Origin: Roseomonas marmotae
GTDB lineage: Bacteria > Pseudomonadota > Alphaproteobacteria > Acetobacterales > Acetobacteraceae
Reading direction: 5' to 3'
DNA length: 64,000 nucleotides
Assembly (NCBI RefSeq): GCF_017654485.1
Contig: NZ_CP061091.1
Span: forward strand, 3,292,501 to 3,356,500
Below are positions 1 to 64,000 of this stretch, piece by piece (positions within the stretch are counted from its first letter, which is position 1; every line of letters starts with the position of its first letter). The position numbers and the translations under genes were made by a program. Under the pieces are notes generated by a model. That model made no database searches. It was given only the letters and a program-made list of their open reading frames with translations, and was not told where the DNA came from.

Positions 1-352
1 CTGGCCTTTCAGATTCTCCTGAACGCGCGCGAGAGCCACCTGCGCCTTGAGGCGCATGCCCTCGGCCGTACGCGCCGGCAGTTCCAGCAACTTGGCCAGG
101 ACGGCATGAAGGTCCGGCACGCGCGCTCGCTGGGCCTGGAAGAGGCGTTCTTCCTCGTCCTTGTCCCCGGCATCCGCGGCCTCGAACATCTCTTCCATCA
201 GGGCGTTGGTCTCGCTCTCGATGGCGAGAAAGCGCCGGCAGAGGGCGATCAGTCGGCATCGGAGAGATGGCCGCGGCGCTGGCGGACAGGGCAGGCGCAG
301 CCACGACGGGCAGGACGATGGACATGGCGGATCTTCTCGACAGACGAGTCAT
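1..352 (-). pseudogene. Frameshifted small Tat-type exported protein, 3' end outside window
   Basis: On the minus strand an ATG at 352 overlaps the stop of the upstream 66-residue gene (ATGA). The first frame reads a twin-arginine-like leader, MTRLSRRSAM, then an Ala/Val/Pro-rich hydrophobic stretch. Near 245-262 good coding sequence moves to another frame, reading LIALCRRFLAIESETNALMEE and then a charged helical region that stays open to the window edge. Related small proteins commonly read 'PDAELIALC' at this junction, so a net change of +1 or -2 bases is likely. The downstream frame has a normal amino acid composition and is clearly coding. It could be a real lesion or a sequencing error. 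Function is unknown. Confidence 0.55.
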
Positions 353-549
353 GCCCTGATCGCCTCCAGGATGGACGTGGCCAGGCACGCGATCATCAGC
401 ACGCCATTGTGCAGGCCGATTTCGGTAAGCCCGGTCCGCTCGTCACAGAGCGCGCGCGCGACCATGTTGATGGAAGGAAGCCGTTCTTCGAGCGGGATAG
501 TGGCCACCAGGGCGGCCGTCTCCTCCTGGGTGCGGAGCCTCTCCATCAC
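349..549 (-). CDS. Small hypothetical protein, 66 aa
   Basis: Starts GTG-ATG at 549, overlapping the stop of the preceding short frame, and ends in an ATGA overlap with the broken exported-protein gene downstream. The protein is mostly helical (MMERLRTQEETAALVATIPL near the start) with a hydrophobic C-terminal third (GVLMIACLATSILEAIRA). I do not recognise a family. The two tight overlaps and balanced composition argue that it is real and translationally coupled to its neighbours in the integrated element. Confidence 0.45.
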   Translation of the reverse strand: MMERLRTQEETAALVATIPLEERLPSINMVARALCDERTGLTEIGLHNGVLMIACLATSILEAIRA

Positions 550-953
550 AGCAACACCCCCGCGACCCAGACGCCGCCGGAGAAGAACCCGAGAGCGAAG
601 AGGAAGCTGAAAGCGGCCCGCTCGCCGCAGGTGGGGGCGGGGATGCTGTCAGGCTTCGGGAACCCGCCCGGCAGCGCAGGGGCGCCAGGGCAAGGGCCGC
701 CGCGCCAGGCGAGCGGCTTCGGCGGTGCGAAGGCAGAGAGCGGAGGCAGCGAGCCGGTGGCCACATAGGCCAGGCAAACCTGAAGCTGCGTCGGCTGAAC
801 AGAGGCAGCCGGTCTTCTTCTAAAAGTGGGCGCAGTTGAGCTATAGGCGCAGGTAGCCACGGCAGTTCTCCACCGAACGGTTGTGGTCAGGCCGGGCTTG
901 GAGGTGGTGCTCCTTGCTCGGCCGTTTTCAGTTGGAGTGGTGTCCAACCTCAA
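546..953 (-). CDS. Putative small protein with one C-terminal membrane segment
   Basis: The C-terminal half looks coding: a Pro-rich linker, then a hydrophobic segment (AAFSFLFALGFFSGGVWVAG) just before the stop, which overlaps the GTG start of the 66-residue gene. The N-terminal half, from ATG 953, is rich in Thr, Arg and Ser and may not be translated, so the true start may lie nearer 780. No family recognised. It would be the first gene of a coupled three-gene string reading left out of the window. Confidence 0.3.
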   Translation of the reverse strand: MRLDTTPTENGRARSTTSKPGLTTTVRWRTAVATCAYSSTAPTFRRRPAASVQPTQLQVCLAYVATGSLPPLSAFAPPKPLAWRGGPCPGAPALPGGFPKPDSIPAPTCGERAAFSFLFALGFFSGGVWVAGVLL

Positions 954-993
954 TTATTATGATTGGCATAATCCGTAACGTCAATCAGAAAGA

Positions 994-1257
994 TTGAACT
1001 TGGCCTCACTCACGATATCTGCCGCTCAATGTCGCGGTGCTCGGGCTATGCTCGGCTGGAATCAGGCTCAGTTGGCTGAGGCTGCCCAGGTAGCTCGCCA
1101 GACGGTGGTGGACTTCGAGCGAGGAGCCCGAACCCCCTATCCGAACAATCTCACCGCCATCCGCGCGGCCCTCGAAGCCGCCGGTGTGGAGTTCATTCCG
1201 GAGAATGGCGGGGGCGCGGGGGTAAGGTTGAGGAAGGCCAGCGAGAGCGAGCACTGA
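994..1257 (+). CDS. XRE-family helix-turn-helix regulator, 87 aa
   Basis: A one-domain DNA-binding protein. The helix-turn-helix spans about residues 12-50: 'ARAMLGWNQAQLAEAAQVAR' followed by TVVDFERGARTPYPNNL. The C-terminal 'GVEFIPENGGGAGVRLRK' is typical of short alphaproteobacterial XRE proteins in mobile regions. The proposed start is TTG 994 behind AGAAAGA; the first ATG in frame is residue 19, inside the HTH, so an upstream non-ATG start is required. It leads a probable operon with two genes that follow at 1-base and 14-base gaps, and may repress it. Confidence 0.75.
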   Translation: MNLASLTISAAQCRGARAMLGWNQAQLAEAAQVARQTVVDFERGARTPYPNNLTAIRAALEAAGVEFIPENGGGAGVRLRKASESEH

Positions 1258-1258
1258 C

Positions 1259-1480
1259 ATGCCTCCCAGGTCGGAAAGGCAGCCGCCTGCCATCGGGTCG
1301 ATATGGGCGCCGGCCGTTGGTGGATCTCCACAGCGCGTGGTGGTGCGGCTGGGCTTCAACAGCTCCAACACGCCCCTTGTGTTGTTCCGCCGCGGGGAGG
1401 AGACGGATGTTCGCTCGTGCACATTGACTGCGTGGCACCGTTGGGTGACGGACAACAAGGCGGTTGTTCTGCCAGGGTAA
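1259..1480 (+). CDS. Hypothetical protein, 73 aa
   Basis: ATG 1259 lies one base after the XRE stop, and the frame ends 14 bases before the DUF2513 start. The residues are balanced rather than the Arg/Ala/Gly/Pro mix of a shadow frame (for example VVVRLGFNSSNTPLVLFRRG). No family is recognised and no signal peptide or membrane segment is seen. Support comes only from composition and from the tight fit between two convincing genes. Confidence 0.4.
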   Translation: MPPRSERQPPAIGSIWAPAVGGSPQRVVVRLGFNSSNTPLVLFRRGEETDVRSCTLTAWHRWVTDNKAVVLPG

Positions 1481-1494
1481 GGGAAACAGCCAAA

Positions 1495-1911
1495 GTGAAG
1501 ATCGACCAGGATTACCTGAAACATCTACTGGATGCCTTCGAGAGCGCCCCTGGACCGGTCACAGACATTCAGCAGCTCCAGGCGTCTGGCCTCGACTATC
1601 GAACCGACGCCTTTATCTTCCATGCTGAGATTTTAGCTGATCAAGGCTTCCTCACCCGAGACGACAGGAAGGCCGGTATCGGACTACAGCGCGGAGCGGA
1701 CGGGTCGATTCAATGGTCGGTCTTACCTCTCCGCCTCACAGCTGCGGGCCACGAGTTCGCCGAAAACCTCCGCAACAAGGAGGTTTGGACCACTATCAAG
1801 ACCAGTTTCAGGGATGCCAGCATCAGCACACTTGCGAGCGTGGCGAAGCAATTGGCCGAAGGGTACGCAAAGCAGAAGATGGAGCGGCTTCTGGGCCTGG
1901 GAAGCTCATAA
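1495..1911 (+). CDS. DUF2513 domain protein, 138 aa
   Basis: GTG 1495 follows a purine-rich AAGGGAAA site. The frame is open far upstream, but good coding begins at VKIDQDYLKHLLDAFESAPG. The protein matches the general pattern of DUF2513: a short N-terminal helix, a winged-helix-like middle (AFIFHAEILADQGFLTRDD), and a C-terminal 'LTAAGHEFAENLRNKEVWTT' followed by a helical tail. DUF2513 proteins are common in phages and integrated elements and their role is unknown. The codon use is less GC-extreme than in the chromosome to the right. Confidence 0.7.
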   Translation: MKIDQDYLKHLLDAFESAPGPVTDIQQLQASGLDYRTDAFIFHAEILADQGFLTRDDRKAGIGLQRGADGSIQWSVLPLRLTAAGHEFAENLRNKEVWTTIKTSFRDASISTLASVAKQLAEGYAKQKMERLLGLGSS

Positions 1912-1914
1912 CAA

Positions 1915-1942
1915 AGCCCGCCGCGGCAGGGCCGGGCGGGCT
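1915..1942. terminator. Hairpin between convergent genes
   Basis: AGCCCGCC at 1915-1922 pairs perfectly with GGCGGGCT at 1935-1942, with a 12-base loop. It lies just after the DUF2513 stop and before the 3' end of the DUF4325 gene, so it can end transcription from both sides. No long T-run follows. Confidence 0.45.
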
Positions 1943-1958
1943 GGTAACTGCTTCTCCG

Positions 1959-2258
1959 TCAAGCGCAGAGTGGGCGGAGAAGTTCAGCTTCCTTCGCCAC
2001 GCGTTCCTTGATCAAGGCATTAATCTGCCGCGTTGAGTCCGTGATTTTGACCAGCCTACGGATTACGTCCGCCGGATAGGAGTTCAACAGGCTGACAAAG
2101 GCCGCGTTTACGAAAGAGGACGGCACGGCATAGACGCCTCGGAAGCTCAGCGTGACCATCTCTCCGCGTCGAAGGGAGTCGCTGATCAGCTGGGCAATGA
2201 TAAGCCCGTCAGCATAGGTTTGGCAGTTTGGCGCATGATCGATGACGGTGATCACCAT
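1959..2258 (-). CDS. DUF4325 STAS-like protein, 99 aa
   Basis: Starts at ATG 2258, overlapping the last seven bases of the ATPase gene upstream (GAATGGTGA), so the two are translationally coupled. It is a single compact alpha/beta domain: a helix with 'DGLIIAQLISDSLRRGEMV', a strand 'VTLSFRGVYAVPSSFVNAAF' and a late strand 'IRRLVKITD'. The 'F-x-G-V-x-x-V-x-S-S-F' signature is that of DUF4325, a STAS-like fold. STAS proteins commonly bind or sense GHKL kinases, as SpoIIAA does with SpoIIAB. The coupling to a STAS/GHKL fusion makes a protein-protein switch likely, but that is inference. No DNA-binding or catalytic motif is seen. Confidence 0.75.
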   Translation of the reverse strand: MVITVIDHAPNCQTYADGLIIAQLISDSLRRGEMVTLSFRGVYAVPSSFVNAAFVSLLNSYPADVIRRLVKITDSTRQINALIKERVAKEAELLRPLCA

Positions 2259-3142
2259 TCGAGATCCTCCCGTTCCATCTCGTCGGGAACCAGTGTATCC
2301 GTCCTTAGTTTCACTTCGATCAACGTCCCGGGATAGTGCCCGATCGCTTCGAAATCGGCCATCCCAATTTCCTCTCCTCGAGGAAAGCACGACACACACC
2401 CTCGGCCGGACCTGATATAAACCCGCCCCTGGTTTGTTCTTACCACCCGGCGAATCAGAAGGTCCAGCCCGATGCCGCGGTTGCCTTGCGTGCTTCGGGA
2501 GGTAACTCCCTCCTCACAGGCACGCCTGATGATTTCGGCGTCTCGGCCTGCCGCTTGAACCTTTTTCATTGAGCCAGGAATACCCACACCGAAATCAGAA
2601 ATAGAGATGATGATCTCGTTCTTATTCGGATAGTGCTGCATATAAATACAGCCTATATCCCTCCCAGAATGATCTTGAATATTATTGAATATTTCCTGCA
2701 TGCACATTTTCATGCTGGCCAATGCAGGCATCGGCATATTCAGACGAGAGGCCAGCCACGGCAGGAAGTTACAGTCCAGCCAGCCATGGCTTTCCAGGTG
2801 GATCACCCGTTGAAGGGGAACCGTAGTCTCTCGAACCTGAGCAAAGGGTGAAAGGGGCTGACCACCGTAGAGTTCGAAAAACCCCGAATCATCAAGGTAG
2901 CGGATGGGCGCACTCTCAGTGTGCGCACCTTCCAGCGCAAGTTGGCAGCCGTTTGCCAACGCAAGCTCCAAGGCATTGGAAAGGCTCGTAACGCCGACCG
3001 GCTCAATGAAGCGCAGGCTAGAGAAATCAAGCCGATAGGCCGTCGCAAGTGGCTGTCCGGCTTCTGTGAACATCTGCCTCAGAAGCGCATACATCCCAGT
3101 GGCGTCCATATTCCGCGGCAGCAGAACTGTTCTCTCACCCAT
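2252..3142 (-). CDS. STAS-like domain fused to a GHKL (HATPase_c) ATP-binding domain
   Basis: The protein is 296 residues from ATG 3142. Residues 1-95 form a STAS-like domain (RLDFSSLRFIEPVGVTSLSN, then YLDDSGFFELYGG). Residues about 140-280 form a GHKL ATPase: N-box 'MQEIFNNIQDHSG' (E150, N153, N154), G1 box 'SDFGVGIPG' (D183, G185, G187) and G2 box 'GNRGIGLDLL' (G220-L226). No His phosphoacceptor (DHp) helix is present, so it resembles an anti-sigma-type switch or GHKL regulator more than a sensor kinase. It is co-transcribed with the DUF4325 gene, with overlapping ends. The frame is open upstream as far as 3256, but that part reads through the repeat block, so 3142 is preferred. It is AT-richer than the chromosome and lies beside the integrase. 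Confidence 0.75.
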   Translation of the reverse strand: MGERTVLLPRNMDATGMYALLRQMFTEAGQPLATAYRLDFSSLRFIEPVGVTSLSNALELALANGCQLALEGAHTESAPIRYLDDSGFFELYGGQPLSPFAQVRETTVPLQRVIHLESHGWLDCNFLPWLASRLNMPMPALASMKMCMQEIFNNIQDHSGRDIGCIYMQHYPNKNEIIISISDFGVGIPGSMKKVQAAGRDAEIIRRACEEGVTSRSTQGNRGIGLDLLIRRVVRTNQGRVYIRSGRGCVSCFPRGEEIGMADFEAIGHYPGTLIEVKLRTDTLVPDEMEREDLEW

Positions 3143-3211
3143 TTCCACAGCCTTGTAGCCGAGCCGGTAGGTGATGCCTCCTCTACCAGCTGCAGGCAAG
3201 CACGCCCTCCC

Positions 3212-3326
3212 CTGTGCCACCTGTGCCACCTCTGTGCCACCCAGGTGGCACAGCATGGCACAGCCTGCAGAGCGCTGATTTTATTAATCTTCTCTGTTGC
3301 TGTGCCACCTGTGCCACCTGTGCCAC
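3212..3326. repeat. CTGTGCCAC repeat block upstream of the STAS/ATPase gene
   Basis: Six exact direct copies of CTGTGCCAC occur at 3212-3220, 3221-3229, 3232-3240, 3300-3308, 3309-3317 and 3318-3326. An inverted copy lies at 3245-3253 and an eight-base inverted copy (TGGCACAG) at 3256-3263. The third copy and the inverted copy form a perfect hairpin with 10-base arms and a 2-base loop (3232-3253). Between the two clusters is an AT-rich stretch (ATTTTATTAATCT). Tandem copies repeat every nine bases, close to one helical turn. The block sits between the integrase 3' end and the ATPase start, so it may be an operator array or an iteron-like replication or excision element. Confidence 0.8.
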
Positions 3327-3354
3327 GCCAAAACAGTAAGTCGCGTGAGAGATT

Positions 3355-4668
3355 TCAGGCCTGCGGCTCCGAGGCCCCTGCCTCCCCAGCCATTTGCCTA
3401 CGGATCTCAGCGGCCACCCGATCCGCTGCGGCGATCAGCACCGCATCGAGGTGGTGGACGTACCGCCCAGTAATGGTCCCGGAGGAGTGTCCGATCATCG
3501 CGGCAATAGTCGGCTCGCTGTAGCCGAGATCCGCGGCTGTGGAGGCGAAGCTGTGCCGCAGGGTGTGAAGGGTAATCCCCACCAGCCCGGCATCTTTGGC
3601 CAGCCGGTCCCATGCGCCTGGTAGGCCGCCATAGGGCTTCATCGGGTCGCGACCAGTCACGACATACACTTGCCCTTCTTCGATCGGCGCTGCCGTCTCC
3701 AGCAGAGCCAGAACGGCCCTGCCGATCGGCCGCACAGACGCACCCTCCTTGCTGTCCTCCAGCCGCAGAGCGTTGCCGGCGGCGTCCACCTCCGACCACT
3801 TCAGGTTTTCCACCTCACCCCTGCGGCAGCCAGTCAGAGCCAGCAGCCGAATAGCCAGGATGGCGGCAGAGCTGCCGCCCTCTGTCTCCCACTTCCGCAA
3901 AGTCTGGCCGAGCTGGGCGTAGGTCTCCGGGGTTAGCCTGGTCTTCCGCCGGCTATCAGCCGGGCGCTTTACCCCGTGCACCGGGTTGGCCTCGATTACC
4001 CCCTCCGACAGCGCGAAGGAGAGGATACCGCCCAGCAGGCCCATGGTCCGAGTGGCGGCCCCCTTCCCTCCTTCTACGATGGACTTGCCCCGGAGCTTGT
4101 CGGTCTTTGCTGTCCTTGCCGCCTTCCCGGCAGCCACATCCCGCATGAAGCGGGTCACGTCCGCCCGGGTCAGTTCCGCCACTTTTTTGTTACCCAGAAG
4201 CGGCAGGATATGGGCTCCGATCCGGCTCCGATCGGCCACCAAGGTGCTGGCCTTCTTCGCCTCGCCCCGCTTACCCAGGATCAGGCCTTTGTCGGCCGCC
4301 TCCAGGTAGCGCTCGCACAACTGCTCGATGGTCATGGTCTTGCGGCGGGTTGCGCGCTCCTCCGCCGGATCTCCGCCTCTGGCCACCTGCCCCAGAAGCG
4401 ACATGGCTTCCTTGCGGGCTTCATCTGGGGTTACGCGCCCATGCAGGCCGATGTTGGCCCGGCGGCTCCGCCCAGCGCTGCGGTACTGGACTAGGTAACC
4501 TTTTCTACCTGACGGATAGACCCTAAGACCAAAGCCTGGCAGTTCATCGCACCACAGGAAATACTCGGCCGCCCTTGGCTCTGCGGCGTCAACGAGGCGC
4601 TTAGTGATCTTCGGCAAGCTAGGCTCTCCGCTGGTTCCCGGAAGCACCACGGAAGCAGCCGGAAGCAA
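3355..4668 (-). CDS. Tyrosine recombinase / integrase with DUF4102-type N-terminal domain
   Basis: Catalyses site-specific integration and excision of the element. The N-terminal arm-binding domain (residues about 18-100: KRLVDAAEPRAAEYFLWCDE, GFGLRVYPSGRKGY) is of the DUF4102 type found in P4-like integrases that use tRNA genes. A SAM-like core-binding domain spans about 110-235. The catalytic domain holds R282 (TGCRRGE), H368 and R371 (HTLRHSF), H394 (GHSS) and the nucleophile Y403 (GRYVH), so it looks intact. ATG 4668 is one start; TTG 4617 (LPKITKRLVDA) has GGAGAG six bases upstream and may be the true one. It reads away from the attachment site about 120 bases upstream. Confidence 0.93.
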   Translation of the reverse strand: MLPAASVVLPGTSGEPSLPKITKRLVDAAEPRAAEYFLWCDELPGFGLRVYPSGRKGYLVQYRSAGRSRRANIGLHGRVTPDEARKEAMSLLGQVARGGDPAEERATRRKTMTIEQLCERYLEAADKGLILGKRGEAKKASTLVADRSRIGAHILPLLGNKKVAELTRADVTRFMRDVAAGKAARTAKTDKLRGKSIVEGGKGAATRTMGLLGGILSFALSEGVIEANPVHGVKRPADSRRKTRLTPETYAQLGQTLRKWETEGGSSAAILAIRLLALTGCRRGEVENLKWSEVDAAGNALRLEDSKEGASVRPIGRAVLALLETAAPIEEGQVYVVTGRDPMKPYGGLPGAWDRLAKDAGLVGITLHTLRHSFASTAADLGYSEPTIAAMIGHSSGTITGRYVHHLDAVLIAAADRVAAEIRRQMAGEAGASEPQA

Positions 4669-4785
4669 ATCCGGGCGTTTCCGCGAAATGGCTCGGGTTT
4701 AGCGAAGCGGAATTTTTTGTATATTTCCAGCAGCTTATCCGCTCCGCGCCGCTCCGGGAAAGCTCGGGAAAACCATTATCTTCGG

Positions 4786-4832
4786 CCCTCCGAAGGCAAA
4801 GGTCGTACGTTCGAATCGTATCGGGTCCGCCA
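4786..4832 (+). other. Attachment site: 3' half of a tRNA-Arg(CCG) gene
   Basis: The sequence reads as the end of a tRNA: anticodon loop CTCCGAA (4788-4794, anticodon CCG), 3' anticodon strand GGCAA (4795-4799), variable loop AGGTC, T-arm GTACG-TTCGAAT-CGTAT (4805-4821), acceptor strand CGGGTCC (4822-4828), G and CCA (4830-4832). No matching 5' acceptor GGACCCG or D-arm precedes it; the upstream bases do not pair with GGCAA. Integrases of this type recombine within tRNA 3' ends and leave such a fragment at one border. The intact tRNA should lie left of the window. A small palindrome CTTCGG/CCGAAG (4780-4795) overlaps the fragment's left end. Confidence 0.8.
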
Positions 4833-4988
4833 TTCCCCTTTCCAGCCGCGTCAGCAGCCGTTCAGGCTGGACCGCCGGAAATGGGGCCGGTACCCCAGCC
4901 TGGGCGAAACCCGACGGCAGCAACCCGACAGGCCCGGCCTTCGCATATCCTCATCCCCATCGTTCCCTGCTTTCCCACGAAACAGCCG

Positions 4989-5150
4989 TCAGCGGCGCCA
5001 GCGCAACAGCACGACGCCGAGGACCAGGATGACAACCGCGAGGATGCCGAACATCGCCTGAACTATGGGGAAATTCGCTGATTCCCGGGCCACCAGCAGG
5101 GAGGCGAGGCTGCCTCCCAGGATCAGGATCAGGCGGACGATCAGGCCCAT
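4989..5150 (-). CDS. Small two-pass membrane protein, 53 aa
   Basis: From ATG 5150 the protein has two hydrophobic segments, LIVRLILILGGSLASLLVA and FGILAVVILVLGVVLLRW, separated by a short polar loop, and ends RR. An in-frame ATG at 5198, behind TTAAGGA, would add 16 polar residues. Similar tiny membrane proteins occur in related bacteria, but I know of no assigned function. It is the first chromosomal gene to the right of the attachment site. Confidence 0.6.
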   Translation of the reverse strand: MGLIVRLILILGGSLASLLVARESANFPIVQAMFGILAVVILVLGVVLLRWRR

Positions 5151-5308
5151 ATGTCTCACTCTGTCCTGCGATGACGGGGCGCGAAGCAACGTGCGCATAA
5201 TTCCTTAACATTTTTTCTGGACATGGCGCAGCAGCAATGGCCCGCAGCGGGCTGTCGCGCCCTGCCACCCCTCTTCGCCCGGCCGGAGGCCGCGCCTGGA
5301 GGCGCCGG

Positions 5309-5749
5309 TCAGCGCCGGTCCCGCATCAGGCAGTCGCGCAGCTTCGTCACGCTGTCCCGCAATGCCTTGGCCTCATCGGACTTCTCACCGAAGGTCTTCT
5401 CGAACCAGCCGGGAATGCGGTTGGCCTTCTCATAGAGCGCCCGGCCCTGCTCCGTCAGCCGCACGCGTACCTGGCGCTCATCGGCCGTATCACGGGTGCG
5501 ATGGACCAGGCCGGCGGCCTCCAGCCGCTTGAGCAGCGGCGTCAGGGTGCTGGATTCCAGGAAGAGCCGCTCACCGATGCCGCTGACGGTCTGGTTGTCC
5601 TCGGCCCAGAGCACGACCATGACGAGATACTGCGGATAGGTCAGGCCGAGTTCATCCATCAGCGGCTTATTGGCCCGCTGGATGGCATGGGCCGTGGAAT
5701 GGATGGCGAAGCAGAGGAAGTTGTCGAGGTCCAGGTAGTTCTGGGACAT
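5309..5749 (-). CDS. ohrR: OhrR-type MarR-family regulator (first copy)
   Basis: A 146-residue winged-helix repressor of the MarR superfamily. The N-terminal '[19 protein letters not shown]' places a single Cys at residue 13, the position of the reactive peroxide-sensing Cys in OhrR. The winged helix follows ([51 protein letters not shown]). OhrR proteins release DNA when that Cys is oxidised by organic hydroperoxides. ATG 5749 is chosen because it matches the family N-terminus; the frame is open further upstream. No ohr peroxidase gene lies beside it. A second OhrR at 37443-37883 is very similar. Confidence 0.85.
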
Positions 5750-5792
5750 GGCGCGGTCCTGGCAGGGTTGCGGGCTGGAGCGGGAACAGCCC

Positions 5793-5815
5793 GGCGATCC
5801 ATATTGCACGCGACC
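5793..5815 (-). promoter_or_regulatory. Candidate OhrR operator upstream of ohrR copy 1
   Basis: The minus strand reads GGTCGCGTGCAATATGG 44-66 bases upstream of ohrR. It closely resembles the paired GGTCGCGnrCGATw motifs upstream of both copies of the small exported protein (19246-19317 and 37929-38000). The core is TCGC-NN-RCRA, roughly palindromic. Sharing between an ohrR promoter and those genes suggests autoregulation and a common regulator. Confidence 0.4.
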
Positions 5816-5905
5816 ACCCGGCGACAGCCCTATATATCGCATCCCGCCAGGCGGCGGAGCCACAACCCCACCGGAGGTTGAGGCCCCGCGCCGGGAAAGT
5901 TCCGC

Positions 5906-8900
5906 TTAACCTGGAACCGGTGAGGCCTCCCGTCGTTCCCGCCGCGCCATCGCGCGGGCGACGGCATAGAAGACCGGGGTGAAGACCAGCCCGAAGACGG
6001 TCACCCCCAGCATTCCGGCGAAGACCGCCGTGCCCAGGCTTTGCCGCATCTCCGCCCCCGCCCCTGTCGCCACCGCCAGCGGCAGCACGCCCAGGATGAA
6101 GGCCAGGGAGGTCATCAGGATCGGCCGCAACCGCGTACGCGCGGCAGCCTCCGCCGCCTGCCAGCGGCTCATCCCCTCAGCCTCCGCCGCGCGGGCGAAT
6201 TCGACGATCAGGATGGCGTTCTTGGCGGCCAGGCCGATCAGCACCACCAGCCCGATCTGCACCAGCACGTTATTTTCCAGCCCGCGCCCCGCCACGCCGG
6301 CCAGCGCCGCCAGCACCGACATCGGCGCGATCAGCACCACCGCCATCGGCAGCAGCCAGCTTTCATACAGCGCCGCCAGCAGCAGGAAGACGAAGATCAC
6401 CGCCAGCCCGAAGGCGATGGGCGCCGTATTGCCCTGCGTGGTTTCCTGCAGCGCGATCTCCGTCCATTCGAAGCCGTAGCCGGGCGGCAGTTCTTTCGCC
6501 AGCAACTGCTCCATGGCCGCGATGGCCTGGCCGGTGGAGACGCCCGGTGCCGCGGCACCCTGCACCTCGGCCGCCGGGAAGAGGTTGTAGCGCGGCACGC
6601 GGTAGGGGCCGGTATCCGGCACCAGCTGCGCCAGGGAACCGATGGGCACCATGTCCCCGGCATCGTTGCGCGTGCGCAGCAGGGCCACGTCGCGCGGCGT
6701 GCGGCGCTGCTCCTCATCCGCCTGGGCCGTGACGCGGTAGGTGCGGCCGAGGATGTTGAAGTCGTTGACGAAGGCCGAGCCCAGATAGACCGACAGCGTC
6801 TCCGACACGCGGGAGAGCGGCACGCCCAGCATCTCCGCCTTGCTGCGGTCCACCTCCGCCCGCAGGCTGGGGGTGGCGGTATTGAACAGGGTGAAGGCCA
6901 TGGCGATCTCGGGCCGCTGGTTGGCGGCGGCGACGATTCGGTTGGTCACCGCCTCCAGCTCCCGCGACCCGTGGTCACCCTTGTCCTGAACAAATAGCTT
7001 GAAGCCGCCGCCCGTGCCGATGCCGGAGACGGAAGGCGGCGGGATGACCAGCGCCAGCGCCTCCTGCTGGGTCGAGACAGCGGCCTGCACCGCGCCGATG
7101 ATGGCGGGGTAGGAATGCTGCTCGGCCCCCCGCTTCTCGAAGGAATCCAGGGTCACGAAGATCACGCCGCTGTTCGGCGCATTTGTGAAGGTCGCGCCGT
7201 CAAAGCCCGTGAAGACCACGGTATTGGCCACGCCGGGCACCTTCAGCAGATCGGCCGAGGCTTGCCGCATCACCGCGTCCGTGCGCGCCAGGGACGCGCC
7301 CGGCGGCAGCTGGAAGGCGGCGATCAGGTAGCCACGGTCCAGCGGCGGGATCAGCCCGGTGGGCGTGCTCCGCACCATCTGCCCCGTCATCACCAGCAGT
7401 CCGGCGAAGATGATCATCACCACCGCCGTCATCCGCACCAGCCGCCGCGTCAGCGCGCCATAGCCGACGGACAGCGCATCGAAGAGCCGGTTGAAGCCGC
7501 GGAAGAACAGCCCGAAGGGCGCGGCCAGCACGGCCCGCCAGCCGGTCAGCTTCTCATGCGTATGCGGGCGCAGCAGCAGCGCCGCCAGCGCCGGAGAGAG
7601 AGTGAGCGAGACCAGCGCCGAAAGCAGGGTCGCGACGGCGATGGTCACGGCGAACTGCTGGTAGAAGGCGCCGGCCAGGCCCTGGATGAAGGCGGTCGGC
7701 ACGAAGACGGCGCAGAGCACCAGCGCGATGGCGATCAGCGCGAAGCCCACCTCGTCCATGGTGCGGCGCGTCGCGGCAACGGGGTCCAGGCCATTGGCCA
7801 GATGCCGCTCCACATTCTCCACCACCACGATGGCGTCGTCGACCACGATGCCGATGGCCAGGATCAGGCCGAACATCGACAGGCTGTTCAGCGAGATCCC
7901 CAGCGCGCCCATGAAGGCCAGCGTGCCGATGATAGAGACCGGGATGGCCACCAGCGGAATGATGGAGGCGCGCCAGGATTGCAGGAAGAGGATGACCACC
8001 AGGACCACCAGCAGGATGGCCTCGATGAAGGTATGCACCACCGCCTCCATCGACTGCTCGATGAACTGCGTGGTGTCATAGACGACGCGGTAATCGACGC
8101 CGGGCGGGAAGCTGCGCTTCGCATCCTCCAGCGTCGCGCGCAGGGCCGCCGCCGTCGCCAGGGCATTGGAGCCCGGGCGCTGGAAGACCGGGATGGCCAC
8201 GGCCTTGTCCATGCCCAGGTAGGCATTGACGGTGTAGTCCTGGCTGCCGAGTTCCACCCGCGCCACGTCGCGCAGGCGCAGCGGCGCGCCGCCCTCGCCC
8301 ACCGCCACGACGATCTCCGAGAATTCCTCGACACTCCGCAGTCGGCCCAGGGCCTGGATGTTGAGCTGGAAGGCCTCGCCCGTCACGGCATTGCTCGGGG
8401 GCTGGTTCAGCCCGCCGGCGGCCACCTGAACATTGGCGCGGCGCAGCGCCTCCACCACCTCGCCGGCCGTCAGGCCGCGCGCGGCGATGCGGGCGGGGTC
8501 GAGCCAGATCCGCATGGCATAGTCGCGCCCGCCGAAGACCTGGATGTCGCCGACGCCATCCAGCCGCGCCAGGCGGTCGCGGATATTCAGCGTGGCGTAG
8601 TTGGAGAGATACTGGTCGTCGCGCGAGCCATCGGGCGAGACCAGATGGATCACCATCATGATGTCGGGCGAGGCCTTGCGGACGACGAGGCCGAGGCGGC
8701 GCACCTCTTCCGGCAGCCGCGCCTCGGCGACCGAGACGCGGTTCTGCACGAGAACCTGCGCCTCATCGACATCGATGCCCTGACGGAAGACGACATTGAC
8801 CGTCAGCCGCCCGTCGCCCGTGGCCTGGGAGGTGACGTAGAGCATCCCCTCCACGCCATTGATCTCCTGCTCGATGGGCGTGGCGACGGTCTCGGCGATC

Positions 8901-9073
8901 ACCGAGGCGGAGGCACCGGGGTAATTCGCGGTGATCGTGACGGTGGGCGGCGCGATCTCCGGATATTCGCTGATCGGCAGCCGGGTGGCGGCGATCGCGC
9001 CGATCAGCACGATCGCGATGGAGATGACGGCCGCGAAGACCGGTCTCCCGACGAAGAACTGTGCAAAGCGCAT
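5906..9073 (-). CDS. RND multidrug efflux permease (HAE1 family)
   Basis: An inner-membrane proton-driven drug exporter of 1055 residues, the usual AcrB/MexB length. It opens MRFAQFFVGRPVFAAVISIA with the first membrane helix, followed by the pore-domain motif 'ISEYPEIAPPTVTITANYPG'. TM4 carries the proton-relay pair in 'GIVVDDAIVVVENVERHLA', and TM10 the lysine in 'GLAAKNAILIVEFARAAE'. ATG 9073 has GAGGGG just upstream; open frame further 5' overlaps the adaptor gene and is not coding. The adaptor gene ends 10 bases upstream, so the two form an operon. No outer-membrane factor gene is adjacent, so a TolC-type protein must come from elsewhere. Confidence 0.95.
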   Translation of the reverse strand: MRFAQFFVGRPVFAAVISIAIVLIGAIAATRLPISEYPEIAPPTVTITANYPGASASVIAETVATPIEQEINGVEGMLYVTSQATGDGRLTVNVVFRQGIDVDEAQVLVQNRVSVAEARLPEEVRRLGLVVRKASPDIMMVIHLVSPDGSRDDQYLSNYATLNIRDRLARLDGVGDIQVFGGRDYAMRIWLDPARIAARGLTAGEVVEALRRANVQVAAGGLNQPPSNAVTGEAFQLNIQALGRLRSVEEFSEIVVAVGEGGAPLRLRDVARVELGSQDYTVNAYLGMDKAVAIPVFQRPGSNALATAAALRATLEDAKRSFPPGVDYRVVYDTTQFIEQSMEAVVHTFIEAILLVVLVVILFLQSWRASIIPLVAIPVSIIGTLAFMGALGISLNSLSMFGLILAIGIVVDDAIVVVENVERHLANGLDPVAATRRTMDEVGFALIAIALVLCAVFVPTAFIQGLAGAFYQQFAVTIAVATLLSALVSLTLSPALAALLLRPHTHEKLTGWRAVLAAPFGLFFRGFNRLFDALSVGYGALTRRLVRMTAVVMIIFAGLLVMTGQMVRSTPTGLIPPLDRGYLIAAFQLPPGASLARTDAVMRQASADLLKVPGVANTVVFTGFDGATFTNAPNSGVIFVTLDSFEKRGAEQHSYPAIIGAVQAAVSTQQEALALVIPPPSVSGIGTGGGFKLFVQDKGDHGSRELEAVTNRIVAAANQRPEIAMAFTLFNTATPSLRAEVDRSKAEMLGVPLSRVSETLSVYLGSAFVNDFNILGRTYRVTAQADEEQRRTPRDVALLRTRNDAGDMVPIGSLAQLVPDTGPYRVPRYNLFPAAEVQGAAAPGVSTGQAIAAMEQLLAKELPPGYGFEWTEIALQETTQGNTAPIAFGLAVIFVFLLLAALYESWLLPMAVVLIAPMSVLAALAGVAGRGLENNVLVQIGLVVLIGLAAKNAILIVEFARAAEAEGMSRWQAAEAAARTRLRPILMTSLAFILGVLPLAVATGAGAEMRQSLGTAVFAGMLGVTVFGLVFTPVFYAVARAMARRERREASPVPG

Positions 9074-9083
9074 GTCGCCCCCC

Positions 9084-10208
9084 TCACCGCGCCTCGGCCA
9101 GGCGGCCGTCAAGCGGCTTGGCCTGGGCCGTGACGCGCGTGCCCGGCCGCGCCAGGTGCAGCCCGGCGACAATCACCTGATCCGTGGGGCCAAGGCCGCT
9201 GCGGACGACGCGAAGCCCGTCCACAACCGGACCCAGCGTCACAGGCTTGGCGACCACCGTGCCATCCGCGGCGACGGTCAGCACCACGCGGGAGGCCTGA
9301 TCGGCCGCGATGGCGGCATCCGGCACCAGCAGGGCATCACCGCTGCCGACAGGCAGGCGCAGCCGCGCGAAGACGCCAGGGGTCAGGAACATGTCGGGGT
9401 TCGGCAGCAGCGCGCGGGCCCGCAGCGTACCGGAGCGGGCCCGCAGCTCGCTGTCGAGGAAGTCGAGCTTGCCCTCACGCTTCCACTGCATCTCATCGGC
9501 CAGCCGCAGCTGCACCGCCAGCGCTTCGGCCCCCGCCTTCGCGCCACCGTCACGGGCCAGGCGCAGGTAATCCGCCTCGCTCATGTCGAAGCTGGCATAG
9601 ATGGGGTCCAGGGCCAGGATGGTGGTCAGCAGCGTCTGCCCGGCCTGCACGAGGTTGCCGGGGTCCACGCGGCGGTCGGAGGCGCGGCCCGATTGCGGCG
9701 CGCGAACCTCCGTCCAGCTCAGGTCCAGCCGCGCCTGCTCCAGCCGGGCACGGGCGTCGGCCACCTGGGCCTCCGCCTCCCGCTCCGCGGCGCGGCGGGA
9801 GTCCAACTGCGCCTGAGGGGCGTAGCTGCCCTGTACCAGCGGCGCCGTGCGGCGCGTGTCCTGCCGCGCCAGATCCAGCCTGGCCTGGGCGCGGTCCAGT
9901 TCGGCCTGAGTGCTGAGCACCGCGATCTCGAAGGGCCGCCGGTCGATGCTGAAGAGCAGGTCGCCTGCCTTGACGACCTGGCCGTCGCGGAAATGCACCT
10001 GCTCCACCAGTCCGGAGACACGCGGGCGCAGCTCCACACGGGCCGAGGGTTCGAGGCGGGCGATATGCTCCTCCCACTCCGTCACGTCACGGCGCAGAGG
10101 CTCAGCCACGGTCACGGATGGCGGGGCGGGCTGCGCCAGCAGCGGCGCAGCGGGAAAGGCGAAAAGAACCGCCAGGGGAAGAATGCTCTTGCGGAATGGG
10201 ATCGGCAT
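9084..10208 (-). CDS. RND efflux periplasmic adaptor (membrane fusion protein)
   Basis: Bridges the RND permease to an outer-membrane channel. Residues 1-25 are a signal peptide (SILPLAVLFAFPAAPLLAQ). The lipoyl/barrel-sandwich half motifs 'RVELRPRVSGLVEQVHFRDG' and 'WTEVRAPQSGRASDRRVDPG' flank a coiled-coil hairpin rich in Gln, Ala and Arg (residues about 95-165). A beta-barrel and a membrane-proximal domain follow. The 374-residue length is normal. No lipobox Cys is seen at the signal cleavage site, so a secreted or N-anchored form is likely. It is the first gene of the efflux operon and diverges from a TetR gene with shared operators. Confidence 0.93.
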   Translation of the reverse strand: MPIPFRKSILPLAVLFAFPAAPLLAQPAPPSVTVAEPLRRDVTEWEEHIARLEPSARVELRPRVSGLVEQVHFRDGQVVKAGDLLFSIDRRPFEIAVLSTQAELDRAQARLDLARQDTRRTAPLVQGSYAPQAQLDSRRAAEREAEAQVADARARLEQARLDLSWTEVRAPQSGRASDRRVDPGNLVQAGQTLLTTILALDPIYASFDMSEADYLRLARDGGAKAGAEALAVQLRLADEMQWKREGKLDFLDSELRARSGTLRARALLPNPDMFLTPGVFARLRLPVGSGDALLVPDAAIAADQASRVVLTVAADGTVVAKPVTLGPVVDGLRVVRSGLGPTDQVIVAGLHLARPGTRVTAQAKPLDGRLAEAR

Positions 10209-10229
10209 TGCCTATCTCCGTGGCCGGGT

Positions 10230-10270
10230 GATACCGACCGGTTCGTATCAGGAATACATACCGAACGGTA
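10230..10270. promoter_or_regulatory. Two TetR-type operators in the efflux / tetR divergent promoter
   Basis: Site 1 is GATACCGACCGGTTCGTATC (10230-10249), a near-perfect palindrome. Site 2 is TACCGAACGGTA (10259-10270), with TACCG/CGGTA arms around AA. Both share the ACCGnnCGGT core. They lie in the 115-base gap between the adaptor start (10208) and the TetR start (10324), so one repressor can control both directions. Confidence 0.6.
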
Positions 10271-10323
10271 CAGAATCAAGCCGTGCCTTTTCAGTTGCGC
10301 AATCACATGCGAGGGAGAGCACC

Positions 10324-10941
10324 GTGATCAAGGCCCCGAGGACCAAGGCGCGCAGCCCGGCAGCCCAGCGCCTGTGCGAGGTGGCCAAGGATCTGTTCTA
10401 CCGGCAAGGCATCCGGGCGACGGGGGTGGAAGAGCTATGCCGCGTGGCCGGCACCACCAAGATCAGCCTCTACCGGGCTTTTCCCTCCAAGGACGAATTG
10501 GTCGCTGCCATCCTGCGCGAGGATTGCGAGGAAAAGAACGGCCTGCTGGAAGAGGTGATGAGCGATGCCGTGCCGGCGCAGGCGCGGCCCGCCGCGGTCC
10601 TGGCAAGGGCGGCAGCCAGCCTGCGCCAATCCGGCTTCCGTGGCTGCCCCGTCGGCATGGCTATCGTCGAATTTCCGGACCCCGAGCACCCTGCCCGCAA
10701 GGTCGCGGATGCCTACAAGCAGAAGACGCGTGAACGCCTGTGCCAGATCTGCACGGAGGCCGGCGCGGCCGATCCGCGAGGGCTGGGAGACAGCATCCTG
10801 CTGCTGATCGAGGGAGCTTTTTCCGCCGCGCCCTATCTGGGCAATGACGAAGCCGCGCGGATGCTGGAACGCGCGGGCACAGCCATACTGCATCTGGCTC
10901 TGCCGGCTGTGAAGCGGGCCGGCATCGCGGTGCCGGCCTAG
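10324..10941 (+). CDS. TetR/AcrR-family repressor of the adjacent RND operon
   Basis: A 205-residue regulator from GTG 10324, which follows GAGGGAGAG. The N-terminal HTH spans residues about 12-58: 'AAQRLCEVAKDLFYRQGIRA', then TGVEELCRVAGTTKISLYRAF. The C-terminal domain contains GCPVGMAIVEFPDPEHPAR, which resembles a TetR_C subgroup of AefR/YxaF-like repressors. It is divergent from the RND operon and shares an operator region with it, the classic layout for local repression relieved by an effluxed ligand. The 3' end converges on the peptide-type binding protein, 9 bases away. Confidence 0.9.
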   Translation: MIKAPRTKARSPAAQRLCEVAKDLFYRQGIRATGVEELCRVAGTTKISLYRAFPSKDELVAAILREDCEEKNGLLEEVMSDAVPAQARPAAVLARAAASLRQSGFRGCPVGMAIVEFPDPEHPARKVADAYKQKTRERLCQICTEAGAADPRGLGDSILLLIEGAFSAAPYLGNDEAARMLERAGTAILHLALPAVKRAGIAVPA

Positions 10942-10950
10942 CCTTCAGAT

Positions 10951-12519
10951 TCAGGCCTTCTGCACGTTCCAGAAGACGGCCACAGGGGATTTCACGAATC
11001 CCGAGAGCTTCGTGCTGAAGGCCTGCCGGTTGAAGAACTGGCCACAGGGCAGGAAGGGCGGTTCCGCGAAAGCCTGACGCTGGATCTGCTCGGCCACCGC
11101 GCGCTGCGCCGGCAGGTCGGGTGCATCGAACCAGCTGTCGCGCAATTCGTCAAAGCGCGTGGGCGTCGATCTGTAGAGATGCGCATGCATCGCGGGATTG
11201 GTGATCCAGAGGCCCGCCCAGGAGCTCGCATAACAATGCCACGCGCCGACACCGCCCCTGGTATTGACGCGGCCAAGCAGGCTGCCCCAGTCCATGGTCT
11301 GGTAGTCCAGCTTGAATCCAACATCCGTCAGAAGCTGCCGCGCGACCGGTGAGAAGGCGGCCGAGGTCGCGAGGTCCGAGGCTTCCATCATGATGACCGG
11401 CTCACCGGCGTAACCGGATTCCCGCAGCATCTTGCGCGCGAGTTCGAGATCGCGCGGGCCGGTCAGGGCCTCCATCCCCGCGTCATTCGCCATCGGCGTG
11501 CCGGGCAGGAAGACGCCGCATTCGGTGTTCATCAGCTCCGGCTGATCCCCCAGCAGGGACTGCATGAAGTCCTCCTGCTGCAAGGCCGGCAGCAGCGCGC
11601 GGGCCACCTTCGGATTGTTGAAGGGCGGCACTTCCGTGTTGAAGCGCAGCTGACCCCAGGAGCCCAGCGGGTCCAGCACATCCACCTTCAGGTTCCGGTT
11701 GCGTTGAAGCATCGGCACCAGATCGGTCAGCGGGCGCTCGACCCAGTCCACCTCCCCCGCCTGCAGGGCGGAAGCAGCCGTGCCGGGATCAGGCATGACA
11801 TGCCATTCGATGCGGTCGAAATGCACGGGGCGCCCGCCGGCCCAGAATTCCGGCTTCTCTTCCCGCGAGACGTAGCGGGGGTTGCGCTCGAACACGGCGC
11901 GGGCGCCGGCCACCCATTCATCCTTGCGGAAGATGAAGGGGCCGCTGCCGGTATAGTCGCTCACGCTCACCGAGGCGGGCGTGCTGCTCGCCACCCGCTC
12001 CGGCATCATAAAACAGGCCGTGGCACCCAGGGCGAATTGCATCTGCGGGAAAGGACGCTTCAGCCGGATCTCGAACCGGCGGTCGTCGAGGGCGCGGATA
12101 TCCTCGGCCTGCGCCTTCATCCGCACGCCGAAGCCATCCCTCTGCGCCCAGCGCAGGATGGAGGCGACGCAGTCCCTGGCCGTCACCTTCTCCCCGTCAT
12201 GCCAGAGCAGGCCCTCCCGCAGCGTGAAGATCCAGTGCAGGCGGTCGTCCGAAAGCTCATGCCCCGCGACCATCTGCGGGCGCGGCGTCAGGCTGTTATC
12301 CAGCCCGTAGAGCCGGTCCCAGATCATCGTGGCCGCGCAATAGGAGATCAGCGCCGTGGACCATAGCGGGTCCAGCGAGGTGAGGTTGGCATGCGGCACG
12401 AAGCGCAAGGTGCGCGCGCTCCCCTGTGCCACAGCCGGCCGCCCGAGACCGGATGCCAGCAGGCCGCCCCCCATGGCGAGAGCGGCTCTACGTGTAAACC
12501 CGGGCAGCATATGCGGCAT
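10951..12519 (-). CDS. ABC transporter substrate-binding protein, peptide/nickel family (SBP_bac_5)
   Basis: A periplasmic binding protein of 522 residues. A twin-arginine-type leader (FTRRAALAMGGGLLASGLGR) ends near AVAQ. The mature protein has SBP_bac_5 features: 'NLTSLDPLWSTALISY', 'LTPRPQMVAGHELSDDRLHW', 'TLREGLLWHDGEKVTARDCV' and a C-terminal 'NPAMHAHLYRSTP'. Proteins of this class bind peptides, opines or glutathione for a DppBCDF-type importer. No permease or ATPase genes are nearby, so it is an orphan here. ATG 12519 has GGAGG nine bases upstream. Confidence 0.9.
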   Translation of the reverse strand: MPHMLPGFTRRAALAMGGGLLASGLGRPAVAQGSARTLRFVPHANLTSLDPLWSTALISYCAATMIWDRLYGLDNSLTPRPQMVAGHELSDDRLHWIFTLREGLLWHDGEKVTARDCVASILRWAQRDGFGVRMKAQAEDIRALDDRRFEIRLKRPFPQMQFALGATACFMMPERVASSTPASVSVSDYTGSGPFIFRKDEWVAGARAVFERNPRYVSREEKPEFWAGGRPVHFDRIEWHVMPDPGTAASALQAGEVDWVERPLTDLVPMLQRNRNLKVDVLDPLGSWGQLRFNTEVPPFNNPKVARALLPALQQEDFMQSLLGDQPELMNTECGVFLPGTPMANDAGMEALTGPRDLELARKMLRESGYAGEPVIMMEASDLATSAAFSPVARQLLTDVGFKLDYQTMDWGSLLGRVNTRGGVGAWHCYASSWAGLWITNPAMHAHLYRSTPTRFDELRDSWFDAPDLPAQRAVAEQIQRQAFAEPPFLPCGQFFNRQAFSTKLSGFVKSPVAVFWNVQKA

Positions 12520-12592
12520 GACGAATCCTCCCTGCCGCGCAGATTGCTATGGTTGCGGAGCCACGGCAACGCCTGCGCCTTGGATCGAGGAT

Positions 12593-13219
12593 CTACGCGG
12601 CGGGTTCCGCCGTCATCTGTCCGGCCTTCCCACGGCTGCCGCCGGGCCAGCAGGCCAGCGCCATGTCGATCACCTCATCCAGCATGGCACGGGTGGCGCC
12701 AGCCGTGGCCTGCACCGCCAGCCCCTGTGCCACGGTCATCAGGTAGCGCGCCAGAGCGGCGGGGTCGGCACCGGCCGGCAGGTCGTCCTCATCCCGCGCC
12801 TGCTCCAGCCGCCGGGCCAGTGCCGCCTCGGCGGCGCAGCGCCGGCGGATCAACTCCTGCCGCACGGCCTCGCCCTCCGCCGAACAGGCCATGGCTCCGT
12901 TCAGCGCCAGGCAGCCATGCGGCAGATCCTGGGAGGTCAGCAACTCGGCATAGCTGCGGAGCAGCCCTTCGACCGCGCTCCGGGCGGAAGGCTCAGCCAG
13001 CGCTTCGGTGAAGAAGGTGAGGTAGCGTGCCTGGTAGCTGTCCAGCGCCTTGCGGAACAGCTCCTCCTTGTTGCCGAAGCAGGCATAGAGGCTGGGTTTG
13101 TTGATGCCCATCGCCTCCGTCAGGTCGGCGATGCTCGTGCCCTCATAGCCTTTCTGCCAGAACTGCAGCAGCGCCGCATGCAGTGCCTGGTCCGGATCGA
13201 ACTCGCGCGGCCGTGCCAT
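12593..13219 (-). CDS. TetR-family regulator
   Basis: A 208-residue repressor opening MARPREFDPDQALHAALLQF, a common TetR subgroup start. The HTH is 'GYEGTSIADLTEAMGINKPS' followed by LYACFGNKEELFRKAL. The C-terminal domain has 'LPHGCLALNGAMACSAEGEA', the TetR_C pattern of regulators of short-chain dehydrogenases or efflux genes. It is 73 bases downstream of the orphan binding protein and faces away from the Lrp gene, so no target is obvious; autoregulation from the 221-base divergent gap is plausible. Confidence 0.88.
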   Translation of the reverse strand: MARPREFDPDQALHAALLQFWQKGYEGTSIADLTEAMGINKPSLYACFGNKEELFRKALDSYQARYLTFFTEALAEPSARSAVEGLLRSYAELLTSQDLPHGCLALNGAMACSAEGEAVRQELIRRRCAAEAALARRLEQARDEDDLPAGADPAALARYLMTVAQGLAVQATAGATRAMLDEVIDMALACWPGGSRGKAGQMTAEPAA

Positions 13220-13440
13220 GATCGCTCTCGCTCATCAACCCTTCGGTGAGAGAACAATAGCAAGGAAAGCCGCGGGTTTCGAGGCCTGGACCGCATGACA
13301 GGGCTGCCAGCGGCGGGGGGAAGCTCCAGACAGTGCGGCCAGGATGGCTTCCCTGCCGCGGGCGCCGCGTGCAACCTCGACCGACCCGCTCCCGGCGCGC
13401 CCGCGCCGGCCAGCCGGCTGAACCGGGACAGCAGAACAGC

Positions 13441-13941
13441 ATGGATGAAATCGACCGGAAGTTGCTCGCCATTCTGCAGGAGAGCGTGACCCTCTCCATC
13501 GCGCAGATCGCCGACCGCGTTGGCCTCTCGGCCACGCCCTGCTGGAAGCGCATCCAGAAACTGGAAGCCAGCGGCGTCATCACGCGGCGCGTGGCGCTCC
13601 TGGCACCTGAGAAGGTCGGCGTGGGCCTCAGCGTCTTCGTGGCGATCGAGGCCGGGGACCATACGCCGGAATGGCTGGAACGCTTCGCCCAGGCCGTGAC
13701 CGCCATGCCCGAGGTGATGGAGGTTTACCGCATGGCAGGAGAGGTCGACTACATGCTGCGCGTGGCCGTGGCCGATATGGCGGATTTCGACCTGTTCTAT
13801 AAGCGCCTGATCGCGGCAGTGCCGATTCGCAACGTCACCTCGCGCTTCGCCATGGAGCGGATCAAGCACACCACCTCCTACCCCCTGCACCGCTCCGCCT
13901 TCCGGGACCGCAGCCAGCCGGATGAGGGTGGGGAAGAATAA
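13441..13941 (+). CDS. Lrp/AsnC-family transcriptional regulator
   Basis: A 166-residue regulator. ATG 13441 opens MDEIDRKLLAILQESVTLS, the standard AsnC start. The HTH is 'IAQIADRVGLSATPCWKRIQ'. The RAM ligand-binding domain follows, with 'VMEVYRMAGEVDYMLRVAVA' and the 'IRNVTSRFAMERIKHTTSYPL' region. Lrp-type proteins respond to amino acids and often control amino acid use or export. The frame is open upstream, but that part is Arg/Pro-rich and not coding. Confidence 0.9.
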   Translation: MDEIDRKLLAILQESVTLSIAQIADRVGLSATPCWKRIQKLEASGVITRRVALLAPEKVGVGLSVFVAIEAGDHTPEWLERFAQAVTAMPEVMEVYRMAGEVDYMLRVAVADMADFDLFYKRLIAAVPIRNVTSRFAMERIKHTTSYPLHRSAFRDRSQPDEGGEE

Positions 13942-14072
13942 TTTTCTCCTCCTGCCATTCCGCGCAGCATGGCTTTGCTCCGGTGCCTCCGAACTTCAGG
14001 AGAAGCATCCATTTATTTAGTGCCGGATACAGCTTAATTTCAGACCCGAAGCATTACCGCAACGGGAACCCC

Positions 14073-14086
14073 ATGGTCAGGACCAT
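14073..14086. promoter_or_regulatory. Short palindrome upstream of the sulfonate operon
   Basis: ATGGTC (14073-14078) and GACCAT (14081-14086) form a perfect 6-base inverted repeat around AG, about 125 bases before the first gene of the ssu-like operon. The 268-base gap (13942-14209) contains nothing else I can identify. It may be a regulator site, but nothing confirms this. Confidence 0.25.
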
Positions 14087-14209
14087 CCGAATGTGGCGGG
14101 ACCGGTGTGGCCCCCCGGCTGGCCGCTGTCGCCGCTAGTCCCCGGCCCAACCGCTCCTCCTCCGCCTTTCATCCGTTCCCACCGTGGCCCAGGCCGCGAA
14201 GGAGCCCGC

Positions 14210-15049
14210 ATGTCCGACACGCGAGCCATCAGCAGCTCCAACCGCCTCCATGCCCTGTCAGGCGGCACCCTCGCCCTTCCGGTGCGCCCCGATTTCCGCA
14301 AGCTGCGCCGCTTCATCTCCCCCATCGTGCTGGTGCTGCTCTGGCAGGCGGCCTCCAGCCTTGGGCTGATTTCGCCCCGCACCCTCGCCTCTCCCGTCAC
14401 CGTCATCGGCGCTGCCTGGGAGCTGCTGCTCTCCGGCGAGTTGCAGCACCACCTGCTGGTCTCGCTGGGCCGGGTGGCGCTGGGGCTGTCCATCGGCGTC
14501 ACGCTCGGCACGGGCTTCGCGCTTGTCGCCGGCCTCTCCCGCCTTGGGGAGGAGATTGTGGACGCGCCGCTGCAGATGCTGCGGACCCTGCCCTTCCTGG
14601 CGCTGGTGCCGCTGTTCATCCTGTGGTTCGGCATCGGCGAGACGCCGAAGATCGCCCTGGTGGCGCTCGGCACCAGCTTCCCGGTCTATCTGACCCTCTT
14701 CGCCGGCATCCGGGGCGTGGACCCCAAGCTGGCGGAAGCCGGGCGCATCTTCGGCCTGGATCGCCGCGGGCTGGTGCGGCACGTCATCCTGCCGGGCGCG
14801 CTGCCCTCCGGTCTGGTGGGGCTGCGCTATGCCCTGGGCACGGCCTGGCTGAGCCTGGTGATCGCCGAGCAGATCAACGCCACCTCAGGCATCGGCTTCT
14901 TGATCAACGACGCCCGCGACTTCCTGCGTACCGACATCATCGTGGTGGGGCTGCTGGTCTATGCGCTGCTGGGCCTGAGCGCCGACGGGGTGATGCGCGC
15001 CCTGGAGCGCCGCCTGCTGGCCTGGCGCCCCAGCCTGCTGAAGGCCTGA
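14210..15049 (+). CDS. ssuC: Sulfonate-type ABC transporter permease
   Basis: An inner-membrane permease of 279 residues. ATG 14210 has GAAGGAG seven bases upstream; the longer upstream frame is Pro-rich and not coding. Helices include 'FISPIVLVLLWQAASSLGLI', LGLSIGVTLGTGFALVAG and LALVPLFILWFGIG. The coupling motif is the EAA-type loop 'DPKLAEAGRIFGLDRRGLVR'. SsuC/TauC/NrtB-type permeases work with one ATPase and one binding protein. It is first in a four-gene string (permease, ATPase, monooxygenase, binding protein), whose flavin monooxygenase points to alkanesulfonates. Confidence 0.9.
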   Translation: MSDTRAISSSNRLHALSGGTLALPVRPDFRKLRRFISPIVLVLLWQAASSLGLISPRTLASPVTVIGAAWELLLSGELQHHLLVSLGRVALGLSIGVTLGTGFALVAGLSRLGEEIVDAPLQMLRTLPFLALVPLFILWFGIGETPKIALVALGTSFPVYLTLFAGIRGVDPKLAEAGRIFGLDRRGLVRHVILPGALPSGLVGLRYALGTAWLSLVIAEQINATSGIGFLINDARDFLRTDIIVVGLLVYALLGLSADGVMRALERRLLAWRPSLLKA

Positions 15050-15054
15050 CCGTC

Positions 15055-15786
15055 ATGACCGAGAATTCCTCCCGCGATGTCATCGTCCAGGGCCTGACGC
15101 GGCGCTTCGGCCAGGCCACGGTGCTGCACAACCTGGACCTGCGGCTGGAGCCCGGCTCCTTCACCGCCCTGCTGGGCCGCAGCGGCTCCGGCAAGACCAC
15201 GCTGCTGCGTACTCTGGCGGGGCTGGACCCGGCGCCGGCCGATGCGCGGCTGACCCTGCCCGCCGCCGTCGCCGCCGCCTTCCAGGAGCCGCGCCTGCTG
15301 CCCTGGAAGGCCGTCTGGCAGAATGTGGCGCTGGGCCTGCCTGGCGCCGGCGCCCGGGACCGCGCACTGGCTGCCCTGGCCGAGGTAGGGCTGACGCGGC
15401 ATGCCGATGCCTGGCCCGCCACCCTCTCGGGTGGGGAGGCGCAGCGCGTGGCCCTCGCCCGTGCCCTGGTACGGGAGCCGCAGCTACTGCTGCTGGATGA
15501 GCCTTTCGCCGCGCTGGACGCGCTGACCCGCATCCGCATGCATGCGCTGGTGCTGGACCTCTGGCGCGCCCATGGCCCCACCACGCTGCTCGTCACGCAT
15601 GACGTGGATGAGGCGATCCTGCTGGCGGACCGCGTGCTGGTGCTCGATGCCGGGCGCATTGCCGCCGATATCCGGGTGGAGATGCCGCGCCCCCGCGCCC
15701 ATGGCGAGGCCGGCTTCGCCGCGCTGCGCCGCCGCCTGCTCGCGGAACTGGGGGTGGACGAGGCCGTGCCAAGCAGGGCCGCCTGA
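15055..15786 (+). CDS. ssuB: Sulfonate-type ABC transporter ATPase
   Basis: A 243-residue ATPase. ATG 15055 lies five bases after the permease stop. Motifs in order: Walker A 'LGRSGSGKTTLL', Q-loop 'AAFQEPRLLPWKAVWQNV', signature 'LSGGEAQRVALARAL', Walker B 'LLLLDEPFAALD' and H-switch 'LLVTHDVDEAILLADRVLV'. The 'EPRLLPW' Q-loop is characteristic of the SsuB/TauB/NrtD group. Its stop overlaps a possible ATG of the next gene (TGATG). Confidence 0.92.
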   Translation: MTENSSRDVIVQGLTRRFGQATVLHNLDLRLEPGSFTALLGRSGSGKTTLLRTLAGLDPAPADARLTLPAAVAAAFQEPRLLPWKAVWQNVALGLPGAGARDRALAALAEVGLTRHADAWPATLSGGEAQRVALARALVREPQLLLLDEPFAALDALTRIRMHALVLDLWRAHGPTTLLVTHDVDEAILLADRVLVLDAGRIAADIRVEMPRPRAHGEAGFAALRRRLLAELGVDEAVPSRAA

Positions 15787-15836
15787 TGACGGCCACCGAC
15801 AAAACGCATCCCGTCAGGGGAGAAGAGGAGGACACC

Positions 15837-16952
15837 GTGCCCCAGAAGCAGGACATCGAATTCATCGGCATGATCCAGCCGCGCCAGCAGTCGGAGATCC
15901 ATCCGGCCAGTGGCGAGGCCATCGACCTCGATTACCTGCGCGCCTCGGCGCAGGCGCATGACGAGGGCGGCTTCGACCGCATGCTGATCGGCTGGTACAG
16001 CAACGGGCCGGACGGGTTGCAGATCGCGGCGCATGTGGGCGCGCATACGAAGCGCGTCGGCATGCTGGTGGCGCACCGCCCGGGCTTCCAGGCACCGACC
16101 ACGGCCGCGCGCAGCTTCAACACGCTGGACCAGCTGACGAGCGGCCGCGCTGCCATCCATGTCATCTCCGGCGGCGACGATACCGACCAGGCGCGCGACG
16201 GGGACTGGCTGGACAAGGACGCGCGCTACGCGCGCACGGACGAATACGTCTCCATCCTGAAGTCCATCTGGGCGGCCGATAAGCCGGTGGACCACGAGGG
16301 CACCTACTACCGCATCAAGGGCGCCTCGCCCGAGGTGCGGAGCGTGCAGAAGCCGCGCATCCCCATCTATTTCGGCGGTGCCTCCGATGCCGCGCTGCGC
16401 GTGGCCGGCCGCCATGCCGATGTCTATGCCCTCTGGGGCGAGACCCAGGCGCAGGTGCGGGAGATCGTCGCCCGCGTGCGGGAGGAAGCCGCCAAGCACG
16501 GGCGGGAGAAGGATGTCCGCTTCTCCCTGAGCTTCCGCCCCATCCTGGCAGAGACGGAGGAAGCAGCCTGGGCCAAGGCCGAGCGGATTCTGGCGCGGCT
16601 GCGCGAGATACGTGGCCAGGCCATCCTGGGCCCCAACAATGCCGCGCCGCGGAATGCCGGCTCCCAACGCCTGCTGGACGCCGCGGCCCTGGGGGACCGT
16701 CCGGAAGGGCGCCTCTATACGGCCATCGCGCGGGAGACGGGCGCGCGGGGCAATACCACCGCCCTGGTCGGCACGCCCCGGCAGGTGGCGGAGGCCTTCC
16801 TCGAATATTATGCGCTCGGCGTCACCACCTTCCTGATCCGCGGCTTCGATCCGCTGGAGGATGCGGTGGAATACGGGCGTGAGCTGCTTCCCCTGACCAA
16901 GCGCCTGCTGGCCGAGCGCCAGGGCCGGAACGTGCCGGTGGCCGCGGAGTGA
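15837..16952 (+). CDS. ssuD: FMNH2-dependent alkanesulfonate monooxygenase-like protein (LLM class)
   Basis: A luciferase-like TIM-barrel flavin monooxygenase of 371 residues that probably splits alkanesulfonates to aldehyde plus sulfite. GTG 15837 has a strong GGAGG five bases upstream and matches the family N-terminus (PQKQDIEFIGMIQPRQQSEI). An ATG at 15786 overlapping the ssuB stop would add 17 unlikely residues. Family segments include 'FDRMLIGWYSNGPDGLQIAA', 'RSFNTLDQLTSGRAAIHVIS' (flavin site), and 'YFGGASDAALRVAGRHADVY'. No FMN reductase (SsuE) gene is adjacent. The gene overlaps the next by 4 bases. Confidence 0.88.
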   Translation: MPQKQDIEFIGMIQPRQQSEIHPASGEAIDLDYLRASAQAHDEGGFDRMLIGWYSNGPDGLQIAAHVGAHTKRVGMLVAHRPGFQAPTTAARSFNTLDQLTSGRAAIHVISGGDDTDQARDGDWLDKDARYARTDEYVSILKSIWAADKPVDHEGTYYRIKGASPEVRSVQKPRIPIYFGGASDAALRVAGRHADVYALWGETQAQVREIVARVREEAAKHGREKDVRFSLSFRPILAETEEAAWAKAERILARLREIRGQAILGPNNAAPRNAGSQRLLDAAALGDRPEGRLYTAIARETGARGNTTALVGTPRQVAEAFLEYYALGVTTFLIRGFDPLEDAVEYGRELLPLTKRLLAERQGRNVPVAAE

Positions 16953-17929
16953 ACATGCAACGTCGTCATATCCTCCTGGGTGGGGCGGCTCTCGTCGCCT
17001 CCCTCTCCGCGCCTCTGCTGCTGCGCGCCCAGGGCGCGTGGAGCGGTGCGCCGCTGCGCGTCGGCGACCAGCGCGGCAATGCCCGCGCGGTGATGGATGC
17101 CGCCGGCGTGCTGAAGGGCCTGGAAGGTAAGATTGCCTGGAGCGAATTCCCCGCCGCCGCGCCGCTGGTGGAGGCGCTGAACGCCGATGCCATCGACGCC
17201 GGACTGGTGGGTGATGCGCCCTTCACCTTCGGCGTCGCCGCGGGCGTGCCGATCAAGGCCATTGCCGCCACGCGGCAGAACCAGGACGGCCTGGCCATCC
17301 TGGTGCCCAAGGACAGCCCCATCCAGAGCCTCGCGGATCTGAAGGGCAAGCGCATCGCCACCGGCCGGGGCTCCATCGGGCATCAGCTGGTGCTGGCGGC
17401 ACTGGAGAATGCCGGCCTGCCGGCGGAGAGCGTGCAGCTCACCTTCCTGCTGCCCGCTGATGCCAAGGCCGCCTTCAGCCGGGGTTCCGTGGATGCCTGG
17501 TCCACCTGGGAACCTTATGTGGCGCAGGAGGAGGTGCTCTCGGGCGCGCGGCGCGTGGTGGACGGCAACGGCATCACCCCCGGCCTCAGCTTCCTGGTGG
17601 CGCGGGAAAGCGCCATCGCCTCCCGCCGGCCGGAGCTGGCGGATTTCGTCCGCCGCCTGGCGGTGGCGCGGGCCTGGGCCAATGAGAATATCCCAGGCTA
17701 TGCCAGGAGCTGGTCGCAACTGATGAATATCCCGGAGCCGGTGGCCGAGCTCTGGTTCCGCCGCGCCCGCACCCGCGTCGTGCCGATCGACGACAGCGTG
17801 GTGGCGGACGAGCAGAAGAACATCGATCTCTATACCCGCGCCCGTCTGGTGCGCTCCGCCATCAAGGCCGAGGATGTACTCGACCGCTCCTTCGCGGATG
17901 CCATCAAGGCCGGCCTTTCCGCAACCTGA
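16949..17929 (+). CDS. ssuA: Sulfonate ABC transporter substrate-binding protein
   Basis: A periplasmic binding protein of the NMT1/SsuA type, 326 residues. GTG 16949 overlaps the monooxygenase stop; ATG 16955 is two codons on and also possible. The leader 'RRHILLGGAALVASLSAPLL' ends near LRAQG and carries a weak Tat-like RR. The mature part has 'LKGLEGKIAWSEFPAAAPLV', 'VGDAPFTFGVAAGVPIKAIA' and 'DLKGKRIATGRGSIGHQLVL', then 'VDAWSTWEPYVAQ', all typical of aliphatic-sulfonate binders. Last gene of the operon. Confidence 0.9.
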   Translation: MNMQRRHILLGGAALVASLSAPLLLRAQGAWSGAPLRVGDQRGNARAVMDAAGVLKGLEGKIAWSEFPAAAPLVEALNADAIDAGLVGDAPFTFGVAAGVPIKAIAATRQNQDGLAILVPKDSPIQSLADLKGKRIATGRGSIGHQLVLAALENAGLPAESVQLTFLLPADAKAAFSRGSVDAWSTWEPYVAQEEVLSGARRVVDGNGITPGLSFLVARESAIASRRPELADFVRRLAVARAWANENIPGYARSWSQLMNIPEPVAELWFRRARTRVVPIDDSVVADEQKNIDLYTRARLVRSAIKAEDVLDRSFADAIKAGLSAT

Positions 17930-18047
17930 GCGGAGGCCGGCGACCTGCCCGAGGAGAGGGGCTTCCGCCTTTCTTGACGCCACCAGACCCGCATGCCAGA
18001 GCCCGTGACAGCACGAGCAGAATAACAGCCTGGCACGCGGATATACG

Positions 18048-19208
18048 ATGGCACTCGATCAGGAAACGTTGCAGCAGCTTCTCGGCACCGTCGAGCGTTT
18101 CGTCGGGGAGCGCCTGCGGCCACTGGAAGACAAGATCGCGGAAGATGACGAGATTCCCGCAGATGTCGTGGCGGAGATGCGCGATCTCGGCCTCTTCGGC
18201 CTCTCCATCCCCGAGGAATATGGTGGCCTCGGCCTCAGCATGTCAGAGGAGGCACAGGTCGCCTTCCGGCTCGGCGGCACTTCACCCGCTTTCCGCTCCC
18301 TGATCGGCACGAATAACGGCATCGGCTCCCAGGGTATCATCATCGACGGCACGGAGGAGCAGCGCCAGGCCTGGCTGCCGCGCCTCGCCTCCGGCGAGAT
18401 CCTGGCCTCCTTCTGCCTGACCGAGCCCGAGGCGGGTTCCGATGCCGGCTCGCTCCGCACCAGCGCGCGGCGGGATGGCGACGACTTCGTCATCAACGGC
18501 ACCAAGCGCTTCATCACCAACGCGCCGGAGGCCGGGCTTTTCACCGTCTTCGCCCGCACCGATCCCGAAAGCCGCGATGCGCGCGGCGTCTCTGCCTTCC
18601 TGGTGGAGGCCGACCGGCCCGGCGTCTCGCTCGGCGCGCGGGATCGCAAGATGGGCCAGAGGGGCACCCATACCTGCGACGTGAATTTCGACGAGGTGCG
18701 CGTGCCGGCGTTGAACATCATTGGTGGCGAGGCGCGGCTGGGCCGGGGCTTCAAGACGGCCATGAAGGTGCTGGACCGCGGCCGCCTGCATATCAGCGCC
18801 GTCTGCGTCGGCGTGGCGGAACGGCTGATCGCCGATAGCCTGCGTTATGCCATGGATCGCAGGCAGTTCGGCCAGCCCATTGCCGAGTTCCAGCTGGTCC
18901 AGGCGATGCTGGCGGATATGAAGGCCGAGGCCTTCGCTGCCCGTTGCATGGTGGAGGAGACGGCGCGCCGCAAGGATGCCGGCGCCAACGTCTCGACCGA
19001 GGCAGCCTGCTGCAAGATGTTCGCCAGCGAGATGGTGGGCCGCGTGGCCGACAAGGCCGTGCAGATCCACGGCGGCGCCGGCTATGTGGCCGATTACGGC
19101 GTCGAACGCTTCTACCGTGATGTGCGCCTGTTCCGCATCTATGAGGGGACGACGCAGATCCAGCAGTTGGTGATCGCCCGCAACATGATCCGCGAAGCAC
19201 GGAGCTAG
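18048..19208 (+). CDS. Acyl-CoA dehydrogenase
   Basis: An FAD flavoenzyme of 386 residues that introduces the alpha-beta double bond into acyl-CoA thioesters. N-terminal helices hold 'LGLFGLSIPEEYGGLGLS'. The middle beta domain has the FAD signature 'SFCLTEPEAGSDAGSLRTSA' and 'GTKRFITNAPEAGLF'. The C-terminal helical domain has 'MDRRQFGQPIAEFQLVQAML', 'AVQIHGGAGYVADYGVERFY' and the catalytic-base region 'RLFRIYEGTTQIQQLVIARN'. The Glu in YEGT fits short- or medium-chain enzymes. It stands alone between the ssu operon and a terminator, so the substrate is not indicated. Confidence 0.92.
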   Translation: MALDQETLQQLLGTVERFVGERLRPLEDKIAEDDEIPADVVAEMRDLGLFGLSIPEEYGGLGLSMSEEAQVAFRLGGTSPAFRSLIGTNNGIGSQGIIIDGTEEQRQAWLPRLASGEILASFCLTEPEAGSDAGSLRTSARRDGDDFVINGTKRFITNAPEAGLFTVFARTDPESRDARGVSAFLVEADRPGVSLGARDRKMGQRGTHTCDVNFDEVRVPALNIIGGEARLGRGFKTAMKVLDRGRLHISAVCVGVAERLIADSLRYAMDRRQFGQPIAEFQLVQAMLADMKAEAFAARCMVEETARRKDAGANVSTEAACCKMFASEMVGRVADKAVQIHGGAGYVADYGVERFYRDVRLFRIYEGTTQIQQLVIARNMIREARS

Positions 19209-19213
19209 GCGGC

Positions 19214-19231
19214 CCGCCCCCGTGGGGGCGG
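19214..19231 (+). terminator. GC hairpin after acyl-CoA dehydrogenase
   Basis: CCGCCCCC (19214-19221) pairs with GGGGGCGG (19224-19231) around GT, five bases after the stop. The downstream run is CTTACTCCC rather than a clean U-tract, so efficiency is uncertain. Confidence 0.45.
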
Positions 19232-19245
19232 CTTACTCCCAAAAA

Positions 19246-19317
19246 GGTCGCGAACGATTTAGGCGCGTACGTAGGAAGGGCATGGCTGCCATGCGGAAAT
19301 AATGGTCGCGTGCGATA
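19246..19317 (+). promoter_or_regulatory. Conserved control region of small exported protein, copy 1
   Basis: Two direct motifs, GGTCGCGAACGATT (19246-19259) and GGTCGCGTGCGATA (19304-19317), start 58 bases apart. Between them is a perfect palindrome, GCATGG-CTG-CCATGC (19280-19294). The region aligns with 37929-38000 upstream of the second gene copy, with the same spacing, although the bases between the motifs have diverged. One motif also occurs upstream of ohrR at 5793-5815. Likely a regulator binding pair, possibly OhrR. Confidence 0.55.
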
Positions 19318-19382
19318 TTATCGCGCGGCATAACAAGCCCAACGCAGAAACCAGCGACACCCCAACCCCGGAGCAAAACACC

Positions 19383-19691
19383 ATGACCGCCTTCCGCACC
19401 CTCCTCGCCGCCACCGCCCTCCTCGCCACCTCCGCCGCCACCGTTTCCGCCAACCCCCTCACCGTTCAGAGCCAGGGCGAGACCTTCGCCGTCCAATACG
19501 CCGCTGACCACACCGGCAACATCCTTGGCGGCGGCGCCGTCCGCACCGAAGGCAACGGCAACAGCCTCCGCATCATCCACCTGAACAACGCCTTCGCCCG
19601 CCAGCCCAGCGGCATCCCCACCTTCTCCGGCGGCTCCGAAGGCTCCATCGCCTATCTCCTCCCCCCCAACCCCGCCCTCGCCAGCCGCTGA
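19383..19691 (+). CDS. Small exported protein, copy 1, 102 aa
   Basis: ATG 19383 opens a Sec signal peptide (MTAFRTLLAATALLATSAAT, cleavage near VSA-NP). The mature part is about 80 residues, Gly/Asn/Ser-rich: LTVQSQGETFAVQYAADHTG, NILGGGAVRTEGNGNSLRII, HLNNAFARQPSGIPTF, SGGSEGSIAYL. No Cys and no known domain are seen. It is nearly identical, in DNA and protein, to the gene at 38063-38374, diverging only in the signal-peptide end and the last dozen residues. The codons are strongly C-ending (GCC, ACC, CTC), which hints at high expression. Function unknown. Confidence 0.75.
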   Translation: MTAFRTLLAATALLATSAATVSANPLTVQSQGETFAVQYAADHTGNILGGGAVRTEGNGNSLRIIHLNNAFARQPSGIPTFSGGSEGSIAYLLPPNPALASR

Positions 19692-19703
19692 ACACACCAC
19701 CCC

Positions 19704-19737
19704 GGGCGCGGCGCGCGCAACACCAGGCGCCGCTCCC
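19704..19737 (+). terminator. Imperfect GC hairpin after small exported protein, copy 1
   Basis: GGGCGCGGCGC (19704-19714) and GCGCCGCTCCC (19727-19737) pair with one mismatch. The sequence resembles the perfect hairpin after the second gene copy (38384-38415), so the duplicated unit may include its terminator. Confidence 0.4.
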
Positions 19738-19812
19738 AAGGCTCTCTCGCCTGGGCTCGACGATCCACCCGCCGGGGCTGGATCGTGGCGGCTTCAGAAC
19801 CAAGTAGGGCCC

Positions 19813-20574
19813 ATGCCGCGCGTTGCCCTGCCCGCCCTTCTCCTCCTGGCCACCCTCTGCCTCCTGTCACTTCCCGCCGCCGCTCAGCGCGGCAGCGCGG
19901 AGGATTGGAGCCGCTGCCGTCGTGCCATCGCCGCGACTGAGCCCGGTTCCGGCGTGCCGCCGGGCCTGCTGGGCGCCATCGCGCTGGTGGAGAGCGGCCA
20001 GCGCAATCCCCTGACCGGCGCGCCCACTCCCTGGCCCTGGTCCTATAACGCCGCCGGAGAGAGCCATACCGCCTCCACCAAGGCCACTGCCATCGCCGAG
20101 GTCTCGGCCCTGCTGGCGCGGGGCGTGCGGTCCATCGACGTGGGCTGCATGCAGGTGAACCTGATGCATCATCCCACTGCCTTCGCCAATCTGGAGGAGG
20201 CCTTCGATCCCCAGGCCAATCTGCGCTACGCCGCGCGCTTCCTGAGGGAGCTACGGGCACGAACCGGGGATTGGGGCCAGGCCATTGCCCGCTACCACTC
20301 TGGCGAGGAGGCGCGCGGCGCCGCCTACAGCAGCCGCGTGGCGCTGGCGCGGATGGGCGCGGCCTGGGGCCGTGGCGGCGGCGTGCCGCTGCCGCCACGC
20401 GTGGTCCAGAACATCTGCGCCCCTGGCCTGACGCCCATGCTGCTTCTCGGCGGCGCCAGGGAGGCAAGGCGCTTCATGACACCCGAAGCACGCCGCGCCA
20501 GCAGGGCGGTACCGGTGCCCCCTGCCAGCAACCGCCCAAGGCTGGTCTGCCTGCGGACTACCGCCCGGCGCTGA
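19813..20574 (+). CDS. Lytic transglycosylase (SLT domain)
   Basis: A secreted murein-cleaving enzyme of 253 residues with a signal peptide (ALPALLLLATLCLLSLPAAA-Q). The SLT fold follows: the catalytic Glu in 'GLLGAIALVESGQRNPLTGA', the 'GVRSIDVGCMQVNLMHHPTA' motif, and 'DWGQAIARYHSGEEARGAAY'. Such proteins often serve secretion or flagellar assembly, but no such genes are close. The C-terminal 60 residues are low-complexity and Arg/Pro-rich. It converges on spoVR with a 32-base gap. Confidence 0.85.
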   Translation: MPRVALPALLLLATLCLLSLPAAAQRGSAEDWSRCRRAIAATEPGSGVPPGLLGAIALVESGQRNPLTGAPTPWPWSYNAAGESHTASTKATAIAEVSALLARGVRSIDVGCMQVNLMHHPTAFANLEEAFDPQANLRYAARFLRELRARTGDWGQAIARYHSGEEARGAAYSSRVALARMGAAWGRGGGVPLPPRVVQNICAPGLTPMLLLGGAREARRFMTPEARRASRAVPVPPASNRPRLVCLRTTARR

Positions 20575-20606
20575 GGCAGGCGGCATTCCGCACTGCCGGA
20601 GGGCAG

Positions 20607-22127
20607 CTACTTCAGCTCGACCGTGTTCAGCAGGCGGTCGGTACTGGCGTCATGTTCCTGTAACCGCACGGGATAGCCCCAGAGGTCGCGGATATAGGAC
20701 AGGCAGGCCGAGGCAGAGCCCGACTCCAGCAGCCGCCCGTCATAGACGGCGTGGGAGAGGATCAGCCGCCGGTCGCCCAGCAGCTCGACATCCACCACGT
20801 TGATATCGGGCTCATGGACCGAAAGGTCATAGCTCCGCGACAGCTCCCGCCGCACGGCGCGGTAGCCATCCTCGTTGTGGATGCTGCGCACCTCCGCATG
20901 TCCCTCCCCCGCCGTGGCGGAGACATGGAACATGCGGAAATCCCGGATGACCTTGGGCGAGAGATATTGCAACACGAAGCTCTCATCCCGATGCGTGGCC
21001 CAGATGGAGCGCAGCGTCCCGTAGGGGTCGCCATTGCCCGCGATCTCCGGGAACCAGTACCGGTCCTCTGATGTCGGTTCGGTGCAGATGCGCTTGATAT
21101 CGTTCATCATGGCGAAGCCAAGCGCATAGGGATTCCAGCCGGAAAAACGTGGGTCGTCCCAACCCGGCTGGAAGATCACCGCGGTATGTGAATGCAAGAA
21201 CTCCTGGAAGTTACCGTCGGAAATCTGGCCGCGGTCATGCATCCGCTGCATGATCTCGTAATGCGTGAAGGTGGCGCAGCCTTCATTCATTACCTTGGTC
21301 TGCTTCTGCGGGTAGAAATACTGGCCGATCGTCCGGACGATGCGGATCAGCTCCCGCTCCCAGCCCCGCAGCGCCGGCGCGTTCTTCTCGATGAAATAGA
21401 GGAGGTTCTCCTCCGGCAGGTTCAGCCGCGCGCGCATCTCGGCCGCCGCCCGGGCACGCTCGTCCATGTTCATGGAGTCCAGCACATCAACCCCCGGCAC
21501 GGTGCTCCAGAGCGGGTTGTAGGTGGTTTCCTCATACTCGCGCCGAGCTTCGGCCCGCCGTTGCTCCTCCCGCAACTGCTTGACCCGGCGGCGGTAGCGG
21601 TTCACGCCCTGGGATTGCAGTGCGTGGGCGGCATCCAGGATGCGCTCGACCGCCGGCAGGCCATAACGCGCCTCGCATTTCGCCACATAGGCGGTCGCGA
21701 ATTCGAGATACTCAAGAATCCCCTCCGCATCCGTCCATTGCTGGAACATGTGGTTGTTCTTGAAGAAATGATTGTGACCGAAGGCGGCGTGCGCCACGAC
21801 CAGGGCCTGCATGGTCATCGTGTTCTCCTCCATGATGTAGGAGATGCACGGACTCGAATTGATAACGATCTCATAGGCGAGGCCCTGGGCACCGGCACGG
21901 TAAAGCGCGTGGTCGCGCGCGAAGTGCTTGCCGAATGACCAGTGGCTGTACATCAGCGGCAGGCCGGTGGAGCTGTAGCGCTCCAGCATCTGCTCTGAGG
22001 TGATCACCTCGATCTGGTTTGGATAAACGTCAAGCCCAAGCTCGTTCAGCGCGATGTCCTCGATCGCGTCGTGGACGGTCTTCAGCGTGCCGAAATCCCA
22101 GTCAGCGCCCTTGTAGAGCAGGGACAT
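20607..22127 (-). CDS. spoVR: SpoVR family protein
   Basis: A cytoplasmic protein of 506 residues, the normal SpoVR length. Family hallmarks are 'YPNQIEVITSEQMLERYSST', 'PLMYSHWSFGKHFARD', 'LAYEIVINSSPCISYIMEEN', 'AFGHNHFFKNNHMF' and 'NEGCATFTHYEIMQRMHDRG'. The biochemical role is unknown; in Bacillus it affects spore cortex formation and in proteobacteria it accompanies YeaG (PrkA) and YeaH in stress responses. It is third in the operon prkA-yeaH-spoVR, starting 16 bases after yeaH. Confidence 0.95.
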   Translation of the reverse strand: MSLLYKGADWDFGTLKTVHDAIEDIALNELGLDVYPNQIEVITSEQMLERYSSTGLPLMYSHWSFGKHFARDHALYRAGAQGLAYEIVINSSPCISYIMEENTMTMQALVVAHAAFGHNHFFKNNHMFQQWTDAEGILEYLEFATAYVAKCEARYGLPAVERILDAAHALQSQGVNRYRRRVKQLREEQRRAEARREYEETTYNPLWSTVPGVDVLDSMNMDERARAAAEMRARLNLPEENLLYFIEKNAPALRGWERELIRIVRTIGQYFYPQKQTKVMNEGCATFTHYEIMQRMHDRGQISDGNFQEFLHSHTAVIFQPGWDDPRFSGWNPYALGFAMMNDIKRICTEPTSEDRYWFPEIAGNGDPYGTLRSIWATHRDESFVLQYLSPKVIRDFRMFHVSATAGEGHAEVRSIHNEDGYRAVRRELSRSYDLSVHEPDINVVDVELLGDRRLILSHAVYDGRLLESGSASACLSYIRDLWGYPVRLQEHDASTDRLLNTVELK

Positions 22128-22143
22128 TGCTCAGCCCTCCCGC

Positions 22144-23442
22144 CTATCGCGCGGCCTCCGAAGCCTGCGTGCTGCCGCGCCGGAACAGGTCGGCGAAAAC
22201 ACCCCAGATCTCGCCGGGCGCGGTCACCTGCCGCCTCGCCAGACGTCTGCCGGCCCCATCGGTGCCAATCTCATGATAGGCACTCCAGAGGTCGCTCTCC
22301 CGCCCGATGCCGAGCCCGTCCCGGGTTTCGATGTAGGCAAAATACTGCACCATCGGCAGCACGGAATCCCGCATCAGCGCCACGGTGCGGGCGTTGTCCG
22401 AGCCGTAATTATCGCCGTCCGAGGCCTGGGCCGCATAGATATTCCAGGCCGAGGCCGGATAGCGTGCCGTCGCGATCCGCAGCATCTCATCTAGGGCAGA
22501 GGAGACGACGGTACCGCCTGTCTCGCGACCCCGGAAGAAGGTCTCCTCATCCACCTCCTGCGCCTTCTCCGTATGGCGGATGAAAACGACTGCCACTTTC
22601 TCGTATTTCCGCTCCAGGAAGAGATGCAGCAGCATGAAGAAGCGCTTCGCGAGATCCTTCATGTGCTCGGTCATGGAGCCAGAGACATCCATCAGGCAGA
22701 ACATCACGGCCTGGGTACGCGGATGGGGCGATGGTTCGAAGCGATTGTAACGGAGATCCACGGGGTCGATGAACGGCACTGCCGCGGCACGGCGCGCGGC
22801 CGCCTGCAGCGCCTCCCGCGCCTTGCTGATCTCCTCGGGGTCGCCGCTCTCCACGGCCCGGTCCACGGCTTCCTGCAGCGCGTTCATGGCGCTTGGGCCG
22901 GGGCGGTGAAGCGCCACTCGCCGTCCCATGCTGTTACGCATGGTCCGTGTCAGATTCAGCGAGGTCGGCGCGCCCGAGACCGAGATACCCGCCCGCCGGG
23001 GGCGAGGCTCGCTCATGTCGCCGATCTCGCGCCTCACCAGTTCCGGCAGTTCCAGGTCTCCGAAGAAGATATCCAGGAACTCTGCCCTGGTGAGCGCGAA
23101 TTCGAAAGCATCCTGCCCCTCCCCGGAATCGGAGGCGCGGTTGCCACGGCCACCCGCGCCGCCGCTGGAGGGGATGCGGTCGCCGGGCACGAAGCGCTCA
23201 TTGCCCGGCACCACGATATCACGCCGCCCCCCCGGGCCGTGCCGCAGGAAAGGCTCGGCCGTGCCGGAACTCCTGACCTTCACCTGGTCCTTGGAGTCGC
23301 TCGACCCGATATCAGCCACCCGGCGGCTGGCAATACTGTCCGCTACCGCCTTCCTCACCTGCTCACGTGCCCGCTGCAGGAACCGCTGCCGGTCCGAGAG
23401 GATCTTGCCCTTGGGGTTGGGCCTGCGGTCCACAATGTTCAC
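22144..23442 (-). CDS. yeaH: YeaH/YhbH family protein (DUF444, VWA-like)
   Basis: A 432-residue partner of the PrkA kinase. The N-terminus 'MNIVDRRPNPKGKILSDRQRF' and the Gly/Arg-rich linker (HGPGGRRDIVVPGNERFVPG) are typical. The C-terminal half is a von Willebrand A-like domain with the metal-site motif 'FCLMDVSGSMTEHMKDLAKR' and 'FRGRETGGTVVSSALDEM'. In enterobacteria yeaG-yeaH is controlled by the stationary-phase sigma factor. It lies 33 bases downstream of prkA and 16 upstream of spoVR, the usual order. Confidence 0.95.
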   Translation of the reverse strand: MNIVDRRPNPKGKILSDRQRFLQRAREQVRKAVADSIASRRVADIGSSDSKDQVKVRSSGTAEPFLRHGPGGRRDIVVPGNERFVPGDRIPSSGGAGGRGNRASDSGEGQDAFEFALTRAEFLDIFFGDLELPELVRREIGDMSEPRPRRAGISVSGAPTSLNLTRTMRNSMGRRVALHRPGPSAMNALQEAVDRAVESGDPEEISKAREALQAAARRAAAVPFIDPVDLRYNRFEPSPHPRTQAVMFCLMDVSGSMTEHMKDLAKRFFMLLHLFLERKYEKVAVVFIRHTEKAQEVDEETFFRGRETGGTVVSSALDEMLRIATARYPASAWNIYAAQASDGDNYGSDNARTVALMRDSVLPMVQYFAYIETRDGLGIGRESDLWSAYHEIGTDGAGRRLARRQVTAPGEIWGVFADLFRRGSTQASEAAR

Positions 23443-23475
23443 GAGTCGCCTACTCCTCGTCCCACTCGCCCCGGT

Positions 23476-25425
23476 TCACCCCGCCTGCTTCACCCGCATG
23501 TACCATTCCACCAGGCGGCGGACCTGCCGGGCAGTGTAGCCGCGCTCGACCATCCGCTCCACGAAGTCGTGGTGCTTACGCTCAGTTTCCCCATCCTTCT
23601 TGGCGCCGAAGGAGATCACGGGCAGCAGGTCCTCGACCTGCGAGAACATACGCTTCTCGATAACCTCGCGGATCTTCTCGTAGCTGGTCCAGCGCGGCAT
23701 GCGGCCGCCATTATTACCCTTTGCCCGCAACGCAAATTTGACGATCTCGTTGCGGAAATCCTTAGGGTTGGCGATGCCGGCCGGCTTCTCGATTTTGGTC
23801 AGCTCTGCGTTCAGCGCCTCGCGGCTCATCATCGCGCCGGTGTCGGGATCTTTGAAATCAATGTCCTCGATCCAGGCATCGGCCCAGTCCACGTAACGCT
23901 CGAACAGGTTCTGGCCATAATCACCATAGCTTTCCAGATAGGCTTTCTGGATCTCCTTGCCGACGAACTCGGCATAGCGGGGCGCGATCTCCTTTTTGAC
24001 AAGGCCCAGGTAGCGTTCCTCCGTCTCCGCCGGCAGCTGCTCCCGGCGGACGGCATTCTCCAGCACATACATGAGATGGACCGGGTCGGCCGCGACCTCG
24101 GTGGGGTCGTGGTTAAAGGTGGCGGAGAGCACCTTGAAGGCGAAGCGTGTGGACATGCCGTCCATACCCTCGTTCTGCCCGGCTCCGTCCCGATATTCCT
24201 GGGTAGAGCGGGCGCGGGGGTCGGTGTCCTTCAGGCTCTCGCCGTCATAGACCCGCATCTTGCTGAAGAGGTTGCTGTTCTCATGCGCCCGCAACCGCGT
24301 CATGACGGAGAAGCGGGCCAGCATCTCCAGCGTGCCGGGCGCGCATGGCGCGGTCGCCAACTCGGAATTGCCGATCAGCTTCCCGTAGATCTTCGCTTCT
24401 TCCGTCACGCGCAGGCAATATGGCACCTGTATGGTGCAGACGCGGTCCAGAAAGGCCTCGTTGTTCTTGTTGTTCCGGAAGGTCGCCCATTCCGACTCGT
24501 TGGAATGGGCCAGGATGATGCCGTTGAATGGAATGGCGCCAATGGGCTCGGTGCCGACGTAGTTCCGCTCCTGCGTCGCCGTCAGCAGCGGATGCAGCAT
24601 CTTGATCGGCGCCTTGAACATCTCGACGAATTCAAGGAGCCCCTGATTGGCCCGGTTCAGGCCGCCTGAGAAGCCATAGGCATCTGCGTCCTTCTGGCTG
24701 AAAGCCTCCAGCAGCCGGATATCCACCTTGCCCACGAGGGTGGAGATATCCTGGTTGTTCTCGTCCCCCGGCTCAACCTTGGCGATGGCGACCTGCCGGG
24801 CGCGGGAAGGCATCAGGCGCACAACGCTGAACTTGAAGACGTCGCCGCCGAATTCCTCCAGCCGCTTCTGCGCCCAGGGGCTCATCACGCCGCCGACCAG
24901 GCGCCTGGAGATGCCGTATTCCGCCTCCACCTGCTCCCCCACCGTATCCCGGTCGAACAGCGCGAGGGGGCTTTCGAAGACAGGGCTTATCTCCCTACCC
25001 GCCTTGAGCGCGTAGATCGGCTCCTGCTCCATCAGCGCCTTGAGGCGCTCGGCCAGGGAAGACTTGCCACCGCCCACGGGGCCCAGCAGGTAGAGGATCT
25101 GCTTGCTCTCCTCCAGCCCCTGGGCCGAATGCCGGAAAAAGGCGACGATCCGCTCGATCGCCTCTTCCATTCCATGAAATTCCGAGAAGGCGGGATAACG
25201 GCGGATCGTCCGGTTCAGGAAGATCCGGCCCAGGCGGGGGTCCTTCGCGGTATCGACCATTTCCGGCTCGCCGATCGCTTTCAGCATGCGCTCGGCGGCA
25301 CTGGCATAGGCCCCCCGGTCCCTACGGCAGAGATCCAGATATTCATCGAGGGTCATCTCGACCTCGCGCCTGTTCTCATACGCGCCCGAGATTCTGGACC
25401 GCAGGGACAACGTCTCGCTGCTCAT
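23476..25425 (-). CDS. prkA: PrkA/YeaG serine protein kinase, AAA+ type
   Basis: A 649-residue protein. The N-terminal AAA+ module has Walker A 'LYLLGPVGGGKSSLAERLKA' and a sensor region 'NGIILAHSNESEWATFRNNK'. The C-terminal PrkA domain holds 'KIYGKLIGNSELATAPCAPG' and 'GMDGMSTRFAFKVLSATFNH'. PrkA phosphorylates proteins on Ser/Thr and in several species is needed for nitrogen-starvation and stationary-phase survival. ATG 25425 (MSSETLSLRSRIS) lies nine bases after AGGAGG; a TTG at 25449 would add eight residues and place the ribosome site inside the gene. First gene of the prkA-yeaH-spoVR operon. Confidence 0.95.
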   Translation of the reverse strand: MSSETLSLRSRISGAYENRREVEMTLDEYLDLCRRDRGAYASAAERMLKAIGEPEMVDTAKDPRLGRIFLNRTIRRYPAFSEFHGMEEAIERIVAFFRHSAQGLEESKQILYLLGPVGGGKSSLAERLKALMEQEPIYALKAGREISPVFESPLALFDRDTVGEQVEAEYGISRRLVGGVMSPWAQKRLEEFGGDVFKFSVVRLMPSRARQVAIAKVEPGDENNQDISTLVGKVDIRLLEAFSQKDADAYGFSGGLNRANQGLLEFVEMFKAPIKMLHPLLTATQERNYVGTEPIGAIPFNGIILAHSNESEWATFRNNKNNEAFLDRVCTIQVPYCLRVTEEAKIYGKLIGNSELATAPCAPGTLEMLARFSVMTRLRAHENSNLFSKMRVYDGESLKDTDPRARSTQEYRDGAGQNEGMDGMSTRFAFKVLSATFNHDPTEVAADPVHLMYVLENAVRREQLPAETEERYLGLVKKEIAPRYAEFVGKEIQKAYLESYGDYGQNLFERYVDWADAWIEDIDFKDPDTGAMMSREALNAELTKIEKPAGIANPKDFRNEIVKFALRAKGNNGGRMPRWTSYEKIREVIEKRMFSQVEDLLPVISFGAKKDGETERKHHDFVERMVERGYTARQVRRLVEWYMRVKQAG

Positions 25426-26278
25426 TCGACCTAACCTCCTGAATGCCAACCTTCGCCGGCTCTGCGGAGCTTCGCCCTTCCTGGCCGGGCACCTAGCTAT
25501 GCATCATCAACAGTTCAGCCATGTCATAGAATTGAAGCAAATTTCCGTGAAATTCCCGTTCGGAATTCACGGACTCCGCACCCCCGTATATGTTGTGGCA
25601 GAAACGGCCCCTTCAAAAACAAATAGTTGAGGCACCACGAGAGAGTCACGAAATCGTCAACGCCCCTGTCGAAGCCGCTTTCAGGCATTTTGACACGGCC
25701 TTGCCTCATTCCGCCCTCACGGCGTAATAGTTGCGGTTTTCGAGAGAACACAGCCCAAGAACACCGCTTATTGATGCGGAAAACCGCAGTTGTGCCGGAG
25801 CGGCATTTGTGGCCCGCGACACTCCTGCGGCGTCGGCGGAAGGAAAGCGGGACGCAACCCACGCATTACGGCGCCCGATGCGGCGGCGGCCCCCGCCGAT
25901 TCGTACATGACGCCCAATCCTCTCCCCCGGATTTCCTGGTGTCCCTGCAACAGCGGGGCCAAAGCCGTGGCCCCATCCGAAGGTCGGCATTGTCATCGGA
26001 CCTGGCCGCTCATAACTGCCGGATTAGAGTGCAGACAGGGATCGAGGACGACCAACTCACAGGCACAGGCGAGACGCCTGCCAGGGCTCAAGCGCCGGGA
26101 ATGAGGCGAGGAGCCGGTATCCGGGTCGAACGCCGCGCGAAAACCTGCAAGATAGCGGCGACGCAAGCCAAGGCCGAGCTCGCCCCGCGGCAGGCCAAGG
26201 CAGCGCTCCATGAAGGTCTCCACTCTCCCATGGCGGCGGTGAGCCGGCCATGCCACGCACTTGAATCGGAAAGTCATC
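25426..26278. other. 853-base intergenic region
   Basis: Separates the divergent prkA operon and amino-acid-type ABC locus. The first 250 bases are distinctly AT-richer than the surroundings and hold an inverted repeat (25545-25572). Several frames of 80-290 codons are open here on both strands, but all are Arg/Pro/Ser-rich with no start signal or family match. I see no tRNA, no clear terminator and no convincing gene. Promoters for both operons must lie within it. Confidence 0.6.
25545..25572. repeat. Inverted repeat upstream of prkA
   Basis: CCGTGAAATTCC (25545-25556) and GGAATTCACGG (25562-25572) form an inverted repeat with 11-base arms, one bulged A and a 5-base loop. It lies about 120 bases upstream of prkA in the AT-rich part of the gap. 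It could be a regulator site or a leader hairpin. Confidence 0.4.
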
Positions 26279-27160
26279 ATGACAGCTTCCCCTCACAGGG
26301 CATTCCGGGCGCGTCTTGGCGCCGCGTTGCTGGGGCTCGGCCTGCTGCTGGCGCATCCTCTGGCACCCCGCGCCGCCGAACTGAATGCCGAGGCGCGCGC
26401 CGCCCTGCCGGAAGCGACCCGCAATGCCGGCGTGCTGAAGGTCGCCACCTCGCTGCAATGGCCGCCCTTCGCCTTCAAGGCGGAGGCCGGCGGCCCTGAC
26501 GGCATCGATATCCGCCTGATGCAGCTGCTGGCCGGGAAGCTGGGACTGAAGGCCGAATTCGAGGACATCAAGTTCCCGACCATCATCCCGGGCGTGGTGA
26601 ATGGCCGCTACAATGTTGGCATCAACCAGATCGGCCGCACGGCCGAGCGGCTGCGGGTCGTCAACCTGCTGCCCTACTTCAATTCCGGCTATGGCCTGCT
26701 GGTGCGCCAGGGCACGACGGATGTCGATGTGAACAATCTCTGCGGCCGCACGCTGGTGCTGACCCAGGGCAGCGCGCAGATCCAGGTGGCGGAGCAGCTT
26801 TCGGCCGATTGCGTGGCGGCCGGCAAGGAAAAGATCGCCTTCCTGTTCTTTCCCAATAGCGCCGATACCTATCTGGCGCTCTCCAACGGGCGCGGCGATG
26901 GCTTCCTGACGGCGAAGGCCGTCGGCATCTATATCGCCAAGGGCAACCCGAAGCTGCAGATGACCGAGAGCACCCTGCCCGACCGCTCCACCCTCTCCGG
27001 CATCGTCATTGCCAAGAACAACGCGGCGCTGGAGAAGGCCATCCAGATGGCGCTGGAAAGCGCCGTACAGGACGGCAGCTACGTCAGGCTGCTGGAGGAA
27101 TTCGGCGTGCCGGATGGCGCGGTGACGGTCGAGCAGATCCGCAACCCACCACCGGCCTGA
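26279..27160 (+). CDS. Polar-amino-acid-type ABC substrate-binding protein
   Basis: A periplasmic binding protein of 293 residues (SBP_bac_3). ATG 26279 follows GGAAAG. The signal peptide is 'LGAALLGLGLLLAHPLAPRA-A'. Family motifs are 'LKVATSLQWPPFAFKAEAGG', 'PDGIDIRLMQLLAGKLGLKA' and 'RYNVGINQIGRTAERLRVVN'. Members bind amino acids, cystine or related small molecules. It heads a five-gene string (binding protein, permease, ATPase, hydrolase, flavin monooxygenase), suggesting an S- or N-containing amino-acid-like substrate that is oxidised after import. Confidence 0.9.
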   Translation: MTASPHRAFRARLGAALLGLGLLLAHPLAPRAAELNAEARAALPEATRNAGVLKVATSLQWPPFAFKAEAGGPDGIDIRLMQLLAGKLGLKAEFEDIKFPTIIPGVVNGRYNVGINQIGRTAERLRVVNLLPYFNSGYGLLVRQGTTDVDVNNLCGRTLVLTQGSAQIQVAEQLSADCVAAGKEKIAFLFFPNSADTYLALSNGRGDGFLTAKAVGIYIAKGNPKLQMTESTLPDRSTLSGIVIAKNNAALEKAIQMALESAVQDGSYVRLLEEFGVPDGAVTVEQIRNPPPA

Positions 27161-27231
27161 GCCCGGAAACCCGGTGCGCGGGACCGCCAGGCCCCGCCCC
27201 GGACAGGATGCAAGGACGACAGGGAAGACGG

Positions 27232-28119
27232 ATGGCGACAGCTTTCAACCCGCAGGCGGCGGCCGGGCCTCTCTCAGCGGCGCCGCAGATCCTGCCCGCA
27301 CCGCGCACCGGGCGATGGTTCGGCGTGGCGCTGATCCTGCTGGTCGCCACCTGGATCGCCTATCAGGTCATGGTCAACCCTGGCTTCCAGTGGCAGATCG
27401 TCGGCCGCTACATGCTCCATGCGGATGTGCTGGCCGGCGTGGCCATGACGCTGCAGCTGACAGCGCTGGTGATGGTGATGGGCACCATCATCGGCATCGC
27501 CATCGCGCTGATGCGCCTCTCCGGCGACCCGGTGCTGGGTTTCTGCGCCCATGCCTTCGTCTGGTTCTTCCGTGGCACGCCGGTTCTGGTGCAGCTGGTC
27601 TTCTGGTACAACCTCGCCTCCCTCTTCCCCGAACTGTCCCTCGGCATTCCTTTCGGCGGGCCGAAATTCTTCGAGATCTCCGCCACGGTCGCCATCTCCT
27701 CCTTCACCGCTGCCATGCTCGGCCTGGGGCTGAACGAGGCCGCCTATATGGCGGAGATCGTGCGCGCCGGCATGCTCTCGGTCGATCCTGGCCAGAAGGA
27801 GGCCTCCAAGGCGCTGGGCCACCGCCCCTGGCAGACCTTCCGTGTCGTCGTGCTGCCGCAGGCCATGAAGGCCATCGTGCCGCCCACCGGCAACCAGGTG
27901 ATCGGCATGCTGAAATACACCTCCATCGCCAGCGTCGTGGCGCTGGGGGAGCTGATGCATTCCGTGGAGAATATCTATTCCCGCACCTTCGAGACCATTC
28001 CGCTGCTGATCGTCGCGGCGCTCTGGTATCTCATCATGGTCAGCATCCTCTCCGTCTTCCAGTATTTCATCGAGCGCCACTACGCGCGCGGCGCCTCAGA
28101 TTTCGACCATGCGCACTGA
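27232..28119 (+). CDS. Polar-amino-acid-type ABC permease (HisM/GlnP-like)
   Basis: An inner-membrane permease of 295 residues. ATG 27232 lies just after GGGAAGA; an upstream ATG at 27208 would add eight residues. After a hydrophobic start (FGVALILLVATWIAYQVMVN) come the typical 'VLAGVAMTLQLTALVMVMGT' and 'FVWFFRGTPVLVQLVFWYNL', and the coupling loop 'RAGMLSVDPGQKEASKALGH'. The C-terminus 'VVLPQAMKAIVPPTGNQVIG' also fits. Works as a dimer with the ATPase encoded 24 bases downstream. Confidence 0.9.
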   Translation: MATAFNPQAAAGPLSAAPQILPAPRTGRWFGVALILLVATWIAYQVMVNPGFQWQIVGRYMLHADVLAGVAMTLQLTALVMVMGTIIGIAIALMRLSGDPVLGFCAHAFVWFFRGTPVLVQLVFWYNLASLFPELSLGIPFGGPKFFEISATVAISSFTAAMLGLGLNEAAYMAEIVRAGMLSVDPGQKEASKALGHRPWQTFRVVVLPQAMKAIVPPTGNQVIGMLKYTSIASVVALGELMHSVENIYSRTFETIPLLIVAALWYLIMVSILSVFQYFIERHYARGASDFDHAH

Positions 28120-28143
28120 CACCGCCGCCGGTCCGGAGAGAGG

Positions 28144-28944
28144 ATGATGGACATGGCTGTCATCGAAGAAGGGGCGCCGCTGGTCCGCATCGTCGATGTC
28201 TGGAAGCAGCGCGGCCGCAACATGGTGCTGAAGGGCGTCCATATGCAGGCCATGCGCGGGCAGGTGGTCTGCCTGCTGGGGCCCTCCGGTGCTGGCAAGA
28301 GCACCTTGCTCCGCTGCATCAATGCCCTGGAGGCCTGCGACCGCGGCATCGTCTATATTGATGGCGTGGCCATCGGCTGCGAGGAGCGCAACGGCGCCTT
28401 TTACCGGATGCCGGAGCGCAGATTGAGCCGCCAGCGCGCCGAGATCGGCATGGTGTTCCAGAACTTCAATCTCTTCCCGCATATGTCCGTGCTCGACAAC
28501 ATCATCGACGCGCCCATCCGCGTGAGAGGGGAGAAGCGCAGCGCGGCGACGGAACGCGCGCATGACCTGCTGGCGCGGGTCGGGCTTTCGGAGAAGGTCC
28601 ATGCCTATCCCCGCCAGCTCTCCGGCGGGCAGCAGCAGCGCATTGCCATCGCCCGCGCGCTTGCCATGACGCCCAAGCTGATGCTCTTTGACGAGCCGAC
28701 CTCGGCGCTGGACCCGCATCTGGTGGGCGAGGTGCTGGAGGTCATCAAGGACTTGGCCGCCACGGGCATGACCATGATCATCGTGACGCATGAGGTGCAG
28801 TTCGCCCGCGAGGTGGCGGATACGGTGGCCATCATGGTGGATGGCGTGATCGCCGAAGCCGGCCCGCCCTCGCAGGTGCTGGCGCATCCGCGCGACCCGC
28901 GCGTGCAGTCCTTCCTGGCCCGTTCGCTGCGGGAGCTCGCCTGA
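28144..28944 (+). CDS. Polar-amino-acid-type ABC ATPase (GlnQ/HisP-like)
   Basis: A 266-residue importer ATPase. Motifs in order: Walker A '[20 protein letters not shown]', Q-loop '[20 protein letters not shown]', signature '[20 protein letters not shown]', Walker B '[20 protein letters not shown]' and H-loop '[20 protein letters not shown]'. An insert ([20 protein letters not shown]) follows Walker A, as in HisP/OccP-type ATPases. Partner of the permease and binding protein upstream; the hydrolase gene starts four bases later. Confidence 0.93.
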
Positions 28945-28948
28945 AGCC

Positions 28949-29515
28949 ATGGCCCATACCCGTGACTGGCTGATGGTCATCGACCACCAGCCCGCCTTCT
29001 CCCATCCCGATAGCCCCTGGTTCACCCCTTCCTTCCCCGAGATCTCCGGCCGTATCGCGCGGCTGGTGCCACTATTCGGGGAGCGCGTGCTTTTCACCCG
29101 TTTCGTCCCCCCCACGCGACTGAGCGGCAGCTGGTCGCGCTACTACGAGAAATGGCCCTTCGCCCGGCAGCCTTCCTCCGACTGGCTCTGGGCCGTGGAC
29201 GCGCCCTGGCAGGACCGCGCCAGCTTCGCCAGCCATACTTTCTCCAAATGGCTGCCGGAAGCCTATGAGCGCTTCGGACCCGAGCCCGGCGTCGTGCTCT
29301 GCGGCGTCTCCACCGATTGCTGCGTGCTGGCGACGGCGCTGGCGGCAGTGGATGGCGGCGCGCAGGTGCGGCTGGTGGAGGATGCCTGCGCGGCAAAGTC
29401 GCCGGACGTCCATGACAATGCGCTGGCCATCATGGCCGCCCGCGCCCCGCAGCTGACGGTGGTAACGACGGACGAGGAATGCGCCCGCGCCACCGGAGAA
29501 GGAGCCCCGGCATGA
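28949..29515 (+). CDS. Isochorismatase-family cysteine hydrolase
   Basis: A 188-residue hydrolase. Catalytic triad candidates are the Asp in '[12 protein letters not shown]', the Lys in '[20 protein letters not shown]' and the Cys in '[20 protein letters not shown]'. The family includes N-carbamoylsarcosine amidase, nicotinamidase and other amide hydrolases. Its place between an importer ATPase (four bases upstream) and a flavin monooxygenase (4-base overlap) suggests it cleaves a C-N bond of the imported compound or of a later product. Substrate not indicated. Confidence 0.85.
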
Positions 29516-30819
29516 GCCGCAGGATGATACATCTCGGCCTTCTTGTCCTGGGCGCCGGCAACCACGTCGCGGGCTGGCGGATGCCGGATGCGGAATTCGG
29601 TTCGCAGAACCTGCCGCTGCTACAGCGGATCGCGCGGATCGCCGAGCGTGGCAGGTTCGACATGCTGTTCTTCGCCGATGCGGTGAACACCGGCATCGAC
29701 GCCCATCCCGGCATGATGGTGCGCTTCGAGCCGCTGACCCTGCTCGCGGCACTCGCCATGGGCACCGAGCGCATCGGCCTGGGCGCCACTGTCTCCACCA
29801 CCTATTCCGAGCCCTACAACCTCGCCCGTGCCCTGGCCTCGCTCGACCATCTCAGCGGCGGGCGCATCGGCTGGAACGTCGTCACCGGCTCCAGCCCCGA
29901 TGCGGCGGCCAATTTCAGCCGCGACCAGCACCCGCCGCATGCCGAGCGCTATGCCATGGCCGCCGAATACCTGCAGGTGGTCAAGGGGCTGTGGGACAGC
30001 TGGGAGGAGGATGCGATCGTCGGCGACAAGCAGCGCGGCATCTTCGCCGATCCCGCCAAGCTGCATGTGCTGAACCACGAAGGGCAGTACTACCGGGTCA
30101 AGGGTCCGCTCAACATCACCCGCCCGCCGCAGGGCTATCCGGTGATCCTGCAGGCCGGCGCCTCGGAGGCCGGGCGAAACCTTGCCGCCGCCACCGCCGA
30201 GGTGGTCTTCACCGTGCAGCAGGAGATGGAGGGCGCGCTGGCCTTCGCGCAGGACCTGCGCGACCGCTGCGAGCGGGCCGGGCGGCCGCGCGATGCCATC
30301 CGCATCCTGCCGGGCGTCTGCCCCATCATCGGCCGCAGCGAGGCCGAGGCGAAGGCGAAGATTACCGAACTGGCGGCGCTGGCCGATCCGCAGGCGGCGA
30401 TGCGCGTGCTGTCCGACCGGCTGGGCCACGACCTCTCCGGCTATCCGCTGGACGGACCGCTGCCGGAACTGCCGCCCTCCGGCATGATGCAGGGCCATGC
30501 CGTCACCCTCACCGCCATCGCCCGCAAGCACCAGATGACCATCCGGGAACTGCGCGATTTCACGTCGGCCAGCTCAGGCCACCGCCTGGTCCTCGGCACG
30601 CCGGAGATGATCGCCGACGACCTTGAAGCCTGGTTCCGCAGCGGTGCCGCAGATGGCTTCATGATCAAGACCACCCATTATCCCGGCCCCTTCGAGGAAT
30701 TCGTGGACCAGGTGGTGCCGATCCTGGTGCGGCGCGGGCTGTTCCGCAGCGAATACGAGGGCCGGACCCTGCGCGAGCACCTGGGCCTGCCGCGGCCGGA
30801 GCATCCGGCGCGCGGCTGA
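29512..30819 (+). CDS. NtaA/SnaA/DszA-family FMN-dependent monooxygenase
   Basis: A luciferase-like flavin monooxygenase of 435 residues using FMNH2 from a separate reductase. ATG 29512 overlaps the hydrolase stop (ATGA). Family motifs are 'MIHLGLLVLGAGNHVAGWRM', 'LARALASLDHLSGGRIGWNV', 'VTGSSPDAAANFSRDQHPPH', 'GYPVILQAGASEAGRNLAAA' and 'HRLVLGTPEMIADDLEAWFR'. Relatives oxidise nitrilotriacetate (NtaA), dibenzothiophene sulfone (DszA) and, in the Bacillus ytmI operon (YtnJ), S-(2-succino)cysteine. That operon also pairs an amino-acid-type importer with hydrolases, so organosulfur recycling is a reasonable guess. Last gene of the operon. Confidence 0.88.
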   Translation: MSRRMIHLGLLVLGAGNHVAGWRMPDAEFGSQNLPLLQRIARIAERGRFDMLFFADAVNTGIDAHPGMMVRFEPLTLLAALAMGTERIGLGATVSTTYSEPYNLARALASLDHLSGGRIGWNVVTGSSPDAAANFSRDQHPPHAERYAMAAEYLQVVKGLWDSWEEDAIVGDKQRGIFADPAKLHVLNHEGQYYRVKGPLNITRPPQGYPVILQAGASEAGRNLAAATAEVVFTVQQEMEGALAFAQDLRDRCERAGRPRDAIRILPGVCPIIGRSEAEAKAKITELAALADPQAAMRVLSDRLGHDLSGYPLDGPLPELPPSGMMQGHAVTLTAIARKHQMTIRELRDFTSASSGHRLVLGTPEMIADDLEAWFRSGAADGFMIKTTHYPGPFEEFVDQVVPILVRRGLFRSEYEGRTLREHLGLPRPEHPARG

Positions 30820-30840
30820 CCCGGTCGCGTCCCGGCCGCC

Positions 30841-31830
30841 TTACTGCGCGGCCGCCAGCTCCGGCGCGCGGGCGGCTTCCGCCCAGGCGGGGAGGCCCAG
30901 CAGGCGGCGCGGATTGTCCCGCACCAGCAGCGCGGCATCGGTGTGGGAGAGGCCGTGATGCAGCATGCTGCCCAGCGTCATCCGCAGCAGCTCCGGCGCC
31001 GGCGGCATCCAGCCAAAGAAGCAATCCGTCGTCAGCACCACATTCTCCGCCCCGACCTCACGGATGATCTCCAGGCATTCCGCCATGGGCAGGCGCTGGA
31101 AGGCGGGCGTGAAGCCGATGGCGCAGAACTCCACCGTGCCGCCGGCGGCGACGATGGCGCGGATATCCTCCCGCGTCGCGCCGATGGAATGGCTGTCGGG
31201 GTGCTGGAACATCACCTCCCGCACGCCCAGGCGCCTGGCTTCCGTCACGACCGCCACGCTCTCACGCGGAGAAATATGGCCGGTGGCCACCATCATGCCG
31301 AACGCGGCCGCGATGGCCAGGCAGTCCGTCACCTCCGGACGGATACGGCCGGCGGAATCCAGGACCGTCAGCCCATCCTCGGGTAAGAACTTCTTCGCGC
31401 TCTCCAGGTAGCCACCGAGATAGCGGCTCATGCCGCCACGACGCTGGTCGGCCTCGGCGCCCCAGGTCGGCATGAAAAGGACACGCGCGCCCTGCCGCGC
31501 CGCCGCTTCCACCGCCACGGGCAGGAAGCCGCCGGCGCAGGGATTCATCGTGATGGAGGGGAAGGCCTCCGCCCCCAGCCCCATCTGGTTCAGATGCCAG
31601 GAGATGGTGGTGGTCGGGAAGAAATGCGACTTCATGACGATGCCGGCCATGCCGGCGGCGGCGGCCTGGCGCAGCTCCTCCGCATCGCTCTGGCGGGTCG
31701 GATGAGCGAAGGTGAATTCGGGGAAGCCGTGGTGGTGCAGGTCGACCGCCCCGTGCAGCAGGGCGTCCAGCGCGGGCATGGCCGGCATGGCGCCCTCGCG
31801 CGGCGACAGATGGTCGATACGGTCAGTCAT
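30841..31830 (-). CDS. DUF6282 family metal-dependent hydrolase-like protein
   Basis: A cytoplasmic protein of 329 residues resembling amidohydrolases. Possible metal ligands are the His cluster in 'GAVDLHHHGFPEFTFAHPTR', 'IVMKSHFFPTTTISWHLNQM', 'MVATGHISPRESVAVVTEAR', 'VMFQHPDSHSIGATREDIRA' and the late Asp in 'NVVLTTDCFFGWMPPAPELL'. The set fits the DUF6282 group. ATG 31830 overlaps the permease stop (ATGA). As last gene of a sulfonate/taurine-type importer operon it may hydrolyse the imported molecule. Confidence 0.75.
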   Translation of the reverse strand: MTDRIDHLSPREGAMPAMPALDALLHGAVDLHHHGFPEFTFAHPTRQSDAEELRQAAAAGMAGIVMKSHFFPTTTISWHLNQMGLGAEAFPSITMNPCAGGFLPVAVEAAARQGARVLFMPTWGAEADQRRGGMSRYLGGYLESAKKFLPEDGLTVLDSAGRIRPEVTDCLAIAAAFGMMVATGHISPRESVAVVTEARRLGVREVMFQHPDSHSIGATREDIRAIVAAGGTVEFCAIGFTPAFQRLPMAECLEIIREVGAENVVLTTDCFFGWMPPAPELLRMTLGSMLHHGLSHTDAALLVRDNPRRLLGLPAWAEAARAPELAAAQ

Positions 31831-32636
31831 GACTGCTGTCCTGTTTCCGGCCGCCAGCGCGACGCGCGGCGCTCCAGGCGGCTGATGAGCATGTCCAGGC
31901 CGCCGGCCAGCACCAGCACCAGCAGGATGCCGAAATAGACCTGCGGGGTGCGGAACATGGTCCGGTTCTGGGTGATGAGGAATCCGATGCCATCGGTGGA
32001 GGCCAGCATCTCCGCCACCACCACGCCCACCGTGACTAACGCGCCGCCGACACGCAGGCCGGAGACGATGGCCGGCAGCGCGGCGGGGATCACGACCTCG
32101 ACCATCATCGGCCAGAAGCGCGCGCCCTGGGCGCGGGCCATGGTGATGAGATTGCGGTCCACCAGCTGCACGCCGGCGGCCGTGGACAGGATCACCGGGA
32201 AGACGCCGTAGAGGCTGGCGAACCAGACCTTGCTGGCGGGTCCGATGCCGAACCATGCCGTCATGACGGGATAGATCACGATCAGCGGCAGCGCGTAGAA
32301 CGATGAGACCAGCGGCAGCGCCACAGCGCGGCCGAAGGGGGAAAGGCCCACCGCCAGCCCGATCAGGCTGCCCAGCCCATAGGCGAAGATCAGTGAGACC
32401 AGGATCTCGCCGAAGGTGAAGGCCAGGGCGCTGGCGAAGAAATCCCACTCCGCGAAGCCCTCTATCAGCGTGGCGCTGGGCGTCGCCAGGATGACCGGCG
32501 GTACCCAGCCGGCGCGCGGGGCAATTTCCCACAGTGCCAGCAGGACCGCCAGGCACAGCCAGCGCAACGCCACCGGGGAGAGGCGCCAGCCGCCCGCCTT
32601 CGCGCCCGTGGGGGCCGGCAGGGTCGTGGTGCTCAC
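31827..32636 (-). CDS. SsuC/TauC-type ABC permease, second of the operon
   Basis: A 269-residue inner-membrane permease. Helices include 'WLCLAVLLALWEIAPRAGWV' and 'LVSLIFAYGLGSLIGLAVGL'; the coupling loop is 'DRNLITMARAQGARFWPMMV' followed by 'IPAALPAIVSGLRVGGALVT'. It overlaps the ATPase gene upstream and the DUF6282 gene downstream by four bases each. Together with the permease at 33445-34209 it gives the operon two different SsuC-like permeases and one ATPase, suggesting a heterodimeric channel rather than the usual homodimer. Confidence 0.9.
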   Translation of the reverse strand: MSTTTLPAPTGAKAGGWRLSPVALRWLCLAVLLALWEIAPRAGWVPPVILATPSATLIEGFAEWDFFASALAFTFGEILVSLIFAYGLGSLIGLAVGLSPFGRAVALPLVSSFYALPLIVIYPVMTAWFGIGPASKVWFASLYGVFPVILSTAAGVQLVDRNLITMARAQGARFWPMMVEVVIPAALPAIVSGLRVGGALVTVGVVVAEMLASTDGIGFLITQNRTMFRTPQVYFGILLVLVLAGGLDMLISRLERRASRWRPETGQQS

Positions 32637-33448
32637 GACTGCCTCCGGATCAGGCTCCAGATCTGCTCGCGCAGCTTGCCGAAATGCTCGGTCGCCATCA
32701 TCTCCCAGGTGCGGGGGCGCGGCAGGTCGATCTCGATGCGCGCCAGCACCTCGCCCGGGCGGCCGCTGAGGACCACGACCTCGTCGCAGAGATAGACGGC
32801 CTCGGTCAGGCCATGGGTGACGAAGACCACGGTCTTGCGGTGCTGGTCCCAGATGCGCAGCAGCTCATCGCCCAGCGTCATGCGGGTCTGCTCGTCCAGC
32901 GCCGCGAAGGGCTCGTCCATCAGCAGGACCGGCGGGTCCTGGCAGAAGCCGCGCGCGATGGCCACACGCTGCTTCATGCCGCCCGAAAGCTCGTGCGGGT
33001 GGCGGTTCTCGAAGCCCTTCAGGCCCACCAGATGCAGCAGTTGCTCGGCTTTGGCCTCCCGTTCGGCACGCGGCACGCCGCGCAGCTTCAGCGGGAAGGC
33101 CACATTCTCCAGCGCCGTGCGCCAGGGCAGAAGGCTCGCTTCCTGGAAGACGACGCCGATGCGGTCCGGCGCGGGGCCGGTGACGGGCGCGCCGCGCACG
33201 GTGATGCGCCCCTCGCTGGGCTTCACCAGCCCCGCCATCATCATCAGCAGCGAGGATTTGCCGCAGCCGGAAGGTCCCACCAGCCCGACGAAGCGGCCGG
33301 GCGCGATGGAAAGCCCGATGTCACGCAGCGCCAGAACCGAACCGCGGCCGGTCTCGTAGCGATGCGTGAGCCCCTCGACCAGGATTTCGGATTGCTGCGC
33401 CCCGGCGCCATGCAGGTGGTCGGGACGCTCGGCCAGATGCAGGCTCAT
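32633..33448 (-). CDS. SsuB/TauB-type ABC ATPase
   Basis: A 271-residue ATPase. ATG 33448 overlaps the end of the first permease gene. Motifs: Walker A 'LVGPSGCGKSSLLMMMAGLV', Q-loop 'IGVVFQEASLLPWRTALENV', signature 'HELSGGMKQRVAIARGFCQD', Walker B 'VLLMDEPFAALDEQTRMTLG' and H-loop 'VVFVTHGLTEAVYLCDEVVV'. The FQEASLLPW Q-loop is typical of nitrate/sulfonate/taurine importers. It lies between two permease genes, overlapping both. Confidence 0.92.
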   Translation of the reverse strand: MSLHLAERPDHLHGAGAQQSEILVEGLTHRYETGRGSVLALRDIGLSIAPGRFVGLVGPSGCGKSSLLMMMAGLVKPSEGRITVRGAPVTGPAPDRIGVVFQEASLLPWRTALENVAFPLKLRGVPRAEREAKAEQLLHLVGLKGFENRHPHELSGGMKQRVAIARGFCQDPPVLLMDEPFAALDEQTRMTLGDELLRIWDQHRKTVVFVTHGLTEAVYLCDEVVVLSGRPGEVLARIEIDLPRPRTWEMMATEHFGKLREQIWSLIRRQS

Positions 33449-34209
33449 GCGGTTCTCCAGGCGCCGGCGCGGCGCTCCAGCGCGCGCAGCGTCTCGTTGA
33501 CGATGATGCTGAGGGCGGCGGCAATCAGGACGCCCGCGAAAAGCTCGGGCATCTGGAAAGTCTCTCCCCAGGTGGTGAAACGCTGGCCCAGCCCGGCGCG
33601 GGAGACATACATCTCCGCGAAGATCACGCCGGCGATGTTGAAGATCATGCCGAGCCGCAGGCCTTCCAGGATCAGCGGCAGCATCGCGTTCCAATAGATC
33701 TCGGTCCATATCTGCCGTCGCGTGGCGCCATTCGCATGAGCGAGGCGCAGCAGGTCACGCGGCACAGCGGCGACCGCCGCCGATGTCGCGATGACCAGGA
33801 CGAAGAGCGCCTGGAAGACCCCGAAGGCGACCTTCTGCCCGAAGCCGATGCCGAAGAGCAGGATGAAGACCGGCAGGAAGACCGATTTCGGCACCGCCGC
33901 GATAAAATGGAAGAATGGCTTGAAGGCGCGGCCGAGATAGGGACTCTCGGCCAGCACCAGCCCGATGCCGACGCCCAGCGGCGCGGCGATGACCACCGCC
34001 AGCGACACTTCCTGGATCGTGACCCAGAGATGGCGGCGGAAGCTTTCATCCGCCATCAGGGAAAAGGCGCGTGGAACCACCAGGCTGGGCGGCGGCAGCA
34101 GCCGGGCATCGGCCAGGCCCGACTGACTCGCCACTTCCCAGGCCAGGAACAGCGCCAGGATCACCGCCGCCTGCGCGAGCAGGACGGCGCCACGTCCACG
34201 CGCCGCCAT
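33445..34209 (-). CDS. SsuC/TauC-type ABC permease, first of the operon
   Basis: A 254-residue inner-membrane permease. ATG 34209 lies two bases after the binding-protein stop; longer frames upstream run into that gene. Helices include 'LLAQAAVILALFLAWEVASQ' and VFLPVFILLFGIGFG. The EAA-like loop is 'PRDLLRLAHANGATRRQIWT', with 'IYWNAMLPLILEGLRLGMIF' after it. It differs clearly from the other permease of this operon, so they are not a recent duplication. Confidence 0.9.
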   Translation of the reverse strand: MAARGRGAVLLAQAAVILALFLAWEVASQSGLADARLLPPPSLVVPRAFSLMADESFRRHLWVTIQEVSLAVVIAAPLGVGIGLVLAESPYLGRAFKPFFHFIAAVPKSVFLPVFILLFGIGFGQKVAFGVFQALFVLVIATSAAVAAVPRDLLRLAHANGATRRQIWTEIYWNAMLPLILEGLRLGMIFNIAGVIFAEMYVSRAGLGQRFTTWGETFQMPELFAGVLIAAALSIIVNETLRALERRAGAWRTA

Positions 34210-34211
34210 GG

Positions 34212-35189
34212 TCAGGCGTCGATCGCGGTGACGGGGAAGAATTCCGTCGAGAACATCGACTTCGCCGAGGGCAGTTCCTGCAGCCCGGCCAGCCGGCCGA
34301 GGGCGAGCGAGTTCTCGACCCATTCCTCCTTGATCGTGCCGTCATCCGAGAGGCCCATGATGGTATTCTCGAATTCCAGCTTCGCCACGGCGGGGGAGAA
34401 CTTGCTCTGCTCCTGGATGAAGTTCACCGTCCAGTCCGGGTTCTTCTTCATGTAGCGCGTGGCGGAATAGATGCCGACCAGCGCCTTCTGGATGGCGTCC
34501 TTCTTCTGCGTCAGCACCTTGTCGGCGGCGACCCAGACATCCGGCAGGTTGGGCTGCATGGCGGTGCCGAGATCGACCACCACCTTCGCGTCGCCCGAGG
34601 ATTCCAGCTGATACGAAAGCGGCGGATAGGCAACGATGGCATCGACATTGCCAGCCAGCAGCCCCGGGATCAGGCCGCCGCCGCCCAGCGGAATGCGGGA
34701 GACCATGCTGCCCGATTGCTGCGCCGCCCAGAGGGCGAAGAAATCCGTGGTCGAGCCATTGGCGCTGACGCCGATCTTCTTGCGCGCCAGGTCCTTCACG
34801 CCAGAGAGCGGGCTGTCCTTCTTCGCCATGATCTTCCAGCCGCGCGGCGTCAGCGTGCCCGCGCCGATGATGGTGGCGGCGACACCACGCTGCTTCGCCA
34901 GCGCCACCCCGGGCGGGAAGTAGTTGATCATATCGGCCTCGCCCGCCGCCACGGCCTCCATGGCAGCGGAGCCGCCGGCGAAGCCGGTGAACTCGACCTT
35001 CAGGCCCAGCTTCTCGAACAAGCCGAGCTTGTTGGCGGCATGAACAGGCAGCACCGGGCCGTAATTCGGCGTGCCGCCGACGCGCAGCAGCGTGGTCTGG
35101 GCCAGGGCGGGGCGCTTCAGCGCCGCAGATGCGAAGAGGCCGGCGCCGGCAGCCACGAGGGCGCTGCGGCGCGTCAGGGGAGCGCGCAT
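34212..35189 (-). CDS. Sulfonate/taurine-type ABC substrate-binding protein
   Basis: A 325-residue periplasmic protein of the NMT1/TauA type. ATG 35189 gives the Tat-type leader 'LTRRSALVAAGAGLFASAAL' ending KRPALAQ; a TTG at 35204 would add five residues. The mature part has 'GTPNYGPVLPVHAANKLGLF', 'VEFTGFAGGSAAMEAVAAGE' and 'LARKKIGVSANGSTTDFFAL'. First gene of a five-gene, fully overlapping operon (binding protein, permease, ATPase, permease, DUF6282). A strong hairpin and a LacI operator lie in its upstream region. Confidence 0.9.
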   Translation of the reverse strand: MRAPLTRRSALVAAGAGLFASAALKRPALAQTTLLRVGGTPNYGPVLPVHAANKLGLFEKLGLKVEFTGFAGGSAAMEAVAAGEADMINYFPPGVALAKQRGVAATIIGAGTLTPRGWKIMAKKDSPLSGVKDLARKKIGVSANGSTTDFFALWAAQQSGSMVSRIPLGGGGLIPGLLAGNVDAIVAYPPLSYQLESSGDAKVVVDLGTAMQPNLPDVWVAADKVLTQKKDAIQKALVGIYSATRYMKKNPDWTVNFIQEQSKFSPAVAKLEFENTIMGLSDDGTIKEEWVENSLALGRLAGLQELPSAKSMFSTEFFPVTAIDA

Positions 35190-35220
35190 GAGACGTTTCT
35201 CCAATATGGCCAGTCATCCC

Positions 35221-35255
35221 TGCCGGCCTTTCCCGGCGGAAGCTAAAGGCCGGCA
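35221..35255 (-). repeat. Perfect hairpin in the leader of the binding-protein operon
   Basis: TGCCGGCCTTT (35221-35231) and AAAGGCCGGCA (35245-35255) pair over 11 bases with a 13-base loop. It lies about 30 bases upstream of the operon's first gene and between it and the nearest LacI operator, so it would be in the leader mRNA. It may be an attenuator, an mRNA stabiliser or a protein-binding site. Confidence 0.5.
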
Positions 35256-35275
35256 CAGCCTCTGTCCACCGAATT

Positions 35276-35420
35276 GTGCATACGTGTGCACATTGCCGCG
35301 CATGACCAGCAGTCAGGAAAGCTCGATTTGCTCGTCTGTTGCTCCCGTTTTCCCCGTTGCCAACCAGTGGATCAGAAGGCCATCACGCCCATACGCCCGA
35401 GTATGCGCATCCGTGTGCGC
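35276..35420. promoter_or_regulatory. Pair of matching LacI-type operators
   Basis: GTGCATACGTGTGCAC (35276-35291) and GCGCATCCGTGTGCGC (35405-35420) share the pattern GYGCA-TMCGTG-TGCRC, inverted 5-base arms around a conserved 6-base spacer. They are 129 bases apart in the gap between the importer operon and the divergent LacI gene, so a looped tetramer or separate control of each promoter is possible. The second lies 40 bases before the lacI start. Confidence 0.65.
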
Positions 35421-35459
35421 GGCCTTTCGCACCAGTGACCGCGGCCGTAGGATCCGTCC

Positions 35460-36494
35460 ATGCCCCCATCCGGCAACGGCGCGCCGCGCCTTGACCAACG
35501 TGTCACCGTCATCACCATCGCCCAGCGCGCGGGCGTTGCGAGTTCCACCGTATCCCGCGCGCTGAATGGCGATACGCGCATCTCCGCCGCCACGCGGGAA
35601 CGGATCGCCGGCATTGCCCTGGACCTGGGCTATATGCCGGACCCGCTGGCGCGCACCCTTTCCGGCGGGCGCAGCGGCCTGATCGGACTGGTGCTGGGGC
35701 CGGTGGAAAACCCCTTCTACGTGGCGCTGCTGCAGGAGGTGGTGGCGCAGGCCGCCACGCTGGGGGTGCGGCTGCTGATCCTGCATCTCGGCGCCGGTGC
35801 GCTGGAGGAGGAGACCGCCCGCGCCCTGCTGCAATACCGCGTGGATGGCTGCCTCGTGACATCGGCGCAGCTTTCCTCCCACATCGCCAGCATCTGCGGG
35901 CAGCGCGGCGTGCCCGTCGTCATGCTGAACCGCGTGACGCGGCTGCGCGCGTCCTCCGTCTCCTGCGACAATCTCAGCGGCGCCGCCGACATGGCGGGCT
36001 TCCTGCTGGCCGAAGGGCATCGGCGCTTCGCCCTGGTGGCCACCGACAGCGCCAGTTCCACGGCGCTGGAACGCGAGGATGGCTTCCAACGCGGGTTGGC
36101 CGCTGCGGGGCTTGAAGCGGTACGCGTCAGCGGCGGCACATCCAGCTGGACGGGCGGCTTCATCGCGGGGGAGCGGATCGCCGGCCTGCCGGCGGAACAG
36201 CGCCCGGATGCCATCTTCGCCGTCAGTGATGTGATGGCGCTTGGCGTCATCGACGCGCTGCGCCGTGCCGGGTTGCGGGTGCCGGAGGATATTTCCGTCA
36301 CCGGCTTCGACGACATCGAGGAAGGCGCGCGCCCGACCTATATGTTGACCACCATGTCCCAGCCCCTGGTCCCGATGGTGCGGCGCGGGCTGGAGCTGCT
36401 GCTGGCCCGCATGCGGGACCCGTCCATGCCGGATGAGATCACCCTGCTGCGCGGTACCCTGACGGTGCGGGGCTCCACGCGCAGCAGGGCCTGA
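35460..36494 (+). CDS. LacI-family transcriptional regulator
   Basis: A 344-residue regulator. The HTH is at residues about 15-62: 'VTVITIAQRAGVASSTVSRA', LNGDTRISAATRERI, then the hinge 'LDLGYMPDPLARTLSGGRSG'. The sugar-binding-fold effector domain follows, with 'GLIGLVLGPVENPFYVALLQ' and 'DAIFAVSDVMALGVIDALRR'. ATG 35460 follows AGGA at eight bases. It is divergent from the five-gene importer operon and has two identical-pattern operators in the shared gap, so it probably represses that operon and itself. The ligand may be the imported compound rather than a sugar. Confidence 0.9.
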   Translation: MPPSGNGAPRLDQRVTVITIAQRAGVASSTVSRALNGDTRISAATRERIAGIALDLGYMPDPLARTLSGGRSGLIGLVLGPVENPFYVALLQEVVAQAATLGVRLLILHLGAGALEEETARALLQYRVDGCLVTSAQLSSHIASICGQRGVPVVMLNRVTRLRASSVSCDNLSGAADMAGFLLAEGHRRFALVATDSASSTALEREDGFQRGLAAAGLEAVRVSGGTSSWTGGFIAGERIAGLPAEQRPDAIFAVSDVMALGVIDALRRAGLRVPEDISVTGFDDIEEGARPTYMLTTMSQPLVPMVRRGLELLLARMRDPSMPDEITLLRGTLTVRGSTRSRA

Positions 36495-36498
36495 GGCG

Positions 36499-37359
36499 TT
36501 ACCCGGCGACGAAGCCCTTGATCGCGCCCATCATCGCCTCCGGCTCATCGGCGCGGATGGAGTGGCTGCTGTTCTCGAAGATCCGCAGCGCGGAACCGGG
36601 GATCAGGCGGTGGATCTCCTCGGAGAATTCCGGTGCGCAGATCCAGTCGTGCCGGCCAGCCAGGACCAGTGTCCTGGCGGTGATGCGCGAGAGTTCCGGC
36701 CGCAGGTCGAAATTCCGCAGGAAACCGCCTGGACGGAACGCGCGGTCGAGGGCCAGTGGCTCATAGAGCGTGCGGCTGCGCCCGTTCTGGCTGGCCTTGG
36801 GGTCATGGGTGGTGGAATAGAGCGGCCCCATGACGGCGTAGTATTCCCGCAGATCCTCCACGGTCAGCAGCTCACCATCCCAGAGTTTCTGGGAGACGCG
36901 CTGCTGTTCCGGCGTGCCGCGTTCCCGCACGATCTCCTGCGCGCGCGCAACGAAGCCGGAATGCGCGGCGGTGACGACGGCGACGAGATGCGAGACGGAA
37001 GCCGGATAGCGTGCCGCATGGGCCAGGGCCACCATGCCGCCATAGCTCGTGCCGATTGAGACGATGGGACCGAGGCCGAGATACTGGCGCAACGCCTCCA
37101 GGTCCTCGACATTCTCGTCGAGCGTATAGCTCTCCGGGTCGCCCTTCGCGGAGCGCCCCTGGCCGCGATGGTCGATATAGACAAGCTGCATCTCTTCAGC
37201 GAGCGGCGAGAAGCCCGGCTTGAAGCCGGAATGGTCGCCGCCCGGGCCGCCATGCAGGACGAAGGCCACCGGGCGCTCCCGCATCCGCGGGCCGTCGGGC
37301 ACCAGCCCCATGCCCTCCACGTCGAAATAGATCTCGGTTCCGCGAATCCTGGCGCGCAT
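36499..37359 (-). CDS. Alpha/beta hydrolase, proline iminopeptidase-like (S33)
   Basis: A 286-residue cytoplasmic hydrolase. ATG 37359 follows a strong AGGAGG; the longer frame upstream is Gly/Pro-rich. The oxyanion motif is 'VAFVLHGGPGGDHSGFKPGF'. The nucleophile elbow is 'GPIVSIGTSYGGMVALAHAA'. The acid lies in 'LVLAGRHDWICAPEFSEEIH' and the His in 'LRIFENSSHSIRADEPEAMM'. A cap domain lies between. The HGGPGG motif fits aminopeptidases, but amidases and esterases share it. It converges on lacI with a four-base gap and has no operon partner. Confidence 0.85.
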   Translation of the reverse strand: MRARIRGTEIYFDVEGMGLVPDGPRMRERPVAFVLHGGPGGDHSGFKPGFSPLAEEMQLVYIDHRGQGRSAKGDPESYTLDENVEDLEALRQYLGLGPIVSIGTSYGGMVALAHAARYPASVSHLVAVVTAAHSGFVARAQEIVRERGTPEQQRVSQKLWDGELLTVEDLREYYAVMGPLYSTTHDPKASQNGRSRTLYEPLALDRAFRPGGFLRNFDLRPELSRITARTLVLAGRHDWICAPEFSEEIHRLIPGSALRIFENSSHSIRADEPEAMMGAIKGFVAG

Positions 37360-37442
37360 CGCCCGGGCCTCCTCTAGCAGTATCCGACAGGATGCTCGCA
37401 CGGCCGCGGCCAAGGCGGAACCCATACCCCCCGGAGGCAGGC

Positions 37443-37883
37443 TTAGTCCCGCTTCGGCGCCAGGCTGTCCCGCAGGCGGAGGACGCCCTCGCGCAGGGCC
37501 TCCACTTCCTCCGGGCGAGTGATCGGGGTGCGCTCCCACCAGCCGGGCAGGCTGCGGGCCTTGGCGTAAAGTTGCCGCCCCTCCTCCGTCAGCGTCACCC
37601 GCACCTGCCGCTCATCGGCGGCATCGCGCGCGCGCTGGACCAGCCCGGCCGTCTCCAGCCGCTTCAGCAACGGGGTCAGCGTGCTGGATTCCAGGAAGAG
37701 CTTCTCGCCCAGCGCTCCGACCGTCCGGCCGTCCCTGGCCCAGAGCAGCAGCATCACGAGATACTGCGGATAGGTCAGTCCAAGCTTGTCCAGGATCGGC
37801 TTCTGGGCGCGCTGGATGGCGTGGGCCGTGGAATGGATGGCGAAGCAGAGCAGATCGTCGAGGTCAGGGCATGCAGAAGACAT
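37443..37883 (-). CDS. ohrR: OhrR-type MarR-family regulator (second copy)
   Basis: A 146-residue peroxide-sensing repressor, very similar to the one at 5309-5749. Cys13 in '[20 protein letters not shown]' is the expected sensing residue; an extra Cys5 is present here only. The winged helix has '[20 protein letters not shown]' and '[20 protein letters not shown]'. ATG 37883 matches the family start; ATG 37895 is also in frame. It is divergent from copy 2 of the small exported protein, and the shared 179-base gap holds the duplicated motif pair, so this OhrR is the best candidate to bind it. Confidence 0.85.
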   Translation of the reverse strand: MSSACPDLDDLLCFAIHSTAHAIQRAQKPILDKLGLTYPQYLVMLLLWARDGRTVGALGEKLFLESSTLTPLLKRLETAGLVQRARDAADERQVRVTLTEEGRQLYAKARSLPGWWERTPITRPEEVEALREGVLRLRDSLAPKRD

Positions 37884-37928
37884 GGTACGGGGCATCCTCA
37901 GGGCTAGAAGGATTATATTCCCCATATA

Positions 37929-38000
37929 GGTCGCACACGATTGAGGCGTGCGCGCCAGTAAGGCATGACTGCCATGCGGGAAGAACAGTCGCGCGCGATA
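37929..38000 (+). promoter_or_regulatory. Conserved control region of small exported protein, copy 2
   Basis: Motifs GGTCGCACACGATT (37929-37942) and AGTCGCGCGCGATA (37987-38000) start 58 bases apart, exactly as in copy 1. The central palindrome is GCATG-ACTGC-CATGC (37963-37977). The block sits between divergent ohrR copy 2 and the exported-protein gene. Motifs and spacing are conserved better than the bases between them, as expected for binding sites. Confidence 0.55.
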
Positions 38001-38062
38001 AGGTAGCGGACTATAAACGCCCCAACACATCTTCCCACGCAGCCATCCCAGGATCACACATC

Positions 38063-38374
38063 ATGACCGCCTTCCGCACCCTCCTCGCCGCCACCGCCCT
38101 CCTCGCCACCTCCGCCGCCGCCGCCTCCGCCAACCCCCTCACGGTCCAGAGCCAGGGCGAGACCTTCGCCGTCCAATACGCCGCTGACCACACCGGCAAC
38201 ATCCTTGGCGGCGGCGCCGTCCGCACCGAAGGCAACGGCAACAGCCTCCGCATCATCCACCTGAACAACGCCTTTGCCCGCCAGCCCAGCGGCATCCCCA
38301 CCTTCTCCGGCGGCTCCGAAGGCTCCATAGCCTATCTCCCCCTCCCCGCCAGCATGAACCTCGTTCACCGGTAA
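38063..38374 (+). CDS. Small exported protein, copy 2, 103 aa
   Basis: ATG 38063. The signal peptide is nearly the same as in copy 1 (MTAFRTLLAATALLATSAAA), then ASANPLTVQSQGETFAVQYA. The mature protein is identical to copy 1 up to SGGSEGSIAYL, after which the tail differs (PLPASMNLVHR against LPPNPALASR). The coding DNA is almost identical over about 270 bases while the flanks have diverged, suggesting gene conversion or strong constraint. No known domain. Placement opposite an OhrR gene suggests induction by organic peroxides. Confidence 0.75.
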   Translation: MTAFRTLLAATALLATSAAAASANPLTVQSQGETFAVQYAADHTGNILGGGAVRTEGNGNSLRIIHLNNAFARQPSGIPTFSGGSEGSIAYLPLPASMNLVHR

Positions 38375-38383
38375 TCTTCCCCC

Positions 38384-38415
38384 AGGCGCGGCGCGCGGCA
38401 CCGCGCGCCGCGCCT
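38384..38415 (+). terminator. Perfect 15-base-pair GC hairpin
   Basis: The arm AGGCGCGGCGCGCGG (38384-38398) pairs fully with 38401-38415 around a CA loop, nine bases after the small exported protein's stop. No U-run follows. It is probably a strong terminator, also insulating the LacI gene downstream. Confidence 0.55.
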
Positions 38416-38503
38416 CCGCCCCCTCGCCTTGGGCGTCAAATATTATTCCACATATTCATCTAAACGGCTGACGAACGGCGCAGGCAGCGTTAGGCTGCCC
38501 GGG

Positions 38504-39520
38504 ATGAGCCCGAGCCGACCTCGCGGAAACAAGCCCCGCATCCATGATGTCGCCCGCCTCGCGGGCGTGTCCCTCATGACGGTCTCCCGCACCATGCGCG
38601 GTTCTGAATCCGTCACGCCCGAAACCAGGCGCAGGGTGCAGGATGCCGCGCGCTCCATCGGTTATGTACCGGACCGGGCGGCAGGCGCGCTGAAGGCGGG
38701 GACAGGCAATCTTGTCGGCGCCATCATGCCGAACATCCATAACATTCTGTTCGCGGAGATGCTGCAGGGCCTGGGCGATGGCCTCAACAGCCATGCCCTG
38801 GCGCTGTCCGTGGGCATCAGCCGCCGCTCCCGCGCCGAGGAACGGCGGCTGGTGGGCGAGTTCCTGGCCATGCGCCCCTGCGGCATCGTGCTGCACGACA
38901 CCCAGCATCTGCCGGAAACGCGCGCCCGGCTGCAGGATGCCGGCATTCCCATCGTCGAACTGGGCGACCTGCCGCGCAACCCGATCGACATGGCCGTCAG
39001 CTTTTCCAACCGCGCCGCCGCGCGCGCCGTCACCACGCATCTGATCGGGCGGGGTTACCGCCGCATCGCCTTCGTCAGCATCCCCTTCCGCTCCTCCACC
39101 TCCAGCCGGCTCCGCATGGCCGGCTATCGCGACGCATTGCGGGCGGCCGGCCTGCCCTTCGACGAAGACCGGGTCATCGAGACGCCCGGGGGCTATCCGG
39201 AAGCGGAGGTGGCGCTGGACAGCCTCTGGCGCATCACGCCCCGGCCAGATGCGATCTTCGGCGCCAGCGACGTACTGGCCGTGGGGATGCTTCTGGCGGC
39301 GCAGCGGCGCGGCATTTCCGTACCGCGGCAACTGGCGGTGGCGGGCTTCGACGACCATGCGGTGGCCGGCGCCATCTCGCCCCGCCTGACCAGCTTGTCC
39401 ATCCCGCGTTACCGGATGGGCGCCACCGCAGCGGATGCCATCGTCGCCCGCATACGCGGCCAATCCATGCCGGCAATTTCCGATCTCGGTTTCGAGTTGA
39501 TCGAGGGCGAATCCACCTGA
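38504..39520 (+). CDS. LacI-family transcriptional regulator (GntR/GntH-like)
   Basis: A 338-residue regulator. ATG 38504 gives MSPSRPRGNKPRIHDVARLA; an upstream ATG at 38429 adds 25 residues and is less likely. The HTH is 'IHDVARLAGVSLMTVSRTMR', with 'SIGYVPDRAAGALKAGTGNL' as hinge. The effector domain has 'VGAIMPNIHNILFAEMLQGL' and 'DAIFGASDVLAVGMLLAAQR'. The pattern matches the gluconate-type GntR/GntH subgroup. No sugar-transport or catabolic genes are adjacent, so the target is not evident. Confidence 0.88.
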   Translation: MSPSRPRGNKPRIHDVARLAGVSLMTVSRTMRGSESVTPETRRRVQDAARSIGYVPDRAAGALKAGTGNLVGAIMPNIHNILFAEMLQGLGDGLNSHALALSVGISRRSRAEERRLVGEFLAMRPCGIVLHDTQHLPETRARLQDAGIPIVELGDLPRNPIDMAVSFSNRAAARAVTTHLIGRGYRRIAFVSIPFRSSTSSRLRMAGYRDALRAAGLPFDEDRVIETPGGYPEAEVALDSLWRITPRPDAIFGASDVLAVGMLLAAQRRGISVPRQLAVAGFDDHAVAGAISPRLTSLSIPRYRMGATAADAIVARIRGQSMPAISDLGFELIEGEST

Positions 39521-39542
39521 GCGCAGCCGGCGGGATGCGACG

Positions 39543-40100
39543 CTAACCCGCCGCGATCTCCTTCTCGGCCCACCGGTGCATGTCGCGCCACAGGCGCAGT
39601 TCGCGGCGCGCATCCTCCAGCGCGCGATGCGCCGGCGGACCTTCCGCCTCTTCTGCCCGCATCGCCGCGGAACGGATCCTGTCGACAGCCGCCTGCCACC
39701 CGGCCTCGGGCAGCCCGGCCCGCCGCAGCACGGCCAGGATGGCGTCACGCTGCGCTTCCTCAGTGTCGCGCAGCCGCAGCGCGTGGCGCGGCAAACCGGC
39801 GGCACGCAGCAGGCGGCTGTTCCATTGCCCATCCCAGGACGGCGCGGAGGCATAAAGCTCGTGGCCCGTCAGCGCCTCCAGCATGCGCCGGGCCACGCGG
39901 TCATGCGGCTCCCCCTCCCGCCGCAGCCGCTCCAGCGGAATGCCATGCACCCGCTCCGCCTCCTCGCTCCATTCCTCCCAGTCCGGCGCGGGGCGGATCA
40001 GGTGGCTCTCCTCCGTGCCATCCTCGGCAGCCTAGCCCACTTCCACGGGAAATCCGTGCTTGCCCAGGCTGCTGGCCTCGAAGTCGAGAAAGATGATCAC
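39543..40100 (-). pseudogene. DEDDh-type 3'-5' exonuclease gene with in-frame amber codon
   Basis: Read from GTG 40100 the frame gives VIIFLDFEASSLGKHGFPVE, with the D-x-E of an exonuclease I motif, then VG, TAG (40032-40034) and, in the same frame, AAEDGTEESHLIRPAPDWEE and on to the stop at 39543. Related proteins have Trp at the TAG position (VEVGWA), so a TGG to TAG change is likely. Later motifs are intact: 'WNSRLLRAAGLPRHALRLRD' and 'APAHRALEDARRELRLW'-like H-x-A-x-x-D (AHRALEDARREL). Without readthrough the active-site Asp and Glu are cut off. A restart at GTG 39950 would lack them. It lies three bases after the small gene at 40104. Confidence 0.7.
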
Positions 40101-40103
40101 GGG

Positions 40104-40271
40104 TCAGCTGCCAGCCGGTTCCACATCCGGGCTGATCTGCGAGGCTGGACCGCCGGGGGATCTCCGTTCCTCATCCTCCGGACGGACGCGCTGGCGCTCC
40201 AGGCGTTGCAGGCGTTCCTCCGGCGTCTCCTCGCTGAGGGGCTCGGGCTTCTTGGTCGGGGTGTCCATCAT
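40104..40271 (-). CDS. Small charged hypothetical protein, 55 aa
   Basis: ATG 40271 (or 40268) has GGAGG five bases upstream. The protein is highly charged and probably disordered: MMDTPTKKPEPLSEETPEER, LQRLERQRVRPEDEERRSPG, ending EPAGS. No domain recognised. It precedes the exonuclease start by three bases, so the two may be co-transcribed from the XRE gene upstream. Confidence 0.45.
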   Translation of the reverse strand: MMDTPTKKPEPLSEETPEERLQRLERQRVRPEDEERRSPGGPASQISPDVEPAGS

Positions 40272-40332
40272 CCTGTCCTCCATGCCGCCAGAACGCCCGG
40301 GCCGCCGGATGGTGGCAGCGGCGCCGCCGAGG

Positions 40333-40752
40333 TCAGCCGATGCGCCGCCCGCGCGCCGGGGCACGGGCAGGCTGGTCGGGCTCCGGTCCCGCCATCCGCG
40401 TCACCACCTGCAACAACGCTGCCCGTCCCGGCACATCGAGCCGCCGGTAGGCCCGGAGCAGCGCCTCCTCATCCCCCGCCAGCAGCCCCAGCGAGGCCTG
40501 TTCCTCCTCCAGCAGCTCCTGTGGTGGCTGCACATCCGGGTCGAGCCCGACGAGATAGGAGACCGAGGTGCCCAGCGCCTCCGCCAGCCGTACCAGGCGC
40601 TGCCCGCGCGGCACCGGCGCCTTGCCCGCCCGCAGCCGCTCCAGGAAATCCTCCGGCAGCCCGGCCTGCCGGAAGGCCTCGGCCGGGTCGATGCCGAGCC
40701 GGTCCAGCCGGCTGACGATCCGCTCGGCCATGGGCGGGATGTCGATCTCCAT
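40333..40752 (-). CDS. XRE-family helix-turn-helix protein
   Basis: A 139-residue protein from ATG 40752 (MEIDIPPMAERIVSRLDRLG). The HTH_3-like domain spans about residues 8-65: 'DPAEAFRQAGLPEDFLERLR', AGKAPVPRGQRLVRLAEALG, 'TSVSYLVGLDPDVQPPQELL'. The C-terminal helix includes 'LLRAYRRLDVPGRAALLQVV', as in many phage-repressor-like proteins. It may control the two small genes downstream. It diverges from the DUF892 gene. Confidence 0.75.
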   Translation of the reverse strand: MEIDIPPMAERIVSRLDRLGIDPAEAFRQAGLPEDFLERLRAGKAPVPRGQRLVRLAEALGTSVSYLVGLDPDVQPPQELLEEEQASLGLLAGDEEALLRAYRRLDVPGRAALLQVVTRMAGPEPDQPARAPARGRRIG

Positions 40753-40888
40753 GCGGCACTCCCTTCGCGTCGTGACGGTCTGCACGTCCTGAACGCCGAT
40801 GGCGGCGGATATGGCAGCACATCATGCATCGGTCAGCCACCACATGCGTTGAGTCGAGGTCCGCCAACCCATTGAGGAGACCTGATCC

Positions 40889-41398
40889 ATGCAGGAAAGC
40901 TACCGCGATACCTACATCACCGGTCTGGTCAACGCGCGCGCGCTGGAAGTTCAGGCCATCGAACTCATGTCACGCCAGCTTGATCGCCTGCAAAGCTACC
41001 CGGAAGTGGAATCCGTGTTGCGGAAACATGTTGCGGAGACCGAGCAGCAGCGCGACCGCCTGGACCAGCTGCTGCAGGCGCAGGGCACGTCGCATTCCAG
41101 CTTCAAGGATTTCGTCACGGGGGTGATGGGCAATATGGCCGCCATGGGCCATGTGCCGATGCAGGATGAGATCATCAAGAACTCTCTCGCCAACTATGCT
41201 TTCGAGCATTTCGAGATCGCCTCCTATAAATCCCTGCTGACCCTGGCCGACCTGGCCGGCGATACCCAGGCCCCGTCCGTGCTGAAGCTCTCCTTGAGCG
41301 AGGAGGAGCGGATGGCGCAGTGGTGTGAAGACAACCTCGACGCCATCACGCGCAAATATGCCTCGCTGCGCGCGCAGGGCGAGAAGGCCGGCATCTGA
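40889..41398 (+). CDS. DUF892 / YciE-type ferritin-like protein
   Basis: A 169-residue four-helix-bundle protein. ATG 40889 follows GAGGAGA. The first helix carries 'ITGLVNARALEVQAIELMSR' and the second 'ESVLRKHVAETEQQRDRLDQ'. The third holds 'LANYAFEHFEIASYKSLLTL' and the fourth 'SLSEEERMAQWCEDNLDAIT'. The Glu and His pattern fits a ferritin-like diiron bundle. YciE/YciF relatives are stress-induced. Its 3' end has an excellent terminator and the neighbours to the right encode envelope-stress-type proteins. Confidence 0.85.
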   Translation: MQESYRDTYITGLVNARALEVQAIELMSRQLDRLQSYPEVESVLRKHVAETEQQRDRLDQLLQAQGTSHSSFKDFVTGVMGNMAAMGHVPMQDEIIKNSLANYAFEHFEIASYKSLLTLADLAGDTQAPSVLKLSLSEEERMAQWCEDNLDAITRKYASLRAQGEKAGI

Positions 41399-41416
41399 CC
41401 GGCACACCCACAGAAA

Positions 41417-41450
41417 AGCCCGCGAAGGCACTGGCCTTCGCGGGCTTTTT
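41417..41450 (+). terminator. Rho-independent terminator after DUF892 gene
   Basis: AGCCCGCGAAGG (41417-41428) pairs perfectly with CCTTCGCGGGCT (41435-41446) around a 6-base loop, followed by a run of T (41446-41450). A-residues precede the stem, so it can also act on the opposite strand for the DUF3618 gene ending at 41501. Confidence 0.9.
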
Positions 41451-41500
41451 CATGGTCCCGGCGGCGGGGCTGCTCCGCCGCCGGGATTAAGAGGTGGCGT

Positions 41501-42604
41501 TCAGATACGCGCCGCCTTGTCGTCGGTCTTGTCCTGCTTCTCCAGCCCCGCCTGGGCAGCACCCTTGTCGATACCGGATTTGGCGGTGTCGCCCAGGTCA
41601 CGGGCGGCGTCCGTCACCGTCTCCCGCACGCCGCGCGCGACATCCGCGACCGTATCCCCCAGGGAGGATGCCGAAGGCGCGGAGCCGCTCAGCTTGCTCC
41701 GCACCTCCTGCACCCGGTCGGTCACAACCTCCTTCGCCTGCTCATACTGCTCCTGCGCCATGCCGCCGAGCTGGCTGGTCATCGCATCGCTGGCATCGCC
41801 CATCAGGCGGTCCTCGGTCTGCGTACGCGGCAGCAGCGCACCCAGCGCGGCGCCGACGGCCAGGCCCAGCGCGCCCAGCAGCAGCGGCTGCTCACTGGCC
41901 ATACGGTTCAAGCCATGACTCATCTGGCCGCCATACTGGCTGGCACTGCCCATCGCGGAATTCCAGCCCTGGCCGGCCATATGCGTGGCGTCATGCCGGT
42001 AGGCACGGGCCGTGTCGTTGGCGGAGCCCAGCGCGTCACCGACACTGCCGGCCATGCCGGAAGCCGCGCCGGCCATCGAGGAGGCGGCGTCGCTGGCCGC
42101 CGAAGCCGCCGCGCCGAGCGCGTCGCGTGCGCTGCTGGCCGCGGAGCCGATGGCGCTGCCGACGCTGCTTGCCACCCCTTCCGCACCATCGCGCAGGGAA
42201 GCCGTGGCATCCGAGACCCGGTCGGTGATGCCCGGGCCGGAGGCCTGGTGGACGACATGCATGCGGGTCGAGGGCGAGGGCGGCGGCAGGGCCCGCTGCG
42301 GCTGCAGGGGCACGGCCTGCTGATGCGGGGCAGTGCGGTTCTGGCTGCCGAGCAGCATCCAGCCGATACCGGCGCCGATCAGCAGGACCGGCAACGGGTT
42401 GTCCCGCACGGAAGTCCCGAGGTTCCGCACGAATTCGGCGCCGCCCGAGCCGCGCGCGTAATCGACGACCTGGTCCATGATCTGGCCGGGCGACATGCTA
42501 TCACGCAGCGCATCGATGGTCTGTGTCACCCGGGCGCGGGTCTGTTCGACATCCGCCTCGATATCCGCGGCGGAACGGGTATCGGAATGGCTGCTGTCGC
42601 TCAT
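41501..42604 (-). CDS. DUF3618-containing envelope protein
   Basis: A 367-residue protein. Residues 12-60 match DUF3618: 'AADIEADVEQTRARVTQTID', ALRDSMSPGQIMDQVVDYAR. A membrane segment follows (NPLPVLLIGAGIGWMLLGSQ). The centre is a long Ala/Ser/Gly-rich helical repeat ('GSAIGSAASSARDALGAAAS' and similar), then a second hydrophobic stretch (LLLGALGLAVGAALGALLP) and an amphipathic C-terminus resembling LEA-type repeats. ATG 42604 overlaps the preceding gene (ATGA). It is third in a coupled three-gene operon seen in many alphaproteobacteria. Role unknown; envelope stabilisation under stress is a guess. Confidence 0.8.
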   Translation of the reverse strand: MSDSSHSDTRSAADIEADVEQTRARVTQTIDALRDSMSPGQIMDQVVDYARGSGGAEFVRNLGTSVRDNPLPVLLIGAGIGWMLLGSQNRTAPHQQAVPLQPQRALPPPSPSTRMHVVHQASGPGITDRVSDATASLRDGAEGVASSVGSAIGSAASSARDALGAAASAASDAASSMAGAASGMAGSVGDALGSANDTARAYRHDATHMAGQGWNSAMGSASQYGGQMSHGLNRMASEQPLLLGALGLAVGAALGALLPRTQTEDRLMGDASDAMTSQLGGMAQEQYEQAKEVVTDRVQEVRSKLSGSAPSASSLGDTVADVARGVRETVTDAARDLGDTAKSGIDKGAAQAGLEKQDKTDDKAARI

Positions 42605-42993
42605 CGCACGGCCTCCTTGGCCAGGGTTGCGTCGCGGGAAACCTGATGCGCGGTCCGTTCCGGCGTCAGGTTGGCCGCCTTCATCTTGTTCATGCCGGAA
42701 CGCAGAAGCACATAGGCGATGCCGGCGACGACGATGCCGACGATGAAGCCGGCAAGCCAGGTGGTGAGGCCGAAGGTGACCAGCAGGGCCACCACGGCCT
42801 GCAACAGGATCACCACCGCCGCCATCAGCAGTGCCGCGGCGATGCCGATGGATGTCGCGGCGGTGCCGACCTGGCCGATCTTCTCGTTCAGCTCGGCGCG
42901 TGCCAGCTGAACTTCCTTCCGGACCAGCGAGGATGTCTGCTGCAACAGATCACCCAGCAGGTCGGGAACGGTCCTGTTGGTGTCGGACGACAT
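42601..42993 (-). CDS. Phage holin-X / YqjE-like membrane protein
   Basis: A 130-residue inner-membrane protein. The N-terminal amphipathic helix 'VPDLLGDLLQQTSSLVRKEV' and 'QLARAELNEKIGQVGTAATS' precede two membrane helices (IGIAAALLMAAVVILLQAVV and LAGFIVGIVVAGIAYVLLRS). This is the Actinobacterial holin-X / DUF1469 pattern, also seen in YqjE. Despite the name, no lysis role is implied. Overlaps both neighbours (TGATG upstream, ATGA downstream). Confidence 0.85.
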   Translation of the reverse strand: MSSDTNRTVPDLLGDLLQQTSSLVRKEVQLARAELNEKIGQVGTAATSIGIAAALLMAAVVILLQAVVALLVTFGLTTWLAGFIVGIVVAGIAYVLLRSGMNKMKAANLTPERTAHQVSRDATLAKEAVR

Positions 42994-43796
42994 CAGGACG
43001 TCCTCCCGCCGGACCCGGTTTCGTCGATCGTCGGCATGCTGCCCGGCGCGGCCGTGCCGGGCTTATGCGCGACGGCGCCGCCCAGCGTGGCGGCCGGCAT
43101 GGTCGCTGGCTGCAGCGGCGCAGTGCCTGCGGCGCTTCCGGTGCCACCCGGCACCCAACCCGGCGCGCGGTCCGTCGTCGCCGCGCCACCCGCAATCCCC
43201 GTGCCGCCTGGCATCCCGGTCCGGCCCGTCAGCCCCCGGGTGCCGGTCGTGCCGGCCTGGCCATCCGAGGAACTCTTGGCGAAGCGCGCGAGGGCGAAGC
43301 CCGCCACCACGGCGGCGCCGAAGAAGGCCGTGGGCTGGCGCCGCGCGAAGCCGCTGGCCTCCCGCATCAGGTCGCCCACGCTGCGCTCCCGCAGGGATGC
43401 CGACACGCTTTCGATGGAATCGGCCGCGGAGCGCACGTGGCGCGCGATTTCCGGCGAGGAGCTCTCCAGGTCATCGGCCACCCGGCGCGTCGCCTCCGCC
43501 AGGCCGGCGCCGCGCTCGGCGCCCATCTCCTTGCCGCGCTCGGCCAGATCCTCCGCCTTTTCCATGGCCGCGGAGGACAGGTCCTGGCCGACGGCCTTGA
43601 TATCCTCGACCGCCTTGCTGCCCTCCGCGCTCACCTCATCGGCAACGCGCCGGGCCTCCTGCTTCACGGCCGCACCCTGCTCCTGCAGGGTCGCGCGGGT
43701 CTTGTCGATGGTCGATTCTTCACCGGGCTTGCCGGACATGCCGCCAGCCTGTCCTGCCGGCGGCTGCCCTCCCGGGGGTGGATAGCTTGAACTCAT
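42993..43796 (-). CDS. ElaB/YqjD-like coiled-coil membrane protein with low-complexity tail
   Basis: A 267-residue protein from ATG 43796, which follows GAGGAAC. A Pro/Gly-rich start (SSSYPPPGGQPPAGQAGG) leads into a long amphipathic helix (residues about 30-140: 'IDKTRATLQEQGAAVKQEAR', 'SSSPEIARHVRSAADSIESV'). A short hydrophobic segment follows (AFFGAAVVAGFALARFAKSS), then a Gly/Thr/Ala-rich tail. Resembles proteins annotated as nutrient-deprivation-induced and the ElaB/YqjD group. First gene of the coupled operon with holin-X and DUF3618 genes. Confidence 0.75.
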   Translation of the reverse strand: MSSSYPPPGGQPPAGQAGGMSGKPGEESTIDKTRATLQEQGAAVKQEARRVADEVSAEGSKAVEDIKAVGQDLSSAAMEKAEDLAERGKEMGAERGAGLAEATRRVADDLESSSPEIARHVRSAADSIESVSASLRERSVGDLMREASGFARRQPTAFFGAAVVAGFALARFAKSSSDGQAGTTGTRGLTGRTGMPGGTGIAGGAATTDRAPGWVPGGTGSAAGTAPLQPATMPAATLGGAVAHKPGTAAPGSMPTIDETGSGGRTS

Positions 43797-44181
43797 GGCC
43801 GTTCCTCTTTTCTTACATACGGGCGGCACCACGTCGCGCCACGGCTTGCGCCGGCACGGCCCTGGCAGATGTGCTCAATGGCCTTGGCCAAGAAAGAATG
43901 GGCAAAAGCAACAATAGTTGCCGCTGCACGACGAAGGAGGAAGAGAGCGTCGGAAAATGACAAGGTCCCGCCATCTTCCTTTTGATCCTTCACGTAATAT
44001 TCCGTCGCAAGCAGCTTGAGCTTGACGGGATAGCGCGCGCTGCTGATTGCCCGCCCGCAGGCTGGCTCACGCCCAGGTCAGGAGCGACTTGCAGGCGGCA
44101 TGGCCCGAGGGGGAGATGAACCCGGCACTGCGTGCCGCGTTATGGCGCAGAGCCGCCGTGTGACCATCGCGGCGCCTTCCC
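43797..44181. other. 385-base intergenic region between divergent genes
   Basis: Lies between the envelope-stress operon (minus) and the metallo-hydrolase gene (plus). It is AT-richer than its surroundings at 43880-44010. A short palindrome TTGGCCAA (43883-43890) occurs in it. A 66-codon frame on the minus strand (43793-43993) overlaps the operon's first gene but has no family match. I see no RNA gene or clear promoter consensus. Confidence 0.5.
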
Positions 44182-45081
44182 ATGGCAGCGGAGTATGGAA
44201 GCGTGGCCCAGCAGGTTCCCCTGAGCCGGTCGGACATCGCCGGCGAGACCCGGGATGACGGCACCATCCAGATCGCCGGCGACCTGGCCTACAAGCAGCT
44301 TGTCTTCGTCAACATCGTCTTCCATGGCCGGCCCGGCGAGCCGGGCTGGGTGCTGGTGGATGCCGGCATCCCCGGCACGGCCGGACGCATCCGCCGCGCC
44401 GCCGCCGAGCGTTTCGGAGAGGGTGTGCCGCCGGCCGCCATTGTCATGACCCATGGCCATTTCGACCATGTCGGCGCGCTGGAGGAACTCGCCCGGGAGT
44501 GGGATGTGCCGGTCTACGCGCATCCGCTGGAGAAACCCTACCTGGACGGCAGCAGCGCCTATCCGCCCCCGGACCCGACGGTCGGCGGCGGCGCCATGGC
44601 CCTGCTCTCACCGCTCTACCCGCGCGGCCCGGTGGATGTCGGCCCGCGCCTCCGCATGCTGCCCGAGGACGGCAGCGTGCCGGAGATGCCGGGCTGGCGC
44701 TGGCTGCATACGCCCGGGCATTCGGTGGGCCATATCTCGCTCTGGCGCGAAGCGGACCGCACGTTGATCGCCGGGGATGCCTTCGTCACCACCGCCAGCG
44801 AATCCGCCTATGCCACCGCGGTGCAGGAGCCGGAGATGCATGGCCCGCCGAAATACTACACGCATGACTGGCAGGCCGCGGAAGCCTCGGTGGCCAGACT
44901 GGCGCCGCTGGAGCCGGAGCTGGTGATCGCAGGCCATGGCCATGCCATGAAAGGCGCGGAGATGCGGCAGGCGCTGCACCGGCTCTCGCGCGAATTCGGC
45001 GCGCTGGCCGTGCCGGATGGCGGCCGCTTCGTGGATGCGCCCCGCCGCGCCGAGGACGGCACGGCCTATGCCGATCACTGA
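44182..45081 (+). CDS. Metallo-beta-lactamase-fold hydrolase
   Basis: A 299-residue (or 292 from GTG 44203) binuclear zinc hydrolase. Metal ligands: H-x-H-x-D-H in 'AIVMTHGHFDHVGALEELAR', His in 'WRWLHTPGHSVGHISLWREA', Asp in 'TLIAGDAFVTTASESAYATA' and a late His in 'ELVIAGHGHAMKGAEMRQAL'. The fold is shared by glyoxalase II and AHL lactonases, so the substrate is open. There is no signal peptide. It lies 59 bases before the type III PKS cluster, in the same direction, and may or may not belong to it. Confidence 0.88.
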   Translation: MAAEYGSVAQQVPLSRSDIAGETRDDGTIQIAGDLAYKQLVFVNIVFHGRPGEPGWVLVDAGIPGTAGRIRRAAAERFGEGVPPAAIVMTHGHFDHVGALEELAREWDVPVYAHPLEKPYLDGSSAYPPPDPTVGGGAMALLSPLYPRGPVDVGPRLRMLPEDGSVPEMPGWRWLHTPGHSVGHISLWREADRTLIAGDAFVTTASESAYATAVQEPEMHGPPKYYTHDWQAAEASVARLAPLEPELVIAGHGHAMKGAEMRQALHRLSREFGALAVPDGGRFVDAPRRAEDGTAYADH

Positions 45082-45140
45082 AAACCCGGAACTTTCACAC
45101 GCGTTGAGGGCGAGGAACAGCATAGACCGGAGCGATCCTT

Positions 45141-46217
45141 TTGCCCGCCACCGCCTATATCAACAGGATCGCCACCGCCGTTCCGCCCCATGACGTGCAT
45201 GACGGCTTCATCGCCCAGGCCGGCAGGCTGCTGCGGGAGCCGCGCCGGCTGGCCTTGTTCCACCGCATGGCCGAGCGCAGCCATATCGCGCATCGCTGGT
45301 CCTTCCTCGCCTGCAATGCCGGGGATGGCCCCGCTATCGACACCGAGGGCTTCTACCGCCTGGGCCAGTTCCCCTCCACCGCCGCCCGGATGCAGCGCTT
45401 CGAGCGGGAGGCGGCGCCTCTGGCGATCCGCGCGGTGGAAGCGCTGGAACTGGGCGATACGGCGGCGGGGCTGACGCATCTGATCACGATCTCCTGCACC
45501 GGCTTCGCCGCGCCGGGTGTGGACTTCGCGCTGATCCGTCATTTTGGCCTGGATCCGGGCATCGAGCGCAGCATGGTCGGCTTCATGGGCTGCCACGCCG
45601 CCATCAACGGCCTGAAGCTGGCGCGGCATATCGTGCGTTCGGAACCCGGCGCGCGGGTGCTGCTGGTCAGCCTGGAACTCTGCACGCTGCACCTCCAGGA
45701 ATCCGATGACCTGGAGCAGGTGCTCAGCTTCCTCATCTTCGCCGACGGCTGCGCCGCCGCCCTGGTGACGGCGGAGCCGGAGGGCATCGGCATCGAGAGC
45801 TTCCAGGCCCTGCTGGTGCCGGAGACGGAGCCGCATATCAGCTGGCGCATCGGCGACCAGGGCTTCGACATGGTGCTCTCCGGCCGCGTGCCAGCCGGCG
45901 TGGCGCAGGGGCTGCGGACGGGTACGGCGGCCGTGCTGCGCGGCGCGGCGCAGGAGGAGATCGGCCTCTGGGCCATCCATCCCGGTGGCCGCTCCGTGCT
46001 CGACGCGGTCGAGAATGCGCTGGAGCTGCCGCCCGAGGCGCTGCGGGAATCCCGTGCCGTGCTGCGGGACTACGGCAACATGTCCTCGGCTACCGTGCTC
46101 TTCGTGCTGCGGGAGATGCTGCGGAATTCCAGCCCGGGGCAGCGTGGCTGCGCCATGGCCTTCGGGCCGGGCATGGTGGCGGAGACGATGCTCTTCCACC
46201 GGGCCGGCGCGGCATGA
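45141..46217 (+). CDS. Type III polyketide synthase (chalcone/stilbene synthase family)
   Basis: A 358-residue homodimeric ketosynthase that extends a starter CoA with malonyl-CoA and cyclises the product. The catalytic triad is complete: Cys119 in 'LITISCTGFAAPGVDFALIR', His280 in 'IGLWAIHPGGRSVLDAVENA', Asn313 in 'LRDYGNMSSATVLFVLREML'. The start is TTG 45141, behind GGAGCG; no nearby ATG in frame. The next two genes overlap it and each other, giving a compact cluster with a methyltransferase and a flavin enzyme. Likely products are modified resorcinols, pyrones or quinones. Confidence 0.9.
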   Translation: MPATAYINRIATAVPPHDVHDGFIAQAGRLLREPRRLALFHRMAERSHIAHRWSFLACNAGDGPAIDTEGFYRLGQFPSTAARMQRFEREAAPLAIRAVEALELGDTAAGLTHLITISCTGFAAPGVDFALIRHFGLDPGIERSMVGFMGCHAAINGLKLARHIVRSEPGARVLLVSLELCTLHLQESDDLEQVLSFLIFADGCAAALVTAEPEGIGIESFQALLVPETEPHISWRIGDQGFDMVLSGRVPAGVAQGLRTGTAAVLRGAAQEEIGLWAIHPGGRSVLDAVENALELPPEALRESRAVLRDYGNMSSATVLFVLREMLRNSSPGQRGCAMAFGPGMVAETMLFHRAGAA

Positions 46218-46936
46218 GCCGCCCCGATTTCTCACGCCGCGCCACCACGCCTGAGCTGATGGATGACGCTGCCTGGGATTTCGAGACCTTCCAGGGCTGC
46301 CTGACGGATCTGGCCCGCGTTAACCGGCTGACCCTGGCCTATCGCCCCACCCTGGCCTTCCTGGACGGGCTGGCGCGCGAGGGCCGCCTGCCGCGGCAGC
46401 GCCCCCTGCATATCCTGGACGCCGGCAGCGGCCATGGCGACACGCTGCGACGGATCGCGCACTGGGCCGCGCGGCGCCGCATTCCCGTGCGGCTGACGGG
46501 CATCGACCTCAATCCCTGGTCCGCCCGTGCCGCCCGCGCGGCGACGCCGCCGCATCTGCCCATCGCCTGGGAAACTGGCGACGTGCTGGCGCATCGCCCG
46601 GCGCAGGAGGTGGACGTGGTCATCAGCTCGCTCTTCGCCCATCACCTGGAGGATGCGGCCCTCCTGCGCTTCCTGCGCTGGATGGAAGACACCGCGCGGC
46701 TGGGCTGGTTCATCAACGACCTGCATCGCCATCCCCTGCCCCACCGTGCGTTCACCCATGCCTCCCGCCTGATGCGGATGCACCGCTTCGTGCAGCATGA
46801 CGGGCCGGTCTCCATCGCCCGCGGCTTCGTCGCTTCAGACTGGCGGAGGCTTCTGGCAGCGGCGGGCGTGCCGGAGGATGCGGCGAGCATCCGCTGGTGG
46901 GTTCCCTTCCGCCTCTGCGTCGCCCGGCTGCGCTGA
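46214..46936 (+). CDS. SAM-dependent methyltransferase, class I
   Basis: A 240-residue methyltransferase, overlapping the PKS stop by ATGA. SAM-binding motif I is 'LHILDAGSGHGDTLRRIAHW', the acidic end of strand 2 is 'VRLTGIDLNPWSARAARAAT', and motif IV is 'EVDVVISSLFAHHLEDAALL'. It most probably methylates an oxygen or carbon of the polyketide product. The C-terminal 'GFVASDWRRLLAAAGVP' is usual for the family. It overlaps the oxygenase gene by TGATG. Confidence 0.88.
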   Translation: MSRPDFSRRATTPELMDDAAWDFETFQGCLTDLARVNRLTLAYRPTLAFLDGLAREGRLPRQRPLHILDAGSGHGDTLRRIAHWAARRRIPVRLTGIDLNPWSARAARAATPPHLPIAWETGDVLAHRPAQEVDVVISSLFAHHLEDAALLRFLRWMEDTARLGWFINDLHRHPLPHRAFTHASRLMRMHRFVQHDGPVSIARGFVASDWRRLLAAAGVPEDAASIRWWVPFRLCVARLR

Positions 46937-48090
46937 TGCCGGGGCCGCATGACGCGCTGGTCATCGGCGGCGGCATCGCCGGGGCGGCCCTGGCGCGGCA
47001 GCTGGCGGCGGCCGGGCGGGACGTCCTGCTGGTGGAGCGCCAGGAGCAGGAGCATGACAAGGTCTGCGGTGAATTCCTCAGCGGAGAAGCGGCCTTCTAC
47101 CTCCGGCAGCTCGGCCTTGACCCGCTGGCCCTCGGCGCCCTGCGGGTGGAAGGGGTGGCGCTGGCGCGGCATGGGGAGGCGCTGCATCACTCCCTGCCCT
47201 TTCCAGCCCTCAGCCTCTCCCGCCGCCGGCTGGACGAGGCCATGCTGACCCATGCCGCCAGCGCCGGGGCGGCACTGCGCCGTGGCGCCGGCGCGCGGGA
47301 GCTTCGGCGGCAGGGCGCGCTCTGGCAGGCACGGCTGGAGGATGGCGGCGTGGTGGAGGGACGCGAGGTCTTCCTCGCGACCGGCAAGCACGACCTGCGC
47401 GGCTGGCGCCGCCCGCCCGGCCGGCAGCCGGACCTGCTGGGCTTCAAGCTGCATCTCCGCCTCCGGCCCGGGCAGGCGGCGGCGCTGGGCCGCTCGGTGG
47501 AGATCGGCCTCTTCCCCGGCGGCTATGCCGGGTTGCAGCCGGTGGAGAACGGGCGCGTCAATCTCTGCCTGCTGGTGCGGCAACAGACTTTCGCGGGGCT
47601 GGGACGGCAGTGGCCGGCGCTGCTGGCCCATATCGCCGCGCATTGCCCACATCTGGCGCACCGGCTGGAAGGCTGTGGCGCGGAGCGGCAGCGCCCCCTG
47701 GCCATCGCCGCCATTCCCTATGGCTTCGTGCAGCGGCAGGGCGACGGCTGCTGGCGGCTGGGGGATCAGGCCGCCGTCATCCCTTCCTTCGCGGGGGAAG
47801 GCATGTCCATCGCGCTGCACAGCGCGCGGCTGGCGGCTGCCTGCCATCTCGGCGGGCAGGATGCGGCGGCTTATCAGCGCCTGCTGGCGCGCGATGTCTC
47901 GGCGCTGGTGGGCCGGGCCACGCTGCTCTCCCGCCTGATGGTCTCGGAGCGGGGGCAGGCGCTCATCATGGGGGCATCTCGCGCGCTACCTCGGCTGCTG
48001 GCCGTCGCGGCCCTCCTGACCCGCCTGCCCGCGCCCGCCCTGCGGCGCTGCGGCCTGGACCCCGCCGAGGCTCTGGCGCACACCGCCTGA
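46936..48090 (+). CDS. FAD-dependent oxidoreductase, geranylgeranyl-reductase/UbiH-like
   Basis: A 384-residue flavoprotein. The N-terminal Rossmann motif is 'ALVIGGGIAGAALARQLAAA' with the acidic end 'RDVLLVERQEQEHDKVCGEF'. The mid 'LSLSRRRLDEAMLTHAASAG' and the second FAD motif 'GCWRLGDQAAVIPSFAGEGM' fit aromatic hydroxylases and GGR-type reductases. ATG 46936 overlaps the methyltransferase stop. Third gene of the type III PKS cluster; it probably hydroxylates or reduces the polyketide. The 3' end converges on the mfd gene, three bases away. Confidence 0.88.
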   Translation: MPGPHDALVIGGGIAGAALARQLAAAGRDVLLVERQEQEHDKVCGEFLSGEAAFYLRQLGLDPLALGALRVEGVALARHGEALHHSLPFPALSLSRRRLDEAMLTHAASAGAALRRGAGARELRRQGALWQARLEDGGVVEGREVFLATGKHDLRGWRRPPGRQPDLLGFKLHLRLRPGQAAALGRSVEIGLFPGGYAGLQPVENGRVNLCLLVRQQTFAGLGRQWPALLAHIAAHCPHLAHRLEGCGAERQRPLAIAAIPYGFVQRQGDGCWRLGDQAAVIPSFAGEGMSIALHSARLAAACHLGGQDAAAYQRLLARDVSALVGRATLLSRLMVSERGQALIMGASRALPRLLAVAALLTRLPAPALRRCGLDPAEALAHTA

Positions 48091-48093
48091 GCC

Positions 48094-51318
<3,225 letters not shown>

Positions 51319-51410
51319 CTTTGCTCCTGGTCATCATGCGCCCCTCCGGCTTGGGGGCCGCAGCCGCATAACGCCGGGACCGGCAGAAAGTCGGCCCGTG
51401 CCGGCGAGGC

Positions 51411-51435
51411 GGAACCCCCTTCCGGAACCGGAGTT
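51411..51435 (+). promoter_or_regulatory. Possible EcfG-type stress promoter
   Basis: GGAAC (51411-51415), 16 bases, then AGTT (51432-51435) resembles the alphaproteobacterial general-stress consensus GGAAC-N16/17-CGTT with one mismatch. It lies 66 bases before the small Gly-rich gene at 51501. Confidence 0.25.
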
Positions 51436-51500
51436 ATGGGAACAGGGGAAAGGTGTCCGCCACGGCGGGCAGTTCCTCTTTTCACCTGCAAGGAGCAGCT

Positions 51501-51743
51501 ATGATGGCCGAAGCCGAAGACAGGAAGGACACATCCGGCGCTGACCGGCTGATCGAGGATACTGCCGGAGTGCAGCCCTCGGCCCCGACAGGCACCTCGG
51601 GCGCGCAAGGCATAGCATCCGGCCATAACCCCGGCGGAACGGCACCAGGCGGCGGTCCTGGCGCGGGGCTGGGCAGCATCGGCACAGGGGGTGCGCCCAC
51701 GGGCGGATCGCCGACAGGCGCAGTGAAGAAGGGCGGCCGATGA
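51501..51743 (+). CDS. Small Gly/Thr-rich hypothetical protein, 80 aa
   Basis: ATG 51501 has AAGGAG just upstream, an excellent ribosome site; a longer frame from 51453 ignores it. The N-terminus is charged (MMAEAEDRKDTSGADRLIED) and the rest is Gly/Thr/Ser/Pro-rich and probably disordered (ASGHNPGGTAPGGGPGAGLG). No domain or signal peptide seen. It overlaps the next short frame by ATGA. Similar low-complexity small proteins are found in stress regulons of related bacteria. Confidence 0.5.
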   Translation: MMAEAEDRKDTSGADRLIEDTAGVQPSAPTGTSGAQGIASGHNPGGTAPGGGPGAGLGSIGTGGAPTGGSPTGAVKKGGR

Positions 51744-51829
51744 ACGGAGCCGATAAGTCCTCCTCCGGCAAGACGGCCGGACCGACCGCAGCCGGTGACG
51801 GCGGCATGGACAGCAAGCCTCCGGCCTGA
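51740..51829 (+). CDS. Micro-ORF, 29 aa
   Basis: ATG 51740 overlaps the stop of the Gly-rich gene (ATGA). It encodes MNGADKSSSGKTAGPTAAGD followed by GGMDSKPPA. Composition matches the upstream gene, so it may be a translationally coupled companion or the remains of a longer tail. Weakly supported. Confidence 0.3.
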   Translation: MNGADKSSSGKTAGPTAAGDGGMDSKPPA

Positions 51830-51868
51830 CGGTGCAGCCCCCGGGCCCGAGGCCGGGGCGCCGCCCGC

Positions 51869-52753
51869 TCAGGCCAGGTCCGCCAGGATGCTCGGCACCT
51901 CGCCAGGCAGCTCCCGCGCCAGGTAGCCGACCAGCCCCTGTGCCTCCGCCAGGCGTCGCCCGGCCTCCCCATGGGTATAGACGCCCCAGAGCGCGGCCTG
52001 CAGCGGCGTGGCGCCCTGCGCCAGCAGCCCGGCGACGATGCCCGAGAGCACATCGCCCGAGCCCGAGGTCGCCAGCCCGACATTGCCCTGGTCGCAGGAC
52101 CATGCATCGCCCTGGGGCGTGACGATGCGGGTGCAGCCGCCCTTCATCACCACCACCACCTGCAGCATGGCGGCGGCATGCCGCGCGGCGGAGAGCGGAT
52201 CGGCCATCACCTCCTCCCGCGTGATGCCCAGCAGCCCCGCCATCTCCCCGTCATGCGGCGTGATGACGACGCGGCCGGCATGGCGGCGCAGCGCCTCCCG
52301 CTCCCGCGGCAAGGCGGCCAGGGCGGCGGCATCCAGCACCAGCGCGGGGCCGGAGAGGCTGCGGAGCAGGCCAACGGTCAGCGCGTCGCTTTCCGGCCCC
52401 TCCATCATGCCGGGGCCCAGCGCCAGCGCCCTGGCGCGCCCGCCGCGCCGCCCCAGCAGCGAAGCCGCGGCAGGGGCGATCTGCCCGTCCTCCGTCTCCG
52501 GCAGGCCGAAGACGCGGGCCTCCGGCAGGGCGATGCCCATGGAGGGCGCCAGGCTGGCGCAGCTGGCCATCTGCAGCCGCCCCGCGCCCGTCCGCAGCGC
52601 GGCGATCCCGGCCAGGAGGACCGCGCCCGGCACTTCCAGGCAGCCGCCCACCACCAGCACGCCGCCGCGCGCGTTCTTGTCGTCGCCGTCATGATGCTGC
52701 GGCAGCGGCATGCCGCGCAGCAGCGCCTCGGTGACCGGGGTCTCGCCGCTCAT
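51869..52753 (-). CDS. nnrD: ADP/ATP-dependent NAD(P)H-hydrate dehydratase (CARKD family)
   Basis: A 294-residue ribokinase-fold repair enzyme that dehydrates damaged NAD(P)HX. ATG 52753 overlaps the phosphatase stop (ATGA). Signatures are 'KNARGGVLVVGGCLEVPGAV', 'RALALGPGMMEGPESDALTV', 'GRVVITPHDGEMAGLLGITR' and the phosphate-binding 'VGLATSGSGDVLSGIVAGLL'. In many bacteria it is fused to the epimerase NnrE; here only the dehydratase domain is present, so the epimerase must be separate. Confidence 0.9.
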   Translation of the reverse strand: MSGETPVTEALLRGMPLPQHHDGDDKNARGGVLVVGGCLEVPGAVLLAGIAALRTGAGRLQMASCASLAPSMGIALPEARVFGLPETEDGQIAPAAASLLGRRGGRARALALGPGMMEGPESDALTVGLLRSLSGPALVLDAAALAALPREREALRRHAGRVVITPHDGEMAGLLGITREEVMADPLSAARHAAAMLQVVVVMKGGCTRIVTPQGDAWSCDQGNVGLATSGSGDVLSGIVAGLLAQGATPLQAALWGVYTHGEAGRRLAEAQGLVGYLARELPGEVPSILADLA

Positions 52754-53511
52754 CGCGGCGCACCGCCATGCGGCTGGGTGGTGGAGCGCGTGCCCTCCCG
52801 CTCCACCGGTGTGGTCAGGTTGTAGTGCCGCAGCACCATCCCACCCTCCAGCCCCAGGCCGGGATCGAAGGCATATTCCGTCACGCCGCAATTGGCGACG
52901 TCGCCCTCACGGTCGATGGCCAGGATTTCCTCCTCCGTCAGCCCTTCCAGCAGGTAGCGCAGGCAGAGCACCACCACCTGATGCCCGACGATGAGCACGC
53001 GCCGCCCGCCATGGCGCAGGCAGATGCTGTCCAGCGCGCTCCGCAGCCGCAGGATCACGTCGCACCAGCTCTCGCCCCCCGGCGGCCGGTGGTAGAACTT
53101 GCCGAGGGAACGGCGGAACTCGGCCTGCTCCGGGTAATGCTCGGCAATGCCCTGGCTGGTCAGGCGGTCCAGCACGCCGAATTCCTTCTCGCGCAGCCGC
53201 TCATCCAGCACCATCGTGCCGGAGCCGTGCCGGAAGCCCGCTTCCTCGCGGATCAGCGCCGCCGTGTGGCGCGCGCGGCGATAGGGGGAGCTGAAGACGA
53301 TCTCCGGCTGCTCCCCGTCCGGCATCGCGCCGAACCAGCGCCCCAGCGCGCGGGACTGCTCCTCCCCCAGCGGGCTGAGCGGCACATCCACATCGCGTTC
53401 CGCGATGTCGATCCGCGCCTGCCGCGCCGCCTGCGCGGCGGCGCGCGCGACATTTCCGGCACTCTGCCCGTGCCGGACGATCCAGAGCCGCTCGGGCCAT
53501 CCCTGGGGCAT
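52750..53511 (-). CDS. Histidine phosphatase family protein (phosphoglycerate-mutase-like)
   Basis: A 253-residue phosphatase. The catalytic His is in 'RLWIVRHGQSAGNVARAAAQ'; the second His is in 'GGRRVLIVGHQVVVLCLRYL'. 'EIVFSSPYRRARHTAALIRE' and 'DERLREKEFGVLDRLTSQGI' complete the usual set. Substrate is not indicated. It overlaps nnrD, so the two are co-transcribed, perhaps as metabolite-repair functions. Confidence 0.88.
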   Translation of the reverse strand: MPQGWPERLWIVRHGQSAGNVARAAAQAARQARIDIAERDVDVPLSPLGEEQSRALGRWFGAMPDGEQPEIVFSSPYRRARHTAALIREEAGFRHGSGTMVLDERLREKEFGVLDRLTSQGIAEHYPEQAEFRRSLGKFYHRPPGGESWCDVILRLRSALDSICLRHGGRRVLIVGHQVVVLCLRYLLEGLTEEEILAIDREGDVANCGVTEYAFDPGLGLEGGMVLRHYNLTTPVEREGTRSTTQPHGGAPR

Positions 53512-53562
53512 CGCCGTTCCTTCCGTTGCTCTGGCGGAGAACGCGCGATGCGGCGCCGGGTG

Positions 53563-55032
53563 TCAGGTGCCGCAGAAGGTCTGCTGCACGCGCTCTTCCG
53601 GCTGGGGCGGCAGGGTATAGCGCTCCAGCCCCTCGCGCTCCTCAAAGGGACGGGAAAGGACATCCAGCAGCGCCTCAAACGGCGCGAAGTCGCCATAGGA
53701 GACGGCGGCGTTCAGCGCCGCCTCCACCTGATGGTTGCGGGGGATGTAGAGCGGGTTCGCCGCGCGCATGGCTTCGGCGCGCGCCTCGGGCGCCATCTCC
53801 TCCCGCTCCAGCCGCTGCCGCCAGCGGGCGGACCATTCATCGAAGGCGGCAGGCTCGGCGAAGAGCGTCCGGACGGCATCATCCTTTCCGGCCGCCGCGT
53901 CGCAGAGCGCGCGGAAGGTGAGCGTGTAATCGGCCTTCTGCGCGGACATCACCGCCAGCAGGTCCTGCGCCAGCACCGCATCCTCCTCCCGCTCCATGGA
54001 AAGGCCGAGCTTGCGGCGCATGCCACCGATCCAGGCATCCTCGAAACGCGGCACGAAGCCCGCCAGCACCTGCTTCGCCTCGGCCACCGCCGCATCCTCG
54101 TCCTCGGCCAGCAATGGCAGCATCGCCTCCGCCAGCCGCGCCAGGTTCCACTGCGCGATGGGCGGCTGGTTGCCGTATGCGTAGCGGCCGTAATAATCGA
54201 TGGAGCTATAGACCGTGGCCGGGTCGTACTGGTCCATGAAGGCGCAGGGGCCGTAGTCGATCGTCTCGCCGGAGATGGAAGTATTGTCGGTGTTCATCAC
54301 GCCATGGATGAAGCCCACCATCAGCCAGCCGGCGACCAGCTCCGCCTGCCGCGCCACCACGCCTTCCAGCAGCGCGCGATAGGGCCGCTCATGCCCCGCC
54401 AGACCGGGGTAGTGGCGGGCGATGGCATAGTCGGCCAGCACCCGCAGGCCATCCACGTCGCCGCGCACCGCGAAATACTGGAAGGTGCCGACGCGGAGAT
54501 GGCTTGCCGCGACCCGCGTCAGCACGGCGCCAGGCAAGGCCGTCTCGCGCTGCACGGTCTCCCCGGTCGTCACCGCCGCCAGGGCGCGGGTGGTGGGGAT
54601 GCCCAGGGCTGCCATGGCCTCGCTGAGGATATATTCGCGCAGCACCGGCCCCAGCGCCGCGCGCCCGTCGCCGCGGCGTGAGAAGGGCGTGGGGCCGGAG
54701 CCCTTGAGCTGGATGTCGCGCCGCTGTCCGTCCCGCCCGACCACCTCGCCCAGCAGGATGGCGCGCCCATCCCCCAACTGCGGTACGAACTGCCCGAACT
54801 GGTGCCCGGCATAGGCGAGCGCGATGGGCTCCGCGCCATCGGGGATGCGGTTGCCGGCCAGGATCTCGACGCCCTCCGGGCTGGAGAGCGCGGCGGGGTC
54901 CAACCCCAGGGTCTCGGCCAGTGCGGCATTCACCCGCACCAGCGCCGGCGCCCGCACCGGGGTCGGGCGGGTCCGGGCGTAGAAACGCTCGGGCAGGCGC
55001 GCATAGCTGTTGTCGAAGGCGAAGCCGGGCAT
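53563..55032 (-). CDS. selO: Protein adenylyltransferase SelO (YdiU/UPF0061)
   Basis: A 489-residue pseudokinase that AMPylates proteins on Ser/Thr/Tyr. ATG 55032 opens [20 protein letters not shown], the typical start. Key segments are '[20 protein letters not shown]', '[20 protein letters not shown]', '[20 protein letters not shown]', '[20 protein letters not shown]' and '[20 protein letters not shown]' (metal site). The C-terminus ends CGT, retaining the penultimate-region Cys common in SelO proteins. In enterobacteria SelO acts in oxidative stress through glutathionylation control. Confidence 0.95.
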
Positions 55033-55083
55033 GCGGTCAGTCCTTGAGGCGTCCACCGCCGATGCGGCGGTGGAGCGCTGGCG

Positions 55084-55464
55084 TCAATGCTGCAACGCCT
55101 GGGGTAGCCTGTCGTCGCTGCGGCTGGTCATCGACACGACACCGAGTTCCAGCAGGCCGAAGATGAAAGGCGCCACCCAGGCACGGTCCGAAAAGCCGAA
55201 AAGCCAGGGCGAGATCAACAGCACCATGCCTCCGGCCACATCCAGCAGCAGATGCATGCGGAACGGGATCACCTTCACCAGGCCGAGCCGGTAATTGGTC
55301 AGCAGGCTGTAGATGATGATGGAGAAGCCGACGGCCCAGAAGACCAGATGCTCATAACCGAAATTGGAGAAGCCCAGGGCATAGGGCGTGCCGATCAGGA
55401 TGATGGCGAAGACATAGTCGATCAGCGCATGTATGCTGCGGGGTATCACGAGCTGTTCCTCCAT
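55084..55464 (-). CDS. SPW-repeat-type membrane protein
   Basis: A 126-residue inner-membrane protein from ATG 55464. Four hydrophobic segments are seen: 'ALIDYVFAIILIGTPYALGF', 'LVFWAVGFSIIIYSLLTNYR', 'HLLLDVAGGMVLLISPWLFG' and 'APFIFGLLELGVVSMTS'. The SPW motif (ISPWLFGFSD) and its degenerate first copy (GTPYALGFSN) identify the family. Function unknown. It stands alone between selO and a CxxCxGxG protein gene. Confidence 0.8.
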   Translation of the reverse strand: MEEQLVIPRSIHALIDYVFAIILIGTPYALGFSNFGYEHLVFWAVGFSIIIYSLLTNYRLGLVKVIPFRMHLLLDVAGGMVLLISPWLFGFSDRAWVAPFIFGLLELGVVSMTSRSDDRLPQALQH

Positions 55465-55529
55465 CCGCCCTGCCATTGCCCGCGGCGTGGCAACGGCGTG
55501 CCCATCAGGAAACCCAGGCCCCTAAAGGG

Positions 55530-55736
55530 TCAGGCGCCGCCAACACCCTTGGTGACGACGCCGGTGCCCGAGCAGGTCTCGCAGGTGCGGCCGCTGATAC
55601 GGCCGCTGCCCTGACAATCCGGACAGATGTCGTCACCGGTGCCGGGGGTGCCGGCGGGAGCGTCGTCGCCGGGCTTCTCGGCGCCGGAGGTCAGGGGCTC
55701 AATGCCATGGGGGGATGAGGATGACGGTCCTGTCAT
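55530..55736 (-). CDS. CxxCxGxG zinc-ribbon mini-protein, 68 aa
   Basis: Two DnaJ-type zinc motifs, 'CPDCQGSGRISGRTCETCSG'-TG, form one zinc site; the first 36 residues are polar and Pro/Gly-rich. It resembles half of a DnaJ cysteine-rich domain without the J domain. A similar gene with the same layout lies at 57211-57402. Possible roles are zinc-dependent peptide binding or thiol chemistry. A candidate EcfG-type promoter lies upstream. Confidence 0.7.
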   Translation of the reverse strand: MTGPSSSSPHGIEPLTSGAEKPGDDAPAGTPGTGDDICPDCQGSGRISGRTCETCSGTGVVTKGVGGA

Positions 55737-55765
55737 GATCGCTCCACTTGGCCGGTCCTGCGGTC

Positions 55766-55790
55766 AACGCCAGAACGCATTCTCTGTTGC
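55766..55790 (-). promoter_or_regulatory. Candidate EcfG-type stress promoter
   Basis: On the minus strand GCAAC (55790-55786), 16 bases, then CGTT (55769-55766) fits the general-stress sigma consensus GGAAC-N16/17-CGTT with one mismatch. It lies 30-54 bases upstream of the CxxCxGxG gene at 55736. Confidence 0.35.
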
Positions 55791-56025
55791 AGGAACTATG
55801 ACGATATTGCGACGCCACCGGGATAGAGGACGCGGGCAACTGCCGGCATCTGCGGCGGTTGAAAAGCGGTGCCGCTACGGGCGGTCGCAGTCATGCCGTC
55901 CATACCTGCCGGAATCCTGAATGATACCGCAATGCCAAGGCCCAGTTGTCGTCGTCGCCGATGGTTTTCACCTGCCGAGAAGCATGCGGGCGGGCTGGAA
56001 GCCCGGCCGGGCGTCGCGCTAGCCC

Positions 56026-57159
56026 ATGGAGACGGAAACCCCGCTACGCCGGACCGCGCTGGTGCTCTCGGGCGGCATCGCGCTGGGCGCCTTTGAGGCC
56101 GGGCTCTGCGCCGCGCTGGAGGAAGCCGGGCAGCCGCGCCCGGACTGGGTGGTGGGCGTCTCGGCCGGGGCCATCAATACCGTCATCTTCGCCGGCAATC
56201 CGCCGGAGCGGCGCGCCGCGCGCCTGCGGAAATTCTGGGATTCCCTCTCGGACGACCCGCTGCCCGGCCTTTCCCTCTTCTTCGGCCCGCCCGCCGCGGG
56301 GGCCTGGCGGCGCGCCTATAACCGCAGCGCCGCCTTGCAGACCCTGCTGCTGGGCCGCCCGGGCCTTTTCACACCCCGCCTGACGCCGGGCGCGCTGGTC
56401 GGCAAGGCGCCCGCGCTCTACGACCTCTCGCCGCTGTGCCGGCGCCTGCCGGACGTGGTGGATTTCGATCGCCTGAACGGCGGCGACCTTCGCGTCACCC
56501 TCGCCGCCACCGATATCGTCAGCGGCGAGCGCATGGTCTTCGACACAGCCCGGGGTGCGCGGATCGAGCCGGAACATGTCGCCGCCTCCTGCGCCCTGCT
56601 GCCACTTTTCAAGCCGGTCGAGATCGGGGGCCGGCTGCTGGGCGATGGTGGCTTCGCGTCCAACACGCCGCTGGACCTGGTCCTGGACGAGCCCGGCGGG
56701 CAGGAGGTGCTTTGCCTGGTGGCGGAACTCTTCGCCGCGCCCGGCGGGCCGCCCCATTCGCTGTCCACCGCCGTCGCACGCGCCGGGGATCTGGGCTTCG
56801 GCAACCAGACGCAGCGCATTCTTGATGGTCATGCGCGCATATTGCGGCTGCGCGGCGCGGTCCGGCGGCTCGCCGCGCAACTGCCGGAGGATCGTCGCGC
56901 CGATCCTGAAACCGCCGCCCTGATGGCCGAAGCCGACGGGCCGGAGCGTGCGACCGTGGCTCGGATCGGCTATCGCGCCGCGCCGGACGAGGCCGGGCCG
57001 GGCAAGCTCTTCGACTTCTCCCGCGCCAGCATCGCCGAACGCTGGGAGGGCGGCGGGCGCGCCTTGCGGGAAGCGTTGCGCCGGCTGGCCGAAGCCGGAG
57101 ACACGGCACCCGGGCTTACGCTGCACGAGGTGGAGGCCGGCCCCGCCATGAAGGGTTGA
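56026..57159 (+). CDS. Patatin-like phospholipase
   Basis: A 377-residue acyl hydrolase with a Ser-Asp dyad. The oxyanion loop is 'ALVLSGGIALGAFEAGLCAA', the nucleophile elbow 'WVVGVSAGAINTVIFAGNPP' (GVSAG) and the Asp motif 'GGRLLGDGGFASNTPLDLVL' (DGG). No signal peptide is seen, so it acts in the cytoplasm or on the inner membrane. The C-terminal half contains a helical region common in bacterial patatins. It lies between two CxxCxGxG mini-protein genes, facing the second 51 bases away. Confidence 0.9.
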   Translation: METETPLRRTALVLSGGIALGAFEAGLCAALEEAGQPRPDWVVGVSAGAINTVIFAGNPPERRAARLRKFWDSLSDDPLPGLSLFFGPPAAGAWRRAYNRSAALQTLLLGRPGLFTPRLTPGALVGKAPALYDLSPLCRRLPDVVDFDRLNGGDLRVTLAATDIVSGERMVFDTARGARIEPEHVAASCALLPLFKPVEIGGRLLGDGGFASNTPLDLVLDEPGGQEVLCLVAELFAAPGGPPHSLSTAVARAGDLGFGNQTQRILDGHARILRLRGAVRRLAAQLPEDRRADPETAALMAEADGPERATVARIGYRAAPDEAGPGKLFDFSRASIAERWEGGGRALREALRRLAEAGDTAPGLTLHEVEAGPAMKG

Positions 57160-57167
57160 GGCCGCCG

Positions 57168-57192
57168 GCAACGGTGCAGGCACGCGCGTGTT
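57168..57192 (+). promoter_or_regulatory. Weak EcfG-like promoter
   Basis: GCAAC (57168-57172), 16 bases, then TGTT (57189-57192): one mismatch in each box against GGAAC-N16/17-CGTT. Its value is mainly that the paralogous gene at 55530-55736 has the same arrangement. Confidence 0.25.
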
Positions 57193-57210
57193 GAGACGGA
57201 GGAGGCGACC

Positions 57211-57402
57211 ATGACCCGACAGACCCCGATCAGCACGCCCGAGACCGACGGCACCACGCCCGACGACGAAACGCCCCCTGGCGCGACGCAGACGGCCCAG
57301 CATCTCTGCCGCCAGTGCGGCGGCACCGGGAAGGTGGAGAACGAGACCTGCCCCGCCTGCGGCGGCCGTGGCACCGAGACCGTCACGCTGGGCGACGCCT
57401 GA
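57211..57402 (+). CDS. CxxCxGxG zinc-ribbon mini-protein, 63 aa
   Basis: ATG 57211 follows GGAGGAGG, a strong ribosome site. The first 30 residues are Thr/Pro/Asp-rich (TRQTPISTPETDGTTPDDET). Then come 'CRQCGGTGKVENETC' and 'PACGGRGTETVTLGDA', two CxxCxGxG motifs making one DnaJ-type zinc site. Paralogue of the gene at 55530-55736 with only the cysteine region alike. It converges on the NHLM exporter, four bases away, but does not look like an NHLP or Nif11 leader peptide. Confidence 0.75.
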   Translation: MTRQTPISTPETDGTTPDDETPPGATQTAQHLCRQCGGTGKVENETCPACGGRGTETVTLGDA

Positions 57403-57406
57403 CGCC

Positions 57407-60265
57407 TCAGCCGGCGGCGACCATCCTGGCGAAGGCGCCGCCCTTCGCCACCAGCGCGTCGTAGGGGCCGCTCTCCACGACCCGCCCGTTCTCGAGATAC
57501 AGGATGCGATCGGCATCGCGGATGGTGGAAAGGCGGTGCGCGATGACGATGCGCGTGGCCGGCAGGCGGGCCAGCGCAGCCGTCACCGCAGCCTCGGTCG
57601 CCGTGTCCAGCGCGCTGGTGGCCTCATCCAGCAGCAGGATGGCCGGACGCTGCGCCAGCGCGCGGGCGATCAGCAGGCGCTGCACCTGCCCGCCGGAGAG
57701 CGTACGGCTGGCATCCGTCAACAGCGTGTGCAGGCCCATGGGCATGGCCATGACATCCCTGGCCAGGGCCGCTTCCTCCAGCGCCTGCCGGACCTCCTGC
57801 TCGCTGGCGCCGGACAGGCCGCGCACCGCGTCCAGGATGCTGCCGGGCGCCACCCGGCCATGCTGCAGGACCGTGCCCACCTGCTGCCGCAGCACCGAGG
57901 GGTCCAGGCTCCGCAGGTCGTGCCCGTCATAGAAGACACTGCCGGCCAGCGGCACTTCCAGCCCCAGCAGCAGCCGCAGCAGCGTGGTCTTGCCGCTGCC
58001 GGAGCGACCGGTGATGGCGACGAACTCACCCGGCGCCACCTTCAGCGAGAGGCCGGTGAGGATATCCCCCTCCCCGCCCTCGTAGCCGAAGCGCAGCCCC
58101 GTCACCTCGATGGCGCCGGAAAGCCGGCCCGGATCGGTGCGGCCGGCGGCGGGCTCGGGCGTCAGTTGCAGCAGGGGCCTGGCGAACTTCCAGGACGGCA
58201 GCTGCATGCCCGCCGCCAGCACCGCCCGCGCCAGCGCGCCTGCCGCGCTGGCATGCAGCCCGTAGGCCGAGAGAAAGGCCACCATATCGGCCAGGCTGGT
58301 GCGCGGCAGGCCATCCTCGCCCGCGCCATCCAGCAGGGCCAGGATGGCAGAGATCGCCGCCACCCCCAGCACCTGCCACAGCGCCAGCCAGCTTTCATGC
58401 AGATAGCCCACCCCCCGCGCCCGCACGCTGCGGGCACGCATGGCGGCGAAGCGGTCGGCCCAGCGGCGCAGCGCCCGGCCCTCGGCCCCCGCCAGCCGCA
58501 ACTTGGCGATGCCGGTGATGAACTGGAACACCAGGCTGTCCGCCATGCCTTCCAGCGCCTCGCCATCCGCGAAGGCACGCGCCTGCCGCCATGCGGCGAA
58601 AAGCGCCACCAGCAGCACCAGCAGCGCCATGCCCAGCGCGGCGCCGGCCGCCGCCGGATGGCGCAGCAGCATGACGGCGGCGGAGGAGAGCAGCATGGCC
58701 CCCCCGCCTGCCAGCATCACCGCGAAGCCCCGCGCCGCCGCCGGCACCGCCGCCAGCGCATCGGCGCGCAGCGCGAGATCCGCCACCGTGAAGCGGTGCA
58801 CCAGCCGCAGCGGCAGGCGCAGCAACCGGTCCCATATCGCGGCCTGCATGGCGCCGGCAGCGCGGGCTTCCACACGCTGCCGCGCCACCTCCATGGCCAG
58901 CCGCACCGCATAGCCCACCCCCGCCACCAGCCCCAGCGCGACGCCCAGTTGCACCAGCGCGCCGGACAGGCCCGCCGGGATCAGCAGGGAAAAGGCCAGT
59001 CCCGTGGCCAGCGGCACGAGCTGCCCCAGCAGCGCGCCGGCCAGCAGCGCGGCCACGATGGTCAGCTGGTCCGCCGCCGCGCCGCGCAGGCCGAAGCCCA
59101 GCAGCCTGCCCAGTGTCACCGGGCCATCCGGCAGCGGCGCCACCAGCAGTTCGGCCATGGGCTCCAGCATCGCCGCCACCGCCGGAGTCACGGGCTGGCC
59201 GCCCTCCAGCGGGTCCAGCAGCCGGTAGCCGCCGGGTCCCGGCAGCAGCGCCACCACGCGGCCGCCGCGCCGACCCAGCAACGGCCCCATCTCCCGCCCC
59301 CACCAGGCACCTTCCAGCCGCACGGGGCGCAGCCGGATGCCCGAGGCGCGGGCGATCTCATCCGTGCCGGGCAGCCGGTCCATATCGGCCTCCCGCAGCC
59401 GGGGCGGGCGGCGCAGGGTCAGCCCGGCGGCGCGCGCGACCAGCGACATGGCCTGGAACAGCCCGTCATCCGCCGTGGTGCCCGCAGCCTCACGCTCCGG
59501 CGGCGGCGGGTCGCCCAGGATCTTCGCCATGCGGGCGCGGGTCTCGGCCTCGGCGGCCTCCTCCAGCTCGGCACGGGCGCGCAGGCGGTTGGCCTCATCG
59601 GCCTCGGCCAGGCCGCGGATCAGCGGCATCGCTTCCAGGCAGGCGGCGGTCAGCGCGCGCAGGGCCTCCAGCCAGCCCGGCCGCGCCATGGCGGCCGTGG
59701 CGTCCAGCCCGCGCAGCCGCACCGGGGTTTCCGCCACCAGCCAGGCATGAGGCGGCAACGGCAGCAGCGCCGGCACCGGCACCATGCCGAACAGCGCCGC
59801 CTCTCCCTCCTCGACCGCAGCCCAGAGCCCGCCGGCCATGCCGCCGGCCCTGGCACCCTCCGGCACCGGAGCCTCCGACCCCGGGCGCAACGTCACATCC
59901 AGCGCCGGGCGCGGCCCCAGCGCGCGGCCGAGCCCGGAAGCCAGCAGCGCCGCCCAGCCCTCGGCCATCAGCGCCAGCCCATCGGCCCCCAGCCCCGCCA
60001 GGGCGGCGGGGTCCAGCGGCATCAGCTCCGTCCCCGCCATGCCCGTGGCGATCAGCGCCTCGATGGGTTCCTCATCCTCCGGCAGTCCGGCACCCAGCAG
60101 CAACCCGCCGGGGCCGACGGCACCCAGGCTCCAGCGCAGCCCGCTGGCGGTGGTGGCGAAGACCTGCGCCTCACCCCGCAGCACCATCCAGGCACCATCC
60201 CCGGCATGCAGCGCCAGCGGCTGCCCCGGTGGCAGGGGGCGGGTGCGGCGGGGATCGGCGTTCAT
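57407..60265 (-). CDS. NHLM bacteriocin-system ABC exporter, second subunit (no peptidase)
   Basis: A 952-residue inner-membrane exporter. ATG 60265 overlaps the stop of the upstream exporter gene. The long N-terminal region (about 1-400) is soluble and typical of the NHLM 'ABC2' type, including a cyclic-nucleotide-domain-like start (PLALHAGDGAWMVLRGEAQV). The membrane domain follows, then the ATPase: Walker A 'FVAITGRSGSGKTTLLRLLL', signature 'DASRTLSGGQVQRLLIARAL', Walker B 'AILLLDEATSALDTATEAAV' and H-loop IVIAHRLSTIRDADRIL. It pairs with the peptidase-bearing subunit at 60262-62403. Last gene of the three-gene export operon. Confidence 0.9.
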   Translation of the reverse strand: MNADPRRTRPLPPGQPLALHAGDGAWMVLRGEAQVFATTASGLRWSLGAVGPGGLLLGAGLPEDEEPIEALIATGMAGTELMPLDPAALAGLGADGLALMAEGWAALLASGLGRALGPRPALDVTLRPGSEAPVPEGARAGGMAGGLWAAVEEGEAALFGMVPVPALLPLPPHAWLVAETPVRLRGLDATAAMARPGWLEALRALTAACLEAMPLIRGLAEADEANRLRARAELEEAAEAETRARMAKILGDPPPPEREAAGTTADDGLFQAMSLVARAAGLTLRRPPRLREADMDRLPGTDEIARASGIRLRPVRLEGAWWGREMGPLLGRRGGRVVALLPGPGGYRLLDPLEGGQPVTPAVAAMLEPMAELLVAPLPDGPVTLGRLLGFGLRGAAADQLTIVAALLAGALLGQLVPLATGLAFSLLIPAGLSGALVQLGVALGLVAGVGYAVRLAMEVARQRVEARAAGAMQAAIWDRLLRLPLRLVHRFTVADLALRADALAAVPAAARGFAVMLAGGGAMLLSSAAVMLLRHPAAAGAALGMALLVLLVALFAAWRQARAFADGEALEGMADSLVFQFITGIAKLRLAGAEGRALRRWADRFAAMRARSVRARGVGYLHESWLALWQVLGVAAISAILALLDGAGEDGLPRTSLADMVAFLSAYGLHASAAGALARAVLAAGMQLPSWKFARPLLQLTPEPAAGRTDPGRLSGAIEVTGLRFGYEGGEGDILTGLSLKVAPGEFVAITGRSGSGKTTLLRLLLGLEVPLAGSVFYDGHDLRSLDPSVLRQQVGTVLQHGRVAPGSILDAVRGLSGASEQEVRQALEEAALARDVMAMPMGLHTLLTDASRTLSGGQVQRLLIARALAQRPAILLLDEATSALDTATEAAVTAALARLPATRIVIAHRLSTIRDADRILYLENGRVVESGPYDALVAKGGAFARMVAAG

Positions 60266-62403
60266 GCCGCCGCCTGCAACAACCGGCGGTAGGGTCCGGG
60301 CTGCGCCGCCAGTGCGGCGGGCGCCCCCTGCTGCACGATGCGACCGCCCTCCAGCACGATGATCTCGTCGCAATCCCGCACGGCCGAGGGCCGGTGCGCC
60401 ACCACCACCATGGTGCAGCCCCGGCGCCGCAGATTGGCCAGCACCTCGGCCTCCGTCACCGGGTCCAGCGCCGCCGTCGCCTCGTCCAGCAGCAGGATGC
60501 GCGGGTCCTGCGCCAGGGCGCGGGCCATTTCCAGCCGCGCGCGCTGACCGCCCGAGAGATTGCGTCCCTCCTCCGCCACGCGCGCTCCATAGCCGCCGCG
60601 CGCCATGATATCGGAATGGATGGCGGCGTCGCGTGCCGCCGCCTGCAAACGCTCATCCGGGAGCGTGGCATCCCAGAGGCCCAGATTGTCCCGCATCGTG
60701 CCGTCGAAAAGCACGAGGTTCTGGTCCACCACCGCCACCGAGCCGCGCAGCGCCGCGCGCGGGATCTCGTCCAGCGGGCGCCCGTCGATCCGCACCGTGC
60801 CGCTCCAGGGGCGGTGCAGCCCGGCGATCAGCCCGGCCAGGGTGGATTTGCCGCAGCCGGAGGCGCCGACGATGCCGAGGCGCCCGCCCACCGGCACCGT
60901 CAGGGAGATCCCGTCCAGCAGCGGCGGCGCCAGTGGCGAATGGCCGAAGCGGATGTCCTCCAGTCCGATCCGCCCTTCCAGGCGGCGGATGGGGCCGCTG
61001 CCGCCGGCGGCGGCGAATTCAGGCGCCTGCGGGTGGCGCAGCGTATCGTCCAGCAGGCCCAGATAGGCGCGGGCATCCTGGATCTGCGCGCCCAGCGCGG
61101 TCAGTTGCTGCACCGGCACGGCGAAGCCCAGCATCAGTCCCTGGAAGGCCACCAGCGCGCCCACCGTCATCTCGCCGGCCGTGACGCGCAGACCGCCCAG
61201 CACCAGCACGGCGGCGGCGCTGAGGACGCCGATGGCGGCGGGCAGGGAATCCGTCAGCGCCCGGCGCATCGCCAGCCCCTGCCGCAGGTTCAGGATGCGG
61301 GCCTGCCGGCCCATCATGCGCCGCAGCAACAGCACCTCGCTGCCGGAGGCCTTGTAGGCGTCCAGCATCTGCAGGCCCTGCCGGGCCTCGCCATTGGAAA
61401 GGCCGGTCTCCACCAGCAGGCGGTGGTTGTCATCCGCCAGCCGGCGGCTGAGGACACGCAGCGCCAGCAGGTTGATGGCGGATAGCCCCAGCACCACCAG
61501 GGCCAGCAGCCCGTCATAGGCCGCCATGGCCGCGAGATAGACGGCGGCGCCGATCATCGCCAGCAGGACGCGGCCGATATCGCCCGCCAGCAGTGCCGCC
61601 AGCCGGTCGTTCAGTAGCACGCGGCTCGCGATGTCGCCGGAGTGGCGCTGCGCGAAGAAGGTGACGGGCAGCCGCAGCACATGCCGCAGGAAGCGGTTGG
61701 CGCCACCCACGGCCAGATAGGTCTCCAGCCGCAGCAGCACGCGCAGTTGCAGCCAGGTCAGGCCGGCCATCAGCGCGGCCAGCCCTGCCATGGCCATCAG
61801 CAGCCCCGGCAGCCAGGACTGCAACTGCGCCACCAGCACCTGGTCGATGAAGACCTGGGAGGCCGCCGGCAGCAGCAGCCCCGGCACCAGCAGCAGCAGG
61901 CTGACGCCCAGCAGGAACCAGAAGCCCGGCCAGGCGCCGTCCAGCCGCGCCGCCAGCGCGCGCCGCAGGCTGGGCGCGCTGCCGGCGGGGCGGAAGTCAG
62001 GCCCCGGCTTCAGGCTGAGCACGATGCCCGTGAACTGCCGGGCGAATTCGGCGCCGTCCACACGGCGCGGCCCGCGCGCAGGGTCGTTGATGAACCACTG
62101 GTCGCCGCCACCGCCTTCCAGCACGACGAAATGGTCCATGCCCCAGTGCAGGATGGCCGGCAGCGCCATGCCGCCCAGCGCCTCCGGTTCCGCCCGGAAG
62201 GCCTGCACCTCCATCCCCAGCTGCCGCGCGGCGCGGGTGATATGGCTGGCCCGGCTGCCGTCGCGGGAGACGCCGCAGCGGATGCGCAGATCCTCCAGCG
62301 GCAGCCAGAGCCCGTGATGCGCCAGCACGATGCCCAGCGCCGCGGCGCCGCATTCGGTGGCCTCCATCTGCAGGATGGTGGGCGTGCGGAGGCGGCGCGG
62401 CAT
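60262..62403 (-). CDS. NHLM bacteriocin-system ABC exporter with C39 peptidase domain
   Basis: A 713-residue exporter that cleaves a double-glycine leader and translocates the peptide. The N-terminal C39 peptidase has Cys18 ('TILQMEATECGAAALGIVLA'), His91 ('AILHWGMDHFVVLEGGGGDQ') and Asp107 (WFINDPARG). The membrane domain spans about 150-450. The ATPase has Walker A 'LGIVGASGCGKSTLAGLIAG', signature 'EGRNLSGGQRARLEMARALA', Walker B 'RILLLDEATAALDPVTEAEV' and H-loop 'MVVVAHRPSAVRDCDEIIVL'. ATG 62403 shares a base with the stop of the HlyD gene (TGATG). All catalytic residues are present. Confidence 0.93.
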   Translation of the reverse strand: MPRRLRTPTILQMEATECGAAALGIVLAHHGLWLPLEDLRIRCGVSRDGSRASHITRAARQLGMEVQAFRAEPEALGGMALPAILHWGMDHFVVLEGGGGDQWFINDPARGPRRVDGAEFARQFTGIVLSLKPGPDFRPAGSAPSLRRALAARLDGAWPGFWFLLGVSLLLLVPGLLLPAASQVFIDQVLVAQLQSWLPGLLMAMAGLAALMAGLTWLQLRVLLRLETYLAVGGANRFLRHVLRLPVTFFAQRHSGDIASRVLLNDRLAALLAGDIGRVLLAMIGAAVYLAAMAAYDGLLALVVLGLSAINLLALRVLSRRLADDNHRLLVETGLSNGEARQGLQMLDAYKASGSEVLLLRRMMGRQARILNLRQGLAMRRALTDSLPAAIGVLSAAAVLVLGGLRVTAGEMTVGALVAFQGLMLGFAVPVQQLTALGAQIQDARAYLGLLDDTLRHPQAPEFAAAGGSGPIRRLEGRIGLEDIRFGHSPLAPPLLDGISLTVPVGGRLGIVGASGCGKSTLAGLIAGLHRPWSGTVRIDGRPLDEIPRAALRGSVAVVDQNLVLFDGTMRDNLGLWDATLPDERLQAAARDAAIHSDIMARGGYGARVAEEGRNLSGGQRARLEMARALAQDPRILLLDEATAALDPVTEAEVLANLRRRGCTMVVVAHRPSAVRDCDEIIVLEGGRIVQQGAPAALAAQPGPYRRLLQAAA

Positions 62404-63674
62404 CAGGGCTCGTCGGAGAGCCAGCGCTGCAGGGCCGGGACGGCCAGGGCCACCAGCCGCATCCGCCGCACCGTCACCGCCGTCTCCGCCAGCGTGCCGC
62501 TGTCGATGCCGAAGCCCGGCCCCCGGCCGGAGGACCAGGCGAGGCCCTGCGGCCCCGCCGGGTCGGGCTGCAGGCGGATGCGTACCTCGAAGGGCGTGCC
62601 CAGCGCCTGGGTGAAGCCGCGCGCCAGCTGGTCGTTCTGCAGGGTGCGCAGCATGCCCGCGCTGCTGGCGGCGGTATCCGCCACCCATTCCACCTCGCCC
62701 CGGATGAAGCCGTGCTCCTCCCGCCGCGTGGTGGAGGGGGAGACCTCGGCCGCCATGCCCGGGCGCAGTTTCTTGCCATCCTCGGCGCTGACATAGACCA
62801 GTGCCAGCGGCACTTCCGGCTGCCCCTCCTCGCCGCGCGAGAGGGTGAGCAGGGGCGCGCCGCGCGTCACCGCCTGCCCCACCGCCGCCTTCATCTCCAC
62901 CACCCGCCCGGCATAGGGGGAGAGCACGGTGCCCACCCGCTCCAGCCGCTCCCGCAGCGAGAGGACGGCGCGGCGGGCCTCGGCCGCCTTCTGCTCGGCG
63001 GCCAGTTGTTCCCGCTCCCGCTGCGTGCGCTTGATGGCGGCGTCCAGCGTCAGGGAACGGCGCTCGTTGCGCATCTGCTCGACCTGCTCGCGCGCCGTGA
63101 AGAGATCGACGCGGGCGGAGAGGGCGCGGTCGCGCGAGACGAGGTTCTGCCCGGCCAGCTGGCGCATCACCGCCTCCCGCTCGGCGGTCAGGCGGATGCG
63201 TTCCCCGGCGGCCTCCAGGCTCTGGCCCAGCGCGGCATCGCGCGCGGCGCGCCAGGCCTCGGCGACGGCGGCATCGCGCTCATGGAAGCGGGCCAGTTCC
63301 TGCCGCGCCGTCTCGGCATCGGCCAACTCGCCCTCGGCGGCGCGCAGTTGCAGGCGCAGGTCGCTCTGGTCGATCACCGCCACCGGGTGCCCGGGCCAGA
63401 CGCGGTCTCCCGGCTGCACCAGCAGCCGCTCCACCCGCCCCTCTCCATCCGCGAAGAGATCGGTGACGCCGGCGGGGGCCAGCAGGATACCGCGGCCATG
63501 CACCTTCACCGGCACATCCACCTGCGTGGCCCAGCCGATCCCGCCCAGCAGCCCCAGCAGCAGCAGCCCGCCCGCCAGCAGGTGGCGCGGCCGCAGCACG
63601 GTCAGCGGTTCGTCGGTTTCCTGGGTGCCGGAGGCACTGGCGATCGCCTGGGGGCGGAAGAGAGGCGACGTCAA
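62403..63674 (-). CDS. HlyD-family secretion protein of the NHLM system
   Basis: A 423-residue adaptor anchored in the inner membrane by one helix (residues about 32-52: LAGGLLLLGLLGGIGWATQV). The first lipoyl half is 'VHGRGILLAPAGVTDLFADG' with 'EGRVERLLVQPGDRVWPGHP'. A long coiled coil follows (residues 105-245, for example ELADAETARQELARFHERDA and QRERQLAAEQ-like repeats), then the second half 'VLSPYAGRVVEMKAAVGQAV'. It is first in the export operon. No outer-membrane partner gene is within the window. Confidence 0.9.
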   Translation of the reverse strand: MTSPLFRPQAIASASGTQETDEPLTVLRPRHLLAGGLLLLGLLGGIGWATQVDVPVKVHGRGILLAPAGVTDLFADGEGRVERLLVQPGDRVWPGHPVAVIDQSDLRLQLRAAEGELADAETARQELARFHERDAAVAEAWRAARDAALGQSLEAAGERIRLTAEREAVMRQLAGQNLVSRDRALSARVDLFTAREQVEQMRNERRSLTLDAAIKRTQREREQLAAEQKAAEARRAVLSLRERLERVGTVLSPYAGRVVEMKAAVGQAVTRGAPLLTLSRGEEGQPEVPLALVYVSAEDGKKLRPGMAAEVSPSTTRREEHGFIRGEVEWVADTAASSAGMLRTLQNDQLARGFTQALGTPFEVRIRLQPDPAGPQGLAWSSGRGPGFGIDSGTLAETAVTVRRMRLVALAVPALQRWLSDEP

Positions 63675-63862
63675 AGGCTACTCCGGTCAGCGGGCGGATC
63701 ATTCCTCATCCGGCCCGGAATGCCCAGGGGTGATGATCCTCACCGTGGCGGATGCGGCCGGGGCGTGGTGTCAGGGCCACGTCCGGGCCGCTTGCGGCTG
63801 CTGTACAGCGCAGGCTAGGCTCCTTTCATTCTGCAAGGCGACCAGGCTGCGTGCCCGAAGAC

Positions 63863-64000
63863 ATGTCTCATCATGCCGCCCAGGCGGCCGGGTCGGCGGA
63901 GGCCGCCGCAACAGCCCGAAGCGGCCACAGACGGGAGCGCATGCGCCGGTGGAGCGGCCGCATCGCCACCCGTGCCGCCGGCATCCTGCTGCTGATGCTG
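63863..64000 (+). CDS. N-terminal part of a membrane-anchored protein, cut by the window edge
   Basis: ATG 63863 (or GTG 63851, four codons upstream) opens MSHHAAQAAGSAEAAATARS, then an Arg-rich stretch (GHRRERMRRWSGRIATRAAG) and the start of a hydrophobic segment (ILLLML) at the edge. The positive-then-hydrophobic pattern suggests an inner-membrane protein with a cytoplasmic N-terminus. It is divergent from the NHLM export operon; a link with it cannot be judged from 46 codons. Confidence 0.5.
   Translation, partial: MSHHAAQAAGSAEAAATARSGHRRERMRRWSGRIATRAAGILLLML

Follow-up and report, generated by a model that had tools for sequence, protein, structure and literature searches.

In the available sections of PMC13373217 (EMBO J 2026), two systems are described, CapK-CapS and VapK-VapS-VapC, each with a STAS-GHKL kinase whose target is a STAS protein; a single kinase-substrate core is wired to promoters in one system or to a toxin in the other. 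CapK phosphorylates Ser54 of CapS with ssDNA, and activation by ssDNA, shown for CapK, is proposed for VapK; the ssDNA-binding aromatic residues are W68 in CapK and F54 in VapK. The S48E variant of VapS no longer holds VapC, and the VapS tail (residues 94-116) is needed to block this toxin. The same source places 36% of vapKSC within 10 kb of defense genes. The gene pair analyzed here (referred to as K and S) resembles these newly described anti-phage switches, which are triggered by DNA damage, but neither a toxin gene nor an immune gene is attached to it. It lies near the left end of the window, the whole 64-kb stretch of Roseomonas marmotae DNA that was analyzed. A preliminary description of this DNA knew of no described function for the pairing; this is out of date because CapKS and VapKSC, as presented in the available text of PMC13373217, are relatives. 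In the literature searched, outside of which lie preprints and most subscription papers, we found no description of a toxin-less K-S pair and no functional assay of the branch to which this pair belongs (branch A; see below); two papers name DUF4325, and none names PF14213. The pair comprises the following features.

1959..2258, minus strand: S, a DUF4325 STAS-like protein of 99 aa, the predicted phospho-substrate.
2118..2120, minus strand: the Ser47 codon of S, a candidate phospho-acceptor aligned to Ser48 of VapS.
2252..2258, minus strand: the overlap of the K stop and the S start, 7 nt (ATGGTGA), with the ATG of S at 2258 and the stop of K at 2254-2252.
2252..3142, minus strand: K, a STAS-GHKL protein of 296 aa, the predicted serine/threonine kinase of S.

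The proposal that one gene fuses a STAS-like domain to a GHKL ATP-binding domain was borne out. HATPase_c matched K above the Pfam cut-off (E 5.3e-6); STAS_2 (E 1e-3) and STAS (E 0.02) were both under it, and the STAS fold predicted for the N-terminus was backed by the secondary structure of the model and by the family alignment. The N, G1, and G2 boxes were intact, as had been stated: in 96 distinct branch A kinases scoring above 200 bits (lower-scoring and fragmentary rows excluded), the columns E146, N150, H154, D179, G183, G219, and G221 were invariant, and G181 was kept in 95. The four Pfam matches of K included no phosphoacceptor-helix family, in agreement with the preliminary description. 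Pfam found no HTH family on K either; the first strand of the model comprises residues 2-6 of the 295-aa modelled chain, and the family alignment starts at the STAS domain. F45, a candidate counterpart of the ssDNA-binding F54 of VapK, is conserved as F in 78 of the 96 rows and replaced by Y in 4. In a Foldseek comparison with the PDB, the AF2 model of K (pLDDT 90.3) matched SpoIIAB of the SpoIIAB-SpoIIAA complex first (1til; E 6e-4), followed by GyrB domains; sequence-profile matches were confined to CheA and other histidine kinases (E 0.003-0.009). A PADLOC match of K to DrmA (E 1e-7) was restricted to the ATPase region and read as the shared GHKL fold, and this assignment was rejected. The start of K was set at the ATG at 3142 because relatives begin near the residues after it; since the list of open reading frames gives 3256, within a repeat array, and a database prediction of the protein (P0001) has 315 aa, this start is not certain. 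The GC content of positions 2001-3000 was 0.543 versus mostly 0.63-0.72 over the following 20 kb, consistent with the lower GC noted earlier.

The next gene, S, was identified as a stand-alone DUF4325 protein (Pfam E 5.3e-11) overlapping K by 7 nt, again as first described. DUF4325 was the only Pfam domain on S, and no DNA-binding domain or wHTH was found by this method. A profile built from branch A only retrieved the solved VapS from the PDB (E 3.8e-10; next match, 0.045), and VapS is its only convincing PDB sequence match; CapS, which this copy of the PDB may or may not include, was absent from the matches to E 10. The phospho-serine of VapS, Ser48 (a number derived from the PDB chain numbering minus 18 residues), aligned to Ser47 of S, which counts for a kinase-substrate reading. 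This position is Ser or Thr in 92 of the 93 distinct branch A rows and in all 11 vapC-associated rows, and in the model of S it is the first residue of a helix (47-53). The misfits, counted against this reading, were Pro in L015 and His in L155, a divergent relative from the host genus. In the structure comparison of S, chain B of the SpoIIAB-SpoIIAA complex was among the STAS rows. A protein database search with S, with its word-matching limit, yielded three matches, one of which was S itself.

We compared the organization of this pair with those of the two described systems. Like VapKSC in the available text of PMC13373217, it consists of a STAS-GHKL kinase without an HTH beside a short STAS/DUF4325 protein with a conserved Ser/Thr, and the gene order, K then S, is the same in the loci identified here. 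Unlike VapKSC as described there, no vapC was found as a third gene in the element that carries the pair, S ends at residue 99 without the toxin-blocking C-terminal tail of VapS (94-116), and K falls outside the clade of vapC-linked kinases (SH-aLRT 95 and 100; see below). Therefore, the pair is not VapKSC. With CapKS, it shares a kinase and a STAS substrate as adjacent genes and the STAS-GHKL core; on the other hand, the N-terminal HTH of CapK is missing on K and the C-terminal wHTH of CapS is missing on S, and thus the pair is not CapKS. The immune operon that directly follows CapKS in the same source is also missing here, an opposite-strand DUF2513 gene taking its place.

An alignment of 29 relatives of K led to 79 genome loci and 72 viral-contig loci (151 in total), in 146 of which a K ORF scores 50 bits or more; five (L076-L080) were dropped for a weak K match or none. 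S adjoins K in 136 of these 146 loci, which again counts for the kinase-substrate reading, and in the remaining 10 the available DNA stops 0-111 bp past K. One locus counted among the adjacent pairs, L060, has its S match on the opposite strand (10484-10813), facing the kinase gene, and counts against it. The 7-nt overlap between K and S recurred in 84 of 111 measurable branch A loci. We also found two natural single-chain STAS-GHKL-DUF4325 fusions in the order K then S (L171 1914-3158 and L156 1078-2352). A fusion on a Nostoc plasmid scored 92.0 bits with the K profile and 20.7 bits with the S profile in a one-sequence search, where E-values are not comparable; the G112 fusion, a 424-aa ORF, gave a K match of 51.5 bits and a weak S match of 12.4 bits (E 0.16). 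An SSSF motif is present in the S part of both, and these fusions too count for the kinase-substrate reading. The pairing of K and S is conserved, and the two genes are a unit, in line with the SpoIIAB/SpoIIAA-like two-gene layout proposed at the outset.

Several loci depart from the standard arrangement. Two tandem DUF4325 ORFs (10858-11178 and 11347-11706) follow one kinase in Paenibacillus ferrarius (L011), and on a Bradyrhizobium plasmid (L170 6064-8418) an IS5-family transposase gene splits a K-like fragment from the S gene. The K of Streptococcus phage JX01 (L168 4995-6183) looks shortened because its annotated gene has 702 nt versus 897 nt in LYGO9, and 187 bp separate it from S.

The K-S loci fell into three groups. 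Branch A, which includes the window, comprises 126 loci (88 distinct at 80% identity) with K and S and no conserved third gene. The 11 loci of branch B are defined here by a third overlapping gene, mostly of 204-231 aa (186 aa in one), and these third genes form one BLASTP cluster (11/11); of two examined with Pfam, one matched PIN (E 2e-5) and one was unmatched. This is the layout of VapKSC. A profile of the 11 third genes matched only themselves among the loci then in the set, and no ORF of at least 50 aa in the 18.4-kb element locus matched this vapC profile. The nine loci of branch C (K-S pairs at L056, L058-L060, L062, L063, L070, L072, and L074) are all from Bacteroidota records, with S present and no third conserved gene.

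In a tree of 98 kinases (the window, 80 of the 88 distinct A, 9 of the 11 B, and 8 of the 9 C loci, the rest being fragments or duplicates), branch A lay on one side of a branch with SH-aLRT 95 and the vapC-linked kinases on another with SH-aLRT 100; this is a quick tree with some long branches. The vapC-linked clade, of nine rows, is defined by the vapC-like third gene in the loci found here, not by the published VapK. The branch A taxa in the tree belong to Bacillota and Pseudomonadota, with one Thermodesulfobacteriota and one Bacteroidota row. Among 193 genomes (the host and its relatives), 12 matched the K profile at E 0.001; three of these gave E-values below 1e-20, namely the host itself, a member of its genus, and a member of its family.

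These data bear on the possibility that the pair is a reduced VapKSC without its toxin gene, either as a relic or as an antitoxin restraining vapC toxins elsewhere, that is, an anti-toxin device of phages or satellites. The homology between S and VapS agrees with this, as do the frequent position of branch A at phage ends beside integrase or lysis genes and the finding that the vapC-linked kinases group in a single clade free of vapC-less rows. However, branch A is taxonomically broad and has kept its catalytic boxes and the Ser, unlike a relic; moreover, S stops short of the tail by which VapS blocks VapC in the available text of PMC13373217, and the host genome has just one PIN-family match, located on a different contig. 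We consider this explanation unlikely.

The neighborhoods of the relatives were then compared, the viral loci being viral by selection. No conserved third gene accompanied branch A: no BLASTP neighbor family occurred in more than 13 of the 88 distinct loci. The three commonest clusters were found in 13, 11, and 10 of them, and the first was judged to be a tyrosine integrase because it contains matches to the integrase of the window type. Of the 55 branch A loci from genomes, 9 have an integrase of this type in the flanking DNA available (at most 10 kb on either side). The suggestion that the module is carried by integrative elements is therefore borne out in part. Family tallies covered 137 of 164 prepared ORFs (the nearest three) from 46 of the 55 genome loci. 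Among the best 25 families each of Pfam and PHROGs, there were three integrase, three Amidase_3, and one TerL; the top endolysin families had three members each, the others being many single housekeeping families. In PADLOC, 30 families were tallied, with at most two members each among the best 25 listed. Since single ORFs matched PADLOC strongly (BnzB, E 5.1e-55; mad3 in two ORFs, best E 6.8e-32), some loci may neighbor defense genes; the matches were scattered and nothing was recurrent among the 137 ORFs, and a consistent defense neighborhood was rejected.

Head and packaging genes similar to those of the element described below were seen close to the pair in a Xanthobacter locus (L032) and a Rhodobacteraceae MAG (L045). 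L081 has some of them, together with a nearby integrase, and all three loci might also be complete prophages. In a relative from the host family (L302 9187-10428), the pair is flanked by genes whose translations, in our reading, resemble those of a phage tail operon (sheath-like and tape-measure-like), and in a relative from the host genus the pair is beside an integrase; both observations were counted in favor of the kinase-substrate reading. In three of the four annotated Streptococcus phages examined, the pair comes directly after the lysin gene and is followed by the prophage end or an integrase; in the fourth, the gene preceding the pair is annotated as integrase family. In a Bacteroides phage, the pair follows the endolysin gene by approximately 1.7 kb. 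The gene table of a Francisella phage paper, in the part available, lists a 293-aa protein and a 112-aa DUF4325 protein following a CI repressor. From the neighbor tallies, therefore, branch A is accessory and often phage-linked, is not confined to integrative elements, and has no visible tie to defense islands.

The pair was first described as being on a mobile element, and an att-like repeat at a tRNA gene supported this. The features of the element are as follows.

L181 931-17533 (G000:C1:3280730-3297332): the island, 16.6 kb, in tRNA-Arg(CCG); its right end is positions 1-4832 of the window.
994..1257, plus strand: the HTH_3 regulator of the element (Pfam HTH_3, E 1.9e-7).
1495..1911, plus strand: the DUF2513 gene, facing S (Pfam DUF2513, E 5.4e-10).
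3213..3327: the TGTGCCAC array between the integrase stop and the K start, including an inverted copy.
3355..4668, minus strand: the tyrosine integrase, with an Arm-DNA-bind_3 domain (Pfam Phage_integrase, E 6.1e-18).
4785..4832, plus strand: the att-like repeat, a 48-bp copy of the 3' part of tRNA-Arg(CCG).

The intact tRNA-Arg(CCG) gene is located 16.6 kb leftward, beyond the window, and copies of the 48-bp repeat are at both island ends, 16,555 bp apart. Between them are genes for TerL, TerS, HNH, capsid, head protease, portal, a DUF927 primase, HTH, DUF2513, S, K, and the integrase; TerL, TerS, HNH, portal, protease, and the major capsid protein were all found by PHROGs, and Pfam also found the capsid, protease, and portal. 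No tail gene was recognized among the 19 distinct element proteins scanned (Pfam and/or PHROGs). The first recognized gene beyond S (DUF2513) is on the opposite strand, and so no partner gene follows S. When five proteins were searched with PADLOC, only K (DrmA, above) and the HTH gene (control-protein type regulators) had matches. Relatives of the HTH gene were found up to approximately 2.2 kb from the pair in three other loci (L003 12307-12585, L032 11243-11494, and L038 13334-13720). The element resembles a capsid-forming satellite: its own terminase subunits, HNH, portal, protease, capsid, integrase, and att-like repeat at a tRNA gene are shared with capsid-forming PICIs as given in the available text of PMC10690885. 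In contrast to these, whose gene set in that text also includes head-tail connectors, neither such connectors nor a classic PICI regulator was identified in the element.

The preliminary description also noted a dense operator-like array upstream of K. All six exact copies of TGTGCCACC in the 64 kb are within 3213-3318. Its one-mismatch count over the window was 25 versus 18.55 expected, a value reached in 12 of 100 shuffles; it is the clustering of the exact copies, not the one-mismatch count, that departs from chance. In the 18.4-kb element locus, 14 copies of the octamer TGTGCCAC were counted versus 0.68 expected (0 of 200 shuffles reach 14), and 13 of these copies fall in two clusters, the second of which (L181 7668-7780) lies 8 kb from the first between the primase and portal genes. 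Within the host genome, a 16-base double unit is confined to these two sites, and at least 120 viral stretches contain an 18-base double unit. Among the 120 listed, which are short, none encodes K or S, one encodes a homologous primase next to the array, and none has an integrase of the window type; accordingly, the array as a general mark of the DUF927 primase or of the integrase was rejected. Upstream of the K ORFs of relatives with at least 300 bp available (n = 125), 119 had no TGTGCCAC and six had a single copy. In the 88 distinct loci, only the upstream repeat of L081 exceeded all 50 shuffles, that of L017 being weak (1 of 50 as high). L081, the nearest relative, has an array of a different sequence in the same place, between the integrase and K: GTAGGAAC in five copies, one inverted, with a 9-bp period (9765-9846). 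Thus, the array stands as a dense cluster of exact copies, but not as part of a K-S module: as an operator of the pair it was rejected as a general feature, given the second copy 8 kb away and its absence upstream in relatives. It is best read as an element-level site, for example replication iterons or a shared operator. Satellite P4 has a two-part origin, to which the two arrays of this element may be a parallel.

The same arrays bear on the possibility that the pair regulates the element, with S, alone or with the HTH proteins of the element, controlling the two array regions (upstream of the capsid operon and of K) and timing induction to DNA damage. Two arrays of one octamer, unique to these sites in the host genome as the 16-base double unit, one between the primase and portal genes and the other upstream of K, would fit such control, as would the different array of L081 in the same place. 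However, an upstream repeat that beats every shuffle was limited to L081 among the 88 distinct relatives (L017 being weak), the array is common in viral stretches with neither K nor S (0 of the 120 listed), and S has no DNA-binding domain by Pfam, which makes this explanation quite unlikely.

That K and S form a classical partner switch, in which K would be an anti-sigma factor, S its antagonist, and the target a sigma factor elsewhere in the host, is very unlikely: SpoIIAB is the first structural match of K, the STAS rows of S include its partner in the same complex, and the NCBIfam model for anti-sigma F factor gives a weak match to K (E 0.006, far under the cut-off), but no sigma factor family was found among the 16 element proteins scanned with Pfam, VapS is the only convincing PDB sequence match of the branch A profile, and a STAS domain fused to the kinase is the layout of CapK and VapK in the available text of PMC13373217. 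By structure comparison, the GHKL kinase and STAS substrate folds are like those of SpoIIAB-SpoIIAA and RsbW-RsbV; the extra STAS domain on the kinase and the lack of a sigma factor among the element proteins scanned set the pair apart from both. The earlier remark that there is no sigma factor nearby was supported by the scan of these 16 proteins; for the receiver, which it also noted as missing, no such family was present among the best 25 of the 120 Pfam families tallied for the 137 neighbors of the relatives.

We favor, with moderate confidence, the interpretation that K and S are a damage- or ssDNA-responsive kinase-substrate switch of the Cap/Vap type, on a distinct branch, with its output in trans and with no attached DNA-binding domain or toxin. 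By its anatomy, the pair would work like CapKS and VapKSC, from which we infer phosphorylation and activation by ssDNA. K, a GHKL kinase with a STAS domain, would phosphorylate S on Ser47, where a STAS helix begins, and so may alter what S binds. K would probably be activated by ssDNA arising from DNA damage or phage infection, as is CapK and as is proposed for VapK in the available text of PMC13373217. With no conserved third gene accompanying the pair, S would have to act in trans on a partner encoded elsewhere (in the host, a helper phage, or the element) or through its own oligomeric state; an effector varying from locus to locus would escape a search for conserved neighbors. In this host, the pair is cargo beside the integrase of an island like a capsid-forming satellite, and would most likely enable the carrier cell or the element to respond to DNA damage or to a competing phage.

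What makes these genes interesting is the absence of an effector from a branch that is large and conserved: with the kinase-substrate core alone, what is its third output, beyond promoters or a toxin? Conserved residues that can be mutated and the many known carriers put this question of output within direct reach of experiment; its answer would reveal how a damaged host cell is exploited or protected by phages and satellites. Tentatively, and with some doubt, branch A may be a third, widespread class of ssDNA-triggered STAS kinase switch, a bare two-gene unit that phages, satellites, and chromosomes carry and that acts in trans on a conserved host target. If this is true, mobile elements would connect a damage sensor to a pathway of the host instead of supplying a toxin themselves.
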